DNA from: Nitratidesulfovibrio sp. SRB-5
GTDB lineage: Bacteria; Desulfobacterota; Desulfovibrionia; Desulfovibrionales; Desulfovibrionaceae
DNA length: 64,000 nt
NCBI RefSeq assembly: GCF_019931275.1
Contig: NZ_JAIOTY010000002.1
Location: 1,576,631 to 1,640,630 of the forward strand
Direction: 5' to 3'
This document shows, piece by piece, positions 1 through 64,000 of the stretch. The position numbers and the translations under genes are program-made. A model generated the notes under the pieces. It was not told the DNA's origin, searched no databases, and saw nothing but the letters and a program-made list of their open reading frames with translations. How positions within the stretch are numbered: the stretch's first letter is position 1; each line of letters begins with the position of its first letter.

Positions 1-1481
1 GCGTGCGCACCGTAGTAGGCGACGTTGATGTCGTACTCGGCTTCTCCCAGCGTGGGGTTCAGGTCGTCGCTCCTGTAGTCGGAACTGAGCCTGCCCGCGC
101 GCACCGTTGCCTCGGCGTACAGCCCGCGCGCCATGCCTTCGGTGGCTTCCACCCGGCCCAGCAGGCCGCCGCCAGCGGACCGGCTGTCGCCCCGGGCCGT
201 GATGCTTTCGCCCGCAGCCGTTTCGTTGTGGCTGTCGTAGGAGCCGACGCTTGTTTCGAAGAAGGCCCCCACAAGCAGGTCCGCGCCGCTTACCGGCAGG
301 CGTTTGGCCAGACCGGTCATGAGCGAGAAGCTCTGCATGTCCACGTGAGAGCCGGTTGCATAGCGGGATGTGCCGCCGGACGTGGCGCCAAAGCCAGCCC
401 AGCCTGCCTGCGCCATGTTGTCCGCGCCAAGGACGGCTGCCGCGCGCGCGTTGCCCATGCCCGGCCCGGCCGCAAGGTCCGCGCCCTGTGTCACAAGGGC
501 GACGTTGGCCGCCTTGCCCTCGGACGGGGATTTGCGCGCGCTTTCGTCCGTCTGCTCAATGCTGGTAACCCGGGCCACCAGGCTGTTGCCGATTTTTTCC
601 AGGCCGAAGGTGTAGAGGCTGGAAATGCCCGCCATGCCCGTTGTGGTGTTGGTCATGCCCGTGTCGGCGTAGAGGGCACCGGTGCTTTTGATGAGGGTAA
701 CGGTGTCGTTGACGGCCAGCGGGGTTCCGCCGCCCTCAATGCCCACGCCCACGGTGGTAGGGGCGGTGGAAGGGCCGCTGGAGGGTGTCTCGATAACAAC
801 TCCGTTATTCACGGTGAGCACCGTATCGCCCGCCCGGACCGTATCAGGCAGGTAGAAGCGGAAGTGCTGGAACCCTTCGATGCCCGCTGCCTGAAGGTTC
901 AGGGTATGGATTTCCAGTGTGTTGCCGGTGCGGTAGTCACCGGCGGGGCCAAACACGCGACCGCCAACAAGACCAGCGCTCAGTGTGGGGTTGCCGAAAA
1001 TGCGCAGGGTGTTGCCGGTGGCGGTGCCACCCCGGGAATACCCCCCGAATACCATGTAGCTTATGGTGCCGCCAGTGATGGTTACGATGTTGTTGCTGGC
1101 GTTGCCTGAACCGTCGCTGAAGCCGCCGTATATCCCTTCGCCGATATGTGTGCCGCCGGTGATTGTTACCCGGTTGCCATTGGCGTTGCCGCCATCGCTG
1201 TAGCCGCCGATTATGGGGCCGGTAATGCCTGTGTCGATGGTGAGGTTCCCGCCCGTGGCGTCAGTGGCGCCGGGCTGAAAGCTGCCAACGTAGCCGGAAT
1301 GCGCGAATTCGAAGCCCGGTAAGGTTTCGGTGGTGCCGCCAGAGTTGGCGGCCCACAGGGGCGCGCCCGGCGCGAGCAGCGCGAGAAAGAGTAGCGCCGC
1401 CGCAGCGCGCGCGGAATGGCTGCGCGTGCGCCGCGAAGGTTCGGTTGCCTGTGAAAGCCACAGGCGCAAGAGCAAGACCAT
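1..1481 (-). CDS. Autotransporter-like outer-membrane protein (3' end outside window)
   Basis: The frame stays open from an ATG at 1481 to the left window edge (about 493 codons), so the C terminus is missing. The N terminus is a long signal peptide: charged residues, then a hydrophobic stretch around residues 26-45 ending near APLWAA. Residues of about 75-140 form glycine- and asparagine-rich repeats (GGYSDGGNANGN, GGFSDGSGNASNN, GGYSRGGTATGN), typical of a beta-helix passenger. After about residue 290 the style changes to autotransporter beta-barrel sequence (MQSFSLMTGLAKRL, LLVGAFFETSVGSYDSH, GLYAEATVRAGRLSSDYR). A strong ribosome site (AGGAGG) sits 5-6 nt before the ATG. By family it would be secreted by the type V route and shown on the cell surface. 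Its ligand or activity cannot be read from the sequence. The long open frame on the opposite strand is a shadow. Confidence 0.85.
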   Translation of the reverse strand, partial: MVLLLRLWLSQATEPSRRTRSHSARAAAALLFLALLAPGAPLWAANSGGTTETLPGFEFAHSGYVGSFQPGATDATGGNLTIDTGITGPIIGGYSDGGNANGNRVTITGGTHIGEGIYGGFSDGSGNASNNIVTITGGTISYMVFGGYSRGGTATGNTLRIFGNPTLSAGLVGGRVFGPAGDYRTGNTLEIHTLNLQAAGIEGFQHFRFYLPDTVRAGDTVLTVNNGVVIETPSSGPSTAPTTVGVGIEGGGTPLAVNDTVTLIKSTGALYADTGMTNTTTGMAGISSLYTFGLEKIGNSLVARVTSIEQTDESARKSPSEGKAANVALVTQGADLAAGPGMGNARAAAVLGADNMAQAGWAGFGATSGGTSRYATGSHVDMQSFSLMTGLAKRLPVSGADLLVGAFFETSVGSYDSHNETAAGESITARGDSRSAGGGLLGRVEATEGMARGLYAEATVRAGRLSSDYRSDDLNPTLGEAEYDINVAYYGAH

Positions 1482-1537
1482 GAGACCCTCCTGATGTCGT
1501 GACGTGGTGTTTCCCCTGACGGTTTGCGGGTGCAAAT

Positions 1538-1570
1538 ATGCCCGGTGCAGCACACGCTGGCATCGGGCAT
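1538..1570 (-). promoter_or_regulatory. Inverted repeat in the autotransporter 5' leader
   Basis: 11-bp arms (1538-1548 and 1560-1570) with one mismatch and an 11-nt loop lie between the predicted start of transcription and the ribosome site. It could fold in the mRNA as a hairpin or be a protein-binding site. There is no T-run, so a terminator is unlikely. Confidence 0.4.
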
Positions 1571-1614
1571 TTATTGCGGCATCAGCCGTTTGGGGAATTG
1601 TCTGCACGAGATCA

Positions 1615-1643
1615 ATGATAACAGGATGTTCTGGCCTTGTAAA
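1615..1643 (-). promoter_or_regulatory. Sigma70-type promoter of the autotransporter gene
   Basis: On the minus strand, TTTACA (1643-1638) and TATCAT (1620-1615) are separated by exactly 17 bp. Each hexamer matches the sigma70 consensus at five of six positions. Transcription would start near 1608, giving a leader of about 125 nt before the ATG at 1481. Confidence 0.65.
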
Positions 1644-1702
1644 TCTATTTCGCCCCGTATGGGCAGCATATGAAGGCCCCTGGCAAGGAGGCGGTGTGGT
1701 AT

Positions 1703-1722
1703 TTTGGGCAAAAATGCCCAAA
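1703..1722. promoter_or_regulatory. Operator-like palindrome
   Basis: A perfect palindrome TTTGGGCA-N4-TGCCCAAA, 60-80 bp upstream of the -35 of the autotransporter promoter. Position and symmetry suggest the binding site of a dimeric regulator. No regulator gene lies next to it. Confidence 0.35.
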
Positions 1723-1932
1723 GCTGCATGCAGGGGCTTTTCCACAGTACTGCATCAGATGGTTCCGCGTCCGGTTATGCGCAGGTTTCTGCAATATGTC
1801 CTGCAATCTGTTTCGCGCCATGGCCTGCAACAGGTTCGGCCATTGGTTCGCCGTGAGGCAGGCGGCAACGCTGTGGTGCCACTGGAAAGCAGGGGGTTGG
1901 GGCGCGATGCTACGCTTCTGCCCGTGCTTTGC

Positions 1933-3066
1933 TTACAGCCGTACTTTGGCATACAGCCGGGCAAGCCACGGGAGCGAATACAACATCAGGCGCAGCATGA
2001 GCCACGAGGCGGGCTTGTCCTTGGCCTTGAAACGGTGGACGTGGGCGGCGCAGCCCGGCGGGTTCGGCCCCATGGTGGTGGCGAAGAACACGGAAAAGCC
2101 CTGGGCCCGCGCGATGTCGCGGGCCTCGTCGCAATAGGCGCCCCATGGCCAGCACAGCGAGCGCACGGGGTGCCCCAGTTCGTCGGCCAGGGTGGAGGCG
2201 CAGGCGGCCAGTTCGCGGGTCATGCGGGCGGTTCTGTCGGCATCGGATTCCGGCTTGCCAAGGCCGGACGGCGTGGCGGCAAAGGCGGCCACCAGATTTT
2301 CCAGTTCACGCACCTTGCCGGAATCCTGGAAAAAGGCGTAGGCCGCGGCCTTGTCCTGGGGGACCATGGCGCGAATGGCCTCCACCAGTTGCGGGTCGGG
2401 CACGAAGGCGCGGTGCAGCAGGGCGGGGCGTTGGGCAAAGGCGGGCAGCCCCCACGGCACGGCAAAGTCCACCCGGTCGAAGGTGCGTGAACGATGGGCG
2501 GGGGCGTGAAAGCCCGTGTATTCCGGCTTGGCGAACACGGCGTGGTGCCAGTGGGAGTGGGCGGCCACGGCCATGGTGCCGTCGGCCTCCATCAACCGCG
2601 CCTCGTCCCAGTTGCAGAACAGGTCCTTGCGCTCGTCAAAACCCAGTACGTGCGGCACGAAGGGGGCGTCCACGCGGGGCAGGCCGTCTTCGCGGATGCG
2701 GCCCGCGCGCACGTCGTCCAGGGTGGGGCGGGGCGCGCCCTGCTCCAGCTTGCCCGCCACGGCAAAGATGACGCCCTTGTGTCCGTACTTCTTCAGGATG
2801 GGCCAGGCGTAGACGTAGTTGTCCAGAAACCCGTCGTCGAAGGTGATCAGCGCGCTGCGCGGCGGCAACGAGGTTTCGCCCAGCAGGTACGCCTCGGCCT
2901 CGGCCAGGCTGATGCCGGTCCATCCGGCGCGGCGCATGGCCCGGCAGTGGGCCTCGAAGGTGTCGGGGTGGACGGCGATGGAATTCTTCTTGCGGCTGAC
3001 GTAGTGGTACATCAGCACGGGCAGGCTTTTCAGGCCAGCGGATGCGGCGGGACGGGATGCGGACAT
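1933..3066 (-). CDS. Polysaccharide deacetylase family protein (NodB homology)
   Basis: About 377 aa from the ATG at 3066; the frame is open further upstream but that part looks non-coding. Carbohydrate esterase family 4 signs: VLMYHYVS near the start, the metal/acid motif TFDDGF (around residues 80-85), a SHWHH histidine cluster, and LCWPWG near the C terminus. Such enzymes remove acetyl groups from N-acetylated sugars in peptidoglycan, lipopolysaccharide or exopolysaccharide; the substrate is not evident. No signal peptide is obvious in the chosen frame. No strong ribosome site precedes 3066, so the start is uncertain. It is divergent from the chaperone genes. Confidence 0.8.
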   Translation of the reverse strand: MSASRPAASAGLKSLPVLMYHYVSRKKNSIAVHPDTFEAHCRAMRRAGWTGISLAEAEAYLLGETSLPPRSALITFDDGFLDNYVYAWPILKKYGHKGVIFAVAGKLEQGAPRPTLDDVRAGRIREDGLPRVDAPFVPHVLGFDERKDLFCNWDEARLMEADGTMAVAAHSHWHHAVFAKPEYTGFHAPAHRSRTFDRVDFAVPWGLPAFAQRPALLHRAFVPDPQLVEAIRAMVPQDKAAAYAFFQDSGKVRELENLVAAFAATPSGLGKPESDADRTARMTRELAACASTLADELGHPVRSLCWPWGAYCDEARDIARAQGFSVFFATTMGPNPPGCAAHVHRFKAKDKPASWLMLRLMLYSLPWLARLYAKVRL

Positions 3067-3230
3067 GCGGTGACGGTGGCGGTGCCGGTTTGGGGGTATG
3101 AAAGGGCGGGGCGTGAAGCACGGTCCCTTTCGGCGTCTGTAGCGCAGCGGGCTGCGCCCGTCGAGGGGGACGAGGGACACGGGGGGGCGCGGGACGTGAC
3201 GACGGCCATCGCTGGCAAGGCGCCCTCAGG

Positions 3231-3290
3231 TATCCGGCAAGACGTCCGCAAAGGCATCCGGAGAGACGTCCGCAAAGGCATCCGGCAAGG
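3231..3290. repeat. 24-bp tandem repeat, 2.5 copies
   Basis: Units at 3231-3254 and 3255-3278 plus a half unit 3279-3290, each built on ATCCGG..AGACGTCCGCAAAGG. The copies differ by a few bases. It lies between two divergent genes. Confidence 0.8.
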
Positions 3291-3342
3291 CAGGGCGGCA
3301 AACAACGGGCACATTGTCCGTCGGCCTTTTGACGCAAGGCGC

Positions 3343-3370
3343 TTGACACCGGAGCGCGTCGGATTATCCT
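3343..3370 (+). promoter_or_regulatory. Predicted promoter of cbpA-cbpM-clpB
   Basis: A perfect -35 TTGACA at 3343-3348 and TATCCT at 3365-3370, with 16 bp between. An overlapping TACAAT at 3370-3375 is a closer -10 match but would need a 21-bp spacer. The ATG is about 50 bp downstream. Confidence 0.55.
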
Positions 3371-3422
3371 ACAATGGCAGCAGGTTTGCAGCCTCATTGA
3401 CGCTAAAGGAGAGCTATACGAG

Positions 3423-4379
3423 ATGGCAGTCGAATACAAGGACTATTACAAATTGCTGGGCGTGGAGCGATCCTCGTCGCGCGACGACATCTCGAAGGCG
3501 TACAAGAAGCTTGCCCGCAAGTATCACCCGGACCTGAACCCCGGCGACAAGAACGCGGAAGAGCGCTTCAAGGAAATCAACGAAGCCTACGAGGTGCTCA
3601 AGGACGACGAGAAGCGTCGGCTCTACGATCAGCTCGGTCCCAACTGGCAGCACGGACAGCAGTTTCAGGGTGCGCCCGGCTTCGAGAACGTGCGCTTCGA
3701 CTTTGGTGGCGGGCGCGGCTTTGAAGGGGCCGGGTTCAGCGACTTCTTCGAGACGCTGTTCGGCGGCGGCGGGGCGCGGGCGCGCGGGCCGGGAGGTCAG
3801 GGCGGCTTCGGCCCGGACCCGTTCGGCAACTTTTCCGCCCGGCAGCGGCGGGGCCGCGACGTGGAGGCCGAATTCTCGCTGACGCTCGAAGAAGCCTACC
3901 GGGGCGGTCGCAAGGCCGTGACCCTGCGCGAAGCGGGCGGGGGCACCAAGACGCTGGAGGTGAACATTCCCTCCGGCGTACGTGAAGGCGGACGCATCCG
4001 CCTTGCCGGGCAGGGCGACCCCGGCATGGGCGGCGGCCCGGCGGGCGACCTGTACCTGAAGGTGCGCATGGCCCCGCATCCGCAGTTTACCCTGGACGGC
4101 GACAACGTGATCTACGACCTGCAACTGGCCCCGTGGGAAGCGGCCCTTGGCGCCACGGTGCGCGTGCCCACGCTGGACGGCGAGGTGGATGTCACCGTGG
4201 CCCCCGGCGCGTGCAGCGGGCGCAAGCTGCGCCTGCGCGGCAAGGGGCTGGGCACGGGCGCGGCGCGCGGCGACCAGTACGTGCGCATCGGCATCCGCAC
4301 GCCGGGAGAAGCCACCCCGCGCGAACGGGAACTGTGGGAAGAACTGGCCCGGACCTCGGCGTTCCGGGCGCGCGACTAG
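3423..4379 (+). CDS. cbpA: DnaJ-class co-chaperone, CbpA type
   Basis: 318 aa. Residues 1-70 are a J domain with the HPD tripeptide (KYHPDLNPGD), which stimulates the ATPase of DnaK. A Gly/Phe-rich linker follows (GGGRGFEGAGF, FGGGGARARG, about residues 95-135), then two C-terminal peptide-binding beta domains (from about residue 150). There is no CxxCxGxG zinc region, which separates CbpA (type II) from DnaJ. The ribosome site is AAAGGAG. It is followed by a MerR-like modulator and clpB, so the three probably act together in rescuing aggregated protein. Confident on family; CbpA is preferred over DnaJ because zinc motifs are missing. Confidence 0.93.
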   Translation: MAVEYKDYYKLLGVERSSSRDDISKAYKKLARKYHPDLNPGDKNAEERFKEINEAYEVLKDDEKRRLYDQLGPNWQHGQQFQGAPGFENVRFDFGGGRGFEGAGFSDFFETLFGGGGARARGPGGQGGFGPDPFGNFSARQRRGRDVEAEFSLTLEEAYRGGRKAVTLREAGGGTKTLEVNIPSGVREGGRIRLAGQGDPGMGGGPAGDLYLKVRMAPHPQFTLDGDNVIYDLQLAPWEAALGATVRVPTLDGEVDVTVAPGACSGRKLRLRGKGLGTGAARGDQYVRIGIRTPGEATPRERELWEELARTSAFRARD

Positions 4380-4445
4380 CAGACAGGACGACCGGAACCG
4401 GCGCGGAACCCCGCCGACATGACTTGCATCCGGAGGTGACACCAC

Positions 4446-4796
4446 ATGTACCCCGATGACGGCAACGAGCACGGATATGACCGGGGGCACGGCCTTGCGC
4501 AGGGTGGCGAACTGCCCATCCGTTCGGAATTCATCGCCTGGGCGGAATTCCTTCAGGTGTCGGGCGTGCACCCCAGCCGCCTTGGCGAACTGATAGAACT
4601 GGGCTGGCTGGAGCCGCGCCGCACGGCGGGCGAAGGCTACCTGTTCCGCCGTGTGGACGTGTACCGCACCCGCAAGCTGGAACGCATCTGCGCCGACTTC
4701 GAACTGAACAGTCTTGGCGGTTCCATCGTGGTGGACCTGCTGGACCGTATCGACCGGCTGGAGCGGCGCGTGCGCGAGCTTGAGGCCCAGCGGTAG
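4446..4796 (+). CDS. CbpM-like chaperone modulator / MerR-like protein
   Basis: 116 aa with ribosome site GGAGGTGA. Residues of about 25-75 resemble a MerR-type winged helix (FLQVSGVHPSRLGELIELGWLEP then YLFRRVDVYRTRKLERI). The C terminus is a short coiled coil (VDLLDRIDRLERRVRELEAQ). CbpM proteins share this fold and inhibit the J domain of CbpA, and the position directly after cbpA supports this role. A DNA-binding HspR-like repressor of the chaperone genes is the alternative; the short length and context favour the modulator. The leader of about 20 residues is polar and poorly conserved in appearance. Confidence 0.7.
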   Translation: MYPDDGNEHGYDRGHGLAQGGELPIRSEFIAWAEFLQVSGVHPSRLGELIELGWLEPRRTAGEGYLFRRVDVYRTRKLERICADFELNSLGGSIVVDLLDRIDRLERRVRELEAQR

Positions 4797-4993
4797 CGTC
4801 ATGGCCTCGTAGCGTTCGGGTCACGCCATGACCAGATGATTGCGCGGCCCGGCAGCGGTGCATCCGCACCGGGCAGCGCGAAATTTTCCGCCACGGGCGC
4901 GCCGCCCCCGGCATTCAGGCCGGGGAAGCTGGCAGCCGCCCTCGGCACATCGAAGCTCGCGCCCGGTCCGCCGGGCAAGGGGGAACGAACGAT

Positions 4994-7582
<2,589 letters not shown>

Positions 7583-8029
7583 CTTGCCGCAATCTTGAAC
7601 GTATATTGAGAGAAATGCGTCGGGGAGGGGACCCTTTGCGCGCTGCGGTCGCCATCCGTAAGGTTCGCAAGCTCACCTAACGGCTGCCGCAAAGGGTCTC
7701 CCTCCCCGAACCCCGCGTTGCTGTCGCCATCCGTAAGCACTCGCGCGGGGCGCTCGTGCAACGGCTGCCGTTCCCCCCAAACTTTTTAATAAGGGCGACC
7801 TTGGTCCGCGTGGCTTAAAGGTACTCGGTAATATTTTGTGGGAAGTTCAAGAAAGCGTTTGAAGAGTACCTTGAAAACCGCCGCAACCGCGTGCCCCTTT
7901 CTTGCCAGAGCCTGATACCGCCCCCTCCGCCATTGGTATGCCATGCCGATTGCCCTGCGGTGGCGCTTCTGGTAATGGCACCGGCACGGGCGGTTCGCCC
8001 ATCCAACTTTCACAATCCCGGAGCAGAAC
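7583..8029. other. Intergenic region after clpB with REP-like elements
   Basis: 447 bp with no convincing gene. It carries a long imperfect inverted repeat (7621-7708) and two related 41-47 bp direct repeats (7649-7770). Position and symmetry would also allow the hairpin to end clpB transcripts, but no T-run follows it directly. Confidence 0.6.
7621..7770. repeat. Inverted and direct repeat cluster (REP-like)
   Basis: Arms 7621-7640 and 7688-7708 are complementary over about 20 bp with one extra base, and contain GGGGAGGGGACCC and its partner. The loop begins with TCGCCATCCGTAAG (7649-7662) and ends in AACGGCTGCCG (7679-7689). The same two blocks recur in the same order at 7724-7737 and 7760-7770. 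This order and spacing is typical of repetitive extragenic palindromes rather than of a gene. Confidence 0.65.
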
Positions 8030-8629
8030 ATGCGTTGGTTGCTGCTGGCCGCGCTTACGGCCCTTTTCGCGTTTGCAGGTCACGGAACCGCCATGGCGGC
8101 TTCGGCACAGAGGGGACACACGGTGATCAAGCTGGAAACGAGCATGGGCGACATCGTCATCGAACTGGATGACGAAAAGGCCCCCAAGTCCGCCGCCAAC
8201 TTCCGCGAATACGTCGCGGCGGGCCATTACGACGGCACCATCTTCCACCGCGTCATCGACGGCTTCATGATCCAAGGCGGCGGCTACGACGAGAAGATGC
8301 ACGAAAAGCCCACCCGCGAGCCCGTCGAGAACGAGGCCAACAACGGCCTGCGCAACGAAAAGTACACCCTGGCCATGGCCCGCACCATGGCTCCGCATTC
8401 CGCCACCGCCCAGTTCTTCATCAACGTGAAGGACAACGCCTTCCTCGACCACCGCGCGCCCACCATGCAGGGCTGGGGCTACGCCGTGTTCGGCAAGGTG
8501 ATCGAAGGCACCGACGTGGTGGACAAGATCAAGGCCGTGCGCACCGCCACCGTGGGTTCGTTCGAAAACGTGCCCACCACCCCCGTGGTCATCAAGAAGG
8601 CCACCGTGCTGCCCCCGGCGGCGAAGTAG
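8030..8629 (+). CDS. Exported cyclophilin-type peptidyl-prolyl isomerase
   Basis: 199 aa. A signal peptide covers residues 1-23 (LLLAALTALFAFAGHGTAMA, cleavage before AS). The rest is a compact bacterial cyclophilin: HTVIKLETSMGDIVIELD, YDGTIFHRVIDGFMIQGGG (catalytic Arg region), and SATAQFFINVKDN (FFIN). It would speed proline isomerization in folding periplasmic proteins. The ribosome site before 8030 is weak (GGAGC). It stands alone between REP-like repeats and the aspartase gene. Confidence 0.95.
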   Translation: MRWLLLAALTALFAFAGHGTAMAASAQRGHTVIKLETSMGDIVIELDDEKAPKSAANFREYVAAGHYDGTIFHRVIDGFMIQGGGYDEKMHEKPTREPVENEANNGLRNEKYTLAMARTMAPHSATAQFFINVKDNAFLDHRAPTMQGWGYAVFGKVIEGTDVVDKIKAVRTATVGSFENVPTTPVVIKKATVLPPAAK

Positions 8630-8892
8630 CCTGCGCTCACGGCATTACGGCATTGCATCACAGGCGCCCCGCACCCCATCCGGGTGGCGGGGCGCTTTTG
8701 CGTGGCGGCGCTGCCCATAGGCGGGCGGCGGCAAGGGTGGTATGCTGCAACCGTGCGTGCCCGCCATGCCCGCCATACTGGACATGACGGACATGACGGG
8801 CAGTGCCCCATCAGCACGAACGGCACGGGCCGCCACGGCACAATTCCGGTATCCCGGCTCCTGACACCCCGGAAGCAAGGACGACATCCCTC

Positions 8893-10500
8893 ATGGAATA
8901 CCGCATCGAGCGCGACAGCCTTGGCGAACGCAAGGTGCCCGCCCACGCCTATTACGGCGTGCAGACCCTGCGGGCGCTGGAGAATTTCGACGTTACCGGG
9001 CTGACCATTGGCCGCCATCCGCGCTTCGTGCAGGCGCTGGCATCGGTGAAGAAGGCCGCCGCCCTGGCCAACATGGAACTGGGCCTGCTGGACGGCGACG
9101 TGGGGCAGGCCATCGTGCAGGCCTGCCGCGAAGTGCGCGAAGGCCGCTTTGACGAGCAGTTCGTTGTGGACATCATCCAGGGCGGGGCGGGCACCTCGGT
9201 GAACATGAACGCCAACGAGGTCATCGCCAACCGCGCGCTGGAACTGATGGGCAGGGCGCGCGGCGAATACGGCGTGGTCAGCCCGCTGAACCACGTCAAT
9301 CTCTCGCAGTCCACCAACGACGTGTACCCCACGGCATTCCGCATTGCCCTTGTATGGTATGCGCGTGACCTTGGCGCCTCGCTGCGCGAACTGCGCGACG
9401 CCTTCCACGCCAAGGGCGAGGCCTTTGCCGACGTCATCAAGATGGCCCGCACCCAGTTGCAGGATGCCGTGCCCATCACTCTGGGCGCGGAATTCGCGGC
9501 TTACGGGGTGACCGTGGGCGAGGACATCGACCGCCTAGTCGAGGTGGCTCGCCTGCTGTGCGAGGTGAACATCGGCGCAACCGCAGTGGGCACGGGCATC
9601 AACACCGTGCCCGGCTACGCGCCGCTGGTCTGCGACCGGCTGGCGGACATCACCGGGCTGCCGCTCTCGCTTTCGCCCAACCTTGTGGAAGCCACCAGCG
9701 ACGCCGGGGCCTACGTCACCCTTTCCGGGCTGCTGAAACGGGTGGCGGTGAAGCTTTCCAAGATCTGCAACGACCTGCGCCTGCTCTCGTCCGGGCCGTT
9801 CACGGGCCTTGGCGAAATATCCCTGCCCGCCGTGCAGCCGGGGTCCAGCATCATGCCCGGGAAGGTCAACCCGGTGATCCCGGAACTGGTCAACCAGGTC
9901 TGCCAGCAGGTCATCGGCAACGACCTTACGGTGACCCTGGCGGCAGAGGCGGGACAGCTGGAACTGAACGTGTTCGGCCCCATCATGGCCTGCAACCTGT
10001 TCCAGTCGCTGGAAATCCTGACGCGGGCGGCGCGCATCCTGCGGGTGCGCTGCGTGGAGGGCATCACCGCCAACCGCGAACGCTGCCTGGAACTGCTGCA
10101 CGGCTCGCTGGGCATGGTCACCGCGCTGGCGCCGGTCATCGGCTACGAGGCGGCGGCAACGGTGGTCAAGGACGCCCGCGCCACCGGGCGCACCCCGCGC
10201 GACCTGCTGGTGGAGCGGGGGCTGATGCGGCCGGAAGACTACGACGACCTGATGGACCCGGCCAAGATGCTTGGCCCGCGCGACGTGCGCGGGCATCGCA
10301 ACGGCGGCCTGCGGCAGGATGCGGCAGGGCGGGAGGCTGTGGGCAAGGGAACGGCGAAGCAGGGCGCCCGGCCGGATGGGGCGTATGGGCCAGCGGGGCG
10401 GGATGGACCGGATGGGCCGGACGGGCCGGATGCGTCCGATGAGCCCGGTGAGCCCGGTGAGCCCGGTGAGCCCGGTGAGCCCGGTGAGGAGGACGCATGA
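8893..10500 (+). CDS. aspA: Aspartate ammonia-lyase with extra low-complexity tail
   Basis: 535 aa from the ATG at 8893 (MEYRIERDSLGERKV). The frame opens upstream at 8803, but an AAGG ribosome site and family similarity support 8893. Fumarase/aspartase superfamily: SQSTNDVYPTA near residue 137, and the flexible catalytic loop GSSIMPGKVNP near residue 317. It converts aspartate to fumarate and ammonia, feeding fumarate respiration or nitrogen supply. The canonical enzyme ends at about residue 475. The last 60 residues are an added Gly/Pro/Asp/Glu tail ending in five EPG triplets encoded by a 9-bp minisatellite. The stop overlaps the next start (ATGA), so the two are translationally coupled. 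Confidence 0.92.
   Translation: MEYRIERDSLGERKVPAHAYYGVQTLRALENFDVTGLTIGRHPRFVQALASVKKAAALANMELGLLDGDVGQAIVQACREVREGRFDEQFVVDIIQGGAGTSVNMNANEVIANRALELMGRARGEYGVVSPLNHVNLSQSTNDVYPTAFRIALVWYARDLGASLRELRDAFHAKGEAFADVIKMARTQLQDAVPITLGAEFAAYGVTVGEDIDRLVEVARLLCEVNIGATAVGTGINTVPGYAPLVCDRLADITGLPLSLSPNLVEATSDAGAYVTLSGLLKRVAVKLSKICNDLRLLSSGPFTGLGEISLPAVQPGSSIMPGKVNPVIPELVNQVCQQVIGNDLTVTLAAEAGQLELNVFGPIMACNLFQSLEILTRAARILRVRCVEGITANRERCLELLHGSLGMVTALAPVIGYEAAATVVKDARATGRTPRDLLVERGLMRPEDYDDLMDPAKMLGPRDVRGHRNGGLRQDAAGREAVGKGTAKQGARPDGAYGPAGRDGPDGPDGPDASDEPGEPGEPGEPGEPGEEDA
10441..10485 (+). repeat. 9-bp coding minisatellite in aspA tail
   Basis: Five exact copies of GAGCCCGGT, each coding Glu-Pro-Gly. 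Because the unit is a multiple of three, copy changes would lengthen or shorten the tail without a frameshift. The following ATGA overlap with the cyclase gene would be kept. Confidence 0.95.
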
Positions 10501-11231
10501 CCCGTGGCCTGACCTTCACCCGTCTGGCGGACCTTGCGCATCCCATCGGCAGCGGCATGCCGCGCTGGCCCGGTGACCCGCCGGTAACCTTTCTGGATGT
10601 GGCCAGCCGCGAAGAAGACGGCTACGACCTGCGCGTCTTCGCCATGGGCGAGCACAGCGGCACCCACGTCAATGCGCCGCTGTCCTTCCTGCCCGGCGGG
10701 GCGGACGTGCGCACGGCGGCGCCGTGGCCGCTGCTGCTGCCCCTTGCCATGCTGGATCTGCGCGGCAGGGCGGCGGCAGACCCCGGCACGCGCTGCACCC
10801 CGGACGACGTGCTGGACTGGGAAGCGGCCCATGGCCGCGTGCCGCGCGGCGGCCTGTTCGTGTGCAACACCGGCTGGCATCGCCTGTGGTCCGATCCCGA
10901 CCGGTTCATGGGGGTGCAGTGGGGCGCGCTGCGCGCCGGTCCGGGGGATGCGCCGCCCATGCAGTTCCCTTCGTTCACGCCTGCTGCCGTGCACCTGCTG
11001 GTGCACGAACGGGGCGCGGGGGGCATCGGCATCGACACGCACGGGGTGGACGCCCCGGACGACGCGGAGTTCTTGTGCAACCGCATGGCCCTGGCCGCCG
11101 GGGCCGTGGTGGTGGAATGCCTGGCCGCCCTGGACGGGTTGCCCGCCACCGGGGCGCACGTGCTGCTTGCGCCGCTGGGGCTGTGCGGCGGCACCGGAGC
11201 GCCGGTGGCCGTAACGGCGTTCGTGCCGTAG
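10497..11231 (+). CDS. Cyclase-family (kynurenine formamidase-like) hydrolase
   Basis: 244 aa starting at the ATG inside the aspA stop overlap. It has the cyclase/KynB motif HSGTHVNAP at about residues 52-60, with Asn where many members have Asp (HxGTHxDxP). Further conserved positions include GLFVCNTGW and GIGIDTHGVDAP. This family holds metal-dependent amide hydrolases such as arylformamidases and isatin hydrolases. Coupling to aspartase suggests a link to amino acid breakdown, but the substrate is not known. Family confident, function open. Confidence 0.8.
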   Translation: MTRGLTFTRLADLAHPIGSGMPRWPGDPPVTFLDVASREEDGYDLRVFAMGEHSGTHVNAPLSFLPGGADVRTAAPWPLLLPLAMLDLRGRAAADPGTRCTPDDVLDWEAAHGRVPRGGLFVCNTGWHRLWSDPDRFMGVQWGALRAGPGDAPPMQFPSFTPAAVHLLVHERGAGGIGIDTHGVDAPDDAEFLCNRMALAAGAVVVECLAALDGLPATGAHVLLAPLGLCGGTGAPVAVTAFVP

Positions 11232-11377
11232 GAACTACCTCCAAATTGTCTTTTTTGCCCGTTGGCGTCGTCAAACATCGCCTGCCATGTCGGTCGAATA
11301 CGATAAGAGTATACTCCCTCATGGCAGGCTTGTTTTCCTCGCCAACGAACGAAATCCTGCTTTGGAGGCAGTTCCTA
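11230..11377. repeat. Nested imperfect palindrome, about 147 bp
   Basis: Outer arms GGAACTACCTCCAAA (11231-11245) and its partner (11362-11376) match at 14 of 15 positions. Further in, CGTTGGCG (11260-11267) pairs with 11339-11346, and GCCTGCCAT (11280-11288) pairs with 11323-11331. The arms therefore align over about 60 nt with gaps. It lies between convergent genes (a plus-strand stop at 11231 and a minus-strand stop at 11448). A MITE-like insertion, a structured RNA or a bidirectional terminator are all possible. Confidence 0.7.
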
Positions 11378-11447
11378 GCTCACCCGGCTTGTCTTGCAAT
11401 TTACGGCATGGTGAACGGAGAAGAACACCTGACTCCGCCCACACCCC

Positions 11448-13757
11448 CTAGCTGTGCATGTCGCCAATAATCCGCTTCAGGTCCGAAGCCAGCCGCGAGA
11501 CGTCTTCCACCGCCTGCGCCGAATGGCGCATGGCTTCCGCCGTTTCGGCGGCGATGCGGGTAATCTCGTCGGTTGAGCGGTTGATTTCCTCGCTTGCGGC
11601 GGACTGCTGTTCCGACGCCGTGGCGATGGACCGCACCTGGTCCGCCGTGCTCTCCACAAGGCCCACTATTTCGCGCAGCACGTCGCCGGAGCGGCGGGCC
11701 ATGCCCGTGCCTTCCTCTATGGCGGCGGTGGCCTTTTCGGTATTGGCGATATTCTTGCGCGCGCTTTCCTGAATGCCCCGGATGGCGCTGCCCACCTCGT
11801 TGGTGGCGGTCATGGTCTTTTCGGCCAGCTTGCGCACCTCGTCGGCCACCACGGCAAAGCCGCGCCCGGCGTCACCGGCCCGTGCCGCCTCGATGGCGGC
11901 GTTCAGCGCCAGCAGGTTGGTCTGGTCCGCGATGTCGGCGATGACGTTCATGATCTGGCCTATGCCCTGGGCCTGGGTGCCCAGTTCGGCCATGTCGGAC
12001 TTGAGGTGCGATGCCAGCTCATGGGCATGCTGGATGGTGCGCACGGAGCCGTCCACCACCTCGGCCCCTTCTTGGGCGCGGACCTTGGCCTTTTCGGCCA
12101 TTTCGGCGGCGCCGCCCGCATTGCGGGCCACTTCGAGCACGCTGGCGTTCATCTGTTCCATGGCGGTGGCCGCCTCGGCGGTGCGCTCGCGCTGGATGTC
12201 CGAGCCGCGCGCGGACTGTTCGATCTGCGCCGAAAGCTGCTCCGACGCGGTGGCCAGTTGCGAGGCCACGTCATCCGCCTCTGCCGAGGCGCGGGCGATG
12301 CGTTCGTTCTGTTCCGCGATGATGGCGGCCTGGCGCTTCATCTCGGTGGTGTCGATGTACAGGCAGAAGCCGCCGATGACGTTGCCGTCCAGATCCTGGA
12401 GGTAGGTGACGTTGGCCAGCACGTCCACCTTGCCGCCCTTGTGGCCGGCGATGACCACCTCCAGGTTCTTGATGCTGGTCTTCTCGTTCATGGCCCGGCC
12501 CACGGCGGTCTTGCGGCCCGGCTCGTTGTAGAACACCTCGGCCAGGGTGCGGCCATACTGCGCCTTGGGGTCGGTGTCGATTTCCAGCATGTCCATGCAG
12601 GCCTTGTTGGTGAACACCGTGCGTTCCTCGCGGTCAACGATCAGCACGGGCACCACCATGGCCTCCAGCACGCTCTGCGAGAACCCCAGCTTTTCCTTCA
12701 GCTCGGCCACCATGATCCGGATGGAGGAGGCCAGTTCGTCCAGTTCGAAATGGTAGGCGCCGTCCATGACGGCGCGCAGGTCGCCCTGCGCCACCTGCCC
12801 GGCGAATTGCCGGATGCGGTTCATGGGTCCGAGAATGAGGCGCCGGGTAAGCAGCACGATGGAGCCGGTCAAGGCCACGATGGCCACCAGCCCCATTATT
12901 GCCAGCAGCATGCGCTGCTGGCGCGCCACGGTGGCCAGATCGTCTTCGTAGGCAGAAGAACATATTTTCCAGCCCGTTATGGGCATGGTGCAGCTGACGA
13001 GGATTTTCGTCTTGCCGTCCCAGAGGTATTCGAACTGTGTCGTCTGCTGCGCCAGGACAGCGCGGGCGAAGTCGTACTGCGCCGCGTCGGTGAGCAGCAG
13101 GGCCTTGTTGGGATGCGAGAGGAAGCGCCCCTTGGCGTCAAGCACGAAGGGGTACCCCTGCTGGCCGAACTTCACGCTTCCCACGAAGCGGTCGCTGAAG
13201 CTGGTCCAGTCGAGGGTGATGGCGATGCCCCCGCCCGATTGCCCCATGACGTTCAGCACCGGGGCGGCGATGGTGAACAGCACATCCCCCTTGGGGCCCT
13301 TGAGCGGCGTGCTGTCGATGAATTCCTTGCCCGCGGCGACTGCGGCGAGCACGTCGGGCATCTCCAGTGGCTTGCCGGAAATCTCCTGTCCGTCGTCGGT
13401 ATACCCGTAGAGCACCTTGCCCGCGGCATCGAACGCAAAGATGGCGGCGTAATGCGGATTGCCCTTCAGGGTCTGCTGCAACTGGTCCTTCATGACCAGG
13501 CTGGCGCTGCCGTACAGCACCCCGCTGGCCAGCGCCTTTTGCTGGGTCAGCCCGCGCACGGCGGTGAGGTTGCCGGTCACGAAGTCTTCCGCCACCTTTT
13601 CGATCTGCTGTCCCACCTGGACCATGTTGGCGGTTTCGCTGCGCAGCATGCCGTCGTAGGAGGTCTTGGACGCAATGAACACGAACGCGCACATGAAGAA
13701 GATGACCAGCCCGCCGGTAAGGACGGTGATCTGCGTGGAGATGCTCTTGAAGCGCAT
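11448..13757 (-). CDS. Methyl-accepting chemotaxis protein with dCache, HAMP and PAS domains
   Basis: 769 aa. TM1 is at about residues 8-30 ([20 protein letters not shown]). A periplasmic dCache-like sensor follows to about 280, then TM2 near 285-305, HAMP (about 305-360), PAS (about 365-475) and the methyl-accepting signalling domain (about 500-760). The hairpin tip region is recognisable ([20 protein letters not shown]), which contacts CheA and CheW. It converts an outside signal, likely a small organic molecule, into flagellar control; the ligand is unknown. The cytoplasmic PAS domain suggests an additional redox or internal cue. A sigma28 promoter precedes it, so it belongs to the flagellar regulon. 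The ribosome site is GGGAG. Confidence 0.95.
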
Positions 13758-13793
13758 GCGGTACTCCCGGGAACAGTGTATCTCTTGTGGGGC

Positions 13794-13820
13794 TTATCGA
13801 CACAATCCGGCGGTTGTTTA
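13794..13820 (-). promoter_or_regulatory. Sigma28 (FliA) promoter of the chemoreceptor gene
   Basis: On the minus strand, TAAA (13820-13817), exactly 15 bp, then GTCGATAA (13801-13794). The FliA consensus is TAAA-N15-GCCGATAA, so only one base differs. The ATG is 36 bp downstream. Confidence 0.8.
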
Positions 13821-14156
13821 GGCTCGACGGGCATGCGGGATACGTCGATGAGGCGGCGGGGGGCAAGGTCCGCGTATTCTCTCGTATCGGCCCATGTAAC
13901 AAGCTAGCCGGAAGCGCGACCACTGCCAAGGGGTTTTGCACCGGTCGCGGGGTGCACACCGGGCGCATGGCGCAGGCGCGGCCCGGTCATGCGTCTGCTG
14001 CGGAAGATGTTTCGTGAACGGCGGCGGTTCGTTGCAGTCCGCTCGGCCCCATTGCGGCGGGTTGCGGTGTGTCTCGTGCCCAACGGAGGGCGCAGCCCTT
14101 TTCCGACACGGGCGGGGTGCGGACGGAAGCGGGTGGGACTGTACGCCAAGACCGGG

Positions 14157-14187
14157 AAAAACGAACGGAGGACGCCGTGCGGCGTCC
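14157..14187 (-). terminator. Rho-independent terminator of dapA
   Basis: Hairpin arms GGACGCCG (14170-14177) and CGGCGTCC (14180-14187) are followed on the minus strand, after a few bases, by five T (14161-14157). It lies 62 bp past the dapA stop. Confidence 0.7.
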
Positions 14188-14248
14188 CCCGTGGTATGGT
14201 CTGATGCTTCGCGTGCGGGCCGCGCGGTAGCGGCCCCGTGTCCGGTGG

Positions 14249-15127
14249 CTAGACGATGCCCGCCGCAGACAGGATGTCGCGCAGGCGCGACTGGTTGGCG
14301 GGCTGCAACGGCACCATGGGCAGGCGCAGTTCCAGTTCGATCCTGCCCATCATGGACAGGGCCGTCTTGACCGGGATGGGGTTGGTTTCCAGGAACATGG
14401 CGCGGTTGATGGACGCGATCTCGTAATGCACCCGGCGCGCGGTGGCCAGGTCGCCCTCGAAGAAGGCGCGGCACAGCTCGGACATCTTGGCGGGCACCAC
14501 GTTGGAGCTCACCGAGATGACCCCGCAGCCGCCCACGGCCAGCAGGGGCAGCACGGTGAAGTCGTCGCCCGACAGCACCTGGAAGTCGGCGCCGCAGTAT
14601 TCGATGATCTCCGAGACCTGGATCAGGTTGCCGGTGGCTTCCTTGACCCCGATCACCTCGGGGATGTCGCGCTTCATGCGGGCCAGGGTTTCCGGACACA
14701 GGTTGGTGCCGGTGCGGCTGGGCACGTTGTACACGATGAAGGGCATGGGCACTTCGGCGGCAATGGCCTTGAAGTGCTGGTACAACCCTTCCTGGGTGGG
14801 CTTGTTGTAGTACGGGGTGATCAGCAGCGCGCCGTCGGCCCCGGCCTGCTTGGCGTAGCGGGTAAGCTCCACCGCCTCGCGGGTGTTGTTGGAACCGGCG
14901 CCCGCCAGCACGGGCACGCGGCCCTTGACCTGCTCGACGCAGATGCGGATGACGTCCTTGTGTTCCTGGTGGGTGAGCGTTGCCGATTCGCCGGTGGTGC
15001 CGCAGGGGACAAGGCCGTTGATGCCCTGTTCGATCTGCCATTCGACCAGCGCGCGGTAGCGTTCCTCGTCCACCTCGCCGTTGCGGAACGGCGTGACGAG
15101 AGCGGTGAAAGCGCCTTGAAACTGCAT
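14249..15127 (-). CDS. dapA: 4-hydroxy-tetrahydrodipicolinate synthase
   Basis: 292 aa, the standard length, from the ATG at 15127 with a strong ribosome site AAAGGAGG. It is a TIM-barrel lyase of the DHDPS family: FTALVTPF near the start, GTTGESATL (pyruvate/phosphate region, about residue 43), the YNVPSRTG motif (catalytic Tyr, about residue 133), and GVKEATGN with the Schiff-base Lys (about residue 161). It condenses pyruvate with aspartate semialdehyde, the first step to meso-diaminopimelate and lysine. It lies 132 bp after dapF and is probably read from the same transcript. A terminator follows. Confidence 0.97.
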
Positions 15128-15259
15128 GTTGCCTCCTTTGGGCCGGGTACCTGCTGCCCCGGCCTTCGACACGCCGTGCCCGTGGGGCCGCCGCTCCTGC
15201 CTGTGCCGCACGGCCTGAATCGCGCGGCAACGGCAAGGGAGCCCGGCGGGCCGGGTGCG

Positions 15260-16108
15260 TTACGCCAGGGCCAGCCCCAGCCCTTCCAGGAACATCTCGC
15301 CAGAGAAGACGCGCACGGCCTTGCCGGAAAGGAACACCGAGCCGCCTTCAATGGATATGCCAAGGATTTCGCCGCCGGAGCTCCTGACATTCACCGTGGA
15401 TTCCGCAAGCCCCAGCGCATGCGCGATGAACGCGCCCGCAGCCGCCCCCGTGCCGCAGGCGTAGGTTTCGTCCTCCACGCCGCGTTCGAAGGTGCGCAGG
15501 TGGATGTTCCTGCGGTCGATGACCTGCGCGAAGTTGGCGTTGGTGCCCGCAGGCGCGAAGTGCGCGTGGCGGCGCAACGCCGCGCCCAGTGTGCGCACGT
15601 CCACGACCGAGGCGTCGCGTTTGAACACCACGGCATGGGGTACCCCGGTGTTCACGAAGTGCACCATGTCGCGGCCTTCGCCAAGGTCCAGTTCGATGCC
15701 CAGGGTCAGGTCGCGCGGCGGGGTCAGTTCCACCTTGGCCATTCCGGCGGCCACGTCGGCCTCGGCGCGGATGAGCCCGGCATCGGTGCCGAAGACGTGC
15801 TTCGGCCCGGCAAAGCCCAGTTCCACAGCCAGCAGCGCGGCGCAGCGCGAAGCGTTGCCGCACATTTCGGCGCGCGAGCCGTCGGCATTGTAGAAGTGCC
15901 AGATATAGTCGCCTTCGCGGTCTTTCGGCGTTTCATCCAGAAAGACGAGGCCGTCGGCGCCCACGCCGAAAGCGCGGCGGCACACGGAGCGGGCCCAGTC
16001 GGGCATGGCCGCGACGGGCAGGCCCAGTGCCCGGTTGTCGATGAATACGAAGTCGTTACCGCACCCATGCAGCTTGTGGATGGGTACGGTGCGTGCCTTG
16101 CCGCTCAT
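15260..16108 (-). CDS. dapF: Diaminopimelate epimerase
   Basis: 282 aa with ribosome site AAGGAG. It interconverts L,L- and meso-diaminopimelate for lysine and peptidoglycan. The two catalytic Cys are in EMCGNASRC (about residue 82) and YACGTGAAA (about residue 217). The N terminus HKLHGCGNDFVFID is the usual DapF start. It sits between the UshA-like gene (52-bp gap) and dapA on the same strand, so lysine genes are joined to a less expected partner. Annotation secure. Confidence 0.97.
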   Translation of the reverse strand: MSGKARTVPIHKLHGCGNDFVFIDNRALGLPVAAMPDWARSVCRRAFGVGADGLVFLDETPKDREGDYIWHFYNADGSRAEMCGNASRCAALLAVELGFAGPKHVFGTDAGLIRAEADVAAGMAKVELTPPRDLTLGIELDLGEGRDMVHFVNTGVPHAVVFKRDASVVDVRTLGAALRRHAHFAPAGTNANFAQVIDRRNIHLRTFERGVEDETYACGTGAAAGAFIAHALGLAESTVNVRSSGGEILGISIEGGSVFLSGKAVRVFSGEMFLEGLGLALA

Positions 16109-16160
16109 GCTGCGTGCTCCTTGTGTTGGCCGGGACCGGGGCGGGCGCGCGTTGCGCTGC

Positions 16161-17570
16161 CTACCACACGGCGGGAACCGTGCCGACGACCGCCTCGACG
16201 GCAGGATCCGGCTCCACGGCGTCCTTCAGGGGGACCTGCCGGACGGAAATATCTATGCCCACGATCCAGTGCCGGGGCTGCGAAAGGCCCTGAACCCGCT
16301 GGGGCCAGGCCAGTACGTCCACCACGTTGACGCTTCTTCCCTGCATGTCTGGCCGGGACCATAGCAGCGAAGGTGCCGCGCCGTCCACGACCCCGTCGAA
16401 ACCGGTGCCGATGCCCCCGCCGAGCAGGATGTGGAAGGCCTGACCAAGCTCCGCCAGATAGCGCCGCTCGCCCAGGCCGCCCCATCCGGCCACGCCGATG
16501 ACCAGGTCGGCCCGGCCGCGCGCGGCCAGCCCGGCCTGCGCCGCCTGCGCGGCCATGGCGGGGCTGGGGTCTTCCCACGGCTTGGGCAGCGCGGGCAGGA
16601 AGACCACGGCCACGGTGCGCTCGGCGCCGTTGTCGCCCGCCACGCGATGCAGGCGGGTGACGGGTTCGCCGCCCACCTCGCGGAAGCCCTTGGGGGCACC
16701 GCCCGCATGGTCGCGGAACCAGGCGGCGGCAGCGGCGGACAGGTAGCCGTCGTCCACGCGCAGCAGGTCGTAGGCCTTGCGCGTCATGGATGCCAGGCGG
16801 CCCGCCGCGTCTTCTCCGGCGTCCGGGGCGAATTCGTCGGGACCGGCCAGCACCAGGGTCGGGATGCCGTCCTGACCGCGCCATTGCTTGTACATGCTCG
16901 CCCGCCGGGCAAGCCCACCAGAGGTGCCGCCCCCTCAGGAGGGGCAGGGGTGCAGTGTCCCCTTGGTGCTGGCGTTGTAGAGGATGCGCAGTACCGGCCT
17001 GCCGGATGCATCGCCGAAGGCTCCCTGTGCCGCCGTGGCGTACGGCCCGTCCTGTCCGCTCGGACCATCCTGGCCTTGTGGCTGCACCAGTGCGAAATCG
17101 GCCAGGCCGCGCGGGGCGGCAACAGGAGCGGTTTCGGTTGCGGGCGGTGCCGCTGGCGCGGGCATGTGCACGCGCGGCTCGCCGGCGGAGGCAAAGGGCA
17201 GGCCCGTGGGCAGGCCGTCGCGCGCCATGGCGGGCGATGCCGGTGCGGTGCCGCCGGTCTGGCCGTCTGTCGGGCTGCCTGTCAGGCTGCCTGTTGCGAC
17301 CGGGGCATCCTGCGCGGGGGCCATGGCCGTGGCGGCAGCGGGGCCGGACGGCCCGGCAGCGCCGGATTGCCCGGTCTGGCCCGACGGGGCGCACGCCACC
17401 AGCAGCGCGCACAGCATCACATGCAGCAGGCAACAACACAGCCACGCCGCAGTCCCGTGCGGGCGCGGCTGGGTGAAACGGAAAGGATGGGGCGGATGCG
17501 GGCGAAGCGTCGGGGCGGCGGCACGGAGAGCCCGTGCCGCCGTGCCGTCAGGCGATGACTGCGAGGACAT
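16161..17570 (-). CDS. UshA-like lipoprotein, probable selenoprotein (in-frame UGA)
   Basis: One frame runs from the ATG at 17570 to the TAG at 16161-16163, broken only by TGA at 16935-16937. Read as selenocysteine, the product is 469 aa with Sec at position 212 in a C-P-S-U motif (TLHPCPSUGG), a CxxU redox pair. A hairpin suited to a bacterial SECIS follows (16896-16914). The N terminus has a hydrophobic segment (about residues 41-59) and a lipobox LVAC (Cys60), so the protein is likely a lipoprotein. Residues 61-195 are Gly/Pro/Ala-rich. After the Sec, GGLARRASMYKQW resembles the start of UshA-type metallophosphatases; the usual Asp/His metal motif is replaced by the CPSU stretch. NCBI uses the name UshA-like (seleno)protein for such proteins, from memory. 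It starts 3 nt after the HU stop, upstream of dapF. Alternatives: a pseudogene or two genes, both less likely. Confidence 0.75.
16896..16937 (-). promoter_or_regulatory. Bacterial SECIS candidate with UGA codon
   Basis: The UGA is at 16937-16935. After 20 nt comes GCTTGCCC-GGC-GGGCGAGC (16914-16896): an 8-bp stem with one G-U pair and a 3-nt loop whose first base is G. Loop position (about 28 nt past the UGA) and loop G fit published rules for SelB-binding bSECIS elements. Confidence 0.65.
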
Positions 17571-17573
17571 CGC

Positions 17574-17849
17574 CTAATCGTTGAGGAATTCTTTCAGTTC
17601 CTTCCCGGCGCGGAAGAAGGGCAGGCGTTTGGGCTGAACGACGACCATGTCGCCGGTCTTGGGGTTGCGACCGGAGTAGCCGCCGTAGTCCTTGACCTTG
17701 AAGCTGCCGAAACCGCGGATTTCCACGCGGTCGCCATCGGCCAGCGCTTCCTTCATGTTGTCCACGAAGGTGTTCACGACCATGGCGGCTTCCTCGATGG
17801 GGATGTTCGTCTCTTCGGACAGCGTCTTGATGAGTTCGCTCTTGTTCAT
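17574..17849 (-). CDS. HU-family DNA-binding protein
   Basis: 91 aa, start MNKSELIKTLSEETNI, ribosome site GGAGG. It has the HU dimer fold signature: GDRVEIRGFGSFKVKDYGG (about residues 45-63, the bacterial histone-like motif) and RNPKTGD at the DNA-binding arm with the intercalating proline. It bends and compacts DNA. A promoter is predicted upstream. Its stop is 3 nt before the UshA-like start, so the abundant HU transcript may drive that gene as well as dapF and dapA. HU versus IHF cannot be settled, though a homodimeric HU is likeliest. Confidence 0.95.
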   Translation of the reverse strand: MNKSELIKTLSEETNIPIEEAAMVVNTFVDNMKEALADGDRVEIRGFGSFKVKDYGGYSGRNPKTGDMVVVQPKRLPFFRAGKELKEFLND

Positions 17850-18031
17850 GGAATCCTCCGTGGTGCGGCGGTGCTGCGGTGGGGGCGGCTCGTTGCGCCC
17901 CGGGTGACGTAGCCTGTAGCGTGCGATGCGTGGCGTGGTGCCTGCCGCCGGATGCGCTGAAGCCTTGCCAGGAGATCCCTTCCACTGGGGGTAGGGTGGG
18001 GTTCCGTGGCAATTCCAAAGACGATGAACGC

Positions 18032-18060
18032 ACTATGGCCGAAGATGGTCAAGGTTTCAA
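18032..18060 (-). promoter_or_regulatory. Predicted promoter of the HU gene
   Basis: Minus strand TTGAAA (18060-18055), 17 bp, CATAGT (18037-18032): five and four of six consensus positions. The HU ATG is about 180 bp downstream. Confidence 0.4.
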
Positions 18061-18064
18061 GGGG

Positions 18065-18898
18065 TTAATATGCCTCTTCCGAAAGTGCGCGCAACGGATG
18101 CCTGTCGGCCAGCTCCGGCAACAGAGCGGAACGCATGCGTTGCAGCTTGACGGCGATGGAGAAAAGGTCTTGTGCCGCAGGCGATTGCGGGGCAACGCGC
18201 ATCAGCGGCTTCTGCTTGCGCACCGCGTCGGGCAGGGCCTTGTCCAGGCGCACGCCGCCCAGAAACTGCGGCTCGATGTCCAGGAACTTGCGGCAGGCGG
18301 CGGCCAGACGTTCGAAGGTCTGCGTCTCTTCCTTGCGCGATTCCGCCTGGTTCACGATGACGAAGAAGTCGCGCACCCCGTGCTGGGTGGAAAGCACCTT
18401 CATCAGCGCATAGCTGTCGGTGAGCGAGGTGGGTTCCGGCGTCACGATGACGATGCGCAACTGGGTCATGGCGGCGAAGGCCAGCACCGTGGGGTTGATG
18501 CCCGCGCCAAGGTCCAGGAACAGGAAGTCGTAGTGCGAGAACAGCGGTTCCAGCTTGCGCACCAGCAGGGCGCGCATGTCGCCGTCCATCTCCACCAGTT
18601 CGGGCACGCCCGATGCGGCGGGCAGGAAGTCGAAGCCGCCCTGCTCGATGGGCACGGCGATGTCGCGCGGGGCGGCGTCGCTGTCCAGAAGGTCCTGCAT
18701 GTTCCTGTCCGGGGCAATGCCCAGCAGCACGTCCAGGTTGGCCAGCCCGAGGTCGCAGTCCATGAGCAGCAGGGGGTGCCCGCCGCGGTACAGGCAGTAG
18801 CCGAGGTTGAGGGCGATGTTGGTCTTGCCCACGCCCCCCTTGCCGCTGAGTATGGAAACGCTGAGTGTGGTGTTCTGCGTCATGTTTTGTCCGTGCAT
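18065..18898 (-). CDS. MinD/FlhG-like P-loop ATPase
   Basis: 277 aa (272 from the second Met). It carries the deviant Walker A of the ParA/MinD group (SGKGGVGKTNIALNLG, about residues 18-33), MDCDLGLANLD (switch I) and FLFLDLGAG. These ATPases switch between monomer and dimer to set cell-division or flagellar position. The sequence is closest in style to FlhG/FleN-type regulators, which limit flagellar number; MinD itself normally has a C-terminal amphipathic helix, which I do not see here. The gene follows a diguanylate cyclase by 9 nt, consistent with control of motility. Confidence 0.85.
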   Translation of the reverse strand: MHGQNMTQNTTLSVSILSGKGGVGKTNIALNLGYCLYRGGHPLLLMDCDLGLANLDVLLGIAPDRNMQDLLDSDAAPRDIAVPIEQGGFDFLPAASGVPELVEMDGDMRALLVRKLEPLFSHYDFLFLDLGAGINPTVLAFAAMTQLRIVIVTPEPTSLTDSYALMKVLSTQHGVRDFFVIVNQAESRKEETQTFERLAAACRKFLDIEPQFLGGVRLDKALPDAVRKQKPLMRVAPQSPAAQDLFSIAVKLQRMRSALLPELADRHPLRALSEEAY

Positions 18899-18907
18899 CA
18901 GGACCGG

Positions 18908-19861
18908 CTAGTCGTCATTTCCCGAAAAAAGAAACTGCTTCTCGTCCGACTGCACCATGGTCGAGCGGTCGTAGTCGGGCACGCCCGACAGCCGGTGCAC
19001 CCGCACGCGGGCCTTGCCCGAGGCCTTGGCCTCGTACAGGGCCTTGTCCGCCCGGTCCAGCAGTTCTTCGGCCCGGCACACCGTGGCGCCCTTGCACCCG
19101 GCGATGCCCGCCGAAAAGCTGATCCGGAAGGTTGCGCCCCGGCACTCGAAGGTTTCGTCGCGCATGTCTTGCAACAGCCGCTCCAGCAGGGCCTGGGCGC
19201 GCATGGGCGTGGCCCCCGGCAGCAGCAGCACGAATTCCTCGCCGCCGATGCGGGCTGCCACGTCGTAGGCCCGGGTGGCGTCGCGCAGCAGGTCGGCCAT
19301 GCGCCGCAGCACAAGGTCGCCGCAGGCGTGGCCCCAGGTGTCGTTGACCCGCTTGAAGTCGTCCAGGTCCAGCATGGCCAGGCAAAGTTCCGCGCCGCCC
19401 CGGTGCACCCGTTGCAGTTCCAACTCGACCTGGCGCAGGAAGGCCCGGCGGTTCATCAGGCCGGTGAGGGGGTCGTGGTCGCGCTGGTGGGCCAGCTCTT
19501 CCACGGCCTTTTGCAGTTCGCGCAGGTTGAAGTTGGTGCTCTTGTCCAGGTCGATGGCGAACCACTGGCGCAGCCCGTGTTCTTCGGCCAGTGCCAGCCA
19601 GCGGTGCCGGGTCATTCCCGGAAACAGCCGGGCCACGGCCAGCAGGGGGCCGTCGATGGGCTCGTCGTCAGGCATGTCCGGAGTGTCGGGCGCGTTGCGC
19701 GCGGCTTCTTCGGCCAGCGCGCGGCGCAGGGCGTCCAGTTCGTCCAGCAACTGGGCGGAATCGCCGGTGTCTCCCGCTTGGGGAGCCTGGGGGGCGTGCT
19801 CGGGCTGGGGGAATTGGTCAGCCTTGGCGGAATGGTCGGCGTCAGTTGGTTTTCTGGCCAT
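18908..19861 (-). CDS. Diguanylate cyclase (GGDEF domain)
   Basis: 317 aa from the ATG at 19861. The active-site motif is GGEEF (within RIGGEEFVLLLPG), preceded five residues earlier by RAYD, an intact product-inhibition I-site. HDPLTGLMNRRAF marks the start of the domain at about residue 140. The N-terminal 130 residues lack transmembrane segments and recognised sensor folds. It makes cyclic di-GMP from two GTP. Its start lies 20 nt inside the end of prfB, so it is read by translational coupling. Neighbouring MinD/FlhG-like and PilZ genes suggest a shared role in surface attachment or motility. No good ribosome site was found. Confidence 0.9.
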   Translation of the reverse strand: MARKPTDADHSAKADQFPQPEHAPQAPQAGDTGDSAQLLDELDALRRALAEEAARNAPDTPDMPDDEPIDGPLLAVARLFPGMTRHRWLALAEEHGLRQWFAIDLDKSTNFNLRELQKAVEELAHQRDHDPLTGLMNRRAFLRQVELELQRVHRGGAELCLAMLDLDDFKRVNDTWGHACGDLVLRRMADLLRDATRAYDVAARIGGEEFVLLLPGATPMRAQALLERLLQDMRDETFECRGATFRISFSAGIAGCKGATVCRAEELLDRADKALYEAKASGKARVRVHRLSGVPDYDRSTMVQSDEKQFLFSGNDD

Positions 19862-20973
19862 GGAGGTACAGCAGATAGTCCCGCAGGAGCTGATCGATGC
19901 GGCCGTCCAGCACGGCCTCGACGTCGCCAATTTCCGTATTGGTGCGGTGGTCCTTCACAAGGCGGTACGGTTGCAGCGTGTAGGTGCGGATCTGGCTGCC
20001 GAAGCCGATGGCGTCCTTGCCCGCGTACTGGGCCTTTTTCTCTTCTTCCAGCTTGCGCAGTTCCAGTTCGTACAGGCGGGCGCGCAGGATCTGCATGGCC
20101 GTGTCGCGGTTGCTGTGCTGCGACTTTTCGTTCTGGCACTGGGCGGAAATGCCCGTGGGCAGGTGGGTGATGCGCACGGCGGAACTGGTGGTGTTCACGC
20201 TCTGGCCGCCGGGGCCGCTGGAGCGGAAGATGTCGATGCGCAGGTCCGTGTCCTTGATGTCCACGGTGATTTCCTGGCCCACGTCGGGGATCACGTCCAC
20301 AGAGGCGAAGGAGGTGTGCCGACGACCCGACGAATCGAACGGCGAGATGCGGATGAGACGGTGGATGCCTTTTTCGCCCTTCAGCAGGCCGTAGGCGTTG
20401 GGCCCGGCCATGCGCAGGGTGACGCTTTTCACGCCCGCCTCGTCGCCCGCCAGGTAATCCAGGTATTCGGCCTTCATGTCGTGGGTGTCGGCCCAGCGCA
20501 GGTACATGCGCACCAGCATCTCGGCCCAGTCCTGGGCTTCGGTGCCGCCCGCGCCGGGGTGGATTTCCACGATGGCGGGCATGCGGTCTTCCTTGCCGGA
20601 GAGGAGCATGTTCATCTCCGTCTCCTGCAGCAGGTTTTGCAGCACCGTCACCTGTTCGGCCAGCGACTCCAGGGCCTCTTGCCCCGGTTCGCCCGCGGCT
20701 TCCTCTTCCTCGGCCAAGGTCAGCCATTCGGTGACGTCGCGGCGGCAGGTTTCCAGCCGCTCAAGGCGCGTTATCTCGCCTTCGAGCTGGCTTTTTTCCT
20801 GCAAGACCGGGGTGAGTTTTTCGGGGTTGTTCCAGGCGTCGGGGCTGGAAAGCTGGCGCTCGATTTCGTCGAGGCGGTTGCGGTTGCCCGCAAGGTCAAA
20901 GACGCCCCCAGAGGGAGGCGTACTGGTCGATGAGGGCGGCGCTGCGCGCGCGCAATTCGGCAAGCTGAAGCAT
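19842..20973 (-). CDS. prfB: Peptide chain release factor 2, read through a programmed +1 frameshift
   Basis: Two frames are joined. The first runs from the ATG at 20973 ([16 protein letters not shown]...) for 25 codons to CTT-TGA. After a +1 shift the frame continues from GAC at 20897 to the stop at 19842, 376 aa in total. The GGQ motif is present ([13 protein letters not shown]), as is the SPF-type RF2 stop-recognition region ([14 protein letters not shown]). RF2 ends translation at UGA and UAA. The leading frame ends in UGA, so low RF2 levels favour the shift and restore RF2. It lies 43 bp after lnt and overlaps the GGDEF gene. Annotation secure. Confidence 0.97.
20895..20909 (-). promoter_or_regulatory. 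prfB programmed frameshift site
   Basis: Minus strand GGGGGCGTCTTTGAC. GGGGG (20909-20905) acts as the internal Shine-Dalgarno, and CTT-TGA-C (20901-20895) is the slippery stop. The spacing of three bases before CTT is the same as in the E. coli site. Confidence 0.93.
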
Positions 20974-21016
20974 GTGGATGGTGTGTCTGTTTGCGGGGTT
21001 GTGCGTGGGAAGTGCT

Positions 21017-22585
21017 TTAGGGACGGCGGCGTGCGGGCCACACCAGCGCAAGGACGGCCAGCCCAAGGGCCACGGGCCACACCAGATGCTGCACCCGGTG
21101 GAACACGGTGGTTTCCGTGCGGGCCGTGGCCATGCCGCTGATCACCTCTGCCCGGAACAGGCCGCCGCGTTCGGCGATGCGCCCGTGCGGATCGATGATG
21201 GCGGAAATGCCGGTGTTGGTGCCGCGCAGCACGTAGCGGCCCTGTTCCACGGCCCGCAGCACCGAAAGTTGCAGGTGCTGTTCCGGGGCCGATGTGGTGC
21301 CGAACCATGCGTCGTTGCTGATGTTCACCAGAACGCTGGCGCCGTCGGCCACGCGCTGTTGGGCCAGTTCCGGGAAAATAGTTTCATAGCAAATGAGTAT
21401 GCCCAGCGCAAGGTTGCCGAGGCGCAGCGGCGCCACGGCAGCACCGGGGGTGAAATCGCCCACGCCCTGCATCAGGGTTTCCAGGAAGGGCATGTCCAGT
21501 CCGGGGGGGGCGTATTCGCCGAAGGGAACAAGGTGCTCCTTGTCGTAGTGCCCGGCATCGCCGCCGTTTGCGTCCACCAGCATGGCCCGGTTGTACAGCA
21601 GGTAGCCCCGCTTCACCGGCGCGTTGACGTAGCCCGGCGTGCCCACCAGCACCGGGGTGCGGCTGGCGGCGGCAAAGCTGCGGATGGCCGGGCCGAATTC
21701 CTTGTGTTCCTGAAAGTAGAAGGGCATGGCCGTTTCGGGCCACACGATCAGGTCCGGGTGTCCGGCGGTGACGGCGTCCTTGCTCAGGGCAAGATAGCGG
21801 TCCACCGTGGAGCGCTGGAAGGCGGCCTCCCACTTCTGGTCCTGGTCGATGTTGCCCTGCACCAGCGCCACCCGGAACGATTCGCCGTCCTTGGGCAGGC
21901 CGCGCGACAGGATGTAGGCGCCATGCCCCACCAGGCCGAAGGTAACCAGCGAGGCCCCCAGCGCGCAGGCCAGGGTCTGGGCCAGCGATGACGGGGAGAC
22001 GGACCGACGCACGCGGGAGCAGCGGGGGCCGCATTCCGGGGCGATGGCCCCCATGGTCCAGCACACCACGGCCACCAGCAGGCCGGACAGGCCGTAGGCC
22101 CCCACCAGCGCAACCCCCTGGATGGCCACCGGCCACGGGACGAAGGCGGCGGACAGGGCAAGCCAGGGGAACCCGGTCAGGAACACGCCGCGCAACACTT
22201 CCAGCAACAGCCAGGCGCAGCCCAGGAACAGCCCGCGCCGGAACGGCCCCAGCCGGTCGCGCGTCAGGTGCACCAGCAGGCAGAACAGCCCGCCGTACAG
22301 CCCCACATAGGCGCCGATGGCCACGGCGCAGGGCACGGCCAGCACCCACGGCAACTGGCCGTATTCGTGCACGGGCAGGGCCAGCCAGTACAGGCAGGCC
22401 GAGGCGCCGACGATGCCGGTAAGCCAGCCCAGGCGAAAGGCGGGCCAGCGGCCCGGTGCGCCAAGGCCCAGCAGCAGGAGGGCGAGGGGGTAGGCAAGGG
22501 CGAGCAGCGGCAGTTGGATCAGCGGATTGGGAAAGCCGAGCCACAGCCCGGCGGCGCCGAGAAGGATGCAGAGTGTGTTGCGCAT
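21017..22585 (-). CDS. lnt: Apolipoprotein N-acyltransferase
   Basis: 522 aa from the ATG at 22585. The N-terminal part (about residues 1-200) holds six or seven hydrophobic helices. The nitrilase-like catalytic domain starts at about residue 225, with the triad in WPETAMPF (Glu), KEHLVPFGEY (Lys) and ILICYETIFPE (Cys). The protein adds a third acyl chain to outer-membrane lipoproteins in the inner membrane. It follows corC by 248 bp and precedes prfB, the common corC-lnt order. No good ribosome site was seen, so the start could shift slightly. Confidence 0.96.
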   Translation of the reverse strand: MRNTLCILLGAAGLWLGFPNPLIQLPLLALAYPLALLLLGLGAPGRWPAFRLGWLTGIVGASACLYWLALPVHEYGQLPWVLAVPCAVAIGAYVGLYGGLFCLLVHLTRDRLGPFRRGLFLGCAWLLLEVLRGVFLTGFPWLALSAAFVPWPVAIQGVALVGAYGLSGLLVAVVCWTMGAIAPECGPRCSRVRRSVSPSSLAQTLACALGASLVTFGLVGHGAYILSRGLPKDGESFRVALVQGNIDQDQKWEAAFQRSTVDRYLALSKDAVTAGHPDLIVWPETAMPFYFQEHKEFGPAIRSFAAASRTPVLVGTPGYVNAPVKRGYLLYNRAMLVDANGGDAGHYDKEHLVPFGEYAPPGLDMPFLETLMQGVGDFTPGAAVAPLRLGNLALGILICYETIFPELAQQRVADGASVLVNISNDAWFGTTSAPEQHLQLSVLRAVEQGRYVLRGTNTGISAIIDPHGRIAERGGLFRAEVISGMATARTETTVFHRVQHLVWPVALGLAVLALVWPARRRP

Positions 22586-22731
22586 GCGAGGAGGTGAAAC
22601 CCCCGGTGGGGGAAAAGTCAAGTGTGGCGCGGTTGCGGATGCATTGCGGGCAATGGCCCGAAGCGGACCCTTACCGGAGCGAAGAGACGAAGACCGACAA
22701 GGCGGTTGCCCGCAGACGCCAGCTCGAACAC

Positions 22732-22753
22732 CCCGCATGCCGGGGCATGCGGG
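22732..22753. repeat. Inverted repeat between lnt and corC
   Basis: Perfect 10-bp arms, CCCGCATGCC and GGCATGCGGG, with a 2-nt loop. It lies in the 248-bp gap between corC and lnt. No T-run follows on either strand. Confidence 0.5.
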
Positions 22754-22790
22754 ACAGCGGCGAAGGGAGCCGGGAGCTTGCGGTATGACT

Positions 22791-22828
22791 GCATCGGGGA
22801 GGAGTGCAGTGCGCGCTTCCCCCGATGC
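22791..22828 (-). other. Hairpin just after the corC stop
   Basis: GCATCGGGGA (22791-22800) pairs with TCCCCCGATGC (22818-22828) with one extra base. It begins 6 bp beyond the corC stop. The lack of a T-run makes full termination doubtful; it may slow or partly end transcription before lnt. Confidence 0.4.
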
Positions 22829-22833
22829 CCGGA

Positions 22834-23766
22834 TCAGGCTGCTTCCAGCGGCCCCACACGCACGGTGCGGATCTGCTTGGCGTCGGCCTCGGCAACCTCG
22901 AAGCGGCGCCCGGCCAGTTCGAACGTCTCGCCCGCCTGGGGCACGTGGCCCGCCAGCATGCTGAGATAGCCGCCGATGGTGTCCACCTCGTCCGAATCCA
23001 GGCTGATGCCCAGTTCTTCCAGGTCTTCCAGCAGGGCGCGCCCGGAAAGCAGGTAGTTTTCGCCGTCAAGGACCACGATGTCCTCGTCGCGCGGGGCGTC
23101 GTGCTCGTCCTCGATGTCGCCCACGATGAGTTCCAGCACGTCCTCGATGGTTACGAGGCCGGAAGTGCCGCCGTACTCGTCGAGCACGATGGCCATGTGG
23201 TTCTTGCGACCGCGAAATTCCTGGAGCAGTTCGTAGACGTTCTTGGTTTCCGGCACGAAGTACGGCTCGCGCATCAGTTCGGCCACCGGGGTTGCGCACC
23301 CGGTGGGGTCGACGAAGCAGCGCAGCAGATCCTTGGCGTAGACCACGCCCACGATGTTGTCGCGGTTGTCGCGGTAGATGGGGATGCGGGAATGCCCGGA
23401 GGCGACGATGCGCTCGATGACCTCTCCGAGGGAGTTGTCCACCTCCACGCAGTCGATGTCGGTGCGGGGGGTCATGATGTCCTGAACCTGCGTGTCGTCA
23501 AGGCTCAGGATGTTCAGCAGCATCGAGCCTTCTTCGGCGTCCAGTTCGCCGTCTTCGCGGGCTTCGATGATGGCCTGCTCCACCGTGTCGCCGGTGCGGT
23601 TCTGGAACAGCCGCGTGATGCGCGACCAGATGGGACTGCCCGATTCTCCGTCCAAGGGGGGCTCCTGTGTTGTGGTGACGTCGCCGTGGGGCGGGGCGGT
23701 ATTCGCCACCGGCGGCTGGCGGGGGTGCCGTCGCGCGCGGGTACGTGGGCCGTCCGGTGTCTGCAT
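22834..23766 (-). CDS. corC: CorC/HlyC-type CBS-domain protein
   Basis: 310 aa. It has a CBS-domain pair at about residues 95-215 ([68 protein letters not shown]) and a C-terminal CorC_HlyC domain (about residues 230-305). Soluble CorC proteins act in magnesium and cobalt efflux; others are hemolysin-like. The [11 protein letters not shown] stretch is diagnostic. No membrane DUF21 domain is present, so it is the CorC and not the YfjD type. It lies directly upstream of lnt, as ybeX is in E. coli. Confidence 0.9.
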
Positions 23767-23861
23767 GACCTCGCATCGCGGGACGGTCGGGGACCGAGCC
23801 GGGCGAGGCAGTGCGAGTCAGGCCGGGGTTGCCAGCGGGTACGGGCGCTTGCGGTTCGCGC

Positions 23862-25289
23862 TCACACTACATCGCTCCCGCTTTCCCTGTAAAGCTCAAG
23901 GTGGCGGCGGATCACCCAGTTGCCCAGCGGTTCCACCTCGCCCTCGTCGGACAGGGGTTTCCAGTCGGCCATGTGGGGGGCGTTGTCGCGGGCCTGGCCC
24001 CAAGCCAGCACCTGGAGGCCCAGTTCCACGTCGCGCGTTTCGAAGGCCACGAAGCGGTTCTGGATGCGGCATTGCAGCCAGAAACCCAGGCTGCGGTCGT
24101 GCTGGGGGTCGTACAGTTCCAGCAAGGCGGCCAGACGCCCGCCGATGTCCAGGTTCATGCCACGCGCCGTGGCGGAGCGGGCCGTGGCGCGGGGCACCAG
24201 CAGGCGCAGCCCGCCTCCGGAAAGGTTCAGCAGGACCACAGGCAGGGCGCGGCTGATGTCCGGAAAGAGCGAGGCCGCAATGTCGTCATGAGGGGCCGGT
24301 TCGGAGCACGACGCGAGGGGGGGCGTGTCGTTGCCGCCAACCCTGGAGGCCGGGGCGGCAGCTTCGGCAGTGGCGCCGTCTCGGGCAGGATCATGGGCGC
24401 CGTCTCGGGCAGGATCATGGGCGCCGTCATGGGCAGGATCATGGGCGGTGGGCGCATCCACCGGACTCGGTGTGGCGTGTGCGGTAAAGCTGTTCAGGCT
24501 GGTGGCATCAGGCAGGGCCAGCAGGGGCGTGCCCAGGCGGCGTCCGTCGGCGGGGGGCGGGGTGTCGGCCCCCATGGGCCACGCTGCCAGTCCCAGCACC
24601 AGCTGGCGCGGCACGTCCAGCCGCAGGAAGGCGCGCTTCTGCCGCCGCTCCAGCTTTTGCGGCAGGGTCAGGTCCACCAGCCACACCACGTCGGCCATGG
24701 AGTCGGGGCCGCGCGGGGCGTAGCGGTCGGCGGAGGGCGCGTGGTGCGCGCCGGTGATCACCGAGGCGAACTGGTAGTACACCTGCGTGCGCTTTTGCTG
24801 GGTGCGAAAGTAGCAGTCCACTTCGCGTCCCTTCCACGATTCCGGCACGGTGCGCAGCAGCGAGCATTCCAGGGTCAGGGTGGAACGGGTGACGGCCACG
24901 GCGGTGCAGTAGGTGGAACGGCGCCCGGCGGGGCCGTGGAACTGCATTTCGAAGCGGCCCCGTTGCAGGATGGCGGCGTCGAGCAATTCCCGGATCACGT
25001 GCGGGTCGTTGACCCAGCCTTCGGGGGTGTAGCGTTCGCGGCGCTGGCGCAGCCCGCCCACCAGCAGCACGGCGGCCAGCAGGGCGGAAACGGCGGCCAC
25101 GATGAGCACGAATTCGCGCACCAGCGTGAAGTCGGCCTGGTAGTCGCCGAAATGGCGGGATATTTCGGCCAGAAAGCTGGCCGCCCCCGGAGGCGGCAGG
25201 GGAAGGGAAAGGCTGTCCGCGTCGGGCCGGACAAAGAAGGCAAGACCGGAGAGGCAGAGGTTCCACGGGAACGGAGCGGCACTGCTCAT
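23862..25289 (-). CDS. Membrane-anchored PilZ-domain protein (c-di-GMP receptor)
   Basis: 475 aa from the ATG at 25289. One transmembrane segment lies near residues 55-77 (FVLIVAAVSALLAAVLLVGG). A YcgR-N-like domain follows (about residues 90-205), then RRQKRAFLRLDVP, which supplies the arginine motif of PilZ, and LLNLSGGGLRL, which supplies its DxSxxG-like half (Asn for Asp). Between them is an Ala/Pro/Asp-rich linker (about residues 230-330) including a 24-bp coding repeat. PilZ proteins bind cyclic di-GMP and may brake flagella or set polysaccharide synthesis. The GGDEF gene nearby supports such a circuit. No partner is visible. Confidence 0.8.
   Translation of the reverse strand: MSSAAPFPWNLCLSGLAFFVRPDADSLSLPLPPPGAASFLAEISRHFGDYQADFTLVREFVLIVAAVSALLAAVLLVGGLRQRRERYTPEGWVNDPHVIRELLDAAILQRGRFEMQFHGPAGRRSTYCTAVAVTRSTLTLECSLLRTVPESWKGREVDCYFRTQQKRTQVYYQFASVITGAHHAPSADRYAPRGPDSMADVVWLVDLTLPQKLERRQKRAFLRLDVPRQLVLGLAAWPMGADTPPPADGRRLGTPLLALPDATSLNSFTAHATPSPVDAPTAHDPAHDGAHDPARDGAHDPARDGATAEAAAPASRVGGNDTPPLASCSEPAPHDDIAASLFPDISRALPVVLLNLSGGGLRLLVPRATARSATARGMNLDIGGRLAALLELYDPQHDRSLGFWLQCRIQNRFVAFETRDVELGLQVLAWGQARDNAPHMADWKPLSDEGEVEPLGNWVIRRHLELYRESGSDVV
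24373..24444 (-). repeat. 24-bp coding tandem repeat in the PilZ linker
   Basis: Three copies (24373-24396, 24397-24420, 24421-24444) of a GCGCCGTCTCGGGCAGGATC-type unit. They encode repeats of AHDPARDG in the linker. Copy number change would not shift the frame. Confidence 0.9.
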
Positions 25290-25688
25290 GATGGTGCCCC
25301 GGACTGTTGAGGTACGCCGATGAACGCGCGGCAGGCTGAGTGCGAAGCCGGACGGACGCAATCCCGACGGTAGCCGCAAATGGCGCCTGTCGCAACAGGT
25401 TGGACGTTAGAGCTTGAAGGTAGCCGTGGGGTGGGCGGGAGAGGAGACGACCCGGATGACGGGCAGCGCGGGGGAACTGGGAGGTCGGAGGGGCTGGGGG
25501 AGTCGGGTTGGCTGCCTGAGCGGGCCGGTCCGACTGCATTGACGGCACACGTTGTCCGGCAGGCTGTTTTGTGCGGCCAGCCCGTTTTGTCCGACCAGAC
25601 GAGCTTTGCGACCGGACCGGCCACACGGCCGGACCGTCTACACGACCGGTCTGGCTACACGACCGGTCTGGCTATCCGACCGGACCGG
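25290..25688. other. Intergenic region, mnmG end / PilZ start
   Basis: 399 bp. It holds a 17-bp tandem repeat near the mnmG stop (25638-25705). The remainder, next to the PilZ gene, shows no gene and no clear promoter. Confidence 0.5.
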
Positions 25689-25705
25689 CTACCCGACCGG
25701 ACTGG
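25638..25705. repeat. 17-bp tandem repeat, four copies, reaching into the mnmG end
   Basis: Four units of CTACACGACCGGTCTGG type: 25638-25654, 25655-25671, 25672-25688 and 25689-25705. The first two are identical. The last unit overlaps the final codons and stop of mnmG. Decayed copies precede it from about 25610. Confidence 0.9.
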
Positions 25706-27605
25706 CCTGGCTTCGTTCCAGCTTGCGCAGGTGGATTTCGATGCAGGTCAGCGCCGCCGGGGTCACTCCGGAAATGCGCGCGGCCTGCCCCATGGTGCGC
25801 GGCTGGACGCGGGTCAGCTTTTCGACGATCTCGCGGGTAAGCCCGGCCACCGCCGTGTAGTCCAGGCCTTCGGGCAGGGGCTGGGATTCCTGCCGGGCGG
25901 CGCGTTCCACCAGTTCCTCCTGCCGGGCCAGGTACCCGGAATAGCGGATGATGGTTTCCGCCTCTTCACGCACTTCCGGCGCGTGGTCCGTGGCTTCCGG
26001 CCAGAAGGCGCGCATCCGTTCCAGCGACATGGTGGGGCGGCGCAGCAGTTCGGCCAGCGACACGGCGCGGGTGGGCACGGCCTCGCCAAGGTCGGCGAAG
26101 ACTGCGCGGGTGGCTGCGTCGGGCGTCACCCGGCGCTGCTCCAGCTGGGTCATCAGGTCGGCAAGGGCGTCGTGGCGGGCGCGGAACACGGCCCAGTGGC
26201 CGTCGTCCACAAGGCCCAGGTCGCGGCCCAGCGGGGTCAGCCGGGCGTCGGCGTTGTTTTCGCGCAGCAGCAGGCGGTGCTCCGCGCGCGAGGTGAACAT
26301 GCGGTACGGCTCGCGCGTGCCCTTGGTGACCAGGTCGTCCACCAGCACGGCCATGTAGGCCGCATCGCGCCCCGGCAGGAACGGCGGCAGCCCGCGCAGC
26401 GCGCACGATGCGTTCAGCGCGGCCCACAGCCCCTGCGCCGCCGCTTCTTCGTAGCCGGATGTCCCGTTGATCTGCCCGGCCAGGTACAGGCCCGGCAGCG
26501 TCTTGGTTTCCAGCGTGGGGTGCAGTTGGATGGGGTCGGCGTAGTCGTATTCGATGGCGTAGCCGGGGCGCACGATCTGGGCGTTTTCCAGCCCCGGAAT
26601 GGTGGCGATCATGGCCTTCTGCACGTCCAGCGGCAGGCTGGTGGGAATGCCGTTGGGGTAGCATTCCGGGCTGGTCAGCCCTTCCGGCTCAACGAATATC
26701 TGGTGCCGTTCGCGGTCGGGGAAGCGGGCCACCTTGTCCTCGATGGACGGGCAGTAGCGTGCCCCGGTGCCGGTGATGACGCCGGTGAACATGGGCGAGC
26801 GGTCGAACCCCGCGCGGATGGTCGCGTGGGTGCGCTCGTTGGTCCAGGTCATGTAACAGGGCACCTGCGGCAGGCGCACGCCTGGGCCGCGAAAGCTGAA
26901 CGGGCGGGGCGGCTCGTCGCCGGGCTGCTCTTCCATGACCGAAAAGTCGATGCTGGCCCGCAGCAGGCGCGGGGTGGTGCCGGTCTTCAGTCGGCCCAGT
27001 TCCAGCCCGTGGGCGCGCAGCGAGGCGGAAAGCCCCACCGCCGGGGCATCGCCAAGGCGGCCACCGGGAAAGTTGGTGAGCCCCACGTGGATCAGCCCGC
27101 ACAGGAAGGTGCCGGTGGTCAGCAGCACCGTGCGCGCGCGGAATTCCTGCCCAAGGCCGGTGCGCACCCCGGCGGCGCGGCCCTGTTCTGCCAGGATGGC
27201 TTCCGCCGTGTCCTGCCAGACCCACAGGTTGCCCTGCGCGAAGACGTCGCGCCGTACAGCATGCAGGTAGGCGTCGCGGTCGATCTGGGCGCGGGTGGCC
27301 CGCACGGCGGGTCCCTTGCTGACGTTCAGGGTGCGGAACTGGATGCCCGCCTCGTCGGCCCACAGGCCCATCATGCCGCCCAGCGCGTCGATTTCCTTGA
27401 CCATGTGCCCCTTGGCAAGCCCGCCGATGGCCGGGTTGCACGACAGGTGGCCGATGCGGTCGGCGTTGCTGGTCAGCAGCAGGGTGGGGTGGCCCAGGCG
27501 CGCGCTGGCCATGGCCGCCTCGCACCCGGCGTGCCCGGCGCCGACCACGATGCAGTCGAAAAGGGCGGGGAAGGGGGCCTTGCGCGGCATGAGGGGTGCG
27601 GACAT
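25689..27605 (-). CDS. mnmG: tRNA uridine-5-carboxymethylaminomethyl modification enzyme
   Basis: 638 aa with the ATG at 27605 ([12 protein letters not shown]); an earlier GTG at 27668 or a later ATG at 27590 are possible because no ribosome site decides. It has the FAD-binding motif [10 protein letters not shown] (about residue 20) and [21 protein letters not shown], both strongly conserved in GidA. The C-terminal domain contacts MnmE and tRNA. With MnmE it modifies the wobble uridine of several tRNAs. The coding end is formed by the 17-bp repeat, so the last residues (QASPVG) are not conserved sequence. Confidence 0.96.
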
Positions 27606-27657
27606 GTGCGGTACCGTGGTGTGGGGTGCGAAGGGTTGGCCGTAGCCGGGCATCGGG

Positions 27658-28887
27658 CTATCTGCCACCCTCGAACAGCATGGTGGCGATGACCTTGGCG
27701 TCGCCGATGTTGCACGACACGCGCGTGGCCTCGTTGGGCACGTGGGCGTTGGGCACCAGCTTGGACCACACGGCGGCGGAAAGGCCCATGCGCCGCACGA
27801 TGGCGGCCACGGTGCCCCCGCCTATGCCTGCGGGCCGGGCGGTGACGCCGTACACGTCGCTGATGGCCGCACGCAGCCGGGTGACCACTTCGGCATCCGG
27901 GCTGGTGGGCGGGGCGGCCTGTTCGCGCAGCACCTGGGTGATGGCGATGGTCACGCCGTGTTCCCGTTCCACCTCGTCGGCCAGCCCGCGCAACGCGGCC
28001 ACCACCTCGTCCAGATCGTAGCGGGGCAGCACGCGGCAGTCCACGTAGAACACGTCCGATCCGGGCACGGTGTTCACGTTGGGCACGTTGGCCTCTTTCT
28101 TGGTGGGCACGAAGGTGGATGTGGCCGGGTTGAACAGCGGGTCCGCATCGGGGAAGCGCTCGTTCAGGTGGCGTATGCGCAGGATGAGCGCGGCGGCGGC
28201 GGAAAGGGAGTTCACCCCTTCGTCGGGGGTGGAGGCGTGGCACTGCTTGCCGGTAACGGCAACGCGCAGCCAGAGCATGCTCTTTTCCGCCACCTCGATC
28301 ATGGTGCCGTCGCTGTCGCCGAAGTCGGGCACCACGATGAGGTCGTCGGGCCCGAACAGGTCGGGGCGCACGGCGGCCACGTGGGCCATGCCGTGTGCGT
28401 TGCCGGTTTCCTCGTCGGCCACGAAGGCAAGGCCCAGCGAAAGGGGCGGGGTGACGCCCTGTTCCAGCAGTTCGCGCGCCAGCAGCAGGCCGGAAACGAT
28501 GGCCTGCTGGTTGTCCTCCACGCCGCGCCCGTACAGCACGTCGCCGTCCACGCGCAGGGTCCACGGGTCGCCGTCCCACAGGGCCGGGTCGCCGGGGGGC
28601 ACCACGTCCATGTGGGCCAGCACCCAGACCGTGCGCGGCGAGGCGCCGGGCACGCGGGCGATGATGTTGGGGCGGTGTCCGCAGGGTACGCGGGGGTCGG
28701 GGGCGTTGATCTGCTCGATGTCGGTCACGCCGATGGCGCGCAGGTGGGCAAGCAGCCAGTCCGCCTTGGCGCGTTCGCCTTCGCCGCCGCTTTCCGGACC
28801 GAGGGCCGGGCGGCTGGTCAGTTCGCGTTGCAGTTCGATGACGGCGTCGCGGTGGGCGTCAAGGGCGGAAATGATGCGGTGCGGCAT
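27658..28887 (-). CDS. M20-family metallopeptidase (DapE/ArgE-like)
   Basis: 409 aa from the ATG at 28887. M20 motifs: [12 protein letters not shown] (metal His/Asp), [21 protein letters not shown] (catalytic Glu-Glu), CRVLPRYD, and a C-terminal GGGTVAAI. These two-zinc enzymes hydrolyse N-acyl amino acids, N-succinyl-diaminopimelate or dipeptides. Substrate use is not decided: DapE would be redundant only if another DAP route exists. The typical lid domain is present (about residues 190-300). The ribosome site is weak. It lies in line with, and just upstream of, mnmG. Confidence 0.85.
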
Positions 28888-28997
28888 GCGGCAAACCCCG
28901 TGCGCGTGGCGCGTGGCGCCCGCAACCGCACGAAGCGGCCCGGCCGCCGAGTCAGAAGGGTGCCCGCCGGGCATGACCATGACTGGCGCACGGCGGA

Positions 28998-29033
28998 GAA
29001 AAAAAGAAAGGGCGAGGTTGCCCGCGCCCTTTC
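28998..29033 (-). terminator. Rho-independent terminator of the PxxKW gene
   Basis: Nine-bp arms GAAAGGGCG (29006-29014) and CGCCCTTTC (29025-29033) are followed on the minus strand by a CTTTTTTTCTC run (29006-28997). It lies 20 bp after the stop. Confidence 0.85.
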
Positions 29034-29053
29034 CCGTGCTGTCGGAATGGAGG

Positions 29054-29329
29054 CTAACGGCCCTTGGCGGCGCGCTTGGACGCCTTGAGGGGGTTGACCT
29101 TGGCGGCGGCAGCGGTCTGCGCCTTGATGTGCGTGGCGAAGTTGCACTTGCCGCCAGCCCACTTGCGTTCGGGCATGGGGTAGCTGCCGCAGAACTTTTC
29201 TTCTTCGAACATGCGAACGCGATCACAGCCTTCGCACTGTTCGACGATGGGCTTGAGGGTGATGCCGTTCATCACCACGCCGTCGGCCGTCTTGGTGGCA
29301 CCAGCAAGGACGTTGCTCGTTGCGCTCAT
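29054..29329 (-). CDS. PxxKW-type cysteine-rich small protein
   Basis: 91 aa. It carries the four cysteines expected of this family (CEGC at about 32-35, FCG near 47, KCNF near 62) and PERKW, the motif the family is named for. The C terminus is basic (KASKRAAKGR). Four Cys could bind zinc or an iron-sulfur cluster. Function is unknown; in my recollection the family is common in Desulfovibrio and relatives. It has its own promoter and terminator, so it is an independent unit. Confidence 0.85.
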   Translation of the reverse strand: MSATSNVLAGATKTADGVVMNGITLKPIVEQCEGCDRVRMFEEEKFCGSYPMPERKWAGGKCNFATHIKAQTAAAAKVNPLKASKRAAKGR

Positions 29330-29385
29330 CTCGAAATCCTCCGTCGCGCGCGAAGCGCGTTTGTTCTTTCAGAAAGCAGGTTCCA

Positions 29386-29411
29386 ATTATACAGTTCGGC
29401 CCGGTTGTCAA
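29386..29411 (-). promoter_or_regulatory. Promoter-like pair upstream of the PxxKW gene
   Basis: Minus strand TTGACA (29411-29406) and TATAAT (29391-29386), both perfect consensus hexamers, but with only 14 bp between them. The TTGACA sits in a GTTGACAAC palindrome. With this spacing, activity could depend on an activator that twists DNA, as MerR-type proteins do with long spacers, or the pair could be partly accidental. Confidence 0.45.
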
Positions 29412-29464
29412 CAGGAAAATCGCCGGGGCGTCGAATGCGCTCTGCCGCGTTGCCTGTGTCCCCG

Positions 29465-30787
29465 CTACCTCCCCAGCTTGTCCAGCACCCAGCGGCGCAC
29501 GTCGCGCATCTGGGCCACCAGGGCAGGGTAGTCGAAGCGGGTGAACCGGCCATCCTGATACAGCACCTCGCCCGCCACCATGGTCAGGAGCACTTCGTGC
29601 CCGGTGGCGGCGTACACCAGGTGCGAGGCCGGGTTGTACATGGGTTGCAGGTTGGGGGCGGAAAGGTCCAGCGCCGTCAGGTCCGCCGGGCAGCCGGGGG
29701 CAAGCTGGCCAAGGCCCGGCCAGTGCAGGGCCGCCGCGCCGCCCAGGGTTGCCATGTCCAGCACGGTCTGGGCCGGGGCGCAGGTGGGGTCCATGCAGCG
29801 CAGCTTGTGCAGCATGGCGCAACTGGTCATTTCCGTGAACATGTTCAGGCTGTTGTTGCTGGCGGCGCCATCGGTGCCGATGCCCACGGCAATGCCGCGC
29901 GCCAGCATCTGCGGCACGGGGGCCGCGCCGGAGGCCAGCTTCATGTTGCTTTCCGGGTTGTGGGCCACCGCCGCGCCGGTGGAGGCCAGCAGATCCATTT
30001 CATCATCCGTCAGGTCCACGGCGTGGGCCACGGTGGCGCGCGGGGTCAGCAGGCCGAGGCCGTGGCAGTACGGCACGGGCCGCTGGCCGAACATCTGCTG
30101 GCACTGGGCGGTTTCGGTGGTGGTTTCCGCCAGGTGGATGTGCAGGGGCAGGTCCAGTTCTTCGGCAAGGGCCTGGCAGCGTTGCAGCAGTTCCGGCGAG
30201 GTGGTGTACACCGCGTGCGGGGTGACACACTGGCGGATGCGCGGGTTGTGCCGCCAGGTTTCGTGCAGGCGGCGCACCAGGACCAGGCCCGCGTCGGCGT
30301 CGGGGTAGGCGGGCGAGGGAAAGCCGAAGATGCCCTCGCCGCCCAGGCAGCGCAGGCCCGCCGTGTCCACGGCGCGGTAGGTGGCGTCCTGGACCAGGTA
30401 CATGTCGTTGAAGGCCGTGGTGCCGGTGCGCAGCATTTCGGCGCAGCCCAGCAGGGCCCCGGCTTCCACGATGTCGGGCGTGAGGTGCTTCTCGACGGGA
30501 AAGATGTGCTGCGTCAGCCAGTCCATCAGCGGCAGGTCGTCGGCCACGCCGCGCAGGAAGGTCATGGCCGCGTGGGTGTGCGCGTTGACCAGGCCGGGCA
30601 TGACCAGCGCATTGCCCAGGTCCAGCAGCCGCGCCGGGGCGTGCGCGGCGGTCACGGCCTCGCGCGGGCCAACGGCCAGCACGGTGCCGTCGGCCACGGC
30701 CAGCGCGCCGTCCTCGACAACGGTGCGCAGGGCGTCTTGTGTTACGATGCAGGCGGCCTGTATGAGGATGTCGCAGGGACGGGTCAT
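29465..30787 (-). CDS. mtaD: Amidohydrolase, 5-methylthioadenosine/S-adenosylhomocysteine deaminase type
   Basis: 440 aa from the ATG at 30787, ribosome site AAGGAG. Motifs of the metal-dependent deaminase group: PGLVNAHTHAAM (HxH, about residue 65), HIHLAET (about residue 215), TPRATVAHAVDL (third His), and GIGTDGAASNN (Asp, about residue 300). The MtaD branch deaminates MTA or SAH to the inosine forms; related enzymes act on guanine or chlorotriazines, so the substrate is likely but not proven. It runs opposite to the esterase gene at 30942, with a shared 154-bp region between. Confidence 0.85.
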   Translation of the reverse strand: MTRPCDILIQAACIVTQDALRTVVEDGALAVADGTVLAVGPREAVTAAHAPARLLDLGNALVMPGLVNAHTHAAMTFLRGVADDLPLMDWLTQHIFPVEKHLTPDIVEAGALLGCAEMLRTGTTAFNDMYLVQDATYRAVDTAGLRCLGGEGIFGFPSPAYPDADAGLVLVRRLHETWRHNPRIRQCVTPHAVYTTSPELLQRCQALAEELDLPLHIHLAETTTETAQCQQMFGQRPVPYCHGLGLLTPRATVAHAVDLTDDEMDLLASTGAAVAHNPESNMKLASGAAPVPQMLARGIAVGIGTDGAASNNSLNMFTEMTSCAMLHKLRCMDPTCAPAQTVLDMATLGGAAALHWPGLGQLAPGCPADLTALDLSAPNLQPMYNPASHLVYAATGHEVLLTMVAGEVLYQDGRFTRFDYPALVAQMRDVRRWVLDKLGR

Positions 30788-30941
30788 GATGGCTCCTTGG
30801 CTATGCGCCGCGGGCGTGGCGTGGGGGGGGGCGGTGTCTGCTGGCCCGGCAACGAATCGGTTTTCATTAATATAGGGCATGGCGTGCCGCAAGCGTGCGG
30901 CGCCCGTGCGACAAGGCGCAGGATGCGCCGGGGAGCAACGG

Positions 30942-31688
30942 ATGCGCGTGGGATGTCTGCTGGTGCACGGGTTCACCGGTGCGCCCTTTGAAATGGAGCC
31001 GCTGGCCGGGCCGCTGCGCGATCTTGGCTGCGAGGTGCGCAACATCCGCCTGCCGGGGCACGACACCTCTTTCGAGGACTTTCGGCGCACGGTGTTCGCC
31101 GACTGGGTGGCCCACGCGGAAGACGAATACCGCGCGCTGGAGCGCGAGGTGGACGCGGTGGTGCCCGTGGGCCTGTCCATGGGCGGCACCATTGCCCTGC
31201 ACCTGGCCCAGGTGTTCCGGCCTCTGGGCGTGGTGGCGCTGGCCGCGCCCATGTACGTGTACCGCATCATCCCGTGGCGCATGAAGGACTGGCGGCTGCC
31301 GCTGGTGGGGCTGTTGCGCCATGTGCGCCCGGTATGGCCCGCTGCCCCGCGCAGCGAGGTGGCTCGGGCCGTGGCACCTTGGCGCGGCTATGAGGAAGCC
31401 ACGGCCCTGCCGCAGTTGCACAGCCTCATCGTGGGGGCCGCCGATGTGCGCCGGGGGCTGGGCCGGGTGACGGCCCCGCTGCTGGTCATGCAGGCCCGGG
31501 GCGATGCCACGGTGCACTATTCCAACGCCCTGCACATTGCCGCCCGCGTGGCCTCGCCCGATGTGACCCTGAAGCTGTTCGACATAGTGGACCGGCGCGC
31601 CGGGCACCATGTCATCACCACCCACACGGAATGCCGCGACAGGGTCAGTGGAGCCGTGCGCGACTTTGTGCGGGAACTTTTTTTATAG
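30942..31688 (+). CDS. Alpha/beta-hydrolase, Est30/YvaK-type carboxylesterase
   Basis: 248 aa from the ATG at 30942 (MRVGCLLVHGFTG), ribosome site GGGAG; the upstream extension from 30879 is unlikely to be coding. HGFTG forms the oxyanion region, GLSMGG holds the nucleophile Ser (about residue 91), GDATVHY provides the acid, and GHHVITT the His (about residue 225). It hydrolyses short-chain esters or monoacylglycerols by family. It is followed by an AT-rich stretch and then by the glutamate synthase genes; no operon link is evident. Confidence 0.88.
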   Translation: MRVGCLLVHGFTGAPFEMEPLAGPLRDLGCEVRNIRLPGHDTSFEDFRRTVFADWVAHAEDEYRALEREVDAVVPVGLSMGGTIALHLAQVFRPLGVVALAAPMYVYRIIPWRMKDWRLPLVGLLRHVRPVWPAAPRSEVARAVAPWRGYEEATALPQLHSLIVGAADVRRGLGRVTAPLLVMQARGDATVHYSNALHIAARVASPDVTLKLFDIVDRRAGHHVITTHTECRDRVSGAVRDFVRELFL

Positions 31689-31790
31689 AACAAAAATGTT
31701 ATTTTTTGTGATTTCTCTCGTTTTTTCCAAAAAGCATAATTTCACAAGCTAATATTCTGCAACAATTGCACTGTTCAAGTTGTGTGGTTG

Positions 31791-31824
31791 GTCAATCCCG
31801 ACCACGATTGTTGGCGGGATTGAC
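31791..31824. promoter_or_regulatory. Perfect inverted repeat upstream of glutamate synthase operon
   Basis: 10-bp arms GTCAATCCCG (31791-31800) and CGGGATTGAC (31815-31824) with 14 bp between. Without T-run, and placed beside an AT-rich promoter-like zone, it reads as an operator for a dimeric regulator. Confidence 0.45.
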
Positions 31825-31953
31825 GATTTTGCACGGAATCGTTAAATCATGACCATGCCGGACGCTCCGGCGGGGCGCTGTTGCGTTCCCGGTCCTTGCC
31901 GCATGGTCCCTTCTTTGCCGCAGGGGCGGCGTGCGCCGATTTTCGCCAGACAG

Positions 31954-32016
31954 GCCGGACAGTCGGACAGGCCAGGCACATCGGACGGTCAGCCAAGCCG
32001 GACAGTCGGACAGGCC
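31954..32016. repeat. 20-bp direct repeat, two copies
   Basis: GCCGGACAGTCGGACAGGCC at 31954-31973 and 31997-32016, exact. Further partial copies surround them. Confidence 0.85.
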
Positions 32017-32109
32017 GGACAGGCGCACGGAAACATGCTATGCAGGGGGCGAACCGGTCCGTCGTTCCCGGCAGCATTCCCACAGGTTCGCCAAGCAGAG
32101 GTTACCAGC

Positions 32110-33633
32110 GTGCATGTGAAGCCCATCAGCCAGCATTTCAACGACTTCGTCATCGAGCGCGAGCGCGCCCGGTGCATCAACTGTGAAGTCTGCGTGCGCC
32201 AGTGTTCGTACGAGGCCCACTTCTGGGACGAGGCGCGCCAGTTCGTGGTGCACGACAGCGCCCGTTGCGTGGGCTGCCACCGCTGCGCGGCCATGTGCCC
32301 CACCAGTTGCCTGACCATTCGCAAGAAACCCTCGGATTTCCGCGACAACTCGCTGTGGACGTCCACCTACATCAAGCACATCTTCAAGCAGGCCGACACC
32401 GGCGGGGTGCTGCTCTCCGGCATGGGCAATCCGCAGCCCAAGCCCATTTACTGGGACAACATGCTGCTGGACGCCAGCCAGGTGACCAACCCCTCCATCG
32501 ACCCGCTGCGCGAACCCATGGAACTGCGCACCTTTCTGGGGGCCAAGCCCGACGCCGTGGACTTCATCCACACCCCCGAAGGCCTGCGCCTGAAGCAGCC
32601 CCTGCCGCCGCAACTGCAACTGGAATACCCCATCATGTTCGCGGCCATGTCGTTCGGGGCCATCAACTTCAACCTGCACGTGGCCATGGCCCGCGCCGCC
32701 ACGCAGCTCGGCATCTGCTACAACACCGGCGAAGGGGGCCTGCACCCGGACCTGTACCAGTACGGGGCCAACACCATCGTGCAGGTGGCCTCCGGGCGCT
32801 TCGGCGTGCACAAGGACTACCTGAACGCCGGGGCCGCCGTGGAAATCAAGGTGGGGCAGGGCGCCAAGCCGGGCATCGGCGGGCACCTGCCGGGCGAGAA
32901 GATCGACGAGGAAGTCTCGCGCACCCGCATGGTGCCGCAGGGCTCCGACGCCATCTCGCCCGCGCCGCACCACGACATCTATTCCATAGAAGACCTGCTC
33001 CAGCTCATCTACGCCATCAAGGAATCCACCCGCTACCGGGTGCCCGTGGCCGTGAAGATCGCCGCCGTGCACAACGCCCCGGCCATCGCCTCCGGCATCG
33101 TGCGCGCCGGGGCGGACATCGTGGTCATCGACGGCTTCCGGGGCGGCACGGGCGCGGCCCCCACCATGATCCGCGACAACGTGGGCATTCCCATCGAACT
33201 GGCCCTGGCCTCGGTGGACAACCGCCTGCGCGACGAAGGCATCCGCAATCATGCCTCGCTGGTGGTGGCCGGGGGCGTGCGGTGCAGCGCCGACGTGGTG
33301 AAGGCCATCGCACTTGGGGCCGACGCCGTGTACATCGGCACCGCCGCGCTGGTGGCCGTGGGCTGCACCCTGTGTGGCCGCTGCTACACCGGCAAGTGCC
33401 CGTGGGGCATCGCCACCAACGCCGCGCAACTCAAGAAGCGCCAGAACCCGGACGTGGCCGCGCAGCGCATGGCCAACCTGGTGCGGGCCTGGGGCCACGA
33501 GATCCAGGAAATGCTGGGCGGCATGGGGCTGAACTCCATCGAAAGCCTGCGCGGCAACCGCGACAAGCTGCGGGGCGTGGGGCTGAACGACGTCGAGTTG
33601 GGTGTCCTCGGCATCAAGCACGCCGGACTGTAG
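32110..33633 (+). CDS. Glutamate synthase, FMN/[4Fe-4S] catalytic subunit (split GltB domain 2)
   Basis: 507 aa from the GTG at 32110, ribosome site AGAGG. Two ferredoxin-type 4Fe-4S motifs lie near the N terminus (CINCEVCVRQC at about 24-34 and CVGCHRCAAMC at about 54-64). The FMN-binding alpha/beta barrel follows (GEGGLHPDLYQYG, GQGAKPGIGGHLPGEK, VIDGFRGGTGAAP). A further Cys group, CTLCGRCYTGKCPWG (about residue 420), may bind a cluster. The product transfers ammonia to 2-oxoglutarate. The amidotransferase (33844) and GXGXG (34950) domains are separate genes, as in archaeal-type enzymes. A likely electron donor is ferredoxin or a small NAD(P)H subunit; no gltD is next to it. Confidence 0.9.
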   Translation: MHVKPISQHFNDFVIERERARCINCEVCVRQCSYEAHFWDEARQFVVHDSARCVGCHRCAAMCPTSCLTIRKKPSDFRDNSLWTSTYIKHIFKQADTGGVLLSGMGNPQPKPIYWDNMLLDASQVTNPSIDPLREPMELRTFLGAKPDAVDFIHTPEGLRLKQPLPPQLQLEYPIMFAAMSFGAINFNLHVAMARAATQLGICYNTGEGGLHPDLYQYGANTIVQVASGRFGVHKDYLNAGAAVEIKVGQGAKPGIGGHLPGEKIDEEVSRTRMVPQGSDAISPAPHHDIYSIEDLLQLIYAIKESTRYRVPVAVKIAAVHNAPAIASGIVRAGADIVVIDGFRGGTGAAPTMIRDNVGIPIELALASVDNRLRDEGIRNHASLVVAGGVRCSADVVKAIALGADAVYIGTAALVAVGCTLCGRCYTGKCPWGIATNAAQLKKRQNPDVAAQRMANLVRAWGHEIQEMLGGMGLNSIESLRGNRDKLRGVGLNDVELGVLGIKHAGL

Positions 33634-33843
33634 CCCGGCGGGGCGGATCGCGGGCGCTGGCGGCGTCAAACCGGCTTTTTGCGCCGGTCACGCACCGAAG
33701 AGTGCGCTCCCTTTGCAAACATGCCGTTTTTTCTTGCCATCACCCACGCTGCGCCCCGCCGGGGGTGTGCCGGGTGCGGCGAGGGAAAGAGTTAAAGAAG
33801 AACTTGAAGTTGGTGAGGCCCACTGACACCACGGAGAGAGGCC

Positions 33844-34953
33844 ATGCAGGCTCCACGCGATTTCTGGCATTTCGAGAAGGACATTTCCGGCTGCGGCGTG
33901 TTCGGCGTCATCGACCGGGCGCGGCGGCTCATACCGGGGTCGGAGCCCATCGCGGCCATGTGCACCATGCACGACCGTGGCAACGGGCTGGGCGGCGGCT
34001 TCGCGGCCTACGGCATCTATCCGGACCGGGCCGACTGGTACGCCTTCCATCTGATGTGCGACGACCGCGACGCGCTGGAGCGGGCCGAGGGCGTCATCAA
34101 GCAGTTTCACGACATCCGCCATTCCGAGCCCATCCCCACCCGCAAGGTGGCCAGCGTGAAGAACCCGCCCGTGGTCTGGCGCTACTTCGTCACGCCCAAG
34201 GCAAACCGGCCCGCGTGGGCCACAGGTGACGAGGCCGACTACATGGTGGGCACGGTGATGCACATCAACACCCGGGTGCCCGGCGTGTTCGTGTTTTCCA
34301 GCGGCAAGGACATGGGCGCCTTCAAGGGTGTGGGCTTTCCGGAAGACATCGCCGATTTCTTCCGGCTGGACGAATACCACGCCCACATGTGGACCGGGCA
34401 CAACCGCTTTCCCACCAACACGCCCGGCTGGTGGGGCGGGGCGCACCCGTTCACCCTGCTGGACTGGGCCATTGTGCACAACGGCGAAATCTCGTCCTAC
34501 GGCATCAACAAGCGCTACCTGTGCCAGCACGGTTACGAGTGCACCCTGATGACCGACACCGAGGTGGTGGCCTATCTGATCGACCTTCTGATCCGCAAGC
34601 ACGGCCTGACCAAGCGCGAGGCCAGTTGGGTGTTCGCGCCGCCGTTCTGGGACGAGGTGGACCGCATGCCCGAGGCCGAGCGAGAGGCCTTCAAGGCCTT
34701 GCGCATGGTCTACGGCTCGGCCCTGCTCAACGGCCCCTTCGCCATTCTGGTGACGGATTCCAACGGCATGATGGGCCTCAATGACCGGGTCAAGCTGCGC
34801 CCGCTGGTGGTGGCCGAAAAGGGCGACCGGGTGTTCATGTCCAGCGAGGAAAGCTCCATCCGCGAGGTGTCCCGCGACCTTGACCGGGTCTGGGCGCCCA
34901 AGGCGGGCCAGCCCGTGATCATCGATTACCTGCCGCAGGGGGGTGCAGCATGA
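33844..34953 (+). CDS. Class II glutamine amidotransferase (split GltB domain 1)
   Basis: 369 aa, ribosome site GGAGAGAGG. A Ntn-type glutaminase is seen: DISGCGVFGVIDRAR with Cys17 near the N terminus (the preceding 16 residues are probably removed or, unusually, retained), GHNRFPTNTPGWWGGAHPF and HNGEISSYGINK. It releases ammonia from glutamine for the FMN subunit encoded upstream. Its end overlaps the GXGXG gene by 4 bp (ATGA). It forms a conserved set with its neighbours. Standard amidotransferases expose Cys at position 2; here an N-terminal extension precedes it, which is the notable point. Confidence 0.88.
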   Translation: MQAPRDFWHFEKDISGCGVFGVIDRARRLIPGSEPIAAMCTMHDRGNGLGGGFAAYGIYPDRADWYAFHLMCDDRDALERAEGVIKQFHDIRHSEPIPTRKVASVKNPPVVWRYFVTPKANRPAWATGDEADYMVGTVMHINTRVPGVFVFSSGKDMGAFKGVGFPEDIADFFRLDEYHAHMWTGHNRFPTNTPGWWGGAHPFTLLDWAIVHNGEISSYGINKRYLCQHGYECTLMTDTEVVAYLIDLLIRKHGLTKREASWVFAPPFWDEVDRMPEAEREAFKALRMVYGSALLNGPFAILVTDSNGMMGLNDRVKLRPLVVAEKGDRVFMSSEESSIREVSRDLDRVWAPKAGQPVIIDYLPQGGAA

Positions 34954-35795
34954 GCGGGGACGTGATGTGCGACGAAAAGGGCTTCTGCGTGCAGCGCGAG
35001 GGCGAGCGGTGCGTCATCGACGCCACCGGCGTCTACTACCGCCAGCTCAATGAGCACATCCGCGCCGCGCTGGAGCACGGCGTCACCGACATCGAGGTGG
35101 TGCAGGTGCGCGGGCAGCGCTACATCGCCACCGCCGTGGAGGGAGACGTGCGCTTCACCGTGCGCGGGGTGCCGGGGCAGGATCTGGGCGCGTTCATGCG
35201 CGGCCCCACCATCCACGTGCACGGCAACGCGCAGGACGGCGTGGGCAACACCATGGACGGCGGGCGCATCGTCATCCACGGCATGGCGGGCGACGTGCTG
35301 GGCTACGCCATGCGCGACGGGCGCATTCTGGTGCGCGGCGACGTGGGCTACCGCGTGGGCATCCACATGAAGGCCTACATGGACCGGGTGCCGGTCATCG
35401 TGGTGGGCGGCAAGGCGGGCGACTTCCTCGGCGAATACATGGCGGGCGGGGCCATCATCCTGCTGGGCATGCATTCCGGCATGGCCGATGCGCCCATCAC
35501 CGGGCGCAATCTGGGAACGGGGATGCACGGCGGGGTCATCTACCTGCGCGGGCGGGTGCCGGAATACCAGCTTGGGCCGGGCCTTTCCATGGAGCCGGTG
35601 GACGCGGCGGACCTGGAATTCCTGCGTGGCCATGTGGCCGACTTTGCAGCGGAATTCGCGGGCGAGTTCGGGCCCGGCGGCACGGAACCCGCCGATGCCG
35701 AGGCGCTTGCCGCAACCATCCTGTCCGAGCCGTTCGTGAAGATACGCCCCTTCTCGCACCGGCCCTATGGCAACATGTACGTGGGCACCAACTGA
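34950..35795 (+). CDS. Glutamate synthase GXGXG-domain subunit (split GltB domain 3)
   Basis: 281 aa beginning in the stop of the amidotransferase gene (ATGA). The beta-helix is recognised by its repeats: GRIVIHGMAGDVLGYAM, GRILVRGDVGYRVG, AGGAIILLGMHSG, HGGVIYLRGRVP. In full-length glutamate synthases this domain is structural and lines the ammonia tunnel. It is the last gene of the set; a terminator follows 55 bp later. There is no gltD-like reductase gene in this window. Confidence 0.9.
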   Translation: MSGDVMCDEKGFCVQREGERCVIDATGVYYRQLNEHIRAALEHGVTDIEVVQVRGQRYIATAVEGDVRFTVRGVPGQDLGAFMRGPTIHVHGNAQDGVGNTMDGGRIVIHGMAGDVLGYAMRDGRILVRGDVGYRVGIHMKAYMDRVPVIVVGGKAGDFLGEYMAGGAIILLGMHSGMADAPITGRNLGTGMHGGVIYLRGRVPEYQLGPGLSMEPVDAADLEFLRGHVADFAAEFAGEFGPGGTEPADAEALAATILSEPFVKIRPFSHRPYGNMYVGTN

Positions 35796-36112
35796 TCGTT
35801 GCCGTCCGCCCGTTCCGGCACACGACGGACATTTTTCATCAGCAGGCTGGGCTCCGGCACGGTTGCGCGCCGGAGCCGCCGTTTTTCCGCGCCGTGCCAT
35901 GCCGGGTGACCCGCCGGGAATTGGCGCTCTCCGCTCTGCGCGCGGGTCCGGCATCGATATGCGCCGTTTGCCGATTGTCCCGGGCAGGCGCGCCATTGGC
36001 GTTCGCGCCTTGCCTCGTGCCGTTTGAATGTGCATACTACTCCATTGGTCCGCAGTTCCCGTTTTCCGGTGTCGCCCCATGCGCCGCGCCTTCACCCCGA
36101 CCGGAGCCTTGC
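35796..36112. other. Intergenic region, glutamate synthase end / antiporter start
   Basis: 317 bp. The terminator is at 35850-35886. From about 35890 to 36112 the frame is open but lacks protein-like character. No promoter with both hexamers was convincing for the antiporter gene. Confidence 0.5.
35850..35886 (+). terminator. Rho-independent terminator of the glutamate synthase genes
   Basis: Nine-bp arms GGCTCCGGC (35850-35858) and GCCGGAGCC (35869-35877), followed by GCCGTTTTT (35878-35886). Confidence 0.8.
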
Positions 36113-38005
36113 ATGCCTCACAACATCGATCTCATCCTGACTCTTGCGGGCGGCCTCACCGCCGCGCTGGCCCTTGGTTTCATTACCCAGAAGCTGCGCC
36201 TGTCGCCCATTGTGGGCTACCTGCTGGCGGGCATGGTGGTGGGGCCGTATTCTCCCGGTTTCGTGGCCGACGCGGACACGGCCACCCAGTTCGCCGAATT
36301 GGGCGTGATCCTGCTGATGTTCGGGGTGGGGCTGCATTTTCATCTCAAGGATCTGATGGCCGTGCGTTCCGTGGCCGTGCCGGGGGCCATCGTGCAGATT
36401 GCCGCCGCCACGGTGCTGGGCATGCTGGCCACGCACTTCTTCGGCTGGTCGTGGACGGCGGGGGCGGTGTTCGGCATGGCCATTTCGGTGGCCAGCACCG
36501 TGGTGCTTACCCGTGTGCTGTCCGACAACCGGGCCATGCACACCCCTGTGGGGCACGTTGCCATCGGCTGGCTGGTGGTGGAGGACCTGTACACCATTCT
36601 GGTGCTGGTGCTGCTGCCCGCGCTGTTCCCGCCCGCCGCGGCGTCTGGCGCCCCTGTGTCGGTGTGGGCCACCCTGGGCACCACCACCCTGAAGCTGGGC
36701 GCACTGGTGGTGTTTACGCTGGTGGCCGGGCAGCGGGTGATTCCGCTGCTGCTGTCCTACGTGGCCCGTACCGGCACGCGCGACCTGTTCACCCTGGCCG
36801 TGCTGGTGCTGGCGCTGGGCATTGCCGTGGGGGCGGCGGAATTCTTCGGCGCGTCCATGGCGCTGGGGGCCTTTCTGGCGGGCATGGTGGTGGGGCAGTC
36901 CGAGTTCAGCGCCCGGGCGGCGGCAGAGGCGCTGCCCATGCGCGATGCCTTCGCCGTGCTGTTCTTCGTGTCCGTGGGCATGCTGTTCGATCCCGCCTCG
37001 CTGGCCACCGGCTGGCCGCTGATGCTGGTCACCCTGGGCATCGTGCTGCTGGGCAAGCCGCTGGCCGCGTTGCTGGTGGTGCTGGTGCTGGGCCACCCCC
37101 TGCGCAAGGCCGTTTCCGTGGCCGTGGCGTTGGCCCAGATTGGCGAATTCTCGTTCATTCTCGCCTCGTTGGGCACGGCGCTGGGCGTGCTGCCGCCAGA
37201 GGCGGGCAACGCCATGGTGGTGGCCGCCGTGGTGTCCATCACCATCAACCCCCTGTTGTACAAGGGGATCGAACCGCTGATGAAGGCGCTGGCGCGCCGG
37301 GGCATCGGCGTGGCGCGTCCGGCTGCCGGGGATGGCCCGGTGCCGGGGCCCGTGGATGATGCGCACCGCGTGGTGCTGATCGGCTACGGCCCGGTGGGCC
37401 GGGCCATTGCCCGCATCCTGCGCGACAACGACATGGACGTGGTGGTGGTGGAAATGAACATCGACACCGTGCGCGAACTGCACGAGCAGGCCGCGCGCGA
37501 GGCGCTGCCCCCGGACGCGCAGGATGCGGGCACCGGCGTCATGCCGGGTGGGGCCGGTGCGCCGGGTGGGGCCGGTGCGCCGGGCGCGCCTGAAGAAACC
37601 GTTGCCGGAGCCGCCAGCGCCGACGATTCCGGCGGCGTCGGTCGCGCGGGCCATGCCGAACGCCCCCTGCGGCCCCTGCATGCCGTGCACGGCGACGCAA
37701 CCCAGGCCGAGATACTGCGCCATGCGGGCCTGGAAGAGGCCGAGGCGCTGATCATCTCCACGGCGACGGCGCCCGCGCGTGAAATCATCGAGGTGGCGCG
37801 CGGGGTGAACCCCAATGCGCGCATCCTCATCCACACTACCTACCTGCGCGAGGCAGAGGCCCTGCGCGCGGGCGGGGCCGAGGTGGTCTTTTCCGGCGAG
37901 GGGGCGGTGGCCCTGTCGCTGTCCACCTTCCTGCTGCGCGAGCTGGGCGCCACAGAAGAACAGGTGGAGGCCGAGCGCAGGCGCATCCGCCACGATTTCT
38001 GCTGA
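36113..38005 (+). CDS. CPA2-type cation/proton antiporter with RCK (TrkA-N) domain
   Basis: 630 aa from the ATG at 36113 (MPHNIDLILTLAGG), ribosome site GGAG. About 12 hydrophobic helices occupy residues 5-390, with ITQKLRLSPIVGYLLAGMVVGP typical of KefB/KefC. The C terminus has a Rossmann TrkA-N domain: VVLIGYGPVGRAIARIL (about residue 425). Its beta-alpha run ...DMDVVVVEMN... is then broken by an insert of about 55 residues rich in Gly, Ala and Pro before LHAVHGDATQAEIL continues. Potassium or sodium efflux linked to redox or nucleotide binding is the family role. The insert contains an 18-bp repeat (37552-37587). Whether regulation by NAD(H) or glutathione is kept is unclear. Confidence 0.88.
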   Translation: MPHNIDLILTLAGGLTAALALGFITQKLRLSPIVGYLLAGMVVGPYSPGFVADADTATQFAELGVILLMFGVGLHFHLKDLMAVRSVAVPGAIVQIAAATVLGMLATHFFGWSWTAGAVFGMAISVASTVVLTRVLSDNRAMHTPVGHVAIGWLVVEDLYTILVLVLLPALFPPAAASGAPVSVWATLGTTTLKLGALVVFTLVAGQRVIPLLLSYVARTGTRDLFTLAVLVLALGIAVGAAEFFGASMALGAFLAGMVVGQSEFSARAAAEALPMRDAFAVLFFVSVGMLFDPASLATGWPLMLVTLGIVLLGKPLAALLVVLVLGHPLRKAVSVAVALAQIGEFSFILASLGTALGVLPPEAGNAMVVAAVVSITINPLLYKGIEPLMKALARRGIGVARPAAGDGPVPGPVDDAHRVVLIGYGPVGRAIARILRDNDMDVVVVEMNIDTVRELHEQAAREALPPDAQDAGTGVMPGGAGAPGGAGAPGAPEETVAGAASADDSGGVGRAGHAERPLRPLHAVHGDATQAEILRHAGLEEAEALIISTATAPAREIIEVARGVNPNARILIHTTYLREAEALRAGGAEVVFSGEGAVALSLSTFLLRELGATEEQVEAERRRIRHDFC

Positions 38006-38221
38006 GCCCGCCTGCCGTCCGGATGGTGGTGTCATTTCCGCAGCCTGTTCCTGCCGGGGCGGACATGCCTGTCGCCGTCTGTCTTCCGGCGCGCGCGCCG
38101 CATGGGCCACGCGGTCCGGCGACCAGAAAAGCGTTGAAAAAAAAGGCCACGGCAGGTAGGTAAGTCACGTTTTGCGACCATAACGCCCTCCTCGCGGGGG
38201 CGTAACCTTCAAGGAGGCATC

Positions 38222-38623
38222 ATGCTCTGGACCAACGTGGCGTACGCCATGGGCGCGGGTCAGTCGGCTGGCGGCGGGGCCAACCCCATCGCGTCTTTCG
38301 TGCCGCTGATTCTCATGTTCGCCATCTTCTACTTTCTCCTGATTCGCCCCCAGCAGAAGAAGGCCAAGGAACACAAGGCCATGCTGGAGTCCATCAAGAA
38401 GGGCGACAACGTGGTTACCGCCGGGGGCATCTACGCCCGCGTGTTCGAAGTGCAGGACGACGTGCTTGTGCTCGACCTTGGTGAAACCAAGATCCGCGTG
38501 GGCCGTTCTTTCGTCAGCGCGGTCATCGACCCCAAGGCGAAGAAGGAAGAAAAGAAGCCTGCCGACAAGAAGGCCGCCAAGGACGCGGACAAGAAGGAAG
38601 AAGGGAAGGACGGGCAGAAGTAG
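38222..38623 (+). CDS. yajC: Preprotein translocase subunit YajC
   Basis: 133 aa with a strong ribosome site AAGGAGGC. One transmembrane helix (about residues 25-43, SFVPLILMFAIFYFLLIRP) and the conserved QQKKAKEH follow; GDNVVTAGGIYARV begins the beta domain. The C terminus is a Lys/Ala/Asp/Glu-rich tail. It binds SecDF and helps protein export. It starts the yajC-secD-secF unit. Confidence 0.95.
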   Translation: MLWTNVAYAMGAGQSAGGGANPIASFVPLILMFAIFYFLLIRPQQKKAKEHKAMLESIKKGDNVVTAGGIYARVFEVQDDVLVLDLGETKIRVGRSFVSAVIDPKAKKEEKKPADKKAAKDADKKEEGKDGQK

Positions 38624-38748
38624 CCCCGTTTCCCTCGGCATGGGGCAAGCACGCGCGCCGTCGTTCAGGCTGGCGCCTGCTTGCCTTTTTGCCGTGAATG
38701 CGGCCGCGCGCCGCACCCGCGTGACATACAGCAACTCCAGGAGTCGCA

Positions 38749-40347
38749 ATGAAAGAGGGTTTCCGCTGGAGACTCGCCGTGGTGCTGGCCGTGCTGCTGT
38801 TCGGCGTGGCCTACGTGCTGCCGAGCCTGCCGGGCATCAAGTCTTCGCCGTTGGGCCGGTTTCTGCCCGACAGCACCATAAGCCTCGGGCTTGACCTCAT
38901 GGGCGGCATCCACCTGACGCTCGGCGTCGACGTGGACAAGGCCGTGGAAAACTCGCTGACCCAGATGGGCCAGGACATCCGCACCTCTGCCCGCGAGAAG
39001 GACGTCTTCGTCCTGCGCCCGCGCGTGCTGCCCGGCGACCGCATAGAGTTCGTGCTGGCCAAGGCCGAGCAGCGCGACGTGCTGGGCGAACTGCTGGCCA
39101 AGCAGTTCCATCAGCTCAGCGTTGCCGCGCCGCAGACCACCGATGACGGGCAGTTGCGCTACGTGGCCACCATGAAGCCGGAATATCGCAAGAACATCAG
39201 CGATATGGCGCTGGAACAGGCGGTCAAGACCATCCGCAACCGCATCGACCAGTTCGGCGTGGCCGAACCGGACATCCGCAAGCAGCAGGACAACCGCATC
39301 CAGATCCAGCTGCCCGGCCTGCACGACACCCAGCGCGCCATCCAGATCATCGGCCAGACGGCCCACCTGGAATTCCACATCGTGCGCGACGACGTGGATG
39401 CGGAAAAGGCCGCGCGCGGCATTCTGCCGCCCGGTACCGAAGTGCGGCCCATGATCCGGCGCGGGGCCGACGGCAGCCAGGCCGAAACCCCCGTGGTGGT
39501 GGACAAGGAAGCCGTGCTTACCGGCGAATACGTGGCCGATGCGCGCCCCGGCTTCGACAATTTCAACCAGGCCTACGTGATGCTGACCTTCAACAGCCGC
39601 GGCGCGGCCATGTTCGAACGCATCACCCAGGAAAACGTGCGCAAGCGCATGGCCATCGTGCTGGACGGCAAGGTCTACTCCGCGCCGGTCATCCAGGAAA
39701 AGATCGGCGGTGGCCGCGCCAGCATCACCGGCAAGTTCTCCACGGCAGAGGCGCAGGATCTTGCCATCGTGCTGCGCGCGGGTTCGCTGCCCGCGCCGGT
39801 GAGCGTGCTCGAGGAGCGCACCGTCGGTCCCTCGCTGGGCCAGGAATCCATCGACAAGGGCATCCTTGCCGCCGTTGTCGGCGGCGCGGCGGTGATGATC
39901 TTCATGGTGGTGTACTACGGCGTGTCCGGCCTTATCGCCGACGTCATGCTGTGCTTCACCGTGCTGCTCATCCTGGCGGGCATGGCTGCCTTCGGCGCCA
40001 CCCTGACCATGCCGGGCCTTGCGGGCATCGTGCTGACCCTTGGCATGGCCGTGGACGCCAACGTGCTGATCTACGAACGCATCCGGGAGGAACTGCGCAG
40101 GGGGCACACGGTGCTTTCGGCCATCCACGAAGGCTTCGACCGCGCCACGCTGGCCATCACCGACTCGAACCTGACCACCATCATCGCGGCGGCCATCCTG
40201 TACCAGTTCGGCACCGGCCCGGTGCGCGGCTTTGCCGTCACGCTGTCGCTGGGCATCATCGCGTCCATGTTCACCGCCATCTTCGTCTCGCGCGTGATCT
40301 TCCATGCCTGGAAGGGCGGTTCGGGCGACAAACGCCTCAGCATATAG
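38749..40347 (+). CDS. secD: Protein translocase subunit SecD
   Basis: 532 aa, ribosome site CCAGGAG. N-terminal helix at about residues 10-28, a conserved LGLDLMGGIHLTL (about residue 45), a large periplasmic P1 domain, and five helices near the C terminus; VLDGKVYSAPVI and TLGMAVDANVLIYERIREE are family signatures. With SecF it uses the proton gradient to pull exported proteins through SecYEG. It lies 125 bp after yajC and 15 bp before secF. Confidence 0.97.
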   Translation: MKEGFRWRLAVVLAVLLFGVAYVLPSLPGIKSSPLGRFLPDSTISLGLDLMGGIHLTLGVDVDKAVENSLTQMGQDIRTSAREKDVFVLRPRVLPGDRIEFVLAKAEQRDVLGELLAKQFHQLSVAAPQTTDDGQLRYVATMKPEYRKNISDMALEQAVKTIRNRIDQFGVAEPDIRKQQDNRIQIQLPGLHDTQRAIQIIGQTAHLEFHIVRDDVDAEKAARGILPPGTEVRPMIRRGADGSQAETPVVVDKEAVLTGEYVADARPGFDNFNQAYVMLTFNSRGAAMFERITQENVRKRMAIVLDGKVYSAPVIQEKIGGGRASITGKFSTAEAQDLAIVLRAGSLPAPVSVLEERTVGPSLGQESIDKGILAAVVGGAAVMIFMVVYYGVSGLIADVMLCFTVLLILAGMAAFGATLTMPGLAGIVLTLGMAVDANVLIYERIREELRRGHTVLSAIHEGFDRATLAITDSNLTTIIAAAILYQFGTGPVRGFAVTLSLGIIASMFTAIFVSRVIFHAWKGGSGDKRLSI

Positions 40348-40362
40348 CGGAGGAGAACCACA

Positions 40363-41448
40363 ATGGGTTTCTCGTTCATCCGGCATGATACCAATTACGA
40401 CTTCGTGGGCATGCGCCACAAGGCGTACGTGATTTCCATCGTGCTCGTGCTCATCGGGCTTGCGTCCATGCTCTTCAAGGGCGGGCTGACCTACGGCATC
40501 GACTTCGCGGGCGGCGCCATCGTGCAGGTCAAGTTCGACCGGCCCGTGCATGACGACGACCTGAAGAAGAGCCTGGAAGGCGCCAATCTGCCCGGCCTTG
40601 CCGTGCAGCGCTTCGGCGAGGGCGAAACCGACTACCTCATCCGCATGTCGCATACGGATGAATCGGCCGAGGCCATCCGCACGGCCGTCACCGGGGCGCT
40701 GACCACCAACATCAAGGACGCCAGCTTCGAGGTCCAGCGCCTGGAAATGGTCGGCCCCAAGGTTGGCGCGGACCTGAAGAGCAAGGCCGTGGAAGCGCTG
40801 TACTACGCGGTGCTGCTCATAGCCATCTACATCTCCGGGCGGTTCGAGCGGCGCTGGATGGCGTCCGCCGTCATGGCGGGCACCCTGGCGGGCGGCATGT
40901 ACCTGCTGGGCCTCGTCGGCGTGCCCCGGCTGTGGCTGGTGCCGTTCTCCCTGGTCCTCACGCTGGTGCTGTGCTGGAAGCTGCGGCTCAACTTCGCCCT
41001 GGGGGCCATCGTGGCCCTGGTGCACGACGTGCTCATCACCATGGGCGTGCTGTCCCTGCTGAACAAGGAAGTGGACCTGAACATCGTGGCGGCCATCCTG
41101 ACGCTGGTGGGCTACTCGCTGAACGACACCATCATCGTCTACGACCGCATTCGCGAAACGCTGCGCACCCACCGCAAGGAATGGACCTACGCGCATATCA
41201 TCAACGCCAGCATCAACCAGACGCTCAGCCGCACCATCCTGACGGGCGGCACCACGCTGGTGGTCATCCTGGCGCTGTACGTGCTGGGCGGCGGGGTCAT
41301 CCACGACTTCGCGCTGACCATGCTGGTGGGCGTGTTCGTGGGCATCCTGTCGTCCATCTTCGTGGCAAGCCCGGTGCTGCTGCACTTCGGCATGCCCGAA
41401 GAGGAAAAGGAACCCGCGCCGCGTGTCGGACAGGAAGGGGCCGTGTAG
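40363..41448 (+). CDS. secF: Protein translocase subunit SecF
   Basis: 361 aa, ribosome site CGGAGGAG. TM1 near residues 21-40; GLTYGIDFAGGAIVQVKF begins the periplasmic domain (about residue 44); the later helices contain VVALVHDVLITMGVL and GYSLNDTIIVYDRIRE (proton pathway Asp/Arg). The C terminus is polar (EEEKEPAPRVG). Partner of SecD. A terminator follows 33 bp after the stop. Confidence 0.97.
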   Translation: MGFSFIRHDTNYDFVGMRHKAYVISIVLVLIGLASMLFKGGLTYGIDFAGGAIVQVKFDRPVHDDDLKKSLEGANLPGLAVQRFGEGETDYLIRMSHTDESAEAIRTAVTGALTTNIKDASFEVQRLEMVGPKVGADLKSKAVEALYYAVLLIAIYISGRFERRWMASAVMAGTLAGGMYLLGLVGVPRLWLVPFSLVLTLVLCWKLRLNFALGAIVALVHDVLITMGVLSLLNKEVDLNIVAAILTLVGYSLNDTIIVYDRIRETLRTHRKEWTYAHIINASINQTLSRTILTGGTTLVVILALYVLGGGVIHDFALTMLVGVFVGILSSIFVASPVLLHFGMPEEEKEPAPRVGQEGAV

Positions 41449-41480
41449 ACGGTCTTTTCCGGCAAGGATTGAAAAAGGAA

Positions 41481-41510
41481 CGGGCGGCGCGCGAGTGCCG
41501 CCCGTTTTTT
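41481..41510 (+). terminator. Rho-independent terminator after secF
   Basis: Arms CGGGCGGC (41481-41488) and GCCGCCCG (41497-41504) followed by six T (41505-41510). Confidence 0.9.
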
Positions 41511-41705
41511 CATGTTATCATCCTCAATAGCGGCCGATTGCGTAAGAACTGCGTGAATATTGCGCCAAGGGTGCGGCACGCGATGCGTCCATGGGCGAGG
41601 CCGTGGCGCGGGGCTTGCGGACAAGGCGCGAATACGGTTGCTTTTTTTCGCCGACAGGCGTTATCCTACGGGTACTTGGAATCGTTTTGGCCCCGTGGAG
41701 GTGAC

Positions 41706-42032
41706 ATGAAGACAAGCCTGGTCGCAACGGCTCTTGGCGCGCTGCTGGCCTGTACGACGTGGATTCCGGTGGCGGTCAGCCCCGCCGTGGCCGCCGATGG
41801 CGCCGGGCTGTATGCCCAGTGTGCCGGCTGCCACGGAGAGGATGGCGGCAAGGCGGCCCTGGGGGCGGCGCGCCCCGTGAAGGGCCAGACCGCCGACGCC
41901 CTGTACGGCAAGCTCAAGGGCTACGCGGATGGCAGCTATGGCGGCTCGAAGAAGGCCGTCATGGCCGGTATCGCCAAAAAGCTTTCGGATGAGGACATGC
42001 GCGCTTTGGCCGCGCACATCGCCTCCTTCTAG
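41706..42032 (+). CDS. Class I cytochrome c, c553-like paralogue
   Basis: 108 aa, ribosome site GGAGGTGA. A signal peptide runs to about residue 29 (SPAVAA, cleaved before DGAG). One heme c site, CAGCH, near residue 38; the axial Met is in KKAVMAG. It is similar to the c553 gene next door (DGSYGGSKKAVM in both with one change), so it is a tandem duplicate. A soluble periplasmic electron carrier, perhaps an alternative donor to the oxidase encoded downstream. Confidence 0.9.
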   Translation: MKTSLVATALGALLACTTWIPVAVSPAVAADGAGLYAQCAGCHGEDGGKAALGAARPVKGQTADALYGKLKGYADGSYGGSKKAVMAGIAKKLSDEDMRALAAHIASF

Positions 42033-42100
42033 ACCGATTCGGCGGGTGCGCCCCGCGCGTTATCGGGTAAACCCGACATCACCAGAACAGGAGAACTCGC

Positions 42101-42409
42101 ATGAAACGCATTCTTGTGGTCATGAGCATCTGTGCCGCCCTTGCCTTTGGCGTTTCCGCCGCCATGGCCGCCGATGGTGCGGCCCTGTACAAGTCGTGCG
42201 TGGGCTGCCACGGGGCCGACGGCTCCAAGCAGGCCATGGGCGTGGGCCACGCGGTAAAGGGCCAGAAGGCCGACGAACTGTTCAAGAAGCTGAAGGGCTA
42301 CGCCGACGGCAGCTACGGCGGCGAGAAGAAGGCCGTCATGACCAACCTCGTCAAGCGCTACTCCGACGAGGAAATGAAGGCCATGGCCGATTACATGTCC
42401 AAGCTGTAG
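42101..42409 (+). CDS. Cytochrome c553, periplasmic monoheme
   Basis: 102 aa with a 23-residue signal peptide (AFGVSAAMA, cleaved before ADGAAL). The mature 79-residue form has heme site CVGCH (positions 10-14 of the mature form) and the axial Met in KKAVMTN. It matches, from memory, the structurally known c553 of D. vulgaris Miyazaki F. A low-potential soluble carrier between formate dehydrogenase and oxidase. It lies 10 bp before the SCO gene, which begins the oxidase set; c553 next to oxidase genes has been reported for this strain. Identification very likely. Confidence 0.95.
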
Positions 42410-42419
42410 GAACGGGGCG

Positions 42420-43667
42420 ATGCGCGTGCGCTTTCATTCCGCGACGGTTGCCGGTGTACGCGCGTTCGTCGCCACAGCCTTGCTGACCTGTCTGTTTGGC
42501 ATGTGCGCCACGTGGGGCAGGGCGGCGGTTTCGACCGCCGTTCCGCCCCACGTTTTGTCTCCCGCTCTGCTGGCCGCCGCCGATGGTGCGCCGCCCGCCA
42601 CGGCCGCTGCCGAGCCCGCCACGACCACTGCCGGGCATGACGGGCACGGCAGTGCCGCCATGCCCCAGGCTCTGGCGACCCCGGACGGAGGCGCGGGGCA
42701 CGCGGGACACACCCCGGCGGATGCCGCCCCGGCGCAGGATTCCCATGCCGGACATGGCGCCGCAGAAACCGCCCAGCCCCCGGCAGAGCACGTGCACCCG
42801 GTGCCCCCGCCCACCACGGGCAAGCTGGGGCAACCCGGTCAGCCGATTCAGGCGATTCAGGCGGGGCAGGGCGCTTCGGGCGATCCATCCGCCCAGACTC
42901 CACTTGCAGGCGTTGACGAGCGCCTCGGCGACATCATCCCCGAGGGCATTCTGCTGCGCGACGAGTCGGGCAACCCCATCGACCCGCGCACCCTGATGGA
43001 CGTTCCGGTGATCATCGCGCCCATCTATTATTCCTGCCCCACCGTGTGCAACATGCTGCAAAGCTCGCTGGCGCGGGTGCTGCCGCAGGTTTCGCTGCAA
43101 CCCGGCAAGGACTACCGGGTGCTGTCCGTGAGCTTTGACGAGACGGACACCCCGCAACTGGCAGCGCGAAAGAAGCAGAACTATTTCGCGGCCATGAATT
43201 TCGCCTATCCGGAAGACGGCTGGCGCTTCCTGTCCGGCGACCTCGCGTCCATCAACAGGTTCATGGATGCCATCGGGTTCCGGTTCACCCGGCAGGGGCG
43301 CGACTTCATCCATCCCGTGGTGCTGGTGGTCACCGCGCCGGGCGGCAAGGTGGTGCGCTACCTGTACGGCCAGAATTTCATGCCCTTCGACCTGACCATG
43401 GCCGTCACGGAAGCCTCGCACGGCACCATCGGCCTGTCGGTGAAGCGCGTGCTGTCGTACTGCTTCACCTACGACCCGGAAGGGCGGCGCTATGTGTTCG
43501 ACTTCATGCGCATAGCGGGAATGATCATCCTGTTCGGCGCGGCGGTGCTGCTGTTCGTGCTGGTGTGGGGCGGCCCGCGCAGGAAGGAACGCAAGGGCCC
43601 CGGAGGGCCTCCACCGCCCAAGGCGCCGCCGACAGACCCGCCTTCGTCAGGTTCATCGCAGGGATAG
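42420..43667 (+). CDS. SCO1/SenC-type copper chaperone with His-rich N terminus
   Basis: 415 aa. N-terminal hydrophobic segment (about residues 12-35). Residues 70-130 are His-rich (HDGHG, HAGHTP, HAGHG, EHVHP) and could bind copper. A thioredoxin-like domain follows, with YSCPTVC (Cys206 and Cys210) and the partner His in IHPVVL (about residue 300). A C-terminal transmembrane helix is near residues 362-382 (MIILFGAAVLLFVLVWG). SCO proteins load Cu into the CuA center of oxidase subunit II, encoded 2.6 kb downstream. Unlike usual SCO (about 200 aa), this one is doubled in length by the His-rich and tail regions. Confidence 0.88.
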   Translation: MRVRFHSATVAGVRAFVATALLTCLFGMCATWGRAAVSTAVPPHVLSPALLAAADGAPPATAAAEPATTTAGHDGHGSAAMPQALATPDGGAGHAGHTPADAAPAQDSHAGHGAAETAQPPAEHVHPVPPPTTGKLGQPGQPIQAIQAGQGASGDPSAQTPLAGVDERLGDIIPEGILLRDESGNPIDPRTLMDVPVIIAPIYYSCPTVCNMLQSSLARVLPQVSLQPGKDYRVLSVSFDETDTPQLAARKKQNYFAAMNFAYPEDGWRFLSGDLASINRFMDAIGFRFTRQGRDFIHPVVLVVTAPGGKVVRYLYGQNFMPFDLTMAVTEASHGTIGLSVKRVLSYCFTYDPEGRRYVFDFMRIAGMIILFGAAVLLFVLVWGGPRRKERKGPGGPPPPKAPPTDPPSSGSSQG

Positions 43668-43749
43668 CCGCCGTTCCGGCGTGCGCGCCCCGTCCCGTTC
43701 ATCGTCCATACGTCGTCCACTGCCCGCACCAGACACAGGAGACCATCGC

Positions 43750-45375
43750 ATGAGCGCAGACGCGCACGACCACCCGAACTTCTTCCAGCCGTTGCCCGGC
43801 ACGAAGGGCGGGATTGCCTCGTGGATTTTCAGCACCGACCACAAGCGCATCGGCATGCTGTACCTGTACTGCATCGTCGCCATGTTTCTGGTGGGGCTGA
43901 CACTCGGCTTCCTGATCCGGCTGGAGCTCATCGCGCCGGGCCGCACCATCATGGGACAGCAGACCTACAACGCGCTGTTCACCCTGCACGGGGTGGTGAT
44001 GATCTTCCTGGTGGTCATCCCCAGCATTCCCGCCGCGTTCGGCAACATCTTCCTGCCCATCCAGATAGGGGCGGAGGACGTGTCCTTTCCCCGGCTGAAC
44101 ATCTTTTCGTGGTGGCTGTACGTCACCGGCGCGGTGCTGGCCGTGGTCTCGCTGGTCACCGGCAAGGGCGCGCCCGACACCGGCTGGACCTTCTACGTGC
44201 CCTTCAGCGCGGTGACCACCACCAACGTGGACGTGGCCGTCGTTGCCGTGTTCATCCTGGGCTTTTCGTCCATCCTCACCGGGCTGAACTTCATCACCAC
44301 CCTGCACCGGTTGCGCGCCCCCGGCATGACCTGGACGCGCCTGCCGCTGTTCTGCTGGTCGCTGTACGCCACCGGATGGATTCAGGTGCTGGCCACGCCG
44401 GTGCTGGGCATCACGGTGCTGCTGATCTTCGTCGAGCGCGTGCTGGGCGTGGGCCTGTTCGATCCCTCGCGCGGGGGCGACCCCATCCTGTACCAGCACC
44501 TGTTCTGGATCTATTCGCACCCGGCGGTGTACATCATGATCCTGCCCGCCATGGGCGTGATCTCCGAGATTCTGCCGGTGTTCGCGCGCAAGCCCATCTT
44601 CGGCTACAAGATGATCGCCTTCTCCAGCCTTGCCATCGCCTTCGCCGGGTCGCTGGTGTGGGCGCACCACATGTTCGTCAGTGGCATGAGCGACACGGCG
44701 GTGATGGTCTTCTCGTTCCTGACCTTCGTGGTGGCCATTCCGTCGGCCATCAAGGTCTTCAACTGGGTGTCCACGCTGTACAAGGGGTCCATCCGGGTGG
44801 AACCGCCCCTGTGGTACGCGCTGGCGTTCATCTTCCTGTTCTCCATCGGCGGGCTGACGGGCCTTGTGCTGGGCGCGGCGGGCACCGACGTGCACGTGCA
44901 CGACACCTACTTCGTGGTGGCGCATTTCCACTACGTGATCTTCGGCGGGTTGGGCTTCGGGCTGTTCGGGGCCATGCACTACTGGTTCCCCAAGGTCTAC
45001 GGGCGCATGTACAACAAACGCATCGCCAACTGGTCGTGCCTGATCGCCTTCGTGGGCTTCAACATCCTGTACTTTCCCATGTTCATCCTGGGGCTGCAGG
45101 GCATGCCGCGCCGCTACTACGACTACCTGCCCAAGTATGCCGAGGGGCACTTCATCTCCACCATGGGTTCGTGGGTGCTGGCGGCGGGGCTGCTGCTGAT
45201 GTTCTGGAACCTGTGGCGGGGCATCCGCCACGGCAAGCCCGTGGGTCGCAATCCGTGGGGCGGGGCCACCCTGGAGTGGACGGTGCCTTCGCCGCCCCCG
45301 CACCACAACTTCGAGGCCGAGCCCGTGGTCACCCATGGTCCCTACGACTACACGGGGGTGAAGCCCGATGCATGA
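43750..45375 (+). CDS. Cytochrome c oxidase subunit I, A2 (YSHP) type
   Basis: 541 aa from the ATG at 43750, ribosome site AGGAGA. Twelve helices. Low-spin heme His in TLHGVVM; the CuB site includes IYSHPAVYIM and AHHMFVSG; VAHFHYVIF gives the heme ligands of helix X. The helix VI motif YSHPAVY has no Glu, unlike GHPEVY of A1 oxidases; a Tyr-Ser pair replaces it, as in the A2 branch. Oxygen is reduced to water with proton pumping. Its stop overlaps subunit III. An oxygen reductase in a strict anaerobe probably serves oxygen defence. Confidence 0.95.
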   Translation: MSADAHDHPNFFQPLPGTKGGIASWIFSTDHKRIGMLYLYCIVAMFLVGLTLGFLIRLELIAPGRTIMGQQTYNALFTLHGVVMIFLVVIPSIPAAFGNIFLPIQIGAEDVSFPRLNIFSWWLYVTGAVLAVVSLVTGKGAPDTGWTFYVPFSAVTTTNVDVAVVAVFILGFSSILTGLNFITTLHRLRAPGMTWTRLPLFCWSLYATGWIQVLATPVLGITVLLIFVERVLGVGLFDPSRGGDPILYQHLFWIYSHPAVYIMILPAMGVISEILPVFARKPIFGYKMIAFSSLAIAFAGSLVWAHHMFVSGMSDTAVMVFSFLTFVVAIPSAIKVFNWVSTLYKGSIRVEPPLWYALAFIFLFSIGGLTGLVLGAAGTDVHVHDTYFVVAHFHYVIFGGLGFGLFGAMHYWFPKVYGRMYNKRIANWSCLIAFVGFNILYFPMFILGLQGMPRRYYDYLPKYAEGHFISTMGSWVLAAGLLLMFWNLWRGIRHGKPVGRNPWGGATLEWTVPSPPPHHNFEAEPVVTHGPYDYTGVKPDA

Positions 45376-45964
45376 GCACCGCGACTATGAAGGCGCCAAG
45401 ATCGGCATGTGGCTCTTCCTGTTCACGGAAGTGCTGCTGTTCGGCGGGCTGTTCCTGCTCTATGCCGTGTACCTGCACCGCTACCCGGCGGAATTCCACG
45501 CCGCGGGCAAGGATCTGAGCCGTATCTTCGGTACGGCCAACACCATTGTGCTCATTACCAGTTCGCTGTGCATGGCGCTGGCCATCAGCGCGCTGCAACG
45601 CGGCAAGGTGGTGCTTTCGCAGCGGCTGGTGCTGCTGACCGTGACCATGGCCGGGGTGTTCCTGGTGAACAAGTTCTTCGAATGGAGCGCCAAGATCGGC
45701 CACGGCATCTACCCCGACAGCCCCGCGCTGCTCAAGCTGCCGCCCGGCGAGATGGTGTTCTTCAACCTGTACTACCTGATGACCGGGCTGCACGGCATCC
45801 ACGTGATCATCGGCGCGGCCGTGCTGATGTACGGCTGGCACCTGATGCGCGTGGGCCGGGTGACCCCGGAGCACTTCGTGTTCCTGGAAAACGGCGGCCT
45901 GTACTGGCACCTGGTGGACCTGGTGTGGATCTACCTGTTTCCGCTCTTCTACCTTGTGGTCTAG
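45368..45964 (+). CDS. Cytochrome c oxidase subunit III
   Basis: 198 aa, beginning 8 bp before the end of subunit I. Five hydrophobic helices, with KIGMWLFLFTEVLLFGGLF at the start, FFNLYYLMTGLHGIHVIIG and GGLYWHLVDLVWIYLFPLFYLV. These are subunit III family signs. The shorter five-helix form, rather than seven, is usual in caa3-type oxidases. It stabilises subunit I and proton uptake. Confidence 0.92.
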   Translation: MHEHRDYEGAKIGMWLFLFTEVLLFGGLFLLYAVYLHRYPAEFHAAGKDLSRIFGTANTIVLITSSLCMALAISALQRGKVVLSQRLVLLTVTMAGVFLVNKFFEWSAKIGHGIYPDSPALLKLPPGEMVFFNLYYLMTGLHGIHVIIGAAVLMYGWHLMRVGRVTPEHFVFLENGGLYWHLVDLVWIYLFPLFYLVV

Positions 45965-45973
45965 GGGGCCAGC

Positions 45974-46264
45974 ATGACCGGACACGATACAGAGCACCAC
46001 GCCGTCCCGGTGCGCACCAACATGCTGGTGTGGGCGGCCCTGATGATGCTGACCGCCATCACCGTGGGCGTCACCAGTTTCGACTTCGGCTTCCTGAACG
46101 TGGTGGTGGCGCTGAGCGTGGCCACCATCAAGGCGGGGCTGGTCATCCTGTGGTTCATGCACCTGCGCTACGAGGGCAGGGTCATCCGGCTGATGGTGTT
46201 CACGGCCTTCGTCATCCTTGCCATCGCCATCGGGTTCACCTTCTTCGACGTGGCCTACAGGTAG
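45974..46264 (+). CDS. Cytochrome c oxidase subunit IV, small membrane subunit
   Basis: 96 aa with three predicted helices (MLVWAALMMLTAITVGV, VVVALSVATIKAGLVILWFMHL, LMVFTAFVILAIAIGFTFF). HLRYEGR between them is typical of the prokaryotic COX4 group. It is only 9 bp after subunit III and 6 bp before subunit II. Ribosome site is weak. It likely aids assembly. Confidence 0.88.
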   Translation: MTGHDTEHHAVPVRTNMLVWAALMMLTAITVGVTSFDFGFLNVVVALSVATIKAGLVILWFMHLRYEGRVIRLMVFTAFVILAIAIGFTFFDVAYR

Positions 46265-46270
46265 GTTCCC

Positions 46271-47488
46271 ATGTATCCGCAATCGTTGACGCCCGTGCAG
46301 CAGGTGGACCTTGCGTTCACCATCATCTTCGGGTTTTCGGTATTCGTGCTGCTGGCCATCACTGCGGCCATGCTGTGGTTCGTGTGGCGCTACCACGAAT
46401 CGCGCCACCCCGTGCCCGCGCAGTTTTCCGGCAACGTGCCCGCCGAGATTGCCTGGACGGTCATCCCCTCCATCATCGTCATGGGGCTGTTCTACTACGG
46501 TTGGGAGGGCTACAAGGCCCTGCGCACCGTGCCCAAGGACGCCATGGAGGTGAAGGTGACGGCCCGCATGTGGTCGTGGGTGTTCGAATACCCCGGCGGC
46601 AAGCGGGGCAGCGTGCTGGTGGTGCCGGTGGACACGCCGGTCAAGCTGAACATGACCAGCACGGACGTGATCCACAGCCTGTACGTGCCGGCCTTCCGCA
46701 TCAAGATGGACACCGTGCCCGGCATGGAAACCTATGCCTGGTTCAAGGCCGACCGCCCCGGCGAATACGACCTGTTGTGCGCCGAATACTGCGGCCTGAA
46801 GCACGCCAACATGATCACCACGGTGAAGGTGGTGGACAAGCCCGCCTTCGATGCCTGGCTGGCCAGCACCGAGGCCCCCGGCGGCAAGGGCAGGGCGCTG
46901 ATGGAAACCTACGGCTGTACCTCGTGCCATTCGCTGGACGGAACGCCCGGTGTCGGCCCCACCTTCAAGGACCTGTACGGCGCCGAGCGCGAGGTGGCCC
47001 TGCCGGACGGCACGAAACGCAAGGTGGTGGCCGACGAAGGCTACCTGCGCCGCGCCTTCACCGACCCCAACGGAGAGGTGGTGGCGGGCTACGACCCCAT
47101 CATGCCGTCCACGGAAGGCATGGTGCCGAACGAGGACATGGAGCAGATGCTGGCGTGGCTGATGCACGGCAACGAAGTGGGCCGCGAGGAAGGCAGGCGG
47201 CTGATGGAGGCCGAGGGCTGCATCTCGTGCCATTCCACCGACGGCTCCATCATTGCCGGGCCTACCCTGAAGGGGCTGTGGAACGCACCCACCACCGTGC
47301 TGCGTGACGGCAAGGAACAACAGGCCACCGCCGACGAGGCGTACCTGCGCGCCAAGATCGCCAATGCGCCGTCACAGGGCACGGTGAAGGGGTTCGACCC
47401 CATGATGCCGCCGTATGACCACCTGACGCCGGAGCAGTTGGGGGCCATGGTGGAGTACATCAAGTCACTGGGCGAGCATTCGCATTGA
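46271..47488 (+). CDS. Cytochrome c oxidase subunit II with CuA and two heme c domains
   Basis: 405 aa. Two N-terminal helices (about residues 15-38 and 62-80). The CuA domain has a His in STDVIHSLYVP and CAEYCGLKHANM (two Cys, Glu, His, Met; about residues 170-182). Two cytochrome c domains follow: CTSCH (216-220) and CISCH (317-321), the axial Met perhaps in DPIMPS and DPMMPP. A fused diheme subunit II is more elaborate than the single heme of standard caa3. Electrons may pass from c553 through both hemes to CuA. Confidence 0.93.
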   Translation: MYPQSLTPVQQVDLAFTIIFGFSVFVLLAITAAMLWFVWRYHESRHPVPAQFSGNVPAEIAWTVIPSIIVMGLFYYGWEGYKALRTVPKDAMEVKVTARMWSWVFEYPGGKRGSVLVVPVDTPVKLNMTSTDVIHSLYVPAFRIKMDTVPGMETYAWFKADRPGEYDLLCAEYCGLKHANMITTVKVVDKPAFDAWLASTEAPGGKGRALMETYGCTSCHSLDGTPGVGPTFKDLYGAEREVALPDGTKRKVVADEGYLRRAFTDPNGEVVAGYDPIMPSTEGMVPNEDMEQMLAWLMHGNEVGREEGRRLMEAEGCISCHSTDGSIIAGPTLKGLWNAPTTVLRDGKEQQATADEAYLRAKIANAPSQGTVKGFDPMMPPYDHLTPEQLGAMVEYIKSLGEHSH

Positions 47489-47560
47489 TGCAGACCGGCC
47501 TTTTGCGCGCAGGCTTCCGAACTGATGGGCGGGGAGCACCCTGCCGGAGAACACTGACGT

Positions 47561-48601
47561 ATGCCCAGTCTGCATGACCTGCGCCTGCTGCTGCGCCTGA
47601 ACGTGACCCTGATGGTGGGGGCGGCCACGGCGTTCGGCTTTCTGCTGGCCGTGCCGCTGCCCTTTGGCGGGGCCGCCGCCCTGTCCGTGGGCAATCCCGC
47701 TGCCGCGCTGGCCTGGGTGGTGGCCGGGGCCATGTTGCTGGCCGCCGCCTGCTCGGCGTGGAATCAGGCGCAGGAGCGGGACATCGACGCGCTGCTGCCC
47801 CGCACGGCGGGGCGTCCCCTGCCTGCCGGGCGCATGGCGCCGTGGACGGCCACGGGCATTGGCGCGCTGCTGTTCGTGGCGGCGCTGGGGTGTCTGCATG
47901 CGGCGGGAAAGTTGGCCGCATCGCAGGCGTACCTGCATGCCGGAAAGCTTCCGTACGCTGCCGTGTCCGGCGCCGGTTCGCCCGTGTCGGGTTACCCGGT
48001 GTCCGGTCTGTCGCTGCTGCTGGTGGGCGCGGGCATCGCCGTGGTCTACAACGGGGTGTACACCCCGCTGAAGCGCGTCACGTCGTTCGCCCTGCTGCCG
48101 GGCGCCCTGGTGGGGGCCATGCCGCCCCTGCTGGGCTGGATGGCGGCGGGCGGCGACCCGCGCGACCCCGTGGCCATCCTGCTGTACGGAGTATACGTGC
48201 TGTGGCAGGTGCCCCATTTCTGGCTGCGCGCCCAGCGCGAACGCATCCACTACGTCCGGGCAGGCCTGCCCGTTCCGCCCGCCCAGTTTGCCGCCGCGCG
48301 CTACGCGCGGCTGTTGCGGGTGTGGTACCACGCCTATGCCGTGGCCGTGTTGATGCTGCCCGTGTTTCCCCTGTTGCATGCCCCGCTGGTGCGTGCCGGG
48401 GTGGTCCTGCTGGGCGTGGCCCTGCTGGGAGTGTCGGCGCTGGCGCGGACAGGGCGCGGCGTGGAAGGAGACGCTGCGGAAATGACTGCGAGCGATGCGG
48501 GCACGACCCCACGCGAGTGTCTTGCCCTGCGCGCCGCCGATGCAGCCATGCCCGCGCTGATGCTGCTGTTGCTGCTGGACCGGATGCTGCCTTTGTTCTA
48601 A
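47561..48601 (+). CDS. ctaB: Protoheme IX farnesyltransferase (heme O synthase)
   Basis: 346 aa with eight to nine hydrophobic segments. The UbiA-type prenyl diphosphate motif is NQAQERDIDALLPRTAGRPL (about residues 66-85). A second Asp-rich loop, common to the family, appears reduced (RERIHYVRAG). It attaches a farnesyl chain to heme b for the oxidase. It lies 72 bp after subunit II. The C-terminal segment (residues of about 285-325) is polar and longer than usual. Confidence 0.88.
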   Translation: MPSLHDLRLLLRLNVTLMVGAATAFGFLLAVPLPFGGAAALSVGNPAAALAWVVAGAMLLAAACSAWNQAQERDIDALLPRTAGRPLPAGRMAPWTATGIGALLFVAALGCLHAAGKLAASQAYLHAGKLPYAAVSGAGSPVSGYPVSGLSLLLVGAGIAVVYNGVYTPLKRVTSFALLPGALVGAMPPLLGWMAAGGDPRDPVAILLYGVYVLWQVPHFWLRAQRERIHYVRAGLPVPPAQFAAARYARLLRVWYHAYAVAVLMLPVFPLLHAPLVRAGVVLLGVALLGVSALARTGRGVEGDAAEMTASDAGTTPRECLALRAADAAMPALMLLLLLDRMLPLF

Positions 48602-48649
48602 CTACGGATACTACTACCTCTTCCCTCCACATCCGCACCGGGAGCCGCC

Positions 48650-49072
48650 ATGGTCTGGATTCACCCCGTCCTGCAATTCGTCGCCACGCTCATCGGCCTG
48701 TACGCCATGTATTTCGGCTGGATACGCTTCCAGGCATCGCACATGGGGCGCAAGGTGGTCTTTCCTTGGAAGCCGCACGTCAAATGGGGCACCGTGGCCC
48801 TGGGAGTATGGGCGGCGGGTTCGCTGCTGGGGCTGGCCGTGGCCCGGCTGGCGTGGTCAAGCATGTTCATTACCGGCGCGCACGCCTGGGTGGGCCTGCT
48901 GATGGTGCCGCTGTGCGCGGTGGGCTACTTCACCGGCCAGCGCATGGACGTGGTGAAGAAGCGCCGCAAGCTGCTGCCGCTGGTGCACGGTGTCAACAAC
49001 CTGCTGCTGGTGCTGCTGGCCCTGTGGCAGTTGTGGACGGGCATCGGCGTGGTGCGCATCTACCTGCTGTAG
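48650..49072 (+). CDS. Small four-helix membrane protein (DUF4079-like)
   Basis: 140 aa. Four hydrophobic helices. His residues lie near or inside helices (WIHPVLQF, TGAHAWVG, LVHGVNN), as in heme b-binding cytochrome b561 proteins. It closely follows ctaB and ends the oxidase block. I recall DUF4079 proteins with such His pattern, but the assignment is tentative. It may be an assembly factor or a small heme protein. Confidence 0.55.
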   Translation: MVWIHPVLQFVATLIGLYAMYFGWIRFQASHMGRKVVFPWKPHVKWGTVALGVWAAGSLLGLAVARLAWSSMFITGAHAWVGLLMVPLCAVGYFTGQRMDVVKKRRKLLPLVHGVNNLLLVLLALWQLWTGIGVVRIYLL

Positions 49073-49229
49073 GCCGCAATCGTATCGCCGTGTTCACGCC
49101 CGGCGTGCGGCAGGCCCGGCCCGCCGCCACCGGGCGTCATGCATTGGCGGGGCGGTCGCCCGTGCGCCTGGCTGGCCGGAGACTGGACCAGATGTCGGGA
49201 ATATCCGTCCACGCCACTGCTGCTGCGGG

Positions 49230-50108
49230 TCATTCCCCGCTCAGCCCGCCCGCGTGGCTGGGACTGATGCCGAAGTAGCGGCGAAATTCCCGGCTGAATT
49301 GCGAAACACTTTCATAGCCCACCATGCGCGCGGCCTCGCTGGCGCGCACGCCGTCCTCGCGCAGCAGGCTGCGCGCCTTGTTCAGGCGCACCCGCTTCAG
49401 GTACTGGATGGGCGAGAACGCGGTCACGTCCTTGAAGGCCCGGTGGAAGGTGGACGGGCTCATGTTCACGAACCCCGCCAACTGGTCCACGTTGAACGGC
49501 TCCGAAAAGTTGCCGTGGATCTGCTTCAGGGCCTTTTCGATGCGCGACATGTTGGTGTTCTTGGTGGCCAGCGCGTGCAGGGCCGCCGCATTCTCTCCGC
49601 ACAGCACCCGGAACAGCAGTTCGCGCACCAGACCCGGGCCCAGCACCTGCGCTTCCAGCGGGCAGGATAGCGCCATCAGCAGGCGCAGCACCGTGCTCCT
49701 GAACGCGGCGTCGGCCTTGGCCAGAAACAGCCCCTGATGGGTGCACCCTTGCGTCAGCGACCGGTAGTCGATACGGTCTTCTATCTGACCTATGAGTTGG
49801 TTGAGCACGCCAAGGTCGATGTCCACGACCAGGGACAGCAACGGCTTTTCCGGCGTGGCCACGGCCTCGCATTCGGCGGCAATGGGCACGCTGAGGGCCA
49901 GGTAGTGGTCCTGGTCGTACTGGTAGACCCGACCGCCAAAGTGCACCAGCTTGGCCCCCTGGCCGAGAATGATCAGCCCCTGCTGGTACAGCAGCGGCGT
50001 GCGGTGGATGGAGCCGGAGGTTCTGTACAGCCCCACGCCGGGCAGGCCGGTTTCCGTCTTGCCCTCGCTGATGGCAAGCTTGCTCATGAGTTCTGCTATT
50101 TCAGGCAT
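49230..50108 (-). CDS. AraC-family transcriptional regulator
   Basis: 292 aa from the ATG at 50108, ribosome site GGAGG. The N-terminal domain (about residues 20-175) resembles AraC_N (GLYRTSGSIHRTPLLYQQGLIILGQG). Two helix-turn-helix motifs at the C terminus: FNVDQLAGFVNMSPSTFHRAFK and VRASEAARMVGYESVSQFSREFRRYFG. It lies divergent from the aldo/keto reductase gene and is a likely regulator of it. Inducer unknown. Confidence 0.9.
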   Translation of the reverse strand: MPEIAELMSKLAISEGKTETGLPGVGLYRTSGSIHRTPLLYQQGLIILGQGAKLVHFGGRVYQYDQDHYLALSVPIAAECEAVATPEKPLLSLVVDIDLGVLNQLIGQIEDRIDYRSLTQGCTHQGLFLAKADAAFRSTVLRLLMALSCPLEAQVLGPGLVRELLFRVLCGENAAALHALATKNTNMSRIEKALKQIHGNFSEPFNVDQLAGFVNMSPSTFHRAFKDVTAFSPIQYLKRVRLNKARSLLREDGVRASEAARMVGYESVSQFSREFRRYFGISPSHAGGLSGE

Positions 50109-50427
50109 GTAGCCTCCAGTTCGGCGTGCAATCTGGGCCGCGCGCCGATTTCGGAAACGTAACAGCTTTGGTGCGTTTCTGCTATGGGTTGCAGGATCAG
50201 GCAAGATATTGGCAGGAATGTGCCTTCTCACCGGGGCATGGTCCGTTTATTCACGGAGCATCGAACATCCCCCGCGTTCGCCGGTCACATCGGCGGTACG
50301 CGGTCCGGATGGCGGCAGCGGCGGCCTTTTCCGCAAGAGTCCTCACGATTCCTTGCGGACGAGGGGAGCCGCAAAGGCCGCGTAACCGTGAACGGGCGCA
50401 CCACGCCCGGCACCGAAGGAGCGAGAC
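50109..50427. other. Divergent intergenic region, araC-type / aldo-keto reductase
   Basis: 319 bp. No -10/-35 pair with good spacing stood out on either strand. Short inverted repeats occur: GAAACG...CGTTTC near 50154-50187, and TTGCGG...CCGCAA at 50352-50373. They are weak candidate sites for the AraC-type regulator. Confidence 0.4.
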
Positions 50428-51630
50428 GTGCTGTACAGAACCATGCCCGGTAACGGTGACACGCTGTCGGCGCTGGGCTTCGGCTGCATGCGCCTGCCCA
50501 TGCTGGACGGCAAGGTGGACGAGGCCCGCGCCATCGCGCAGATCCGCAGCGCCATCGATGGCGGGGTCAACTACATGGATACGGCGTGGCCGTACCACCA
50601 CGGCGAGAGCGAGATCGTGCTCGGCAAGGCCCTGCGCGACGGCTACCGCGAGAAGGTGAAAGTGGCGACCAAGCTGCCCTCGTGGCTGCTGAAGACCCGC
50701 GCAGACATGGATCGCTACCTGGACGCGCAGCTGGAACGCCTTGGGGTTTCGAGCATCGACTACTATCTGGTGCACGCGCTGAACGGCCCCCTGTGGGACA
50801 TAGTGCACGGCCTGGGCGTGCTGGAATTTCTGGAAGCGGCCAAGGCCGACGGGCGCATCGTCAACGCCGGGTTTTCGTTCCACGGGCTGGCGGAAGACTT
50901 CAAGCGCATCATCGACGCCTACCCCTGGGTGTTCTGCCAGATCCAGTACAACTACCTGGACGAGACCTATCAGGCAGGCACCGAAGGGCTGCGCTACGCG
51001 GCGGGCAAGGGCATCGGCGTGGTCATCATGGAGCCGCTGCGCGGCGGCAATCTGGGGCTGATCACCGCGCCGCCCGCCGTGCAGGCCATCTGGGACGAGT
51101 CGCCCGTGCGGCGCACCCCGGTGGAATGGGCGCTGCGCTGGATATGGAACCACCCGGAAGTGACCGTGGTGCTCTCCGGCATGAACGAGGAAGCGCACAT
51201 CGCCGAAAACCTGGCCATTGCGGGCACCGCCGAGGCCGGGGCCATGACCCCGCTGGAACTGGAACTGGTGGCCCGTGCCAGCGCCAAGTACCGCGAACTG
51301 ATGAAGGTGCGCTGCACCGGCTGCGGCTACTGCATGCCGTGCCCCATGGGCGTTTCCATTCCCATGTGCTTCGAGACGTACAACAAGATGCACATGTTCG
51401 GGAACATCGCGGAAGGCAAGTTCATGTACGCCCTGCGCATGAGCGGCGAGATCGGCAGCGAGGGCCCCGGTTACGCCTCGCAGTGCGTGGCCTGCGGCCA
51501 GTGCGTGGAAAACTGTCCGCAAAACATCGCCATTCCGGAAGTGCTGGCCGAACTGGCCGCCGAACTGGAAGGGCCGGACTTTGCCCAGTTGCAGGAAGCG
51601 GGGCGGCAGCTTCTGCGCCGCACCACGTAG
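50428..51630 (+). CDS. Aldo/keto reductase with C-terminal 4Fe-4S ferredoxin domain
   Basis: 400 aa from the GTG at 50428 (AAGGAG 9 nt before). TIM-barrel aldo/keto reductase (residues 5-290): MDTAWPYHHGESE (catalytic Asp and Tyr), KVATKLPSW (Lys), YLVHAL (His). Then two cysteine clusters: CTGCGYCMPCPMGV (about residue 294) and CVACGQCVENCPQ (about residue 353). In such fusions electrons may come from ferredoxin-type centers instead of only NAD(P)H. The AraC-type gene next to it is probably its regulator. Substrate unknown. Confidence 0.9.
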   Translation: MLYRTMPGNGDTLSALGFGCMRLPMLDGKVDEARAIAQIRSAIDGGVNYMDTAWPYHHGESEIVLGKALRDGYREKVKVATKLPSWLLKTRADMDRYLDAQLERLGVSSIDYYLVHALNGPLWDIVHGLGVLEFLEAAKADGRIVNAGFSFHGLAEDFKRIIDAYPWVFCQIQYNYLDETYQAGTEGLRYAAGKGIGVVIMEPLRGGNLGLITAPPAVQAIWDESPVRRTPVEWALRWIWNHPEVTVVLSGMNEEAHIAENLAIAGTAEAGAMTPLELELVARASAKYRELMKVRCTGCGYCMPCPMGVSIPMCFETYNKMHMFGNIAEGKFMYALRMSGEIGSEGPGYASQCVACGQCVENCPQNIAIPEVLAELAAELEGPDFAQLQEAGRQLLRRTT

Positions 51631-51880
51631 GGGCGTTCCAGATGGCCTTTTTGTCCGTTGGCTGACCGACAAAACCTGACGCCGGGCGGCAGACATGGCT
51701 GACCGGTCTGGATGAAACGAACCCGGCAGGCCGGGGTGGACCATCCGCCCCGGCCCCGGATATGCTTTTGCCGGATGTGCTGTGGCCCCCGGACGTTCAG
51801 GTCCGGATGTTGATGCATACACGTTCTCATCGCCCGTTCCGTGCGGGCAGCGGTGGCCTAGGCCAAGAGGGATACCCGGC

Positions 51881-53491
51881 GTGAAGATACTGTTCTACGA
51901 TTGCTTCGCGGGCATGAGCGGCGACATGCACCTTGCCGCGCTGCTGTCCCTTGGCGTGGAGCCCGACTACCTGCGGGCCGAGCTTTCCCGGCTGGGGCTG
52001 GACCACGAGTTCGAACTGCGGGTGACGCCCGGCATGCGCAAGGGCATTGCTGGCGTGCGCGTGGACGTGGCGCTGGCACACGAAGGCCCCGCTGACCAAC
52101 AGGGCTGCGGGCAGGACTGCGAGCAGGGTGGCGGGCAGGGCGATGGACACGAGCATGGGCATCACCACCCGCACGGGCATGGTGACCATCATCACGCACA
52201 TCACCACGACCACCGGCACGACCACCATCATGACCAGCCGCACGACGCGGAGCAGCATGCCGGGCACGGTCATGGCCATTCCCATCAGCCTGCCCATGCG
52301 CACGCGCATCATGCTTCCGAGCATGCGCACGCGCATCATGTCCCCGACCATGCGCACGCGCATCATGCTTCCGACCACGCGCACGCGCATAGTGCCCCCG
52401 ACAACGACCATCATCATGCCCACGCGCACGGCCACCACCACCCGCCGCACCGCAACCTGCCGGGCATAGAGGCCATCATCACCGCCAGCACGCTGCCGGA
52501 GCAGGTGCAGCGCACCAGTCTTGCCATCTTTCGCAAGCTGGCCGAGGCAGAGGCCAAGGTGCACGGCAAACCGGTGGACGAGGTGCATTTTCACGAGGTG
52601 GGGGCCACCGACTCCATCGTGGACATCGTGGGCGCGGCCATCTGCTACCACCGTCTGGGCGTGGACGCGGCCTGGGCCTCGCCCGTGGAACTGGGCGGCG
52701 GCTTCGTGCGTTGCGCCCACGGGCTGATGCCCGTGCCCGCCCCGGCCACGGCGGAGATACTGTCCGGCATTCCCACCACGCGCGGGGCCACCCCGCACGA
52801 GACCACCACCCCCACGGGCGCGGCCATTCTGGCCACGCTGGTGTCCCGGTTCACCGCCGCGCCGCGCATGGCCGTGCAGCGCACCGGCTACGGCATCGGC
52901 CACCGCGATACCGAACTGCCCAACCTGCTGCGGGTGCATCTGGCAGAGGTGGATGCAACGCACGCTGGTCTGGCGGCTGGCGGTGCGTCCGCCACGGCAT
53001 TCCCCGCCGCATTCGGTGCCGCGTCCGGTACCACATCCGGAATCGCAGCACCGCTGCCCACGGAACCCGCGCGCCTGCTGCAATGCAACATCGACGACAT
53101 GACCGCCGAGCAACTGGCCGTGGCCATGGAGCAACTGATGGAAGCAGGCGCCATGGACGTGCATTTCACGCCCATCATGATGAAGAAGGGGCGGCCCGCC
53201 ACCTGCGTTTCGCTGCTGTGCGCGCAGGACGAGCAGGAACGCTTCGCCCGGCTGCTGTTCCGGCACACCACCACGCTGGGCATCAAGAGCGTGCCCATCG
53301 ACAAGCTGGTGCTGGAAACGCGCTTCGAGCGGCTGGAAACCCCGCTGGGTCCTGTAACCATGAAGCTGGCCCTGCTGGACGGCGAGGTGCTGCGCGCCAA
53401 GCCGGAACTGGAAGACTGCAAGGCGCTGGCGCGCCAGCATTCCATCCCGCTGGCCGATGTCTACCTTGCCATCGGCAAGGCCCGCACATAG
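51881..53491 (+). CDS. larC: LarC-type nickel-pincer cofactor nickel insertase with His-rich insert
   Basis: 536 aa from the GTG at 51881, ribosome site AGAGGG. The N-terminal ILFYDCFAGMSGDMHLAAL is characteristic of LarC. Around residues 90-190 lies an insert in which about half the residues are His, including four tandem 9-residue units (HAHAHHASE type). Then DEVHFHEVGATDSIVDIVGAA and GAAILATLVSRF follow; the C-terminal domain carries NIDDMTAEQLA and VHFTPIMMKKGRP. LarC puts nickel into the pyridinium cofactor of lactate racemase LarA. Some LarC genes need a frameshift between two halves; here they are one frame. LarB is encoded 67 bp downstream. Confidence 0.93.
   Translation: MKILFYDCFAGMSGDMHLAALLSLGVEPDYLRAELSRLGLDHEFELRVTPGMRKGIAGVRVDVALAHEGPADQQGCGQDCEQGGGQGDGHEHGHHHPHGHGDHHHAHHHDHRHDHHHDQPHDAEQHAGHGHGHSHQPAHAHAHHASEHAHAHHVPDHAHAHHASDHAHAHSAPDNDHHHAHAHGHHHPPHRNLPGIEAIITASTLPEQVQRTSLAIFRKLAEAEAKVHGKPVDEVHFHEVGATDSIVDIVGAAICYHRLGVDAAWASPVELGGGFVRCAHGLMPVPAPATAEILSGIPTTRGATPHETTTPTGAAILATLVSRFTAAPRMAVQRTGYGIGHRDTELPNLLRVHLAEVDATHAGLAAGGASATAFPAAFGAASGTTSGIAAPLPTEPARLLQCNIDDMTAEQLAVAMEQLMEAGAMDVHFTPIMMKKGRPATCVSLLCAQDEQERFARLLFRHTTTLGIKSVPIDKLVLETRFERLETPLGPVTMKLALLDGEVLRAKPELEDCKALARQHSIPLADVYLAIGKART
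52295..52402 (+). repeat. 27-bp coding tandem repeat in larC, four copies
   Basis: Units 52295-52321, 52322-52348, 52349-52375 and 52376-52402. Each begins CATGCGCACGCGCAT or nearly so and codes HAHAH plus four residues. Being a multiple of three, copy number changes alter the number of His ligands without a frameshift. Confidence 0.95.
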
Positions 53492-53558
53492 CGCGACACG
53501 ATTTCTGACAACAATACCGGCAGCGCCCGCGCGGCGCGCCGCCTTGACGGACGACGAC

Positions 53559-54311
53559 ATGGACAGGACAGACGCCCTGCGCGACCTGCTGGAAGGCATC
53601 CGCGCCGGCACCATCGATGTGGACAAGGGCATGTCGCAACTGCGCGACCTGCCGTACCTTGAAATGGGCCACACCCGCTTCGACATACACCGCAAGCTGC
53701 GCAACGGTTTTCCCGAGGTGGTCTACGGCGCGGGCAAGACGCCCGAACAGGTGGCGGAGATTTTTACCCGGCTGCGCGGCCTCAGCCATGTGCTGGCCAC
53801 CCGCGTTTCGCCGGAAATGGCCGCGCACGTGCTGGCCGCCTGCCCGGAGGCCGCCTACAACCCCCTTGGCCGCACCCTGACCATGCTGCACGGCGAACTG
53901 GTCTTCAAGCCCGGCGAGATCGGCATCATCACCGCCGGAACCTCCGACCTGCCCGTGGCCGAAGAAGCCCGCGTGACCTGCGAGATGCTGGGCAGCAAGG
54001 CGTGGGTCATCTCCGACGTGGGCGTGGCGGGCGTGCACCGGCTGTTCGACCGGCTGGACGAACTGCGCAAGGCCCGCGTGCTCATCGTGGTGGCGGGCAT
54101 GGAAGGCGCGCTCACCAGCGTGGTGGGCGGGCTTGTCTCGCAGCCGCTCATCGCCGTGCCCACCTCGGTGGGGTACGGGGCCAACTTCGCCGGGCTGTCC
54201 GCGCTGCTCGGCATGCTCACCTCGTGCGCCAGCGGCATCACCGTGGTCAACATCGACAACGGGTTCGGTGCGGCCTGCGCCGCGTGCCGCATCAACAACC
54301 TGTTTGCGTAA
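53559..54311 (+). CDS. larB: LarB-type nickel-pincer cofactor synthase (carboxylase)
   Basis: 250 aa from the ATG at 53559. It starts with a helical segment (TDALRDLLEGIRAGTID) and continues into a PurE-like domain: GIITAGTSDLPVAEEA (about residues 127-142), LIVVAGMEGAL and AVPTSVGYGANFAG. LarB carboxylates and hydrolyses nicotinic acid adenine dinucleotide in nickel-pincer cofactor synthesis. It is 67 bp after larC. larA and larE do not lie next to it. The NAD precursor genes 2 kb on are in the same metabolic area, probably by chance. Confidence 0.92.
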   Translation: MDRTDALRDLLEGIRAGTIDVDKGMSQLRDLPYLEMGHTRFDIHRKLRNGFPEVVYGAGKTPEQVAEIFTRLRGLSHVLATRVSPEMAAHVLAACPEAAYNPLGRTLTMLHGELVFKPGEIGIITAGTSDLPVAEEARVTCEMLGSKAWVISDVGVAGVHRLFDRLDELRKARVLIVVAGMEGALTSVVGGLVSQPLIAVPTSVGYGANFAGLSALLGMLTSCASGITVVNIDNGFGAACAACRINNLFA

Positions 54312-54322
54312 TGCGTTTATTC

Positions 54323-54350
54323 TTGTAACCTTTGGACCGCTTAAGATTAT
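54323..54350 (+). promoter_or_regulatory. Possible promoter of the AT-rich gene
   Basis: TTGTAA (54323-54328), 16 bp, GATTAT (54345-54350): four of six matches each. AT-rich surroundings raise the chance of accidental matches. Confidence 0.35.
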
Positions 54351-54410
54351 TTTCCTTTGAACAGTTCCAGATTGCAATTCAATGAAATTGCTAAAGGGGG
54401 ATGCCTGAAA

Positions 54411-56183
54411 GTGGTCTTTGACTATTTATCTGCTTTTCCCGTTCCGGCGAACGCTCTACCTTCACGTTTGAAGGAATTGCTAACGCCCGTTGGCATGTCC
54501 TTCAACCAGCGTGTTGAGGTCGCGAGTCTGTTCGAGGAAGATCCTTATGGGAATCATACTGAATATTTACATCTGCTGATGGCTGTGGTTCCTGGCGTTA
54601 GAAGCCGTCCGATAGGTGTGCTCTCTGAGGCTAGTGCTGGAGTTGTTCAAGGTTCTGTCCCAGATATAGGAAGACGTGGAGGGATGAGACGGTTTGTTCC
54701 ATCTGCTTCAGGGTATGACTACATTGTTGCATCCTGCGGAAATGGGTCCTTCTATACATTTAGCCTCGCTGAGAAGGTTTGGATGGCCTTGGGCTTAACG
54801 CCACGTTGTTTAGGCAATGATCAGCAGCGTTTGATTTATGACGATCTTGCACTTCCAGAAGTTGGTGTTGCGGATGGTGTGGTGGCAAGTGATTTCCAAT
54901 GGAATTTGAAGAAAAATGTTACATGGAAGATTTCAAATGAATACTTGCGTCGCTATCTATGGATGAGAGGCGCCCGTGGTGTGCGTATATTTTACTATAA
55001 AGCGCAACTTGTTGACTCTCCGGAGTTGCGCGCGCTCATGAATGGTCAATCGCAGGTTGTTCTCAAGCCACAAAATGAAATTGACTGGTATGAACTTGAT
55101 ATTAGAGAACACAGGCAGGGGCTTTTGCTACAAGTATGGGCTTCTGTTGAAGCAGTAATGCCGGAGCTTTGCCCTGAACAAACGGCACAAGGTATTCTGT
55201 GGCCTGGGTATGATCAGCCCATGACTCGGAAAATTGCGAATGCGATGATAAATGATGATCGCTTTGTATATTTGAAGGATTCATTTCTTGAGAGATATGA
55301 GCAAAATTCTTTTTATGATTCGACTCCATTTTTTAGTTATGAAAATTGTGATTGTAGTCCGTCTTACAGAGGGCAGTGGAGCTTTACTGAGTGCCGTAGG
55401 ATTGGACGGAACCTGATCAGAGTTCCAATGCGCGAACTATACAAGGCAAAGCCTGACCGTGAGATCGTTCATGCAAGGTCTTTTGCGATTGACCCGGCTG
55501 ATGTCGTAAATATTGATTTGAGCGAAGAGCATATTGCTTCGAAGATCAAGAGGTTTCTTGATGTCCTTCTGAGACTTGCAGATGCTTTGGCGGCTCTTGG
55601 GAAATATGTTGGGATAAATAAGACACCAAAGGATTTGATCGGGTTTGATCGTGAGGAAATTACTGCAAATGGCTGGAGATCATATCCTGTATTAAGTAGA
55701 TTGGCTCAAGTTGCCCCTGTCGATATGTCTCAGCAGATGTTTTTAGCTCGCTGCAAAACTATTCATGAATTATATCAAAGTATTCCGAATGGATATCTTA
55801 AGAAGCTGTTGGTTAAAGCTGGGTGCCCAAAATCAGATATAGAGTCCCGCAGAAGTATCAAGTTGCTCCAAGCTCTTTTGAATATTGTTGCGCTGCTTAA
55901 TGAACAAGATGAGTCCTGTGATGCTTTTGAGTCCAAGCAGGAAAGGGTTTGTTGGAGGACAGATAATGCCATTATGGCACCACTATTTCTCAATAACGAC
56001 TTGAGAATTGCTGACGCTCACGAAGCTGCTGATAAGTGCTTGATGGCTTTGGAGCGCATGGGTTTTGATGTCGCTGGCGTTAGTGCTGGCTATGGAAAGG
56101 CACTCGATTTTGTTGTCGATCGAGTGATATTCTCGTTAAATACTATGTGTTGTGCCATAGAAAGTCTGTTGCTTTCTGAGTAG
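54411..56183 (+). CDS. AT-rich orphan gene, unknown function
   Basis: 590 aa from the GTG at 54411, chosen because AAAGGGGG (54394-54400) is 10 nt upstream; a TTG at 54357 is also open but lacks a ribosome site. I do not recognise the family. No transmembrane helix, signal peptide, or Walker motif is seen. Composition is mixed and aromatic-rich in the middle (WMRGARGVRIFYYKAQ, NEIDWYELDIREH), with a CDC group (about residue 313) and a mostly helical C-terminal third (IKRFLDVLLRLADALAALGKY, LLQALLNIVALLNEQDE). Base composition is far more AT-rich than all neighbours, and codons ending in A or T are common, so recent transfer is likely. It interrupts the GC-rich landscape between larB and the nad genes. 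An orphan cargo gene, for instance for defence, is a guess. Confidence 0.8.
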   Translation: MVFDYLSAFPVPANALPSRLKELLTPVGMSFNQRVEVASLFEEDPYGNHTEYLHLLMAVVPGVRSRPIGVLSEASAGVVQGSVPDIGRRGGMRRFVPSASGYDYIVASCGNGSFYTFSLAEKVWMALGLTPRCLGNDQQRLIYDDLALPEVGVADGVVASDFQWNLKKNVTWKISNEYLRRYLWMRGARGVRIFYYKAQLVDSPELRALMNGQSQVVLKPQNEIDWYELDIREHRQGLLLQVWASVEAVMPELCPEQTAQGILWPGYDQPMTRKIANAMINDDRFVYLKDSFLERYEQNSFYDSTPFFSYENCDCSPSYRGQWSFTECRRIGRNLIRVPMRELYKAKPDREIVHARSFAIDPADVVNIDLSEEHIASKIKRFLDVLLRLADALAALGKYVGINKTPKDLIGFDREEITANGWRSYPVLSRLAQVAPVDMSQQMFLARCKTIHELYQSIPNGYLKKLLVKAGCPKSDIESRRSIKLLQALLNIVALLNEQDESCDAFESKQERVCWRTDNAIMAPLFLNNDLRIADAHEAADKCLMALERMGFDVAGVSAGYGKALDFVVDRVIFSLNTMCCAIESLLLSE

Positions 56184-56202
56184 GATGTTTAAGGGTGTGG
56201 TT

Positions 56203-56227
56203 GAATGCGGATTTCAGAGCCGCATTC
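56203..56227 (+). terminator. Hairpin after the AT-rich gene
   Basis: Perfect 8-bp arms GAATGCGG (56203-56210) and CCGCATTC (56220-56227), loop 9 nt, starting 20 bp after the stop. No T-run follows, so the terminator call is weak. Confidence 0.4.
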
Positions 56228-56297
56228 GTTCGCAGGATGGCGATTTTGCCAGCAGGATGCGTAGAAAATCTTACAACCCTCTGCTCTGAACGCCTAA

Positions 56298-56471
56298 TCC
56301 ACCCGGTAATGACACCCCAGGCTCTGCTTGTTCCGCAGCGCAGCCATGGTCACCATGTACGCGGATTTCCACATGCCGACCGCGTACATGGTGGCGCGCT
56401 TCAGTCCACCCGGTAATGACACCCCAGGCTCTGCTTGTTCCGCAGCGCGGCCATGGTCACCATGTACGCGG
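56298..56471. repeat. Duplication of the nadB 3' end, with an inverted fragment between copies
   Basis: 56298-56364 repeats 56405-56471 (67 bp, one mismatch). The right-hand copy is the last 22 codons of nadB; the left-hand copy is a detached second one, with its own in-phase TAG. Between them, 56378-56393 is an inverted copy of 56458-56473 (16 bp). It also pairs with 14 bp of the left copy, 56351-56364, giving a perfect 14-bp stem with a 15-nt loop. Such a scar can come from integration and excision at a gene end. Confidence 0.9.
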
Positions 56472-57993
56472 TCTGGCAGCCGTGGAACAGGTCCACGAGG
56501 GGTTTGGAGAGCGGGGTGCGCTTGTAGAAGTCGTGCAGGTGCCGCGACAGGTCGCGCAGGTCTTCGAAGGCGCGTTGCAGGCGGCTGCGGGTGCGGGTGA
56601 TGCCCACGTAGTTCCACATGGTGTGGCGGATGGTGGCCCAATCCTGCGCGATGAGGGCCGGGTCGTCGTTGCGCTCGTCGCCGGAGGACTGCCAGTCGGG
56701 GATGGAGTCGCGCAGGCGCTTGCCAAGGCCGCGCTGGGCGCCGGAGCGCCTGGCGATGTCCTCTGCGGCGGCGCGGCCCCACAGCAGCGCTTCGAGCAGC
56801 GAGGTGGAGGCAAGACGGTTGGCGCCGTGCACGCCGGTGCAGCTGCATTCGCCCACGCTGTACAGCCGTTCCAGGGTGGTGCGGCCCGTCAGGTCGGTAA
56901 GGATGCCGCCGCAGAAGTAGTGTGCGGCGGGCACCACGGGGATCAGGTCGCGCCGGATGTCGATGCCCAGTTCCATGCACCGGGCAAAGATGGTGGGAAA
57001 GCGCTCCGAAGGGTCCTGCTCCATGTGGCGGGCGTCCAGGTACACGCATTCCTCGCCGTTGCGCAGCATTTCCTCCACGATGGACCGGGCCACGATGTCG
57101 CGCGGAGCCAGGTCGGCGCGGGGGTCGTAGCGTTCCATGAAATGCTCGCCGCTGCCGTTCACCAGCCGCCCGCCTTCGCCGCGCATGGCCTCGGTGACCA
57201 GGAACCGGCGCGAACTGCGGTGCAGCAGGGCGGTGGGGTGGAACTGCACGTACTCCAGGTTTTCCGTGCGTACGAAGGCGCGGCTGGCCATGGCGACGCC
57301 GGATCCGATGCAGGCCGGGCTGTTGGTGGTGTGCAGGTACACCTGCCCGATGCCGCCGGTGGCCAGCACGGTGATGTCCGCAAGGATGGTTTCCACCCGG
57401 CGCAGTTGCTCGTTGAAGACGTAGGCCCCCACGCACTGGTTGTTGAGCTGGTAGCGGAATTCGTTGTTGCGGGCGTGGTGATGGCTGGTCAGCAGGTCGA
57501 CGGCGGTGCGTTCCGACAGCACGCGGATGTTGGGGGCGTCATTCACCGCCGCCATCAACCCGTCCATGATGGCCCGCCCGGTGTAGTCGGCGCAGTGCAG
57601 GATGCGGTGCGCCCCGTGGCCACCTTCCATGGTCAGGTCCCATTCGCATTCGGGGGTGCGCCCCTTGGCGAAGGGAATGTGCAGCCGGTCCACAAGGATG
57701 TCCTGCACGGCCTTGGGGCCGTTGCGGGCAATGTGGCGCACCGCGCGCAAATGGTTGTGGCGGTGCCCGGCGATGAGGATGTCGCTTTCCAGTTGGCGGG
57801 GGTCGCCGTCGCCCGCGCGGAACACGATGCCGCCCTGGGCCAGGGCGGAATTGCCGCTGTCCAGTTGCTGGCCGCTGTTGATGAGCGTCACTTCCATGCC
57901 CTGGTCGGCCAGGGTGAGCGCGGCGGTGCACCCGGCGATGCCCGAGCCGATGACCAGAACCGGGGTGTGCAGGCGGTAGGTGGAATTGTTCAT
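56401..57993 (-). CDS. nadB: L-aspartate oxidase
   Basis: 530 aa from the ATG at 57993, ribosome site AAGGGA. FAD-binding GSGIAGCTAAL (about residue 17), SGNSALAQGGI (about 46), EYVQFHPTAL with the catalytic region and HYFCGGI (substrate loop). It oxidises aspartate to iminoaspartate, the first step to NAD; in anaerobes fumarate can be the acceptor. Third in the nadC-nadA-nadB order, 366 bp after nadA. Its last 22 codons are duplicated downstream. Confidence 0.96.
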   Translation of the reverse strand: MNNSTYRLHTPVLVIGSGIAGCTAALTLADQGMEVTLINSGQQLDSGNSALAQGGIVFRAGDGDPRQLESDILIAGHRHNHLRAVRHIARNGPKAVQDILVDRLHIPFAKGRTPECEWDLTMEGGHGAHRILHCADYTGRAIMDGLMAAVNDAPNIRVLSERTAVDLLTSHHHARNNEFRYQLNNQCVGAYVFNEQLRRVETILADITVLATGGIGQVYLHTTNSPACIGSGVAMASRAFVRTENLEYVQFHPTALLHRSSRRFLVTEAMRGEGGRLVNGSGEHFMERYDPRADLAPRDIVARSIVEEMLRNGEECVYLDARHMEQDPSERFPTIFARCMELGIDIRRDLIPVVPAAHYFCGGILTDLTGRTTLERLYSVGECSCTGVHGANRLASTSLLEALLWGRAAAEDIARRSGAQRGLGKRLRDSIPDWQSSGDERNDDPALIAQDWATIRHTMWNYVGITRTRSRLQRAFEDLRDLSRHLHDFYKRTPLSKPLVDLFHGCQTAYMVTMAALRNKQSLGCHYRVD

Positions 57994-58359
57994 GGCGCGT
58001 CCCTTGCGAACTGGCGGCGTGGGGGATGTGGTGGGTGTCCGTGTGCCGGGCCTTGCGTCTGCCGGGGGGATACCCGGTGCGCATGGGGCGGCTGGCGCGG
58101 GCGGGAAAAAATCGGGCCGAAACTGGCCGCAACTGGCCGGAACTGGCCGCAACTGGCCAGAACGGGCCGGAGTTGAGCGGAACTGACCAGAGCTGAGCGG
58201 AACTGGCCGGGTCGCGCCGGACAGGACATGAGCGTGGCTCGCCGGGTCACGTCAGGCCGGGTCGGGTCGGGCCGGGCCGGACACAGGATGCTTGTCGGCC
58301 CGCGCGGCGCCCGTGTATCGGCGGGCATCGCGCGGGCCGCTGTTCATCTCTACGCCCGC
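57994..58359. other. Intergenic region, nadA / nadB
   Basis: 366 bp between two genes read in one direction, unusually long for an operon. It is largely the 10-bp repeat 58121-58210 and related GC-rich sequence (to about 58285). No promoter is obvious. Confidence 0.5.
58121..58210. repeat. 10-bp tandem repeat, nine copies
   Basis: Nine consecutive 10-bp units from 58121, consensus AACTGGCCGG. The first three and the last are nearly exact and the others show two to four changes. Confidence 0.92.
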
Positions 58360-59409
58360 TCAGGCACAGGCGTCCAGCATGCGTTGCAGGGCTGCCTTGG
58401 CGGGTTCGTGCAGGTCCATGGGTACGGTGACCGGGGCTTCCGTGCCCGCCGCCACGCCCTCCAGGGTGTGTAGCAGCTTGGGCTCGGTCACGCGGGCCAT
58501 GTGCGAACAGGCGCTTTCCAGCAGGGGCAGCACGGTCAGCCGCCCGGCATGCTGGCGGGCCAGCCGCCGCACGAGGTTGATTTCCGTACCCACGATGACG
58601 GTGGCGCCGTCCGGGGCCGCTTCGGCAAAGCGGATGATGGTGGTGGTGGACCCGGCGGCATCGGCGGCGTTGACCACCTCTGGCGAACATTCCGGATGCA
58701 CCACGATGCGGCAGCCGGGGTGCGTGGCGCGGGCCGTTTCCATCTGGCGCAGGTTGAACCGGGCGTGGATGGCGCAGCAGCCGGGCCAGATCAGCAGCTC
58801 CGCCCGGCGGGCCTCGGCAGTCAGCACGTCTACGCCGAAATTGGCGGCACGTACGTCCAGCATGTGCCGTTTGTTGTCGGGAATGCCCAGCAGGTTCGCG
58901 GTGTTGCGGGCCAGGTTCTTGTCCGGCAGAAACAGCACGGCGTCGCCTTGGCTGCGGGTCCATTCCAGCATGGTGCGCGCGTTGGCGGAGGTGCACACCG
59001 CGCCGCCGTGCCGCCCCACCACGGCCTTAACGGCCAGCGAGGTGTTCACGTAGGCCAGCGGCACCACCTTGCGGCCATCGGCCTGAAGGGCGCGCAGCAC
59101 CGCGTCCACCCGTTCCGCCGGGGCCATCTGGGCCATGACGCAGTTGGCGGAATGCTCCGGCAGGTACACCTTCTGGCCGGGCCGCGCCAGCAGGGCTGCG
59201 GATTCCGCCATGAAGTACACCCCGCAGAACACGATGCTGGCGGCGTCCGTGTCGGCCACGCGGCGGGCCAGTTCCAGCGAGTCGCCACGCAGGTCGGTGT
59301 GCCGGATGACCGATTCGTGCTGGTAGTGGTGGCCCATGATGGTCAGGTCGGGGCCGAGCGCGGCGCGCAGCGCGGCGATGCGCTCTTTCTGGGAGGGCTG
59401 TGCGGTCAT
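58360..59409 (-). CDS. nadA: Quinolinate synthase
   Basis: 349 aa from the ATG at 59409, one base after the nadC stop. It condenses iminoaspartate with dihydroxyacetone phosphate to quinolinate, using a [4Fe-4S] cluster. Likely cluster Cys: FCGVYFM (about residue 62), HPECSPEV (about residue 240) and LESACSHM (about residue 300). GHHYQHESV near the start and YVNTSLAVKA are family motifs. Tightly coupled to nadC. Confidence 0.96.
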   Translation of the reverse strand: MTAQPSQKERIAALRAALGPDLTIMGHHYQHESVIRHTDLRGDSLELARRVADTDAASIVFCGVYFMAESAALLARPGQKVYLPEHSANCVMAQMAPAERVDAVLRALQADGRKVVPLAYVNTSLAVKAVVGRHGGAVCTSANARTMLEWTRSQGDAVLFLPDKNLARNTANLLGIPDNKRHMLDVRAANFGVDVLTAEARRAELLIWPGCCAIHARFNLRQMETARATHPGCRIVVHPECSPEVVNAADAAGSTTTIIRFAEAAPDGATVIVGTEINLVRRLARQHAGRLTVLPLLESACSHMARVTEPKLLHTLEGVAAGTEAPVTVPMDLHEPAKAALQRMLDACA

Positions 59410-59410
59410 G

Positions 59411-60319
59411 TCATGCCTTGCGTATGCGCATGCTGAAGTCCGCCACTGGGGCGGAGTGGGTAAGCCTGCCCACGGAGACGAAATCCGGCCCGTGGGGGGA
59501 TGCCTCGGCCAGTTGCCGCAGCGTTTCCAGGGTTACGCCGCCGCTGGCCTCGGTTTCGATGCCGGGGGGCACCACTGTAAGCGACTCGCGCAGGAGCGCA
59601 AGGTCCATGTTGTCCAGCATGATGCGGTCCACCTTGCAGGCCACGGCCTCGCGCACCTCGTCCAGGGTGCGGCATTCCACCTCGATGGGCGGGCAGGGCG
59701 CATAGGCCGCGCGCAGCGCCGCAACGGCGGCGGTGATGGAACCGGCGGCGTCGATGTGGTTGTCCTTCAGCATCAGCATTTCGGCCAGGGTGCGGCGGTG
59801 GTTTTGCCCGCCGCCCACCAGCACCGCGTACTTTTCGGGAAAGCGCAGCCCCGGCAGGGTCTTGCGCGTATCCAGCAGGCGGGTGGACGTGCCATCAAGT
59901 TCGCGCGTGTAGCGGCGGGTAAGGTTGGCGATGCCGGACAGGTGGCAGACGAAGTTCAGGATGACTCGTTCCGCCTTCAGCACCAGCCGCGCCGGGCCTT
60001 CGATGTCGGCGGCGATGAAGCCGGAGGGCAGTTCGTCGCCATCGGCGGTGTGGGGGGTCCACGTCCAGCCGCCCACCACAGGGCTTTCCAGCAGGGCGGC
60101 GCAGCGCTCCATCACCAGCGGGGCAATGGGCAGCCCGGCCACCAGGGTCTGCTGCTTGGCCACGATCTGGGCGGCCAGCCGGTCCACGGGGCCGAACACG
60201 GCGTCGCTGGTCAGGTCGGGGCCGTCTTCCAGCAGGGCCAGGTCGATGGCGGCCAGCAGGTGCTCGCGGGGCTGGCCCGCGAAGAAGGTGTCGAAATCCG
60301 GTACGGTATGCGATGACAT
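59411..60319 (-). CDS. nadC: Nicotinate-nucleotide pyrophosphorylase (quinolinate phosphoribosyltransferase)
   Basis: 302 aa from the ATG at 60319; a GTG at 60334 is possible, neither has a good ribosome site. NadC motifs: LLDTRKTLPGLR (about residues 148-159), GGGQNHRRTL (about 171) and VECRTLDEV. It turns quinolinate and PRPP into nicotinate mononucleotide, the third step to NAD. First of the nad genes and followed by nadA after one base. Confidence 0.96.
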   Translation of the reverse strand: MSSHTVPDFDTFFAGQPREHLLAAIDLALLEDGPDLTSDAVFGPVDRLAAQIVAKQQTLVAGLPIAPLVMERCAALLESPVVGGWTWTPHTADGDELPSGFIAADIEGPARLVLKAERVILNFVCHLSGIANLTRRYTRELDGTSTRLLDTRKTLPGLRFPEKYAVLVGGGQNHRRTLAEMLMLKDNHIDAAGSITAAVAALRAAYAPCPPIEVECRTLDEVREAVACKVDRIMLDNMDLALLRESLTVVPPGIETEASGGVTLETLRQLAEASPHGPDFVSVGRLTHSAPVADFSMRIRKA

Positions 60320-60790
60320 GGATTGTGCCGTCACTGGCTAGATGATACACGCAGGGTGCCCCGCGCCGAGCCTGCGCCGCGCGGAGGTTTTTCGGCGTCG
60401 CAAGAGGCGCAGCCATAAGGTGCGCCACGGGTGCGCCACGAAGGGCAGCGACCGGGGCGCATGCCGTGTAGTAGGAGGCTGCCCCGCTTTCGTCAAGCCG
60501 ACGCCGCCGTGCCGCCACACGGAACGGGCATGCGGGGTGGCATGCCCGCCCACGCCGCCGGGCTGGCCGGAACCAGACCCGCCAGGCAGGCCTGACAAAT
60601 CGAGCAGGTCAGGCAGACCGGGCAGGTCAGGCAGGACGAGCAGGTCAGGCAGGCCGGGCAGACCGGGCAGGTCAGGCAGGACGAGCAGGTCAGGCAGGAC
60701 GAGCAGAGGACCTCCTTCCTTTCGTATTTCGTCGCATCACGCGTTTCACGCGCATTACGCGCTTCACAAAGCAGGGAACAAGGGTATTTC
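60320..60790. other. Divergent intergenic region, nadC / mgtE
   Basis: 471 bp. The mgtE side holds the 9-bp repeat (60601-60708). No clear -10/-35 pair was found for either gene. A magnesium-sensing M-box leader was looked for upstream of mgtE and not recognised. Confidence 0.5.
60601..60708. repeat. 9-bp tandem repeat, twelve copies
   Basis: Twelve units in a row of CGAGCAGGT, CAGGCAGGA or CGGGCAGGT type, in an alternating higher-order 18-bp pattern. It ends about 80 bp before the mgtE ATG. Confidence 0.95.
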
Positions 60791-62194
60791 ATGGCAGGGC
60801 AGGATCACGGGCAGGAACACGGGCACGACCGCGAATGTGTGGACGGCGCCCCCCGCGACGACGGGGACGCCTGCCGGACCATCGTGCTGCCCGAGGAATG
60901 CCGCGACCCCGCCACGCCCGGTGAAGACGCCGAGTTCGCCCACCCCGCCGACGTCGCCGACCATCTGGAAAACCTTTCGCTGGAACGACAGGTGTGCGTG
61001 CTGCGCCACCTGCCCGCAGAGGACGCCGCCGACGCACTGGCCGAGCTTGACGAGCACGTGCGCGTCGACCTGCTGGAGAACCTCGACGCCGACGTGGCCG
61101 CCCAGATCCTGTCCGAAATGTCGCCCGACGACGCGGCGGACGTGCTGGACGAACTGGACGAGGACCACCGCGACGTCCTGCTGAGCAGCCTGGAAACCGA
61201 GGACGCCGAGGAAATCCGCCACCTCATGGCCTTCGACCCGGACACCGCGGGCGGGGTCATGAACACCGAGGTTATCATCCTCGACCACGGCCTGACCGCC
61301 GACCAGGCCATCTCGCAGATTCGCGCCGAGATCGAGGACAAGGAAATCCCCTACTATGCCTACGTGGTGGACGAGCAGGACCGGCTGGTGGGCGTGCTTT
61401 CGCTGCGCGACATCATGCTCTGCAAGCCCGGCAACAAGCTGCGGGACGAGGTGCGCGGCCAGGGTCTGATTTCCGTGCTGTTCGACCAGGACAAGGAAGA
61501 GGTGGCGCACCTGCTGGGCCACTACAACTTCATGGCCATGCCCGTGGTGGACTACGAGGGCCGCCTGCTGGGCGTGGTCACCCACGACGACATCATCGAC
61601 ATCATCCACGACGAAGCGTCCGAGGACATGCTGGGCATGGTGGGCGCGGGCACGGACGAAAGCGTGGACACGCCGTGGCACGAATCGGTGCTGAAGCGGC
61701 TGCCTTGGCTGGTCATCAACATGCTGAATTCGGCGGTGTCGGCGTCCGTGGTGTACATGTTCGAGGGGTCCATCGCCCAGATGGCGGTGCTGGCCGTGCT
61801 GATGCCCATGGTGGCCAACCAGGCGGGCAACACCGGGCAGCAGGCGCTGGCCGTGATGATCCGGCAATTGGCGGTAGAGCGGTTCGACCGGCGCAAGGCG
61901 TGGTGGGCCGTGCTGCGCGAGGCCAAGATCGGCCTGTCCAGCGGAGCCATCGTGGCATTGCTGGTGCTGTGCGCGGTGTGGGCGTTTGCCGGGTCGTGGA
62001 AGCTGGCCTCTGTGATGTCGCTGGCGCTGCTGCTGGACATGCTGCTGGGCGCGCTGGCCGGGGCGTCCATTCCGCTCATTTTGCGGGCCGTGGGGCGTGA
62101 CCCGGCGCAGGCGTCCAGCATCTTCCTGACCGCCATCACCGATGGCGCGGGGTTTTTCATCTTTCTGGGGCTGGCGACGCTGGTGTTGTTTTAG
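60791..62194 (+). CDS. mgtE: Magnesium transporter MgtE
   Basis: 467 aa. Residues 1-45 are a polar leader with several His; the MgtE N domain follows (about 50-150, acidic), then two CBS domains (about 155-280) and five helices from about residue 305. Signature PMVANQAGNTGQQ (about residue 338) lines the pore. The cytoplasmic domains sense Mg and close the channel. Ribosome site AAGGG is weak. Annotation secure. Confidence 0.96.
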   Translation: MAGQDHGQEHGHDRECVDGAPRDDGDACRTIVLPEECRDPATPGEDAEFAHPADVADHLENLSLERQVCVLRHLPAEDAADALAELDEHVRVDLLENLDADVAAQILSEMSPDDAADVLDELDEDHRDVLLSSLETEDAEEIRHLMAFDPDTAGGVMNTEVIILDHGLTADQAISQIRAEIEDKEIPYYAYVVDEQDRLVGVLSLRDIMLCKPGNKLRDEVRGQGLISVLFDQDKEEVAHLLGHYNFMAMPVVDYEGRLLGVVTHDDIIDIIHDEASEDMLGMVGAGTDESVDTPWHESVLKRLPWLVINMLNSAVSASVVYMFEGSIAQMAVLAVLMPMVANQAGNTGQQALAVMIRQLAVERFDRRKAWWAVLREAKIGLSSGAIVALLVLCAVWAFAGSWKLASVMSLALLLDMLLGALAGASIPLILRAVGRDPAQASSIFLTAITDGAGFFIFLGLATLVLF

Positions 62195-62269
62195 GTTTCG
62201 CGCCGCGTGGCCACGTATGGTTGGGCGTCCCTCCTGCGACAGGGAAAGAGAAACGCCACTGCGAACAAG

Positions 62270-62303
62270 AAGGGCCGGTCCACCGCAAAGGGGACCGGCC
62301 CTT
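62270..62303. terminator. Hairpin between convergent mgtE and ABC-transporter genes
   Basis: Perfect 12-bp arms AAGGGCCGGTCC (62270-62281) and GGACCGGCCCTT (62292-62303), 10-nt loop. Placed between convergent stops, it could serve both. T-runs are short (TTCTTGTT on the minus side). Confidence 0.65.
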
Positions 62304-62337
62304 GGCCGTACGGTGCGGCAGCCCGCCGTCGCGCAGG

Positions 62338-63087
62338 CTACAGCGTCAGCACCGAGGCGTCTATGATCTCGCGGCGCATCTCCAGAAAGTGCTTGCCCGT
62401 CAGGTCGCGCGGGCGGGGCAGGTCCACGGTGTAGGTGCGCTGCACCCGTCCGGGCAGCTTGCCCTCGATGGTCACGATCCGGTCGGCCAGGAACAGCGCC
62501 TCGTCGGTATTGTTGGTGACGAAGAGGACGGTGCGCTTGTCGGTCTGCCAGATGCGTTCGGTTTCCTGCTCCATGAAAATGCGCGTCTGGGCGTCCAACT
62601 GGCCGAAGGGTTCGTCCAGCAGCATCACCCGGGGCTTGTTGGCGTAGGCGCGGGCAATGCCCACGCGCTGCTTCATGCCGCCGGAAAGCTGGTGCGGGTA
62701 GTGTTTTTCAAAGCCCTTCAGCCCCACCAGATCGATGTAGTGCAGGGCGATGTCGCGGGCCTCGTCCCCGGGCAGGCCGCTGAGCTTCGGCCCCATTTCC
62801 ACGTTGCCGAGCACGGTCTTCCACGGAAACAGCATGTACCCCTGGAACACCAGCCCTCGGTCGGCCCCCGGCCCGGTCACCGGCTCGCCGTCCAGGATCA
62901 CGGTGCCGGTGGTGGGCGTTTCCAGCCCGGCGATGATGCGCAGCAGCGTGCTCTTGCCGCTTTGGCCGGGCCCCAGGATGACCACGAATTCGTTGGCCTG
63001 CACGTCGAGGCTCACGTCCTCTAGCACCGGCACTTCCTGCTTGCCCTTCTGGATGAAGGTCTTGCTTACGTTGCGGCATTCGATCAC
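62338..63087 (-). CDS. ABC transporter ATPase, TauB/SsuB type
   Basis: 249 aa from the GTG at 63087, ribosome site AAGGGA. Walker A GPGQSGKST (about residue 38), Q-loop region, signature LSGGMKQRV (about residue 138), Walker B VMLLDEPFGQLD (about residue 158). Closest to ATPases for nitrate, taurine, alkanesulfonate or similar. The Walker A has Gln where Ser is common (GxSGSGKST). It follows the permease gene by 133 bp. The binding protein is not in the window; substrate unresolved. Confidence 0.88.
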   Translation of the reverse strand: MIECRNVSKTFIQKGKQEVPVLEDVSLDVQANEFVVILGPGQSGKSTLLRIIAGLETPTTGTVILDGEPVTGPGADRGLVFQGYMLFPWKTVLGNVEMGPKLSGLPGDEARDIALHYIDLVGLKGFEKHYPHQLSGGMKQRVGIARAYANKPRVMLLDEPFGQLDAQTRIFMEQETERIWQTDKRTVLFVTNNTDEALFLADRIVTIEGKLPGRVQRTYTVDLPRPRDLTGKHFLEMRREIIDASVLTL

Positions 63088-63171
63088 GGCGTCGTCCCTT
63101 CCTTGCGGATGTACGGTTGCTGCGGGCTGCGGGAGTGGGGCGTGGTTGCCCGGCTGGGCCGGACTACCCTG

Positions 63172-63216
63172 ATTGGCCTGATTGGCCTGCTTGGCCAGAC
63201 GGGCCGGACGGGCCGG
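63172..63216. repeat. 9-bp tandem repeat, five copies
   Basis: ATTGGCCTG twice (63172-63189), CTTGGCCAG, then ACGGGCCGG twice (to 63216), between the permease and ATPase genes. Confidence 0.85.
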
Positions 63217-63220
63217 CGGG

Positions 63221-64000
63221 CTACAGCCCGGCGATCTTGCGCTTCCACGGGCACAGCTTGCGTTCCAGCGCGGTGACCAGCAGCGTGGTGCCCCACGCCG
63301 CCGCCGCGATGACCGCCATGCCGCCGATGACCATGGCCGGTTGCGACAGGTTCATGCCCTGCACGATGATGTACCCCAGGCCAGAACGGGCGCTGACCAG
63401 TTCCGCCGCCAGCACGCAGGTCCAGGCGATGCTGAGCGATATCTGCAACCCTGCGAAGATGGCCGGGAACGAGGCGGGAAAACAGACGTGCAGTATCTCG
63501 TCGCGGCGCTTGCCGCCCAGCATGCGCACCACGTCGTACAGTTCCGGTTCCACCAGGCGCACGCCGTTGTAAGCGTTGAGCAGGCAGGGCACGAAGGTGC
63601 CCAGCACGATGATGAACACCTTGGACGTCTCGCCGATGCCGAACCACAGGATGGAGATGGATATCCATGAAATGGGCGGCATGGGCTTCAGCAGGTCGAA
63701 CAAGGGTTTGACGATGGCGTTGACGTAGCGGTTCAGGGCCATGAACAGCCCCAGCGGCACGGCGATGGCGGCGGCAATGGAAAAGCCCACCACCACGCGC
63801 TGGGTGCTGGCCCACACGTGACCCCACAGGGTCAGTTCCGCCAGTTCCTCCCGGGTAAGCACCACCAGTTGTTCCAGCACCTCGTGCGGGCGGGCCAGGG
63901 CGCTGCTGCCCCCGCCCAGCACGTTGGAGCGCGCCAGCCAGTCCCACAGCGTAAAGAAGGCCACGATGGACACGGTGTGCAGGAACCAGCGGTTGGTGAG
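63221..64000 (-). CDS. ABC transporter permease, TauC/SsuC type (5' end outside window)
   Basis: The frame is open to the right window edge; a GTG at 63973 exists but residues upstream (TNRWFLHTVSIVAFFTLW) look like a first helix, so the start is beyond the window. At least 259 aa visible, with about six hydrophobic helices. The EAA-type loop is seen in EPELYDVVRMLGGKRRDEILHV, and SLSIAWTCVLAAELVSARSGLG is typical of the TauC/SsuC group. It pairs with the ATPase encoded after it, presumably for taurine, sulfonate or nitrate uptake. Confidence 0.88.
   Translation of the reverse strand, partial: LTNRWFLHTVSIVAFFTLWDWLARSNVLGGGSSALARPHEVLEQLVVLTREELAELTLWGHVWASTQRVVVGFSIAAAIAVPLGLFMALNRYVNAIVKPLFDLLKPMPPISWISISILWFGIGETSKVFIIVLGTFVPCLLNAYNGVRLVEPELYDVVRMLGGKRRDEILHVCFPASFPAIFAGLQISLSIAWTCVLAAELVSARSGLGYIIVQGMNLSQPAMVIGGMAVIAAAAWGTTLLVTALERKLCPWKRKIAGL

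Follow-up and report, generated by a model that had tools for sequence, protein, structure and literature searches.

The window analysed here, a stretch of 64,000 nucleotides from Nitratidesulfovibrio sp. SRB-5, holds on its minus strand a reading frame broken by a single TGA, and the question it raises is whether this codon ends a short lipoprotein or codes for selenocysteine (Sec, U) and, in the second case, what such a protein might do. Translation gave one frame from 17570 to 16161, 469 residues in length, with the TGA at 16937-16935 as its only internal stop; it falls at residue 212 in the context H-P-C-P-S-U-G-G (...HPCPSUGGG...), and the preliminary description of this DNA was right in placing the break in a C-P-S-U motif. 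Standard gene calling, it had added, would split the gene in two, and mechanical ORF calling did return two ORFs, 17570-16935 and 16895-16161. The parts of the locus are as follows:

16161..17570, minus strand: whole gene, almost certainly of a selenoprotein, 469 residues with Sec212; ATG at 17570, stop codon TAG at 16163-16161; 225.1 bits against NF049981 (cut-off 140)
16935..16937, minus strand: in-frame TGA, almost certainly the selenocysteine codon, in C-P-S-U; the preceding three codons at 16946-16938
16896..16914, minus strand: bSECIS-like hairpin, 8 bp, loop GGC, within the codons for G-L-A-R-R-A-S
16185..16991, minus strand: UshA-like domain, residues 194-462, metal ligands absent
17391..17402, minus strand: lipobox-like L-V-A-C, residues 57-60, 3' of a hydrophobic stretch, by eye from the translation
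16992..17390, minus strand: Pro/Ala/Gln-rich linker from lipobox to domain, 133 residues, from the translation
17574..17849, minus strand: HU-type DNA-binding protein, separated from the downstream selenoprotein start by 3 nt
15260..16108, minus strand: dapF (diaminopimelate epimerase), next gene downstream, followed by dapA (the latter named by eye)

The UGA codon across homologues

The read-through protein scored well above the curated cut-off of NCBIfam NF049981, "UshA-like (seleno)protein family 2", matching positions 1-261 of 262 and carrying the CxxU at a single column, where Sec (or Cys) stands; taken singly, the C-terminal ORF reached 159.6 bits and the N-terminal one matched 18 positions at 13.1 bits. 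Given this match and the listing of NF049981 in a 2026 review (PMC13188914; motif CxxU, WP_420705249.1, source GenBank annotated), the identity of the gene is already known, the family having been named and catalogued. From the lipobox-like motif after the hydrophobic stretch, the window protein is predicted to be an exported lipoprotein. A lipobox is not general in the family, being found by a crude pattern in 10 of 136 rows, and among the 20 upstream stretches inspected there were several (L022, L070, L086 and L089) in which a hydrophobic stretch runs directly into the domain.

The 138 ORFs with a family match yielded, as unique rows, 103 with TGA and 27 with Cys, one L142 fragment being left out and nine duplicates merged. 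The preliminary description had proposed to align homologues at this position, and the column holds either TGA or a Cys codon: it was invariant in a 60-row alignment (U read as C), and the U or C before the GG motif was missing in only one fragment among the 138 ORFs. Cys homologues read straight through the TGA column with unchanged flanking residues, the combination of in-frame UGA and aligned Cys by which bacterial selenoproteins are recognized. The distance from U to GG was six codons in every one of the 103 TGA rows vs. 21 of the 27 Cys rows (4 to 9 being allowed), and near relatives of the window carry the same TGA (L001-L004, L120 and L124; L114, L117 and L123 look like second fetches of three near-relative genomes). 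Two TGA rows, L089:3080-3865 (PIKAU) and L141:1489-2280 (PEAGU), are without the Cys of CxxU, so that a bond within this motif cannot be the mechanism in all copies; judging by the aligned sequences, it is Sec by itself that stays constant and not its pairing with Cys. In a quickly built tree of 128 rows, parsimony counted seven switches between Sec and Cys, and well-supported branches require at least three. In genus g7 the gene occurs in tandem, with the Cys form first and the TGA form after it (L053, L055, L056, L058, L059, L061, L062, L064, L067 and L068).

The recurrence of the TGA bears on the possibility that the window gene is in decay or was mis-sequenced. The family does include one broken copy, L142 of genome G275, which lies in pieces, one of them with a TAG; the TGA, on the other hand, recurs at the same place in L001-L004, L120 and L124, and the read-through product matches the whole NF049981 profile at 225.1 bits, leaving decay or error a practically negligible chance.

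Downstream hairpin and selenocysteine machinery

The bacterial selenocysteine insertion element (bSECIS) is a hairpin located just downstream of the UGA, with a small loop containing G (PMC1088965), and both the window sequence and the comparison of rows revealed such a structure. The hairpin at 16914-16896, GCUUGCCC-GGC-GGGCGAGC, has eight pairs, fully paired with one G-U, and a 3-nt loop starting with G; its first loop nucleotide is at +32 relative to the UGA's U, with 28 nt between UGA and loop, in accordance with the earlier claim of a G-initial 3-nt loop about 28 nt past the codon. Folding of the single sequence recovered the same hairpin, but dinucleotide shuffles of the 53-nt stretch folded at least as well in 74 of 200 cases (z -0.13), and since it is thus unremarkable in G+C-rich DNA, the window hairpin alone would prove nothing. 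Against synonymous-codon randomisation (2000 draws), it stood out both in the run of pairs (P = 0.0085) and in energy (P = 0.0055).

When pairs were counted outward from +31/+35, at fixed position, the mean run in TGA rows was 6.34 pairs vs. 2.08 ± 0.21 under synonymous randomisation (n = 103), and in Cys rows 2.95 vs. 1.77 ± 0.35; runs of at least five pairs were present in 95 of 103 TGA rows and in 6 of 21 Cys rows of equal spacing, counts which, like those of codons below, are not independent because the homologue rows are related. In-register pairing comprised 86% of cells in TGA rows, as compared to 30-48% with the 3' partner slid by 1-3, and 66% of cells in Cys rows as compared to 30-41% after sliding; some of the stem pairing is hence a by-product of the protein motif. 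Eight of the 103 TGA rows had no stem at the fixed place, and the fold of each shows a different hairpin. The two arginine codons of loop and stem were CGG/AGG in 86 and 84 of 93 TGA rows, in 12 of 25 Cys rows each, and in 447 of the 1275 other arginine codons of the TGA domains, a usage that suits the stem (the 93 TGA rows, here and in the free search, leave out L089 and L141). A free search for any hairpin gave mean energies of -14.4 in TGA (93 rows) and -14.1 in Cys copies (25 rows) and is uninformative, because some hairpin can nearly always be found in such DNA; the Rfam search returned nothing near its gathering score. The support for the hairpin is hence the comparison together with the synonymous null, while single-sequence folding gives none.

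The preliminary description had also suggested checking the genome for selA-D, and all four genes are present over cut-off, with selA at 615.7, selB at 358.6, tRNA-Sec (selC) at 83.6 and selD at 352.5 bits. The selD match (L049, G000:C1:1354528-1355460) itself carries an in-frame TGA, so the selenophosphate synthetase of this genome is probably a selenoprotein too. The machinery was compared with the form of the gene in a non-random set of 23 genomes, chosen for weak SelB scores or for Cys copies and supplemented with the window's own genome and relatives. Ten of these were without SelA and SelB over cut-off, and nine of the ten have Cys copies only (G168, G170, G198, G201, G223, G224, G233, G243 and G291; 78-97% complete, 3-280 contigs); in the tenth, G289, a Cys copy is accompanied by one with TGA, even though both proteins fell short of the cut-off. 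SelA without SelB was found in G047, G228, G268, G244 and G214, all with a TGA copy and assembled in 230-510 contigs (220-510 when G289 is included), and SelB with a partial SelA in G179, which has a Cys copy. Both proteins are encoded in seven genomes, four with TGA (G000, G055, G281 and G287) and three, of genus g9 (G023, G095 and G247), with Cys copies despite the presence of SelA and SelB.

An ordinary stop would mean that a 211-residue lipoprotein ends at the UGA and that a second protein restarts at the ATG at 16895, precisely the two ORFs that mechanical calling yields. Such a stop is nevertheless read through in Cys homologues with the same flanking residues, would leave an N-terminal ORF with 13.1 bits over 18 positions of NF049981, and does not fit a hairpin and spacing far better kept in TGA than in Cys copies; we consider this reading highly improbable. 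With the column shared by TGA and Cys, the hairpin conserved in TGA copies and selA-D present, the selenoprotein proposed in the preliminary description is well supported, and the TGA at 16937-16935, as far as sequence comparison can tell, almost certainly codes for selenocysteine. SelB, held by the hairpin at 16914-16896, would bring Sec-tRNA to this UGA, and the ribosome would read on to 16161, giving one exported selenoprotein.

The fold and its former metal site

Pfam gave only chance-level matches for the window protein and 60 family members, each in one member, and a search of the PDB by sequence reached 5'-nucleotidases and SoxB at E 0.0009-0.025 only, for which reason a fold search was needed. 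AlphaFold2 on 60 rows produced a model with pLDDT 92.9 and pTM 0.92 (mean 74 in the stretch holding U, residues 21-30 of the model), which covers the UshA-like domain from residue 194 on. With this model Foldseek retrieved CD73, cyclic phosphodiesterases and UshA (1ush, E 8.4e-11), and VIA gave SoxB 2wdc at Z 23.9 (3.0 Å, 247 residues) and UshA 1ush at Z 21.7 (3.1 Å, 247 residues), SoxB and several 5'-nucleotidases such as CD73 being tied within 1 at the top. The UshA-like fold of the earlier description was thereby borne out by prediction and by both structure searches. The model could be aligned with residues 31-357 of 1ush, that is with the N-terminal phosphoesterase domain only; the C-terminal substrate-binding domain is absent, and the protein ends 7 residues past the NF049981 profile match. 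A GG-x-ARR stretch is common to the window protein and two solved 5'-nucleotidases.

The ligands that define the dinuclear site of UshA and the 5'-nucleotidases (DxH, GD, GNHE, SHxG and GHxH) have been largely lost. When the 60 family rows were aligned with five motif-keeping nucleotidases of the same class, the metal residues were kept, in order, in 6 (D of DxH), 4 (H of DxH), 5 (D of GD), 0 (N), 0 (H of GNHE), 2 (H of SHxG), 0 (H) and 0 (H of GHxH) of the 60 rows, both H of GHxH being replaced by G, in 60 and 58 rows; one D of the window protein falls on the GD position in this alignment and off it in the alignment with family 1. The C-P-x-U motif sits 8-11 residues past the old D of DxH; it may lie in the old metal pocket. 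The preliminary description had CxxU replacing the metal site and changing the chemistry of the enzyme: the loss of the ligands is apparent from the alignment, while the change to redox chemistry is what we infer. Another degenerate nucleotidase-like protein was noticed in L156 and L157, with LTTSGLNG replacing DxH and with GNHE and SH kept.

The alignment also bears on whether the selenoprotein could still be a phosphoesterase or thiosulfohydrolase, with Sec as metal ligand or nucleophile in a SoxB-like reaction. The highest VIA score is that of SoxB (Z 23.9), with CD73 and other 5'-nucleotidases within 1 of it, and the near relatives carry Desulfovibrio-type names, Desulfovibrio-type bacteria being sulfur-metabolising; yet each of the eight dinuclear-site ligands is rare or lacking across the 60 rows and the second domain is missing, and a retained hydrolase appears quite improbable. 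Loss of phosphoesterase activity is, by comparison, likely. That the window gene encodes a selenoprotein built on a degenerate UshA-type domain, a statement that does not extend to the redox step, is very probable.

Possible redox function and related families

In the sample of the class, NF049981 was matched at E <= 0.001 in 162 of 297 genomes and above cut-off in 159, and in the phylum sample in 6 of 395 genomes at E <= 1e-30, all from the window's own family. Upstream and on the same strand, the 62 loci showed prfB in 58, HU in 55, a ParA-like gene in 55 and a diguanylate-cyclase-like ORF in 54; downstream, also on the same strand, dapA was found in 42 and dapF in 23, counts limited by flanks of about 3 kb (HU, ParA-like and dapF were named by Pfam, the others by eye). 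The family gene thus sits mostly in one inherited locus; L069, L087, L105 and L108 have none of them, and each of these genomes has another copy. In the window, prfB (release factor 2, by eye) belongs to the same cluster, about 3.3 kb upstream, and carries CTTTGA at 20896-20901 on the minus strand, which we take to be the usual programmed frameshift site at a UGA. Its occurrence upstream of a UGA-read gene in 58 of 62 loci may be a coincidence.

Exported proteins that carry a Cys and a Sec as a pair can bind thiophilic metals, and the CPxU might be a binding or detoxifying site for soft metals or metalloids (Hg, As, Cu, Se) rather than a site of electron transfer, a reading with which the tandem Cys and Sec copies coexisting in one genus would also agree. 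The conserved neighbours that could be identified (prfB, the diguanylate-cyclase-like ORF, ParA-like, HU, dapF and dapA) include none tied to metal resistance, and we regard a metal site as unlikely. A thiol/selenol redox protein is the function towards which we lean, with some reserve. In such a protein, where alignment and predicted model show that the N-terminal 5'-nucleotidase/SoxB fold was kept while the dinuclear metal ligands and the second domain were lost, the C-P-x-U pair in the loop after strand 1 would be the redox site: the selenol would react with a disulfide, a sulfur species or another oxidant outside the cytoplasm, C209 would resolve the selenenyl-sulfide, and a haem or thiol partner would reset the protein.

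The analogy comes from family 1 (NF041198), the earlier UshA-like selenoprotein of a 2008 survey (PMC2398784; COG0737 with CxU), which also appears in a 2022 review. That survey counts UshA-like as one of the few families in which a Cys-based redox motif is not conserved. The entries for family 2 in PMC13188914 consist of name, motif and example accession, with no biochemical function, and those for family 1 in PMC13188914, PMC2398784 and the 2022 review give little beyond this and no biochemistry. In family 1 the Sec stands as P-C-G-U in the loop after strand 1, as in family 2. Most metal ligands are lost (12 of the 13 usable rows retain the D of DxH), and all 13 of these rows (of 14, L163 being left out) show four CxxCH motifs, the C-terminal part matching stand-alone c554-type cytochromes (PF13435 for one). 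By analogy with this Sec in the same loop and this tetrahaem domain, family 2 would most likely work in redox reactions together with haem or thiol partners. The window's genome has a 79.2-bit match to the family-1 C-terminal part, and NF041198 itself was over cut-off in none of the 297 genomes of the class and in 32 of 395 in the phylum sample; profile matches to family 1 also occur in genomes without family 2, which makes the redox link between the two families a weak one.

As an identification the gene is ordinary, and the function of its family is the part that could matter. A widespread enzyme fold has, according to the alignment, lost its catalytic metal site and gained Sec in a loop adjoining an old ligand position, and it is this loss of metal ligands that is worth following up; corresponding Sec and Cys forms, in some cases adjacent within a single genome, would allow a good test of what selenium buys. 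We would give even chances to the broader view that the two related families are exported selenol electron-transfer proteins, in which a phosphoesterase fold gave up its dinuclear metal centre and acquired in its stead a Sec/Cys redox centre in the adjoining loop, one of them being fused to a tetrahaem cytochrome, and in which Sec gave way to Cys where the Sec machinery was lost.

Among known systems, the window protein shares with NF049981 family 2 the whole domain and the CxxU with Sec or Cys, and differs from it in its long N-terminal linker with a lipobox-like motif. With family 1 (NF041198; COG0737) it has in common the fold region, the Sec in the loop after strand 1 and the loss of most ligands, but it scores 13.9 bits for a cut-off of 275 and is outside that family, which has CxU and a tetrahaem C-terminal domain like c554, whereas the window protein has CxxU and no CxxCH in its translation. 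The UshA/CD73 5'-nucleotidases and SoxB share its N-terminal fold, and unlike the window protein they have the DxH, GD, GNHE, SHxG and GHxH ligands and a second domain.
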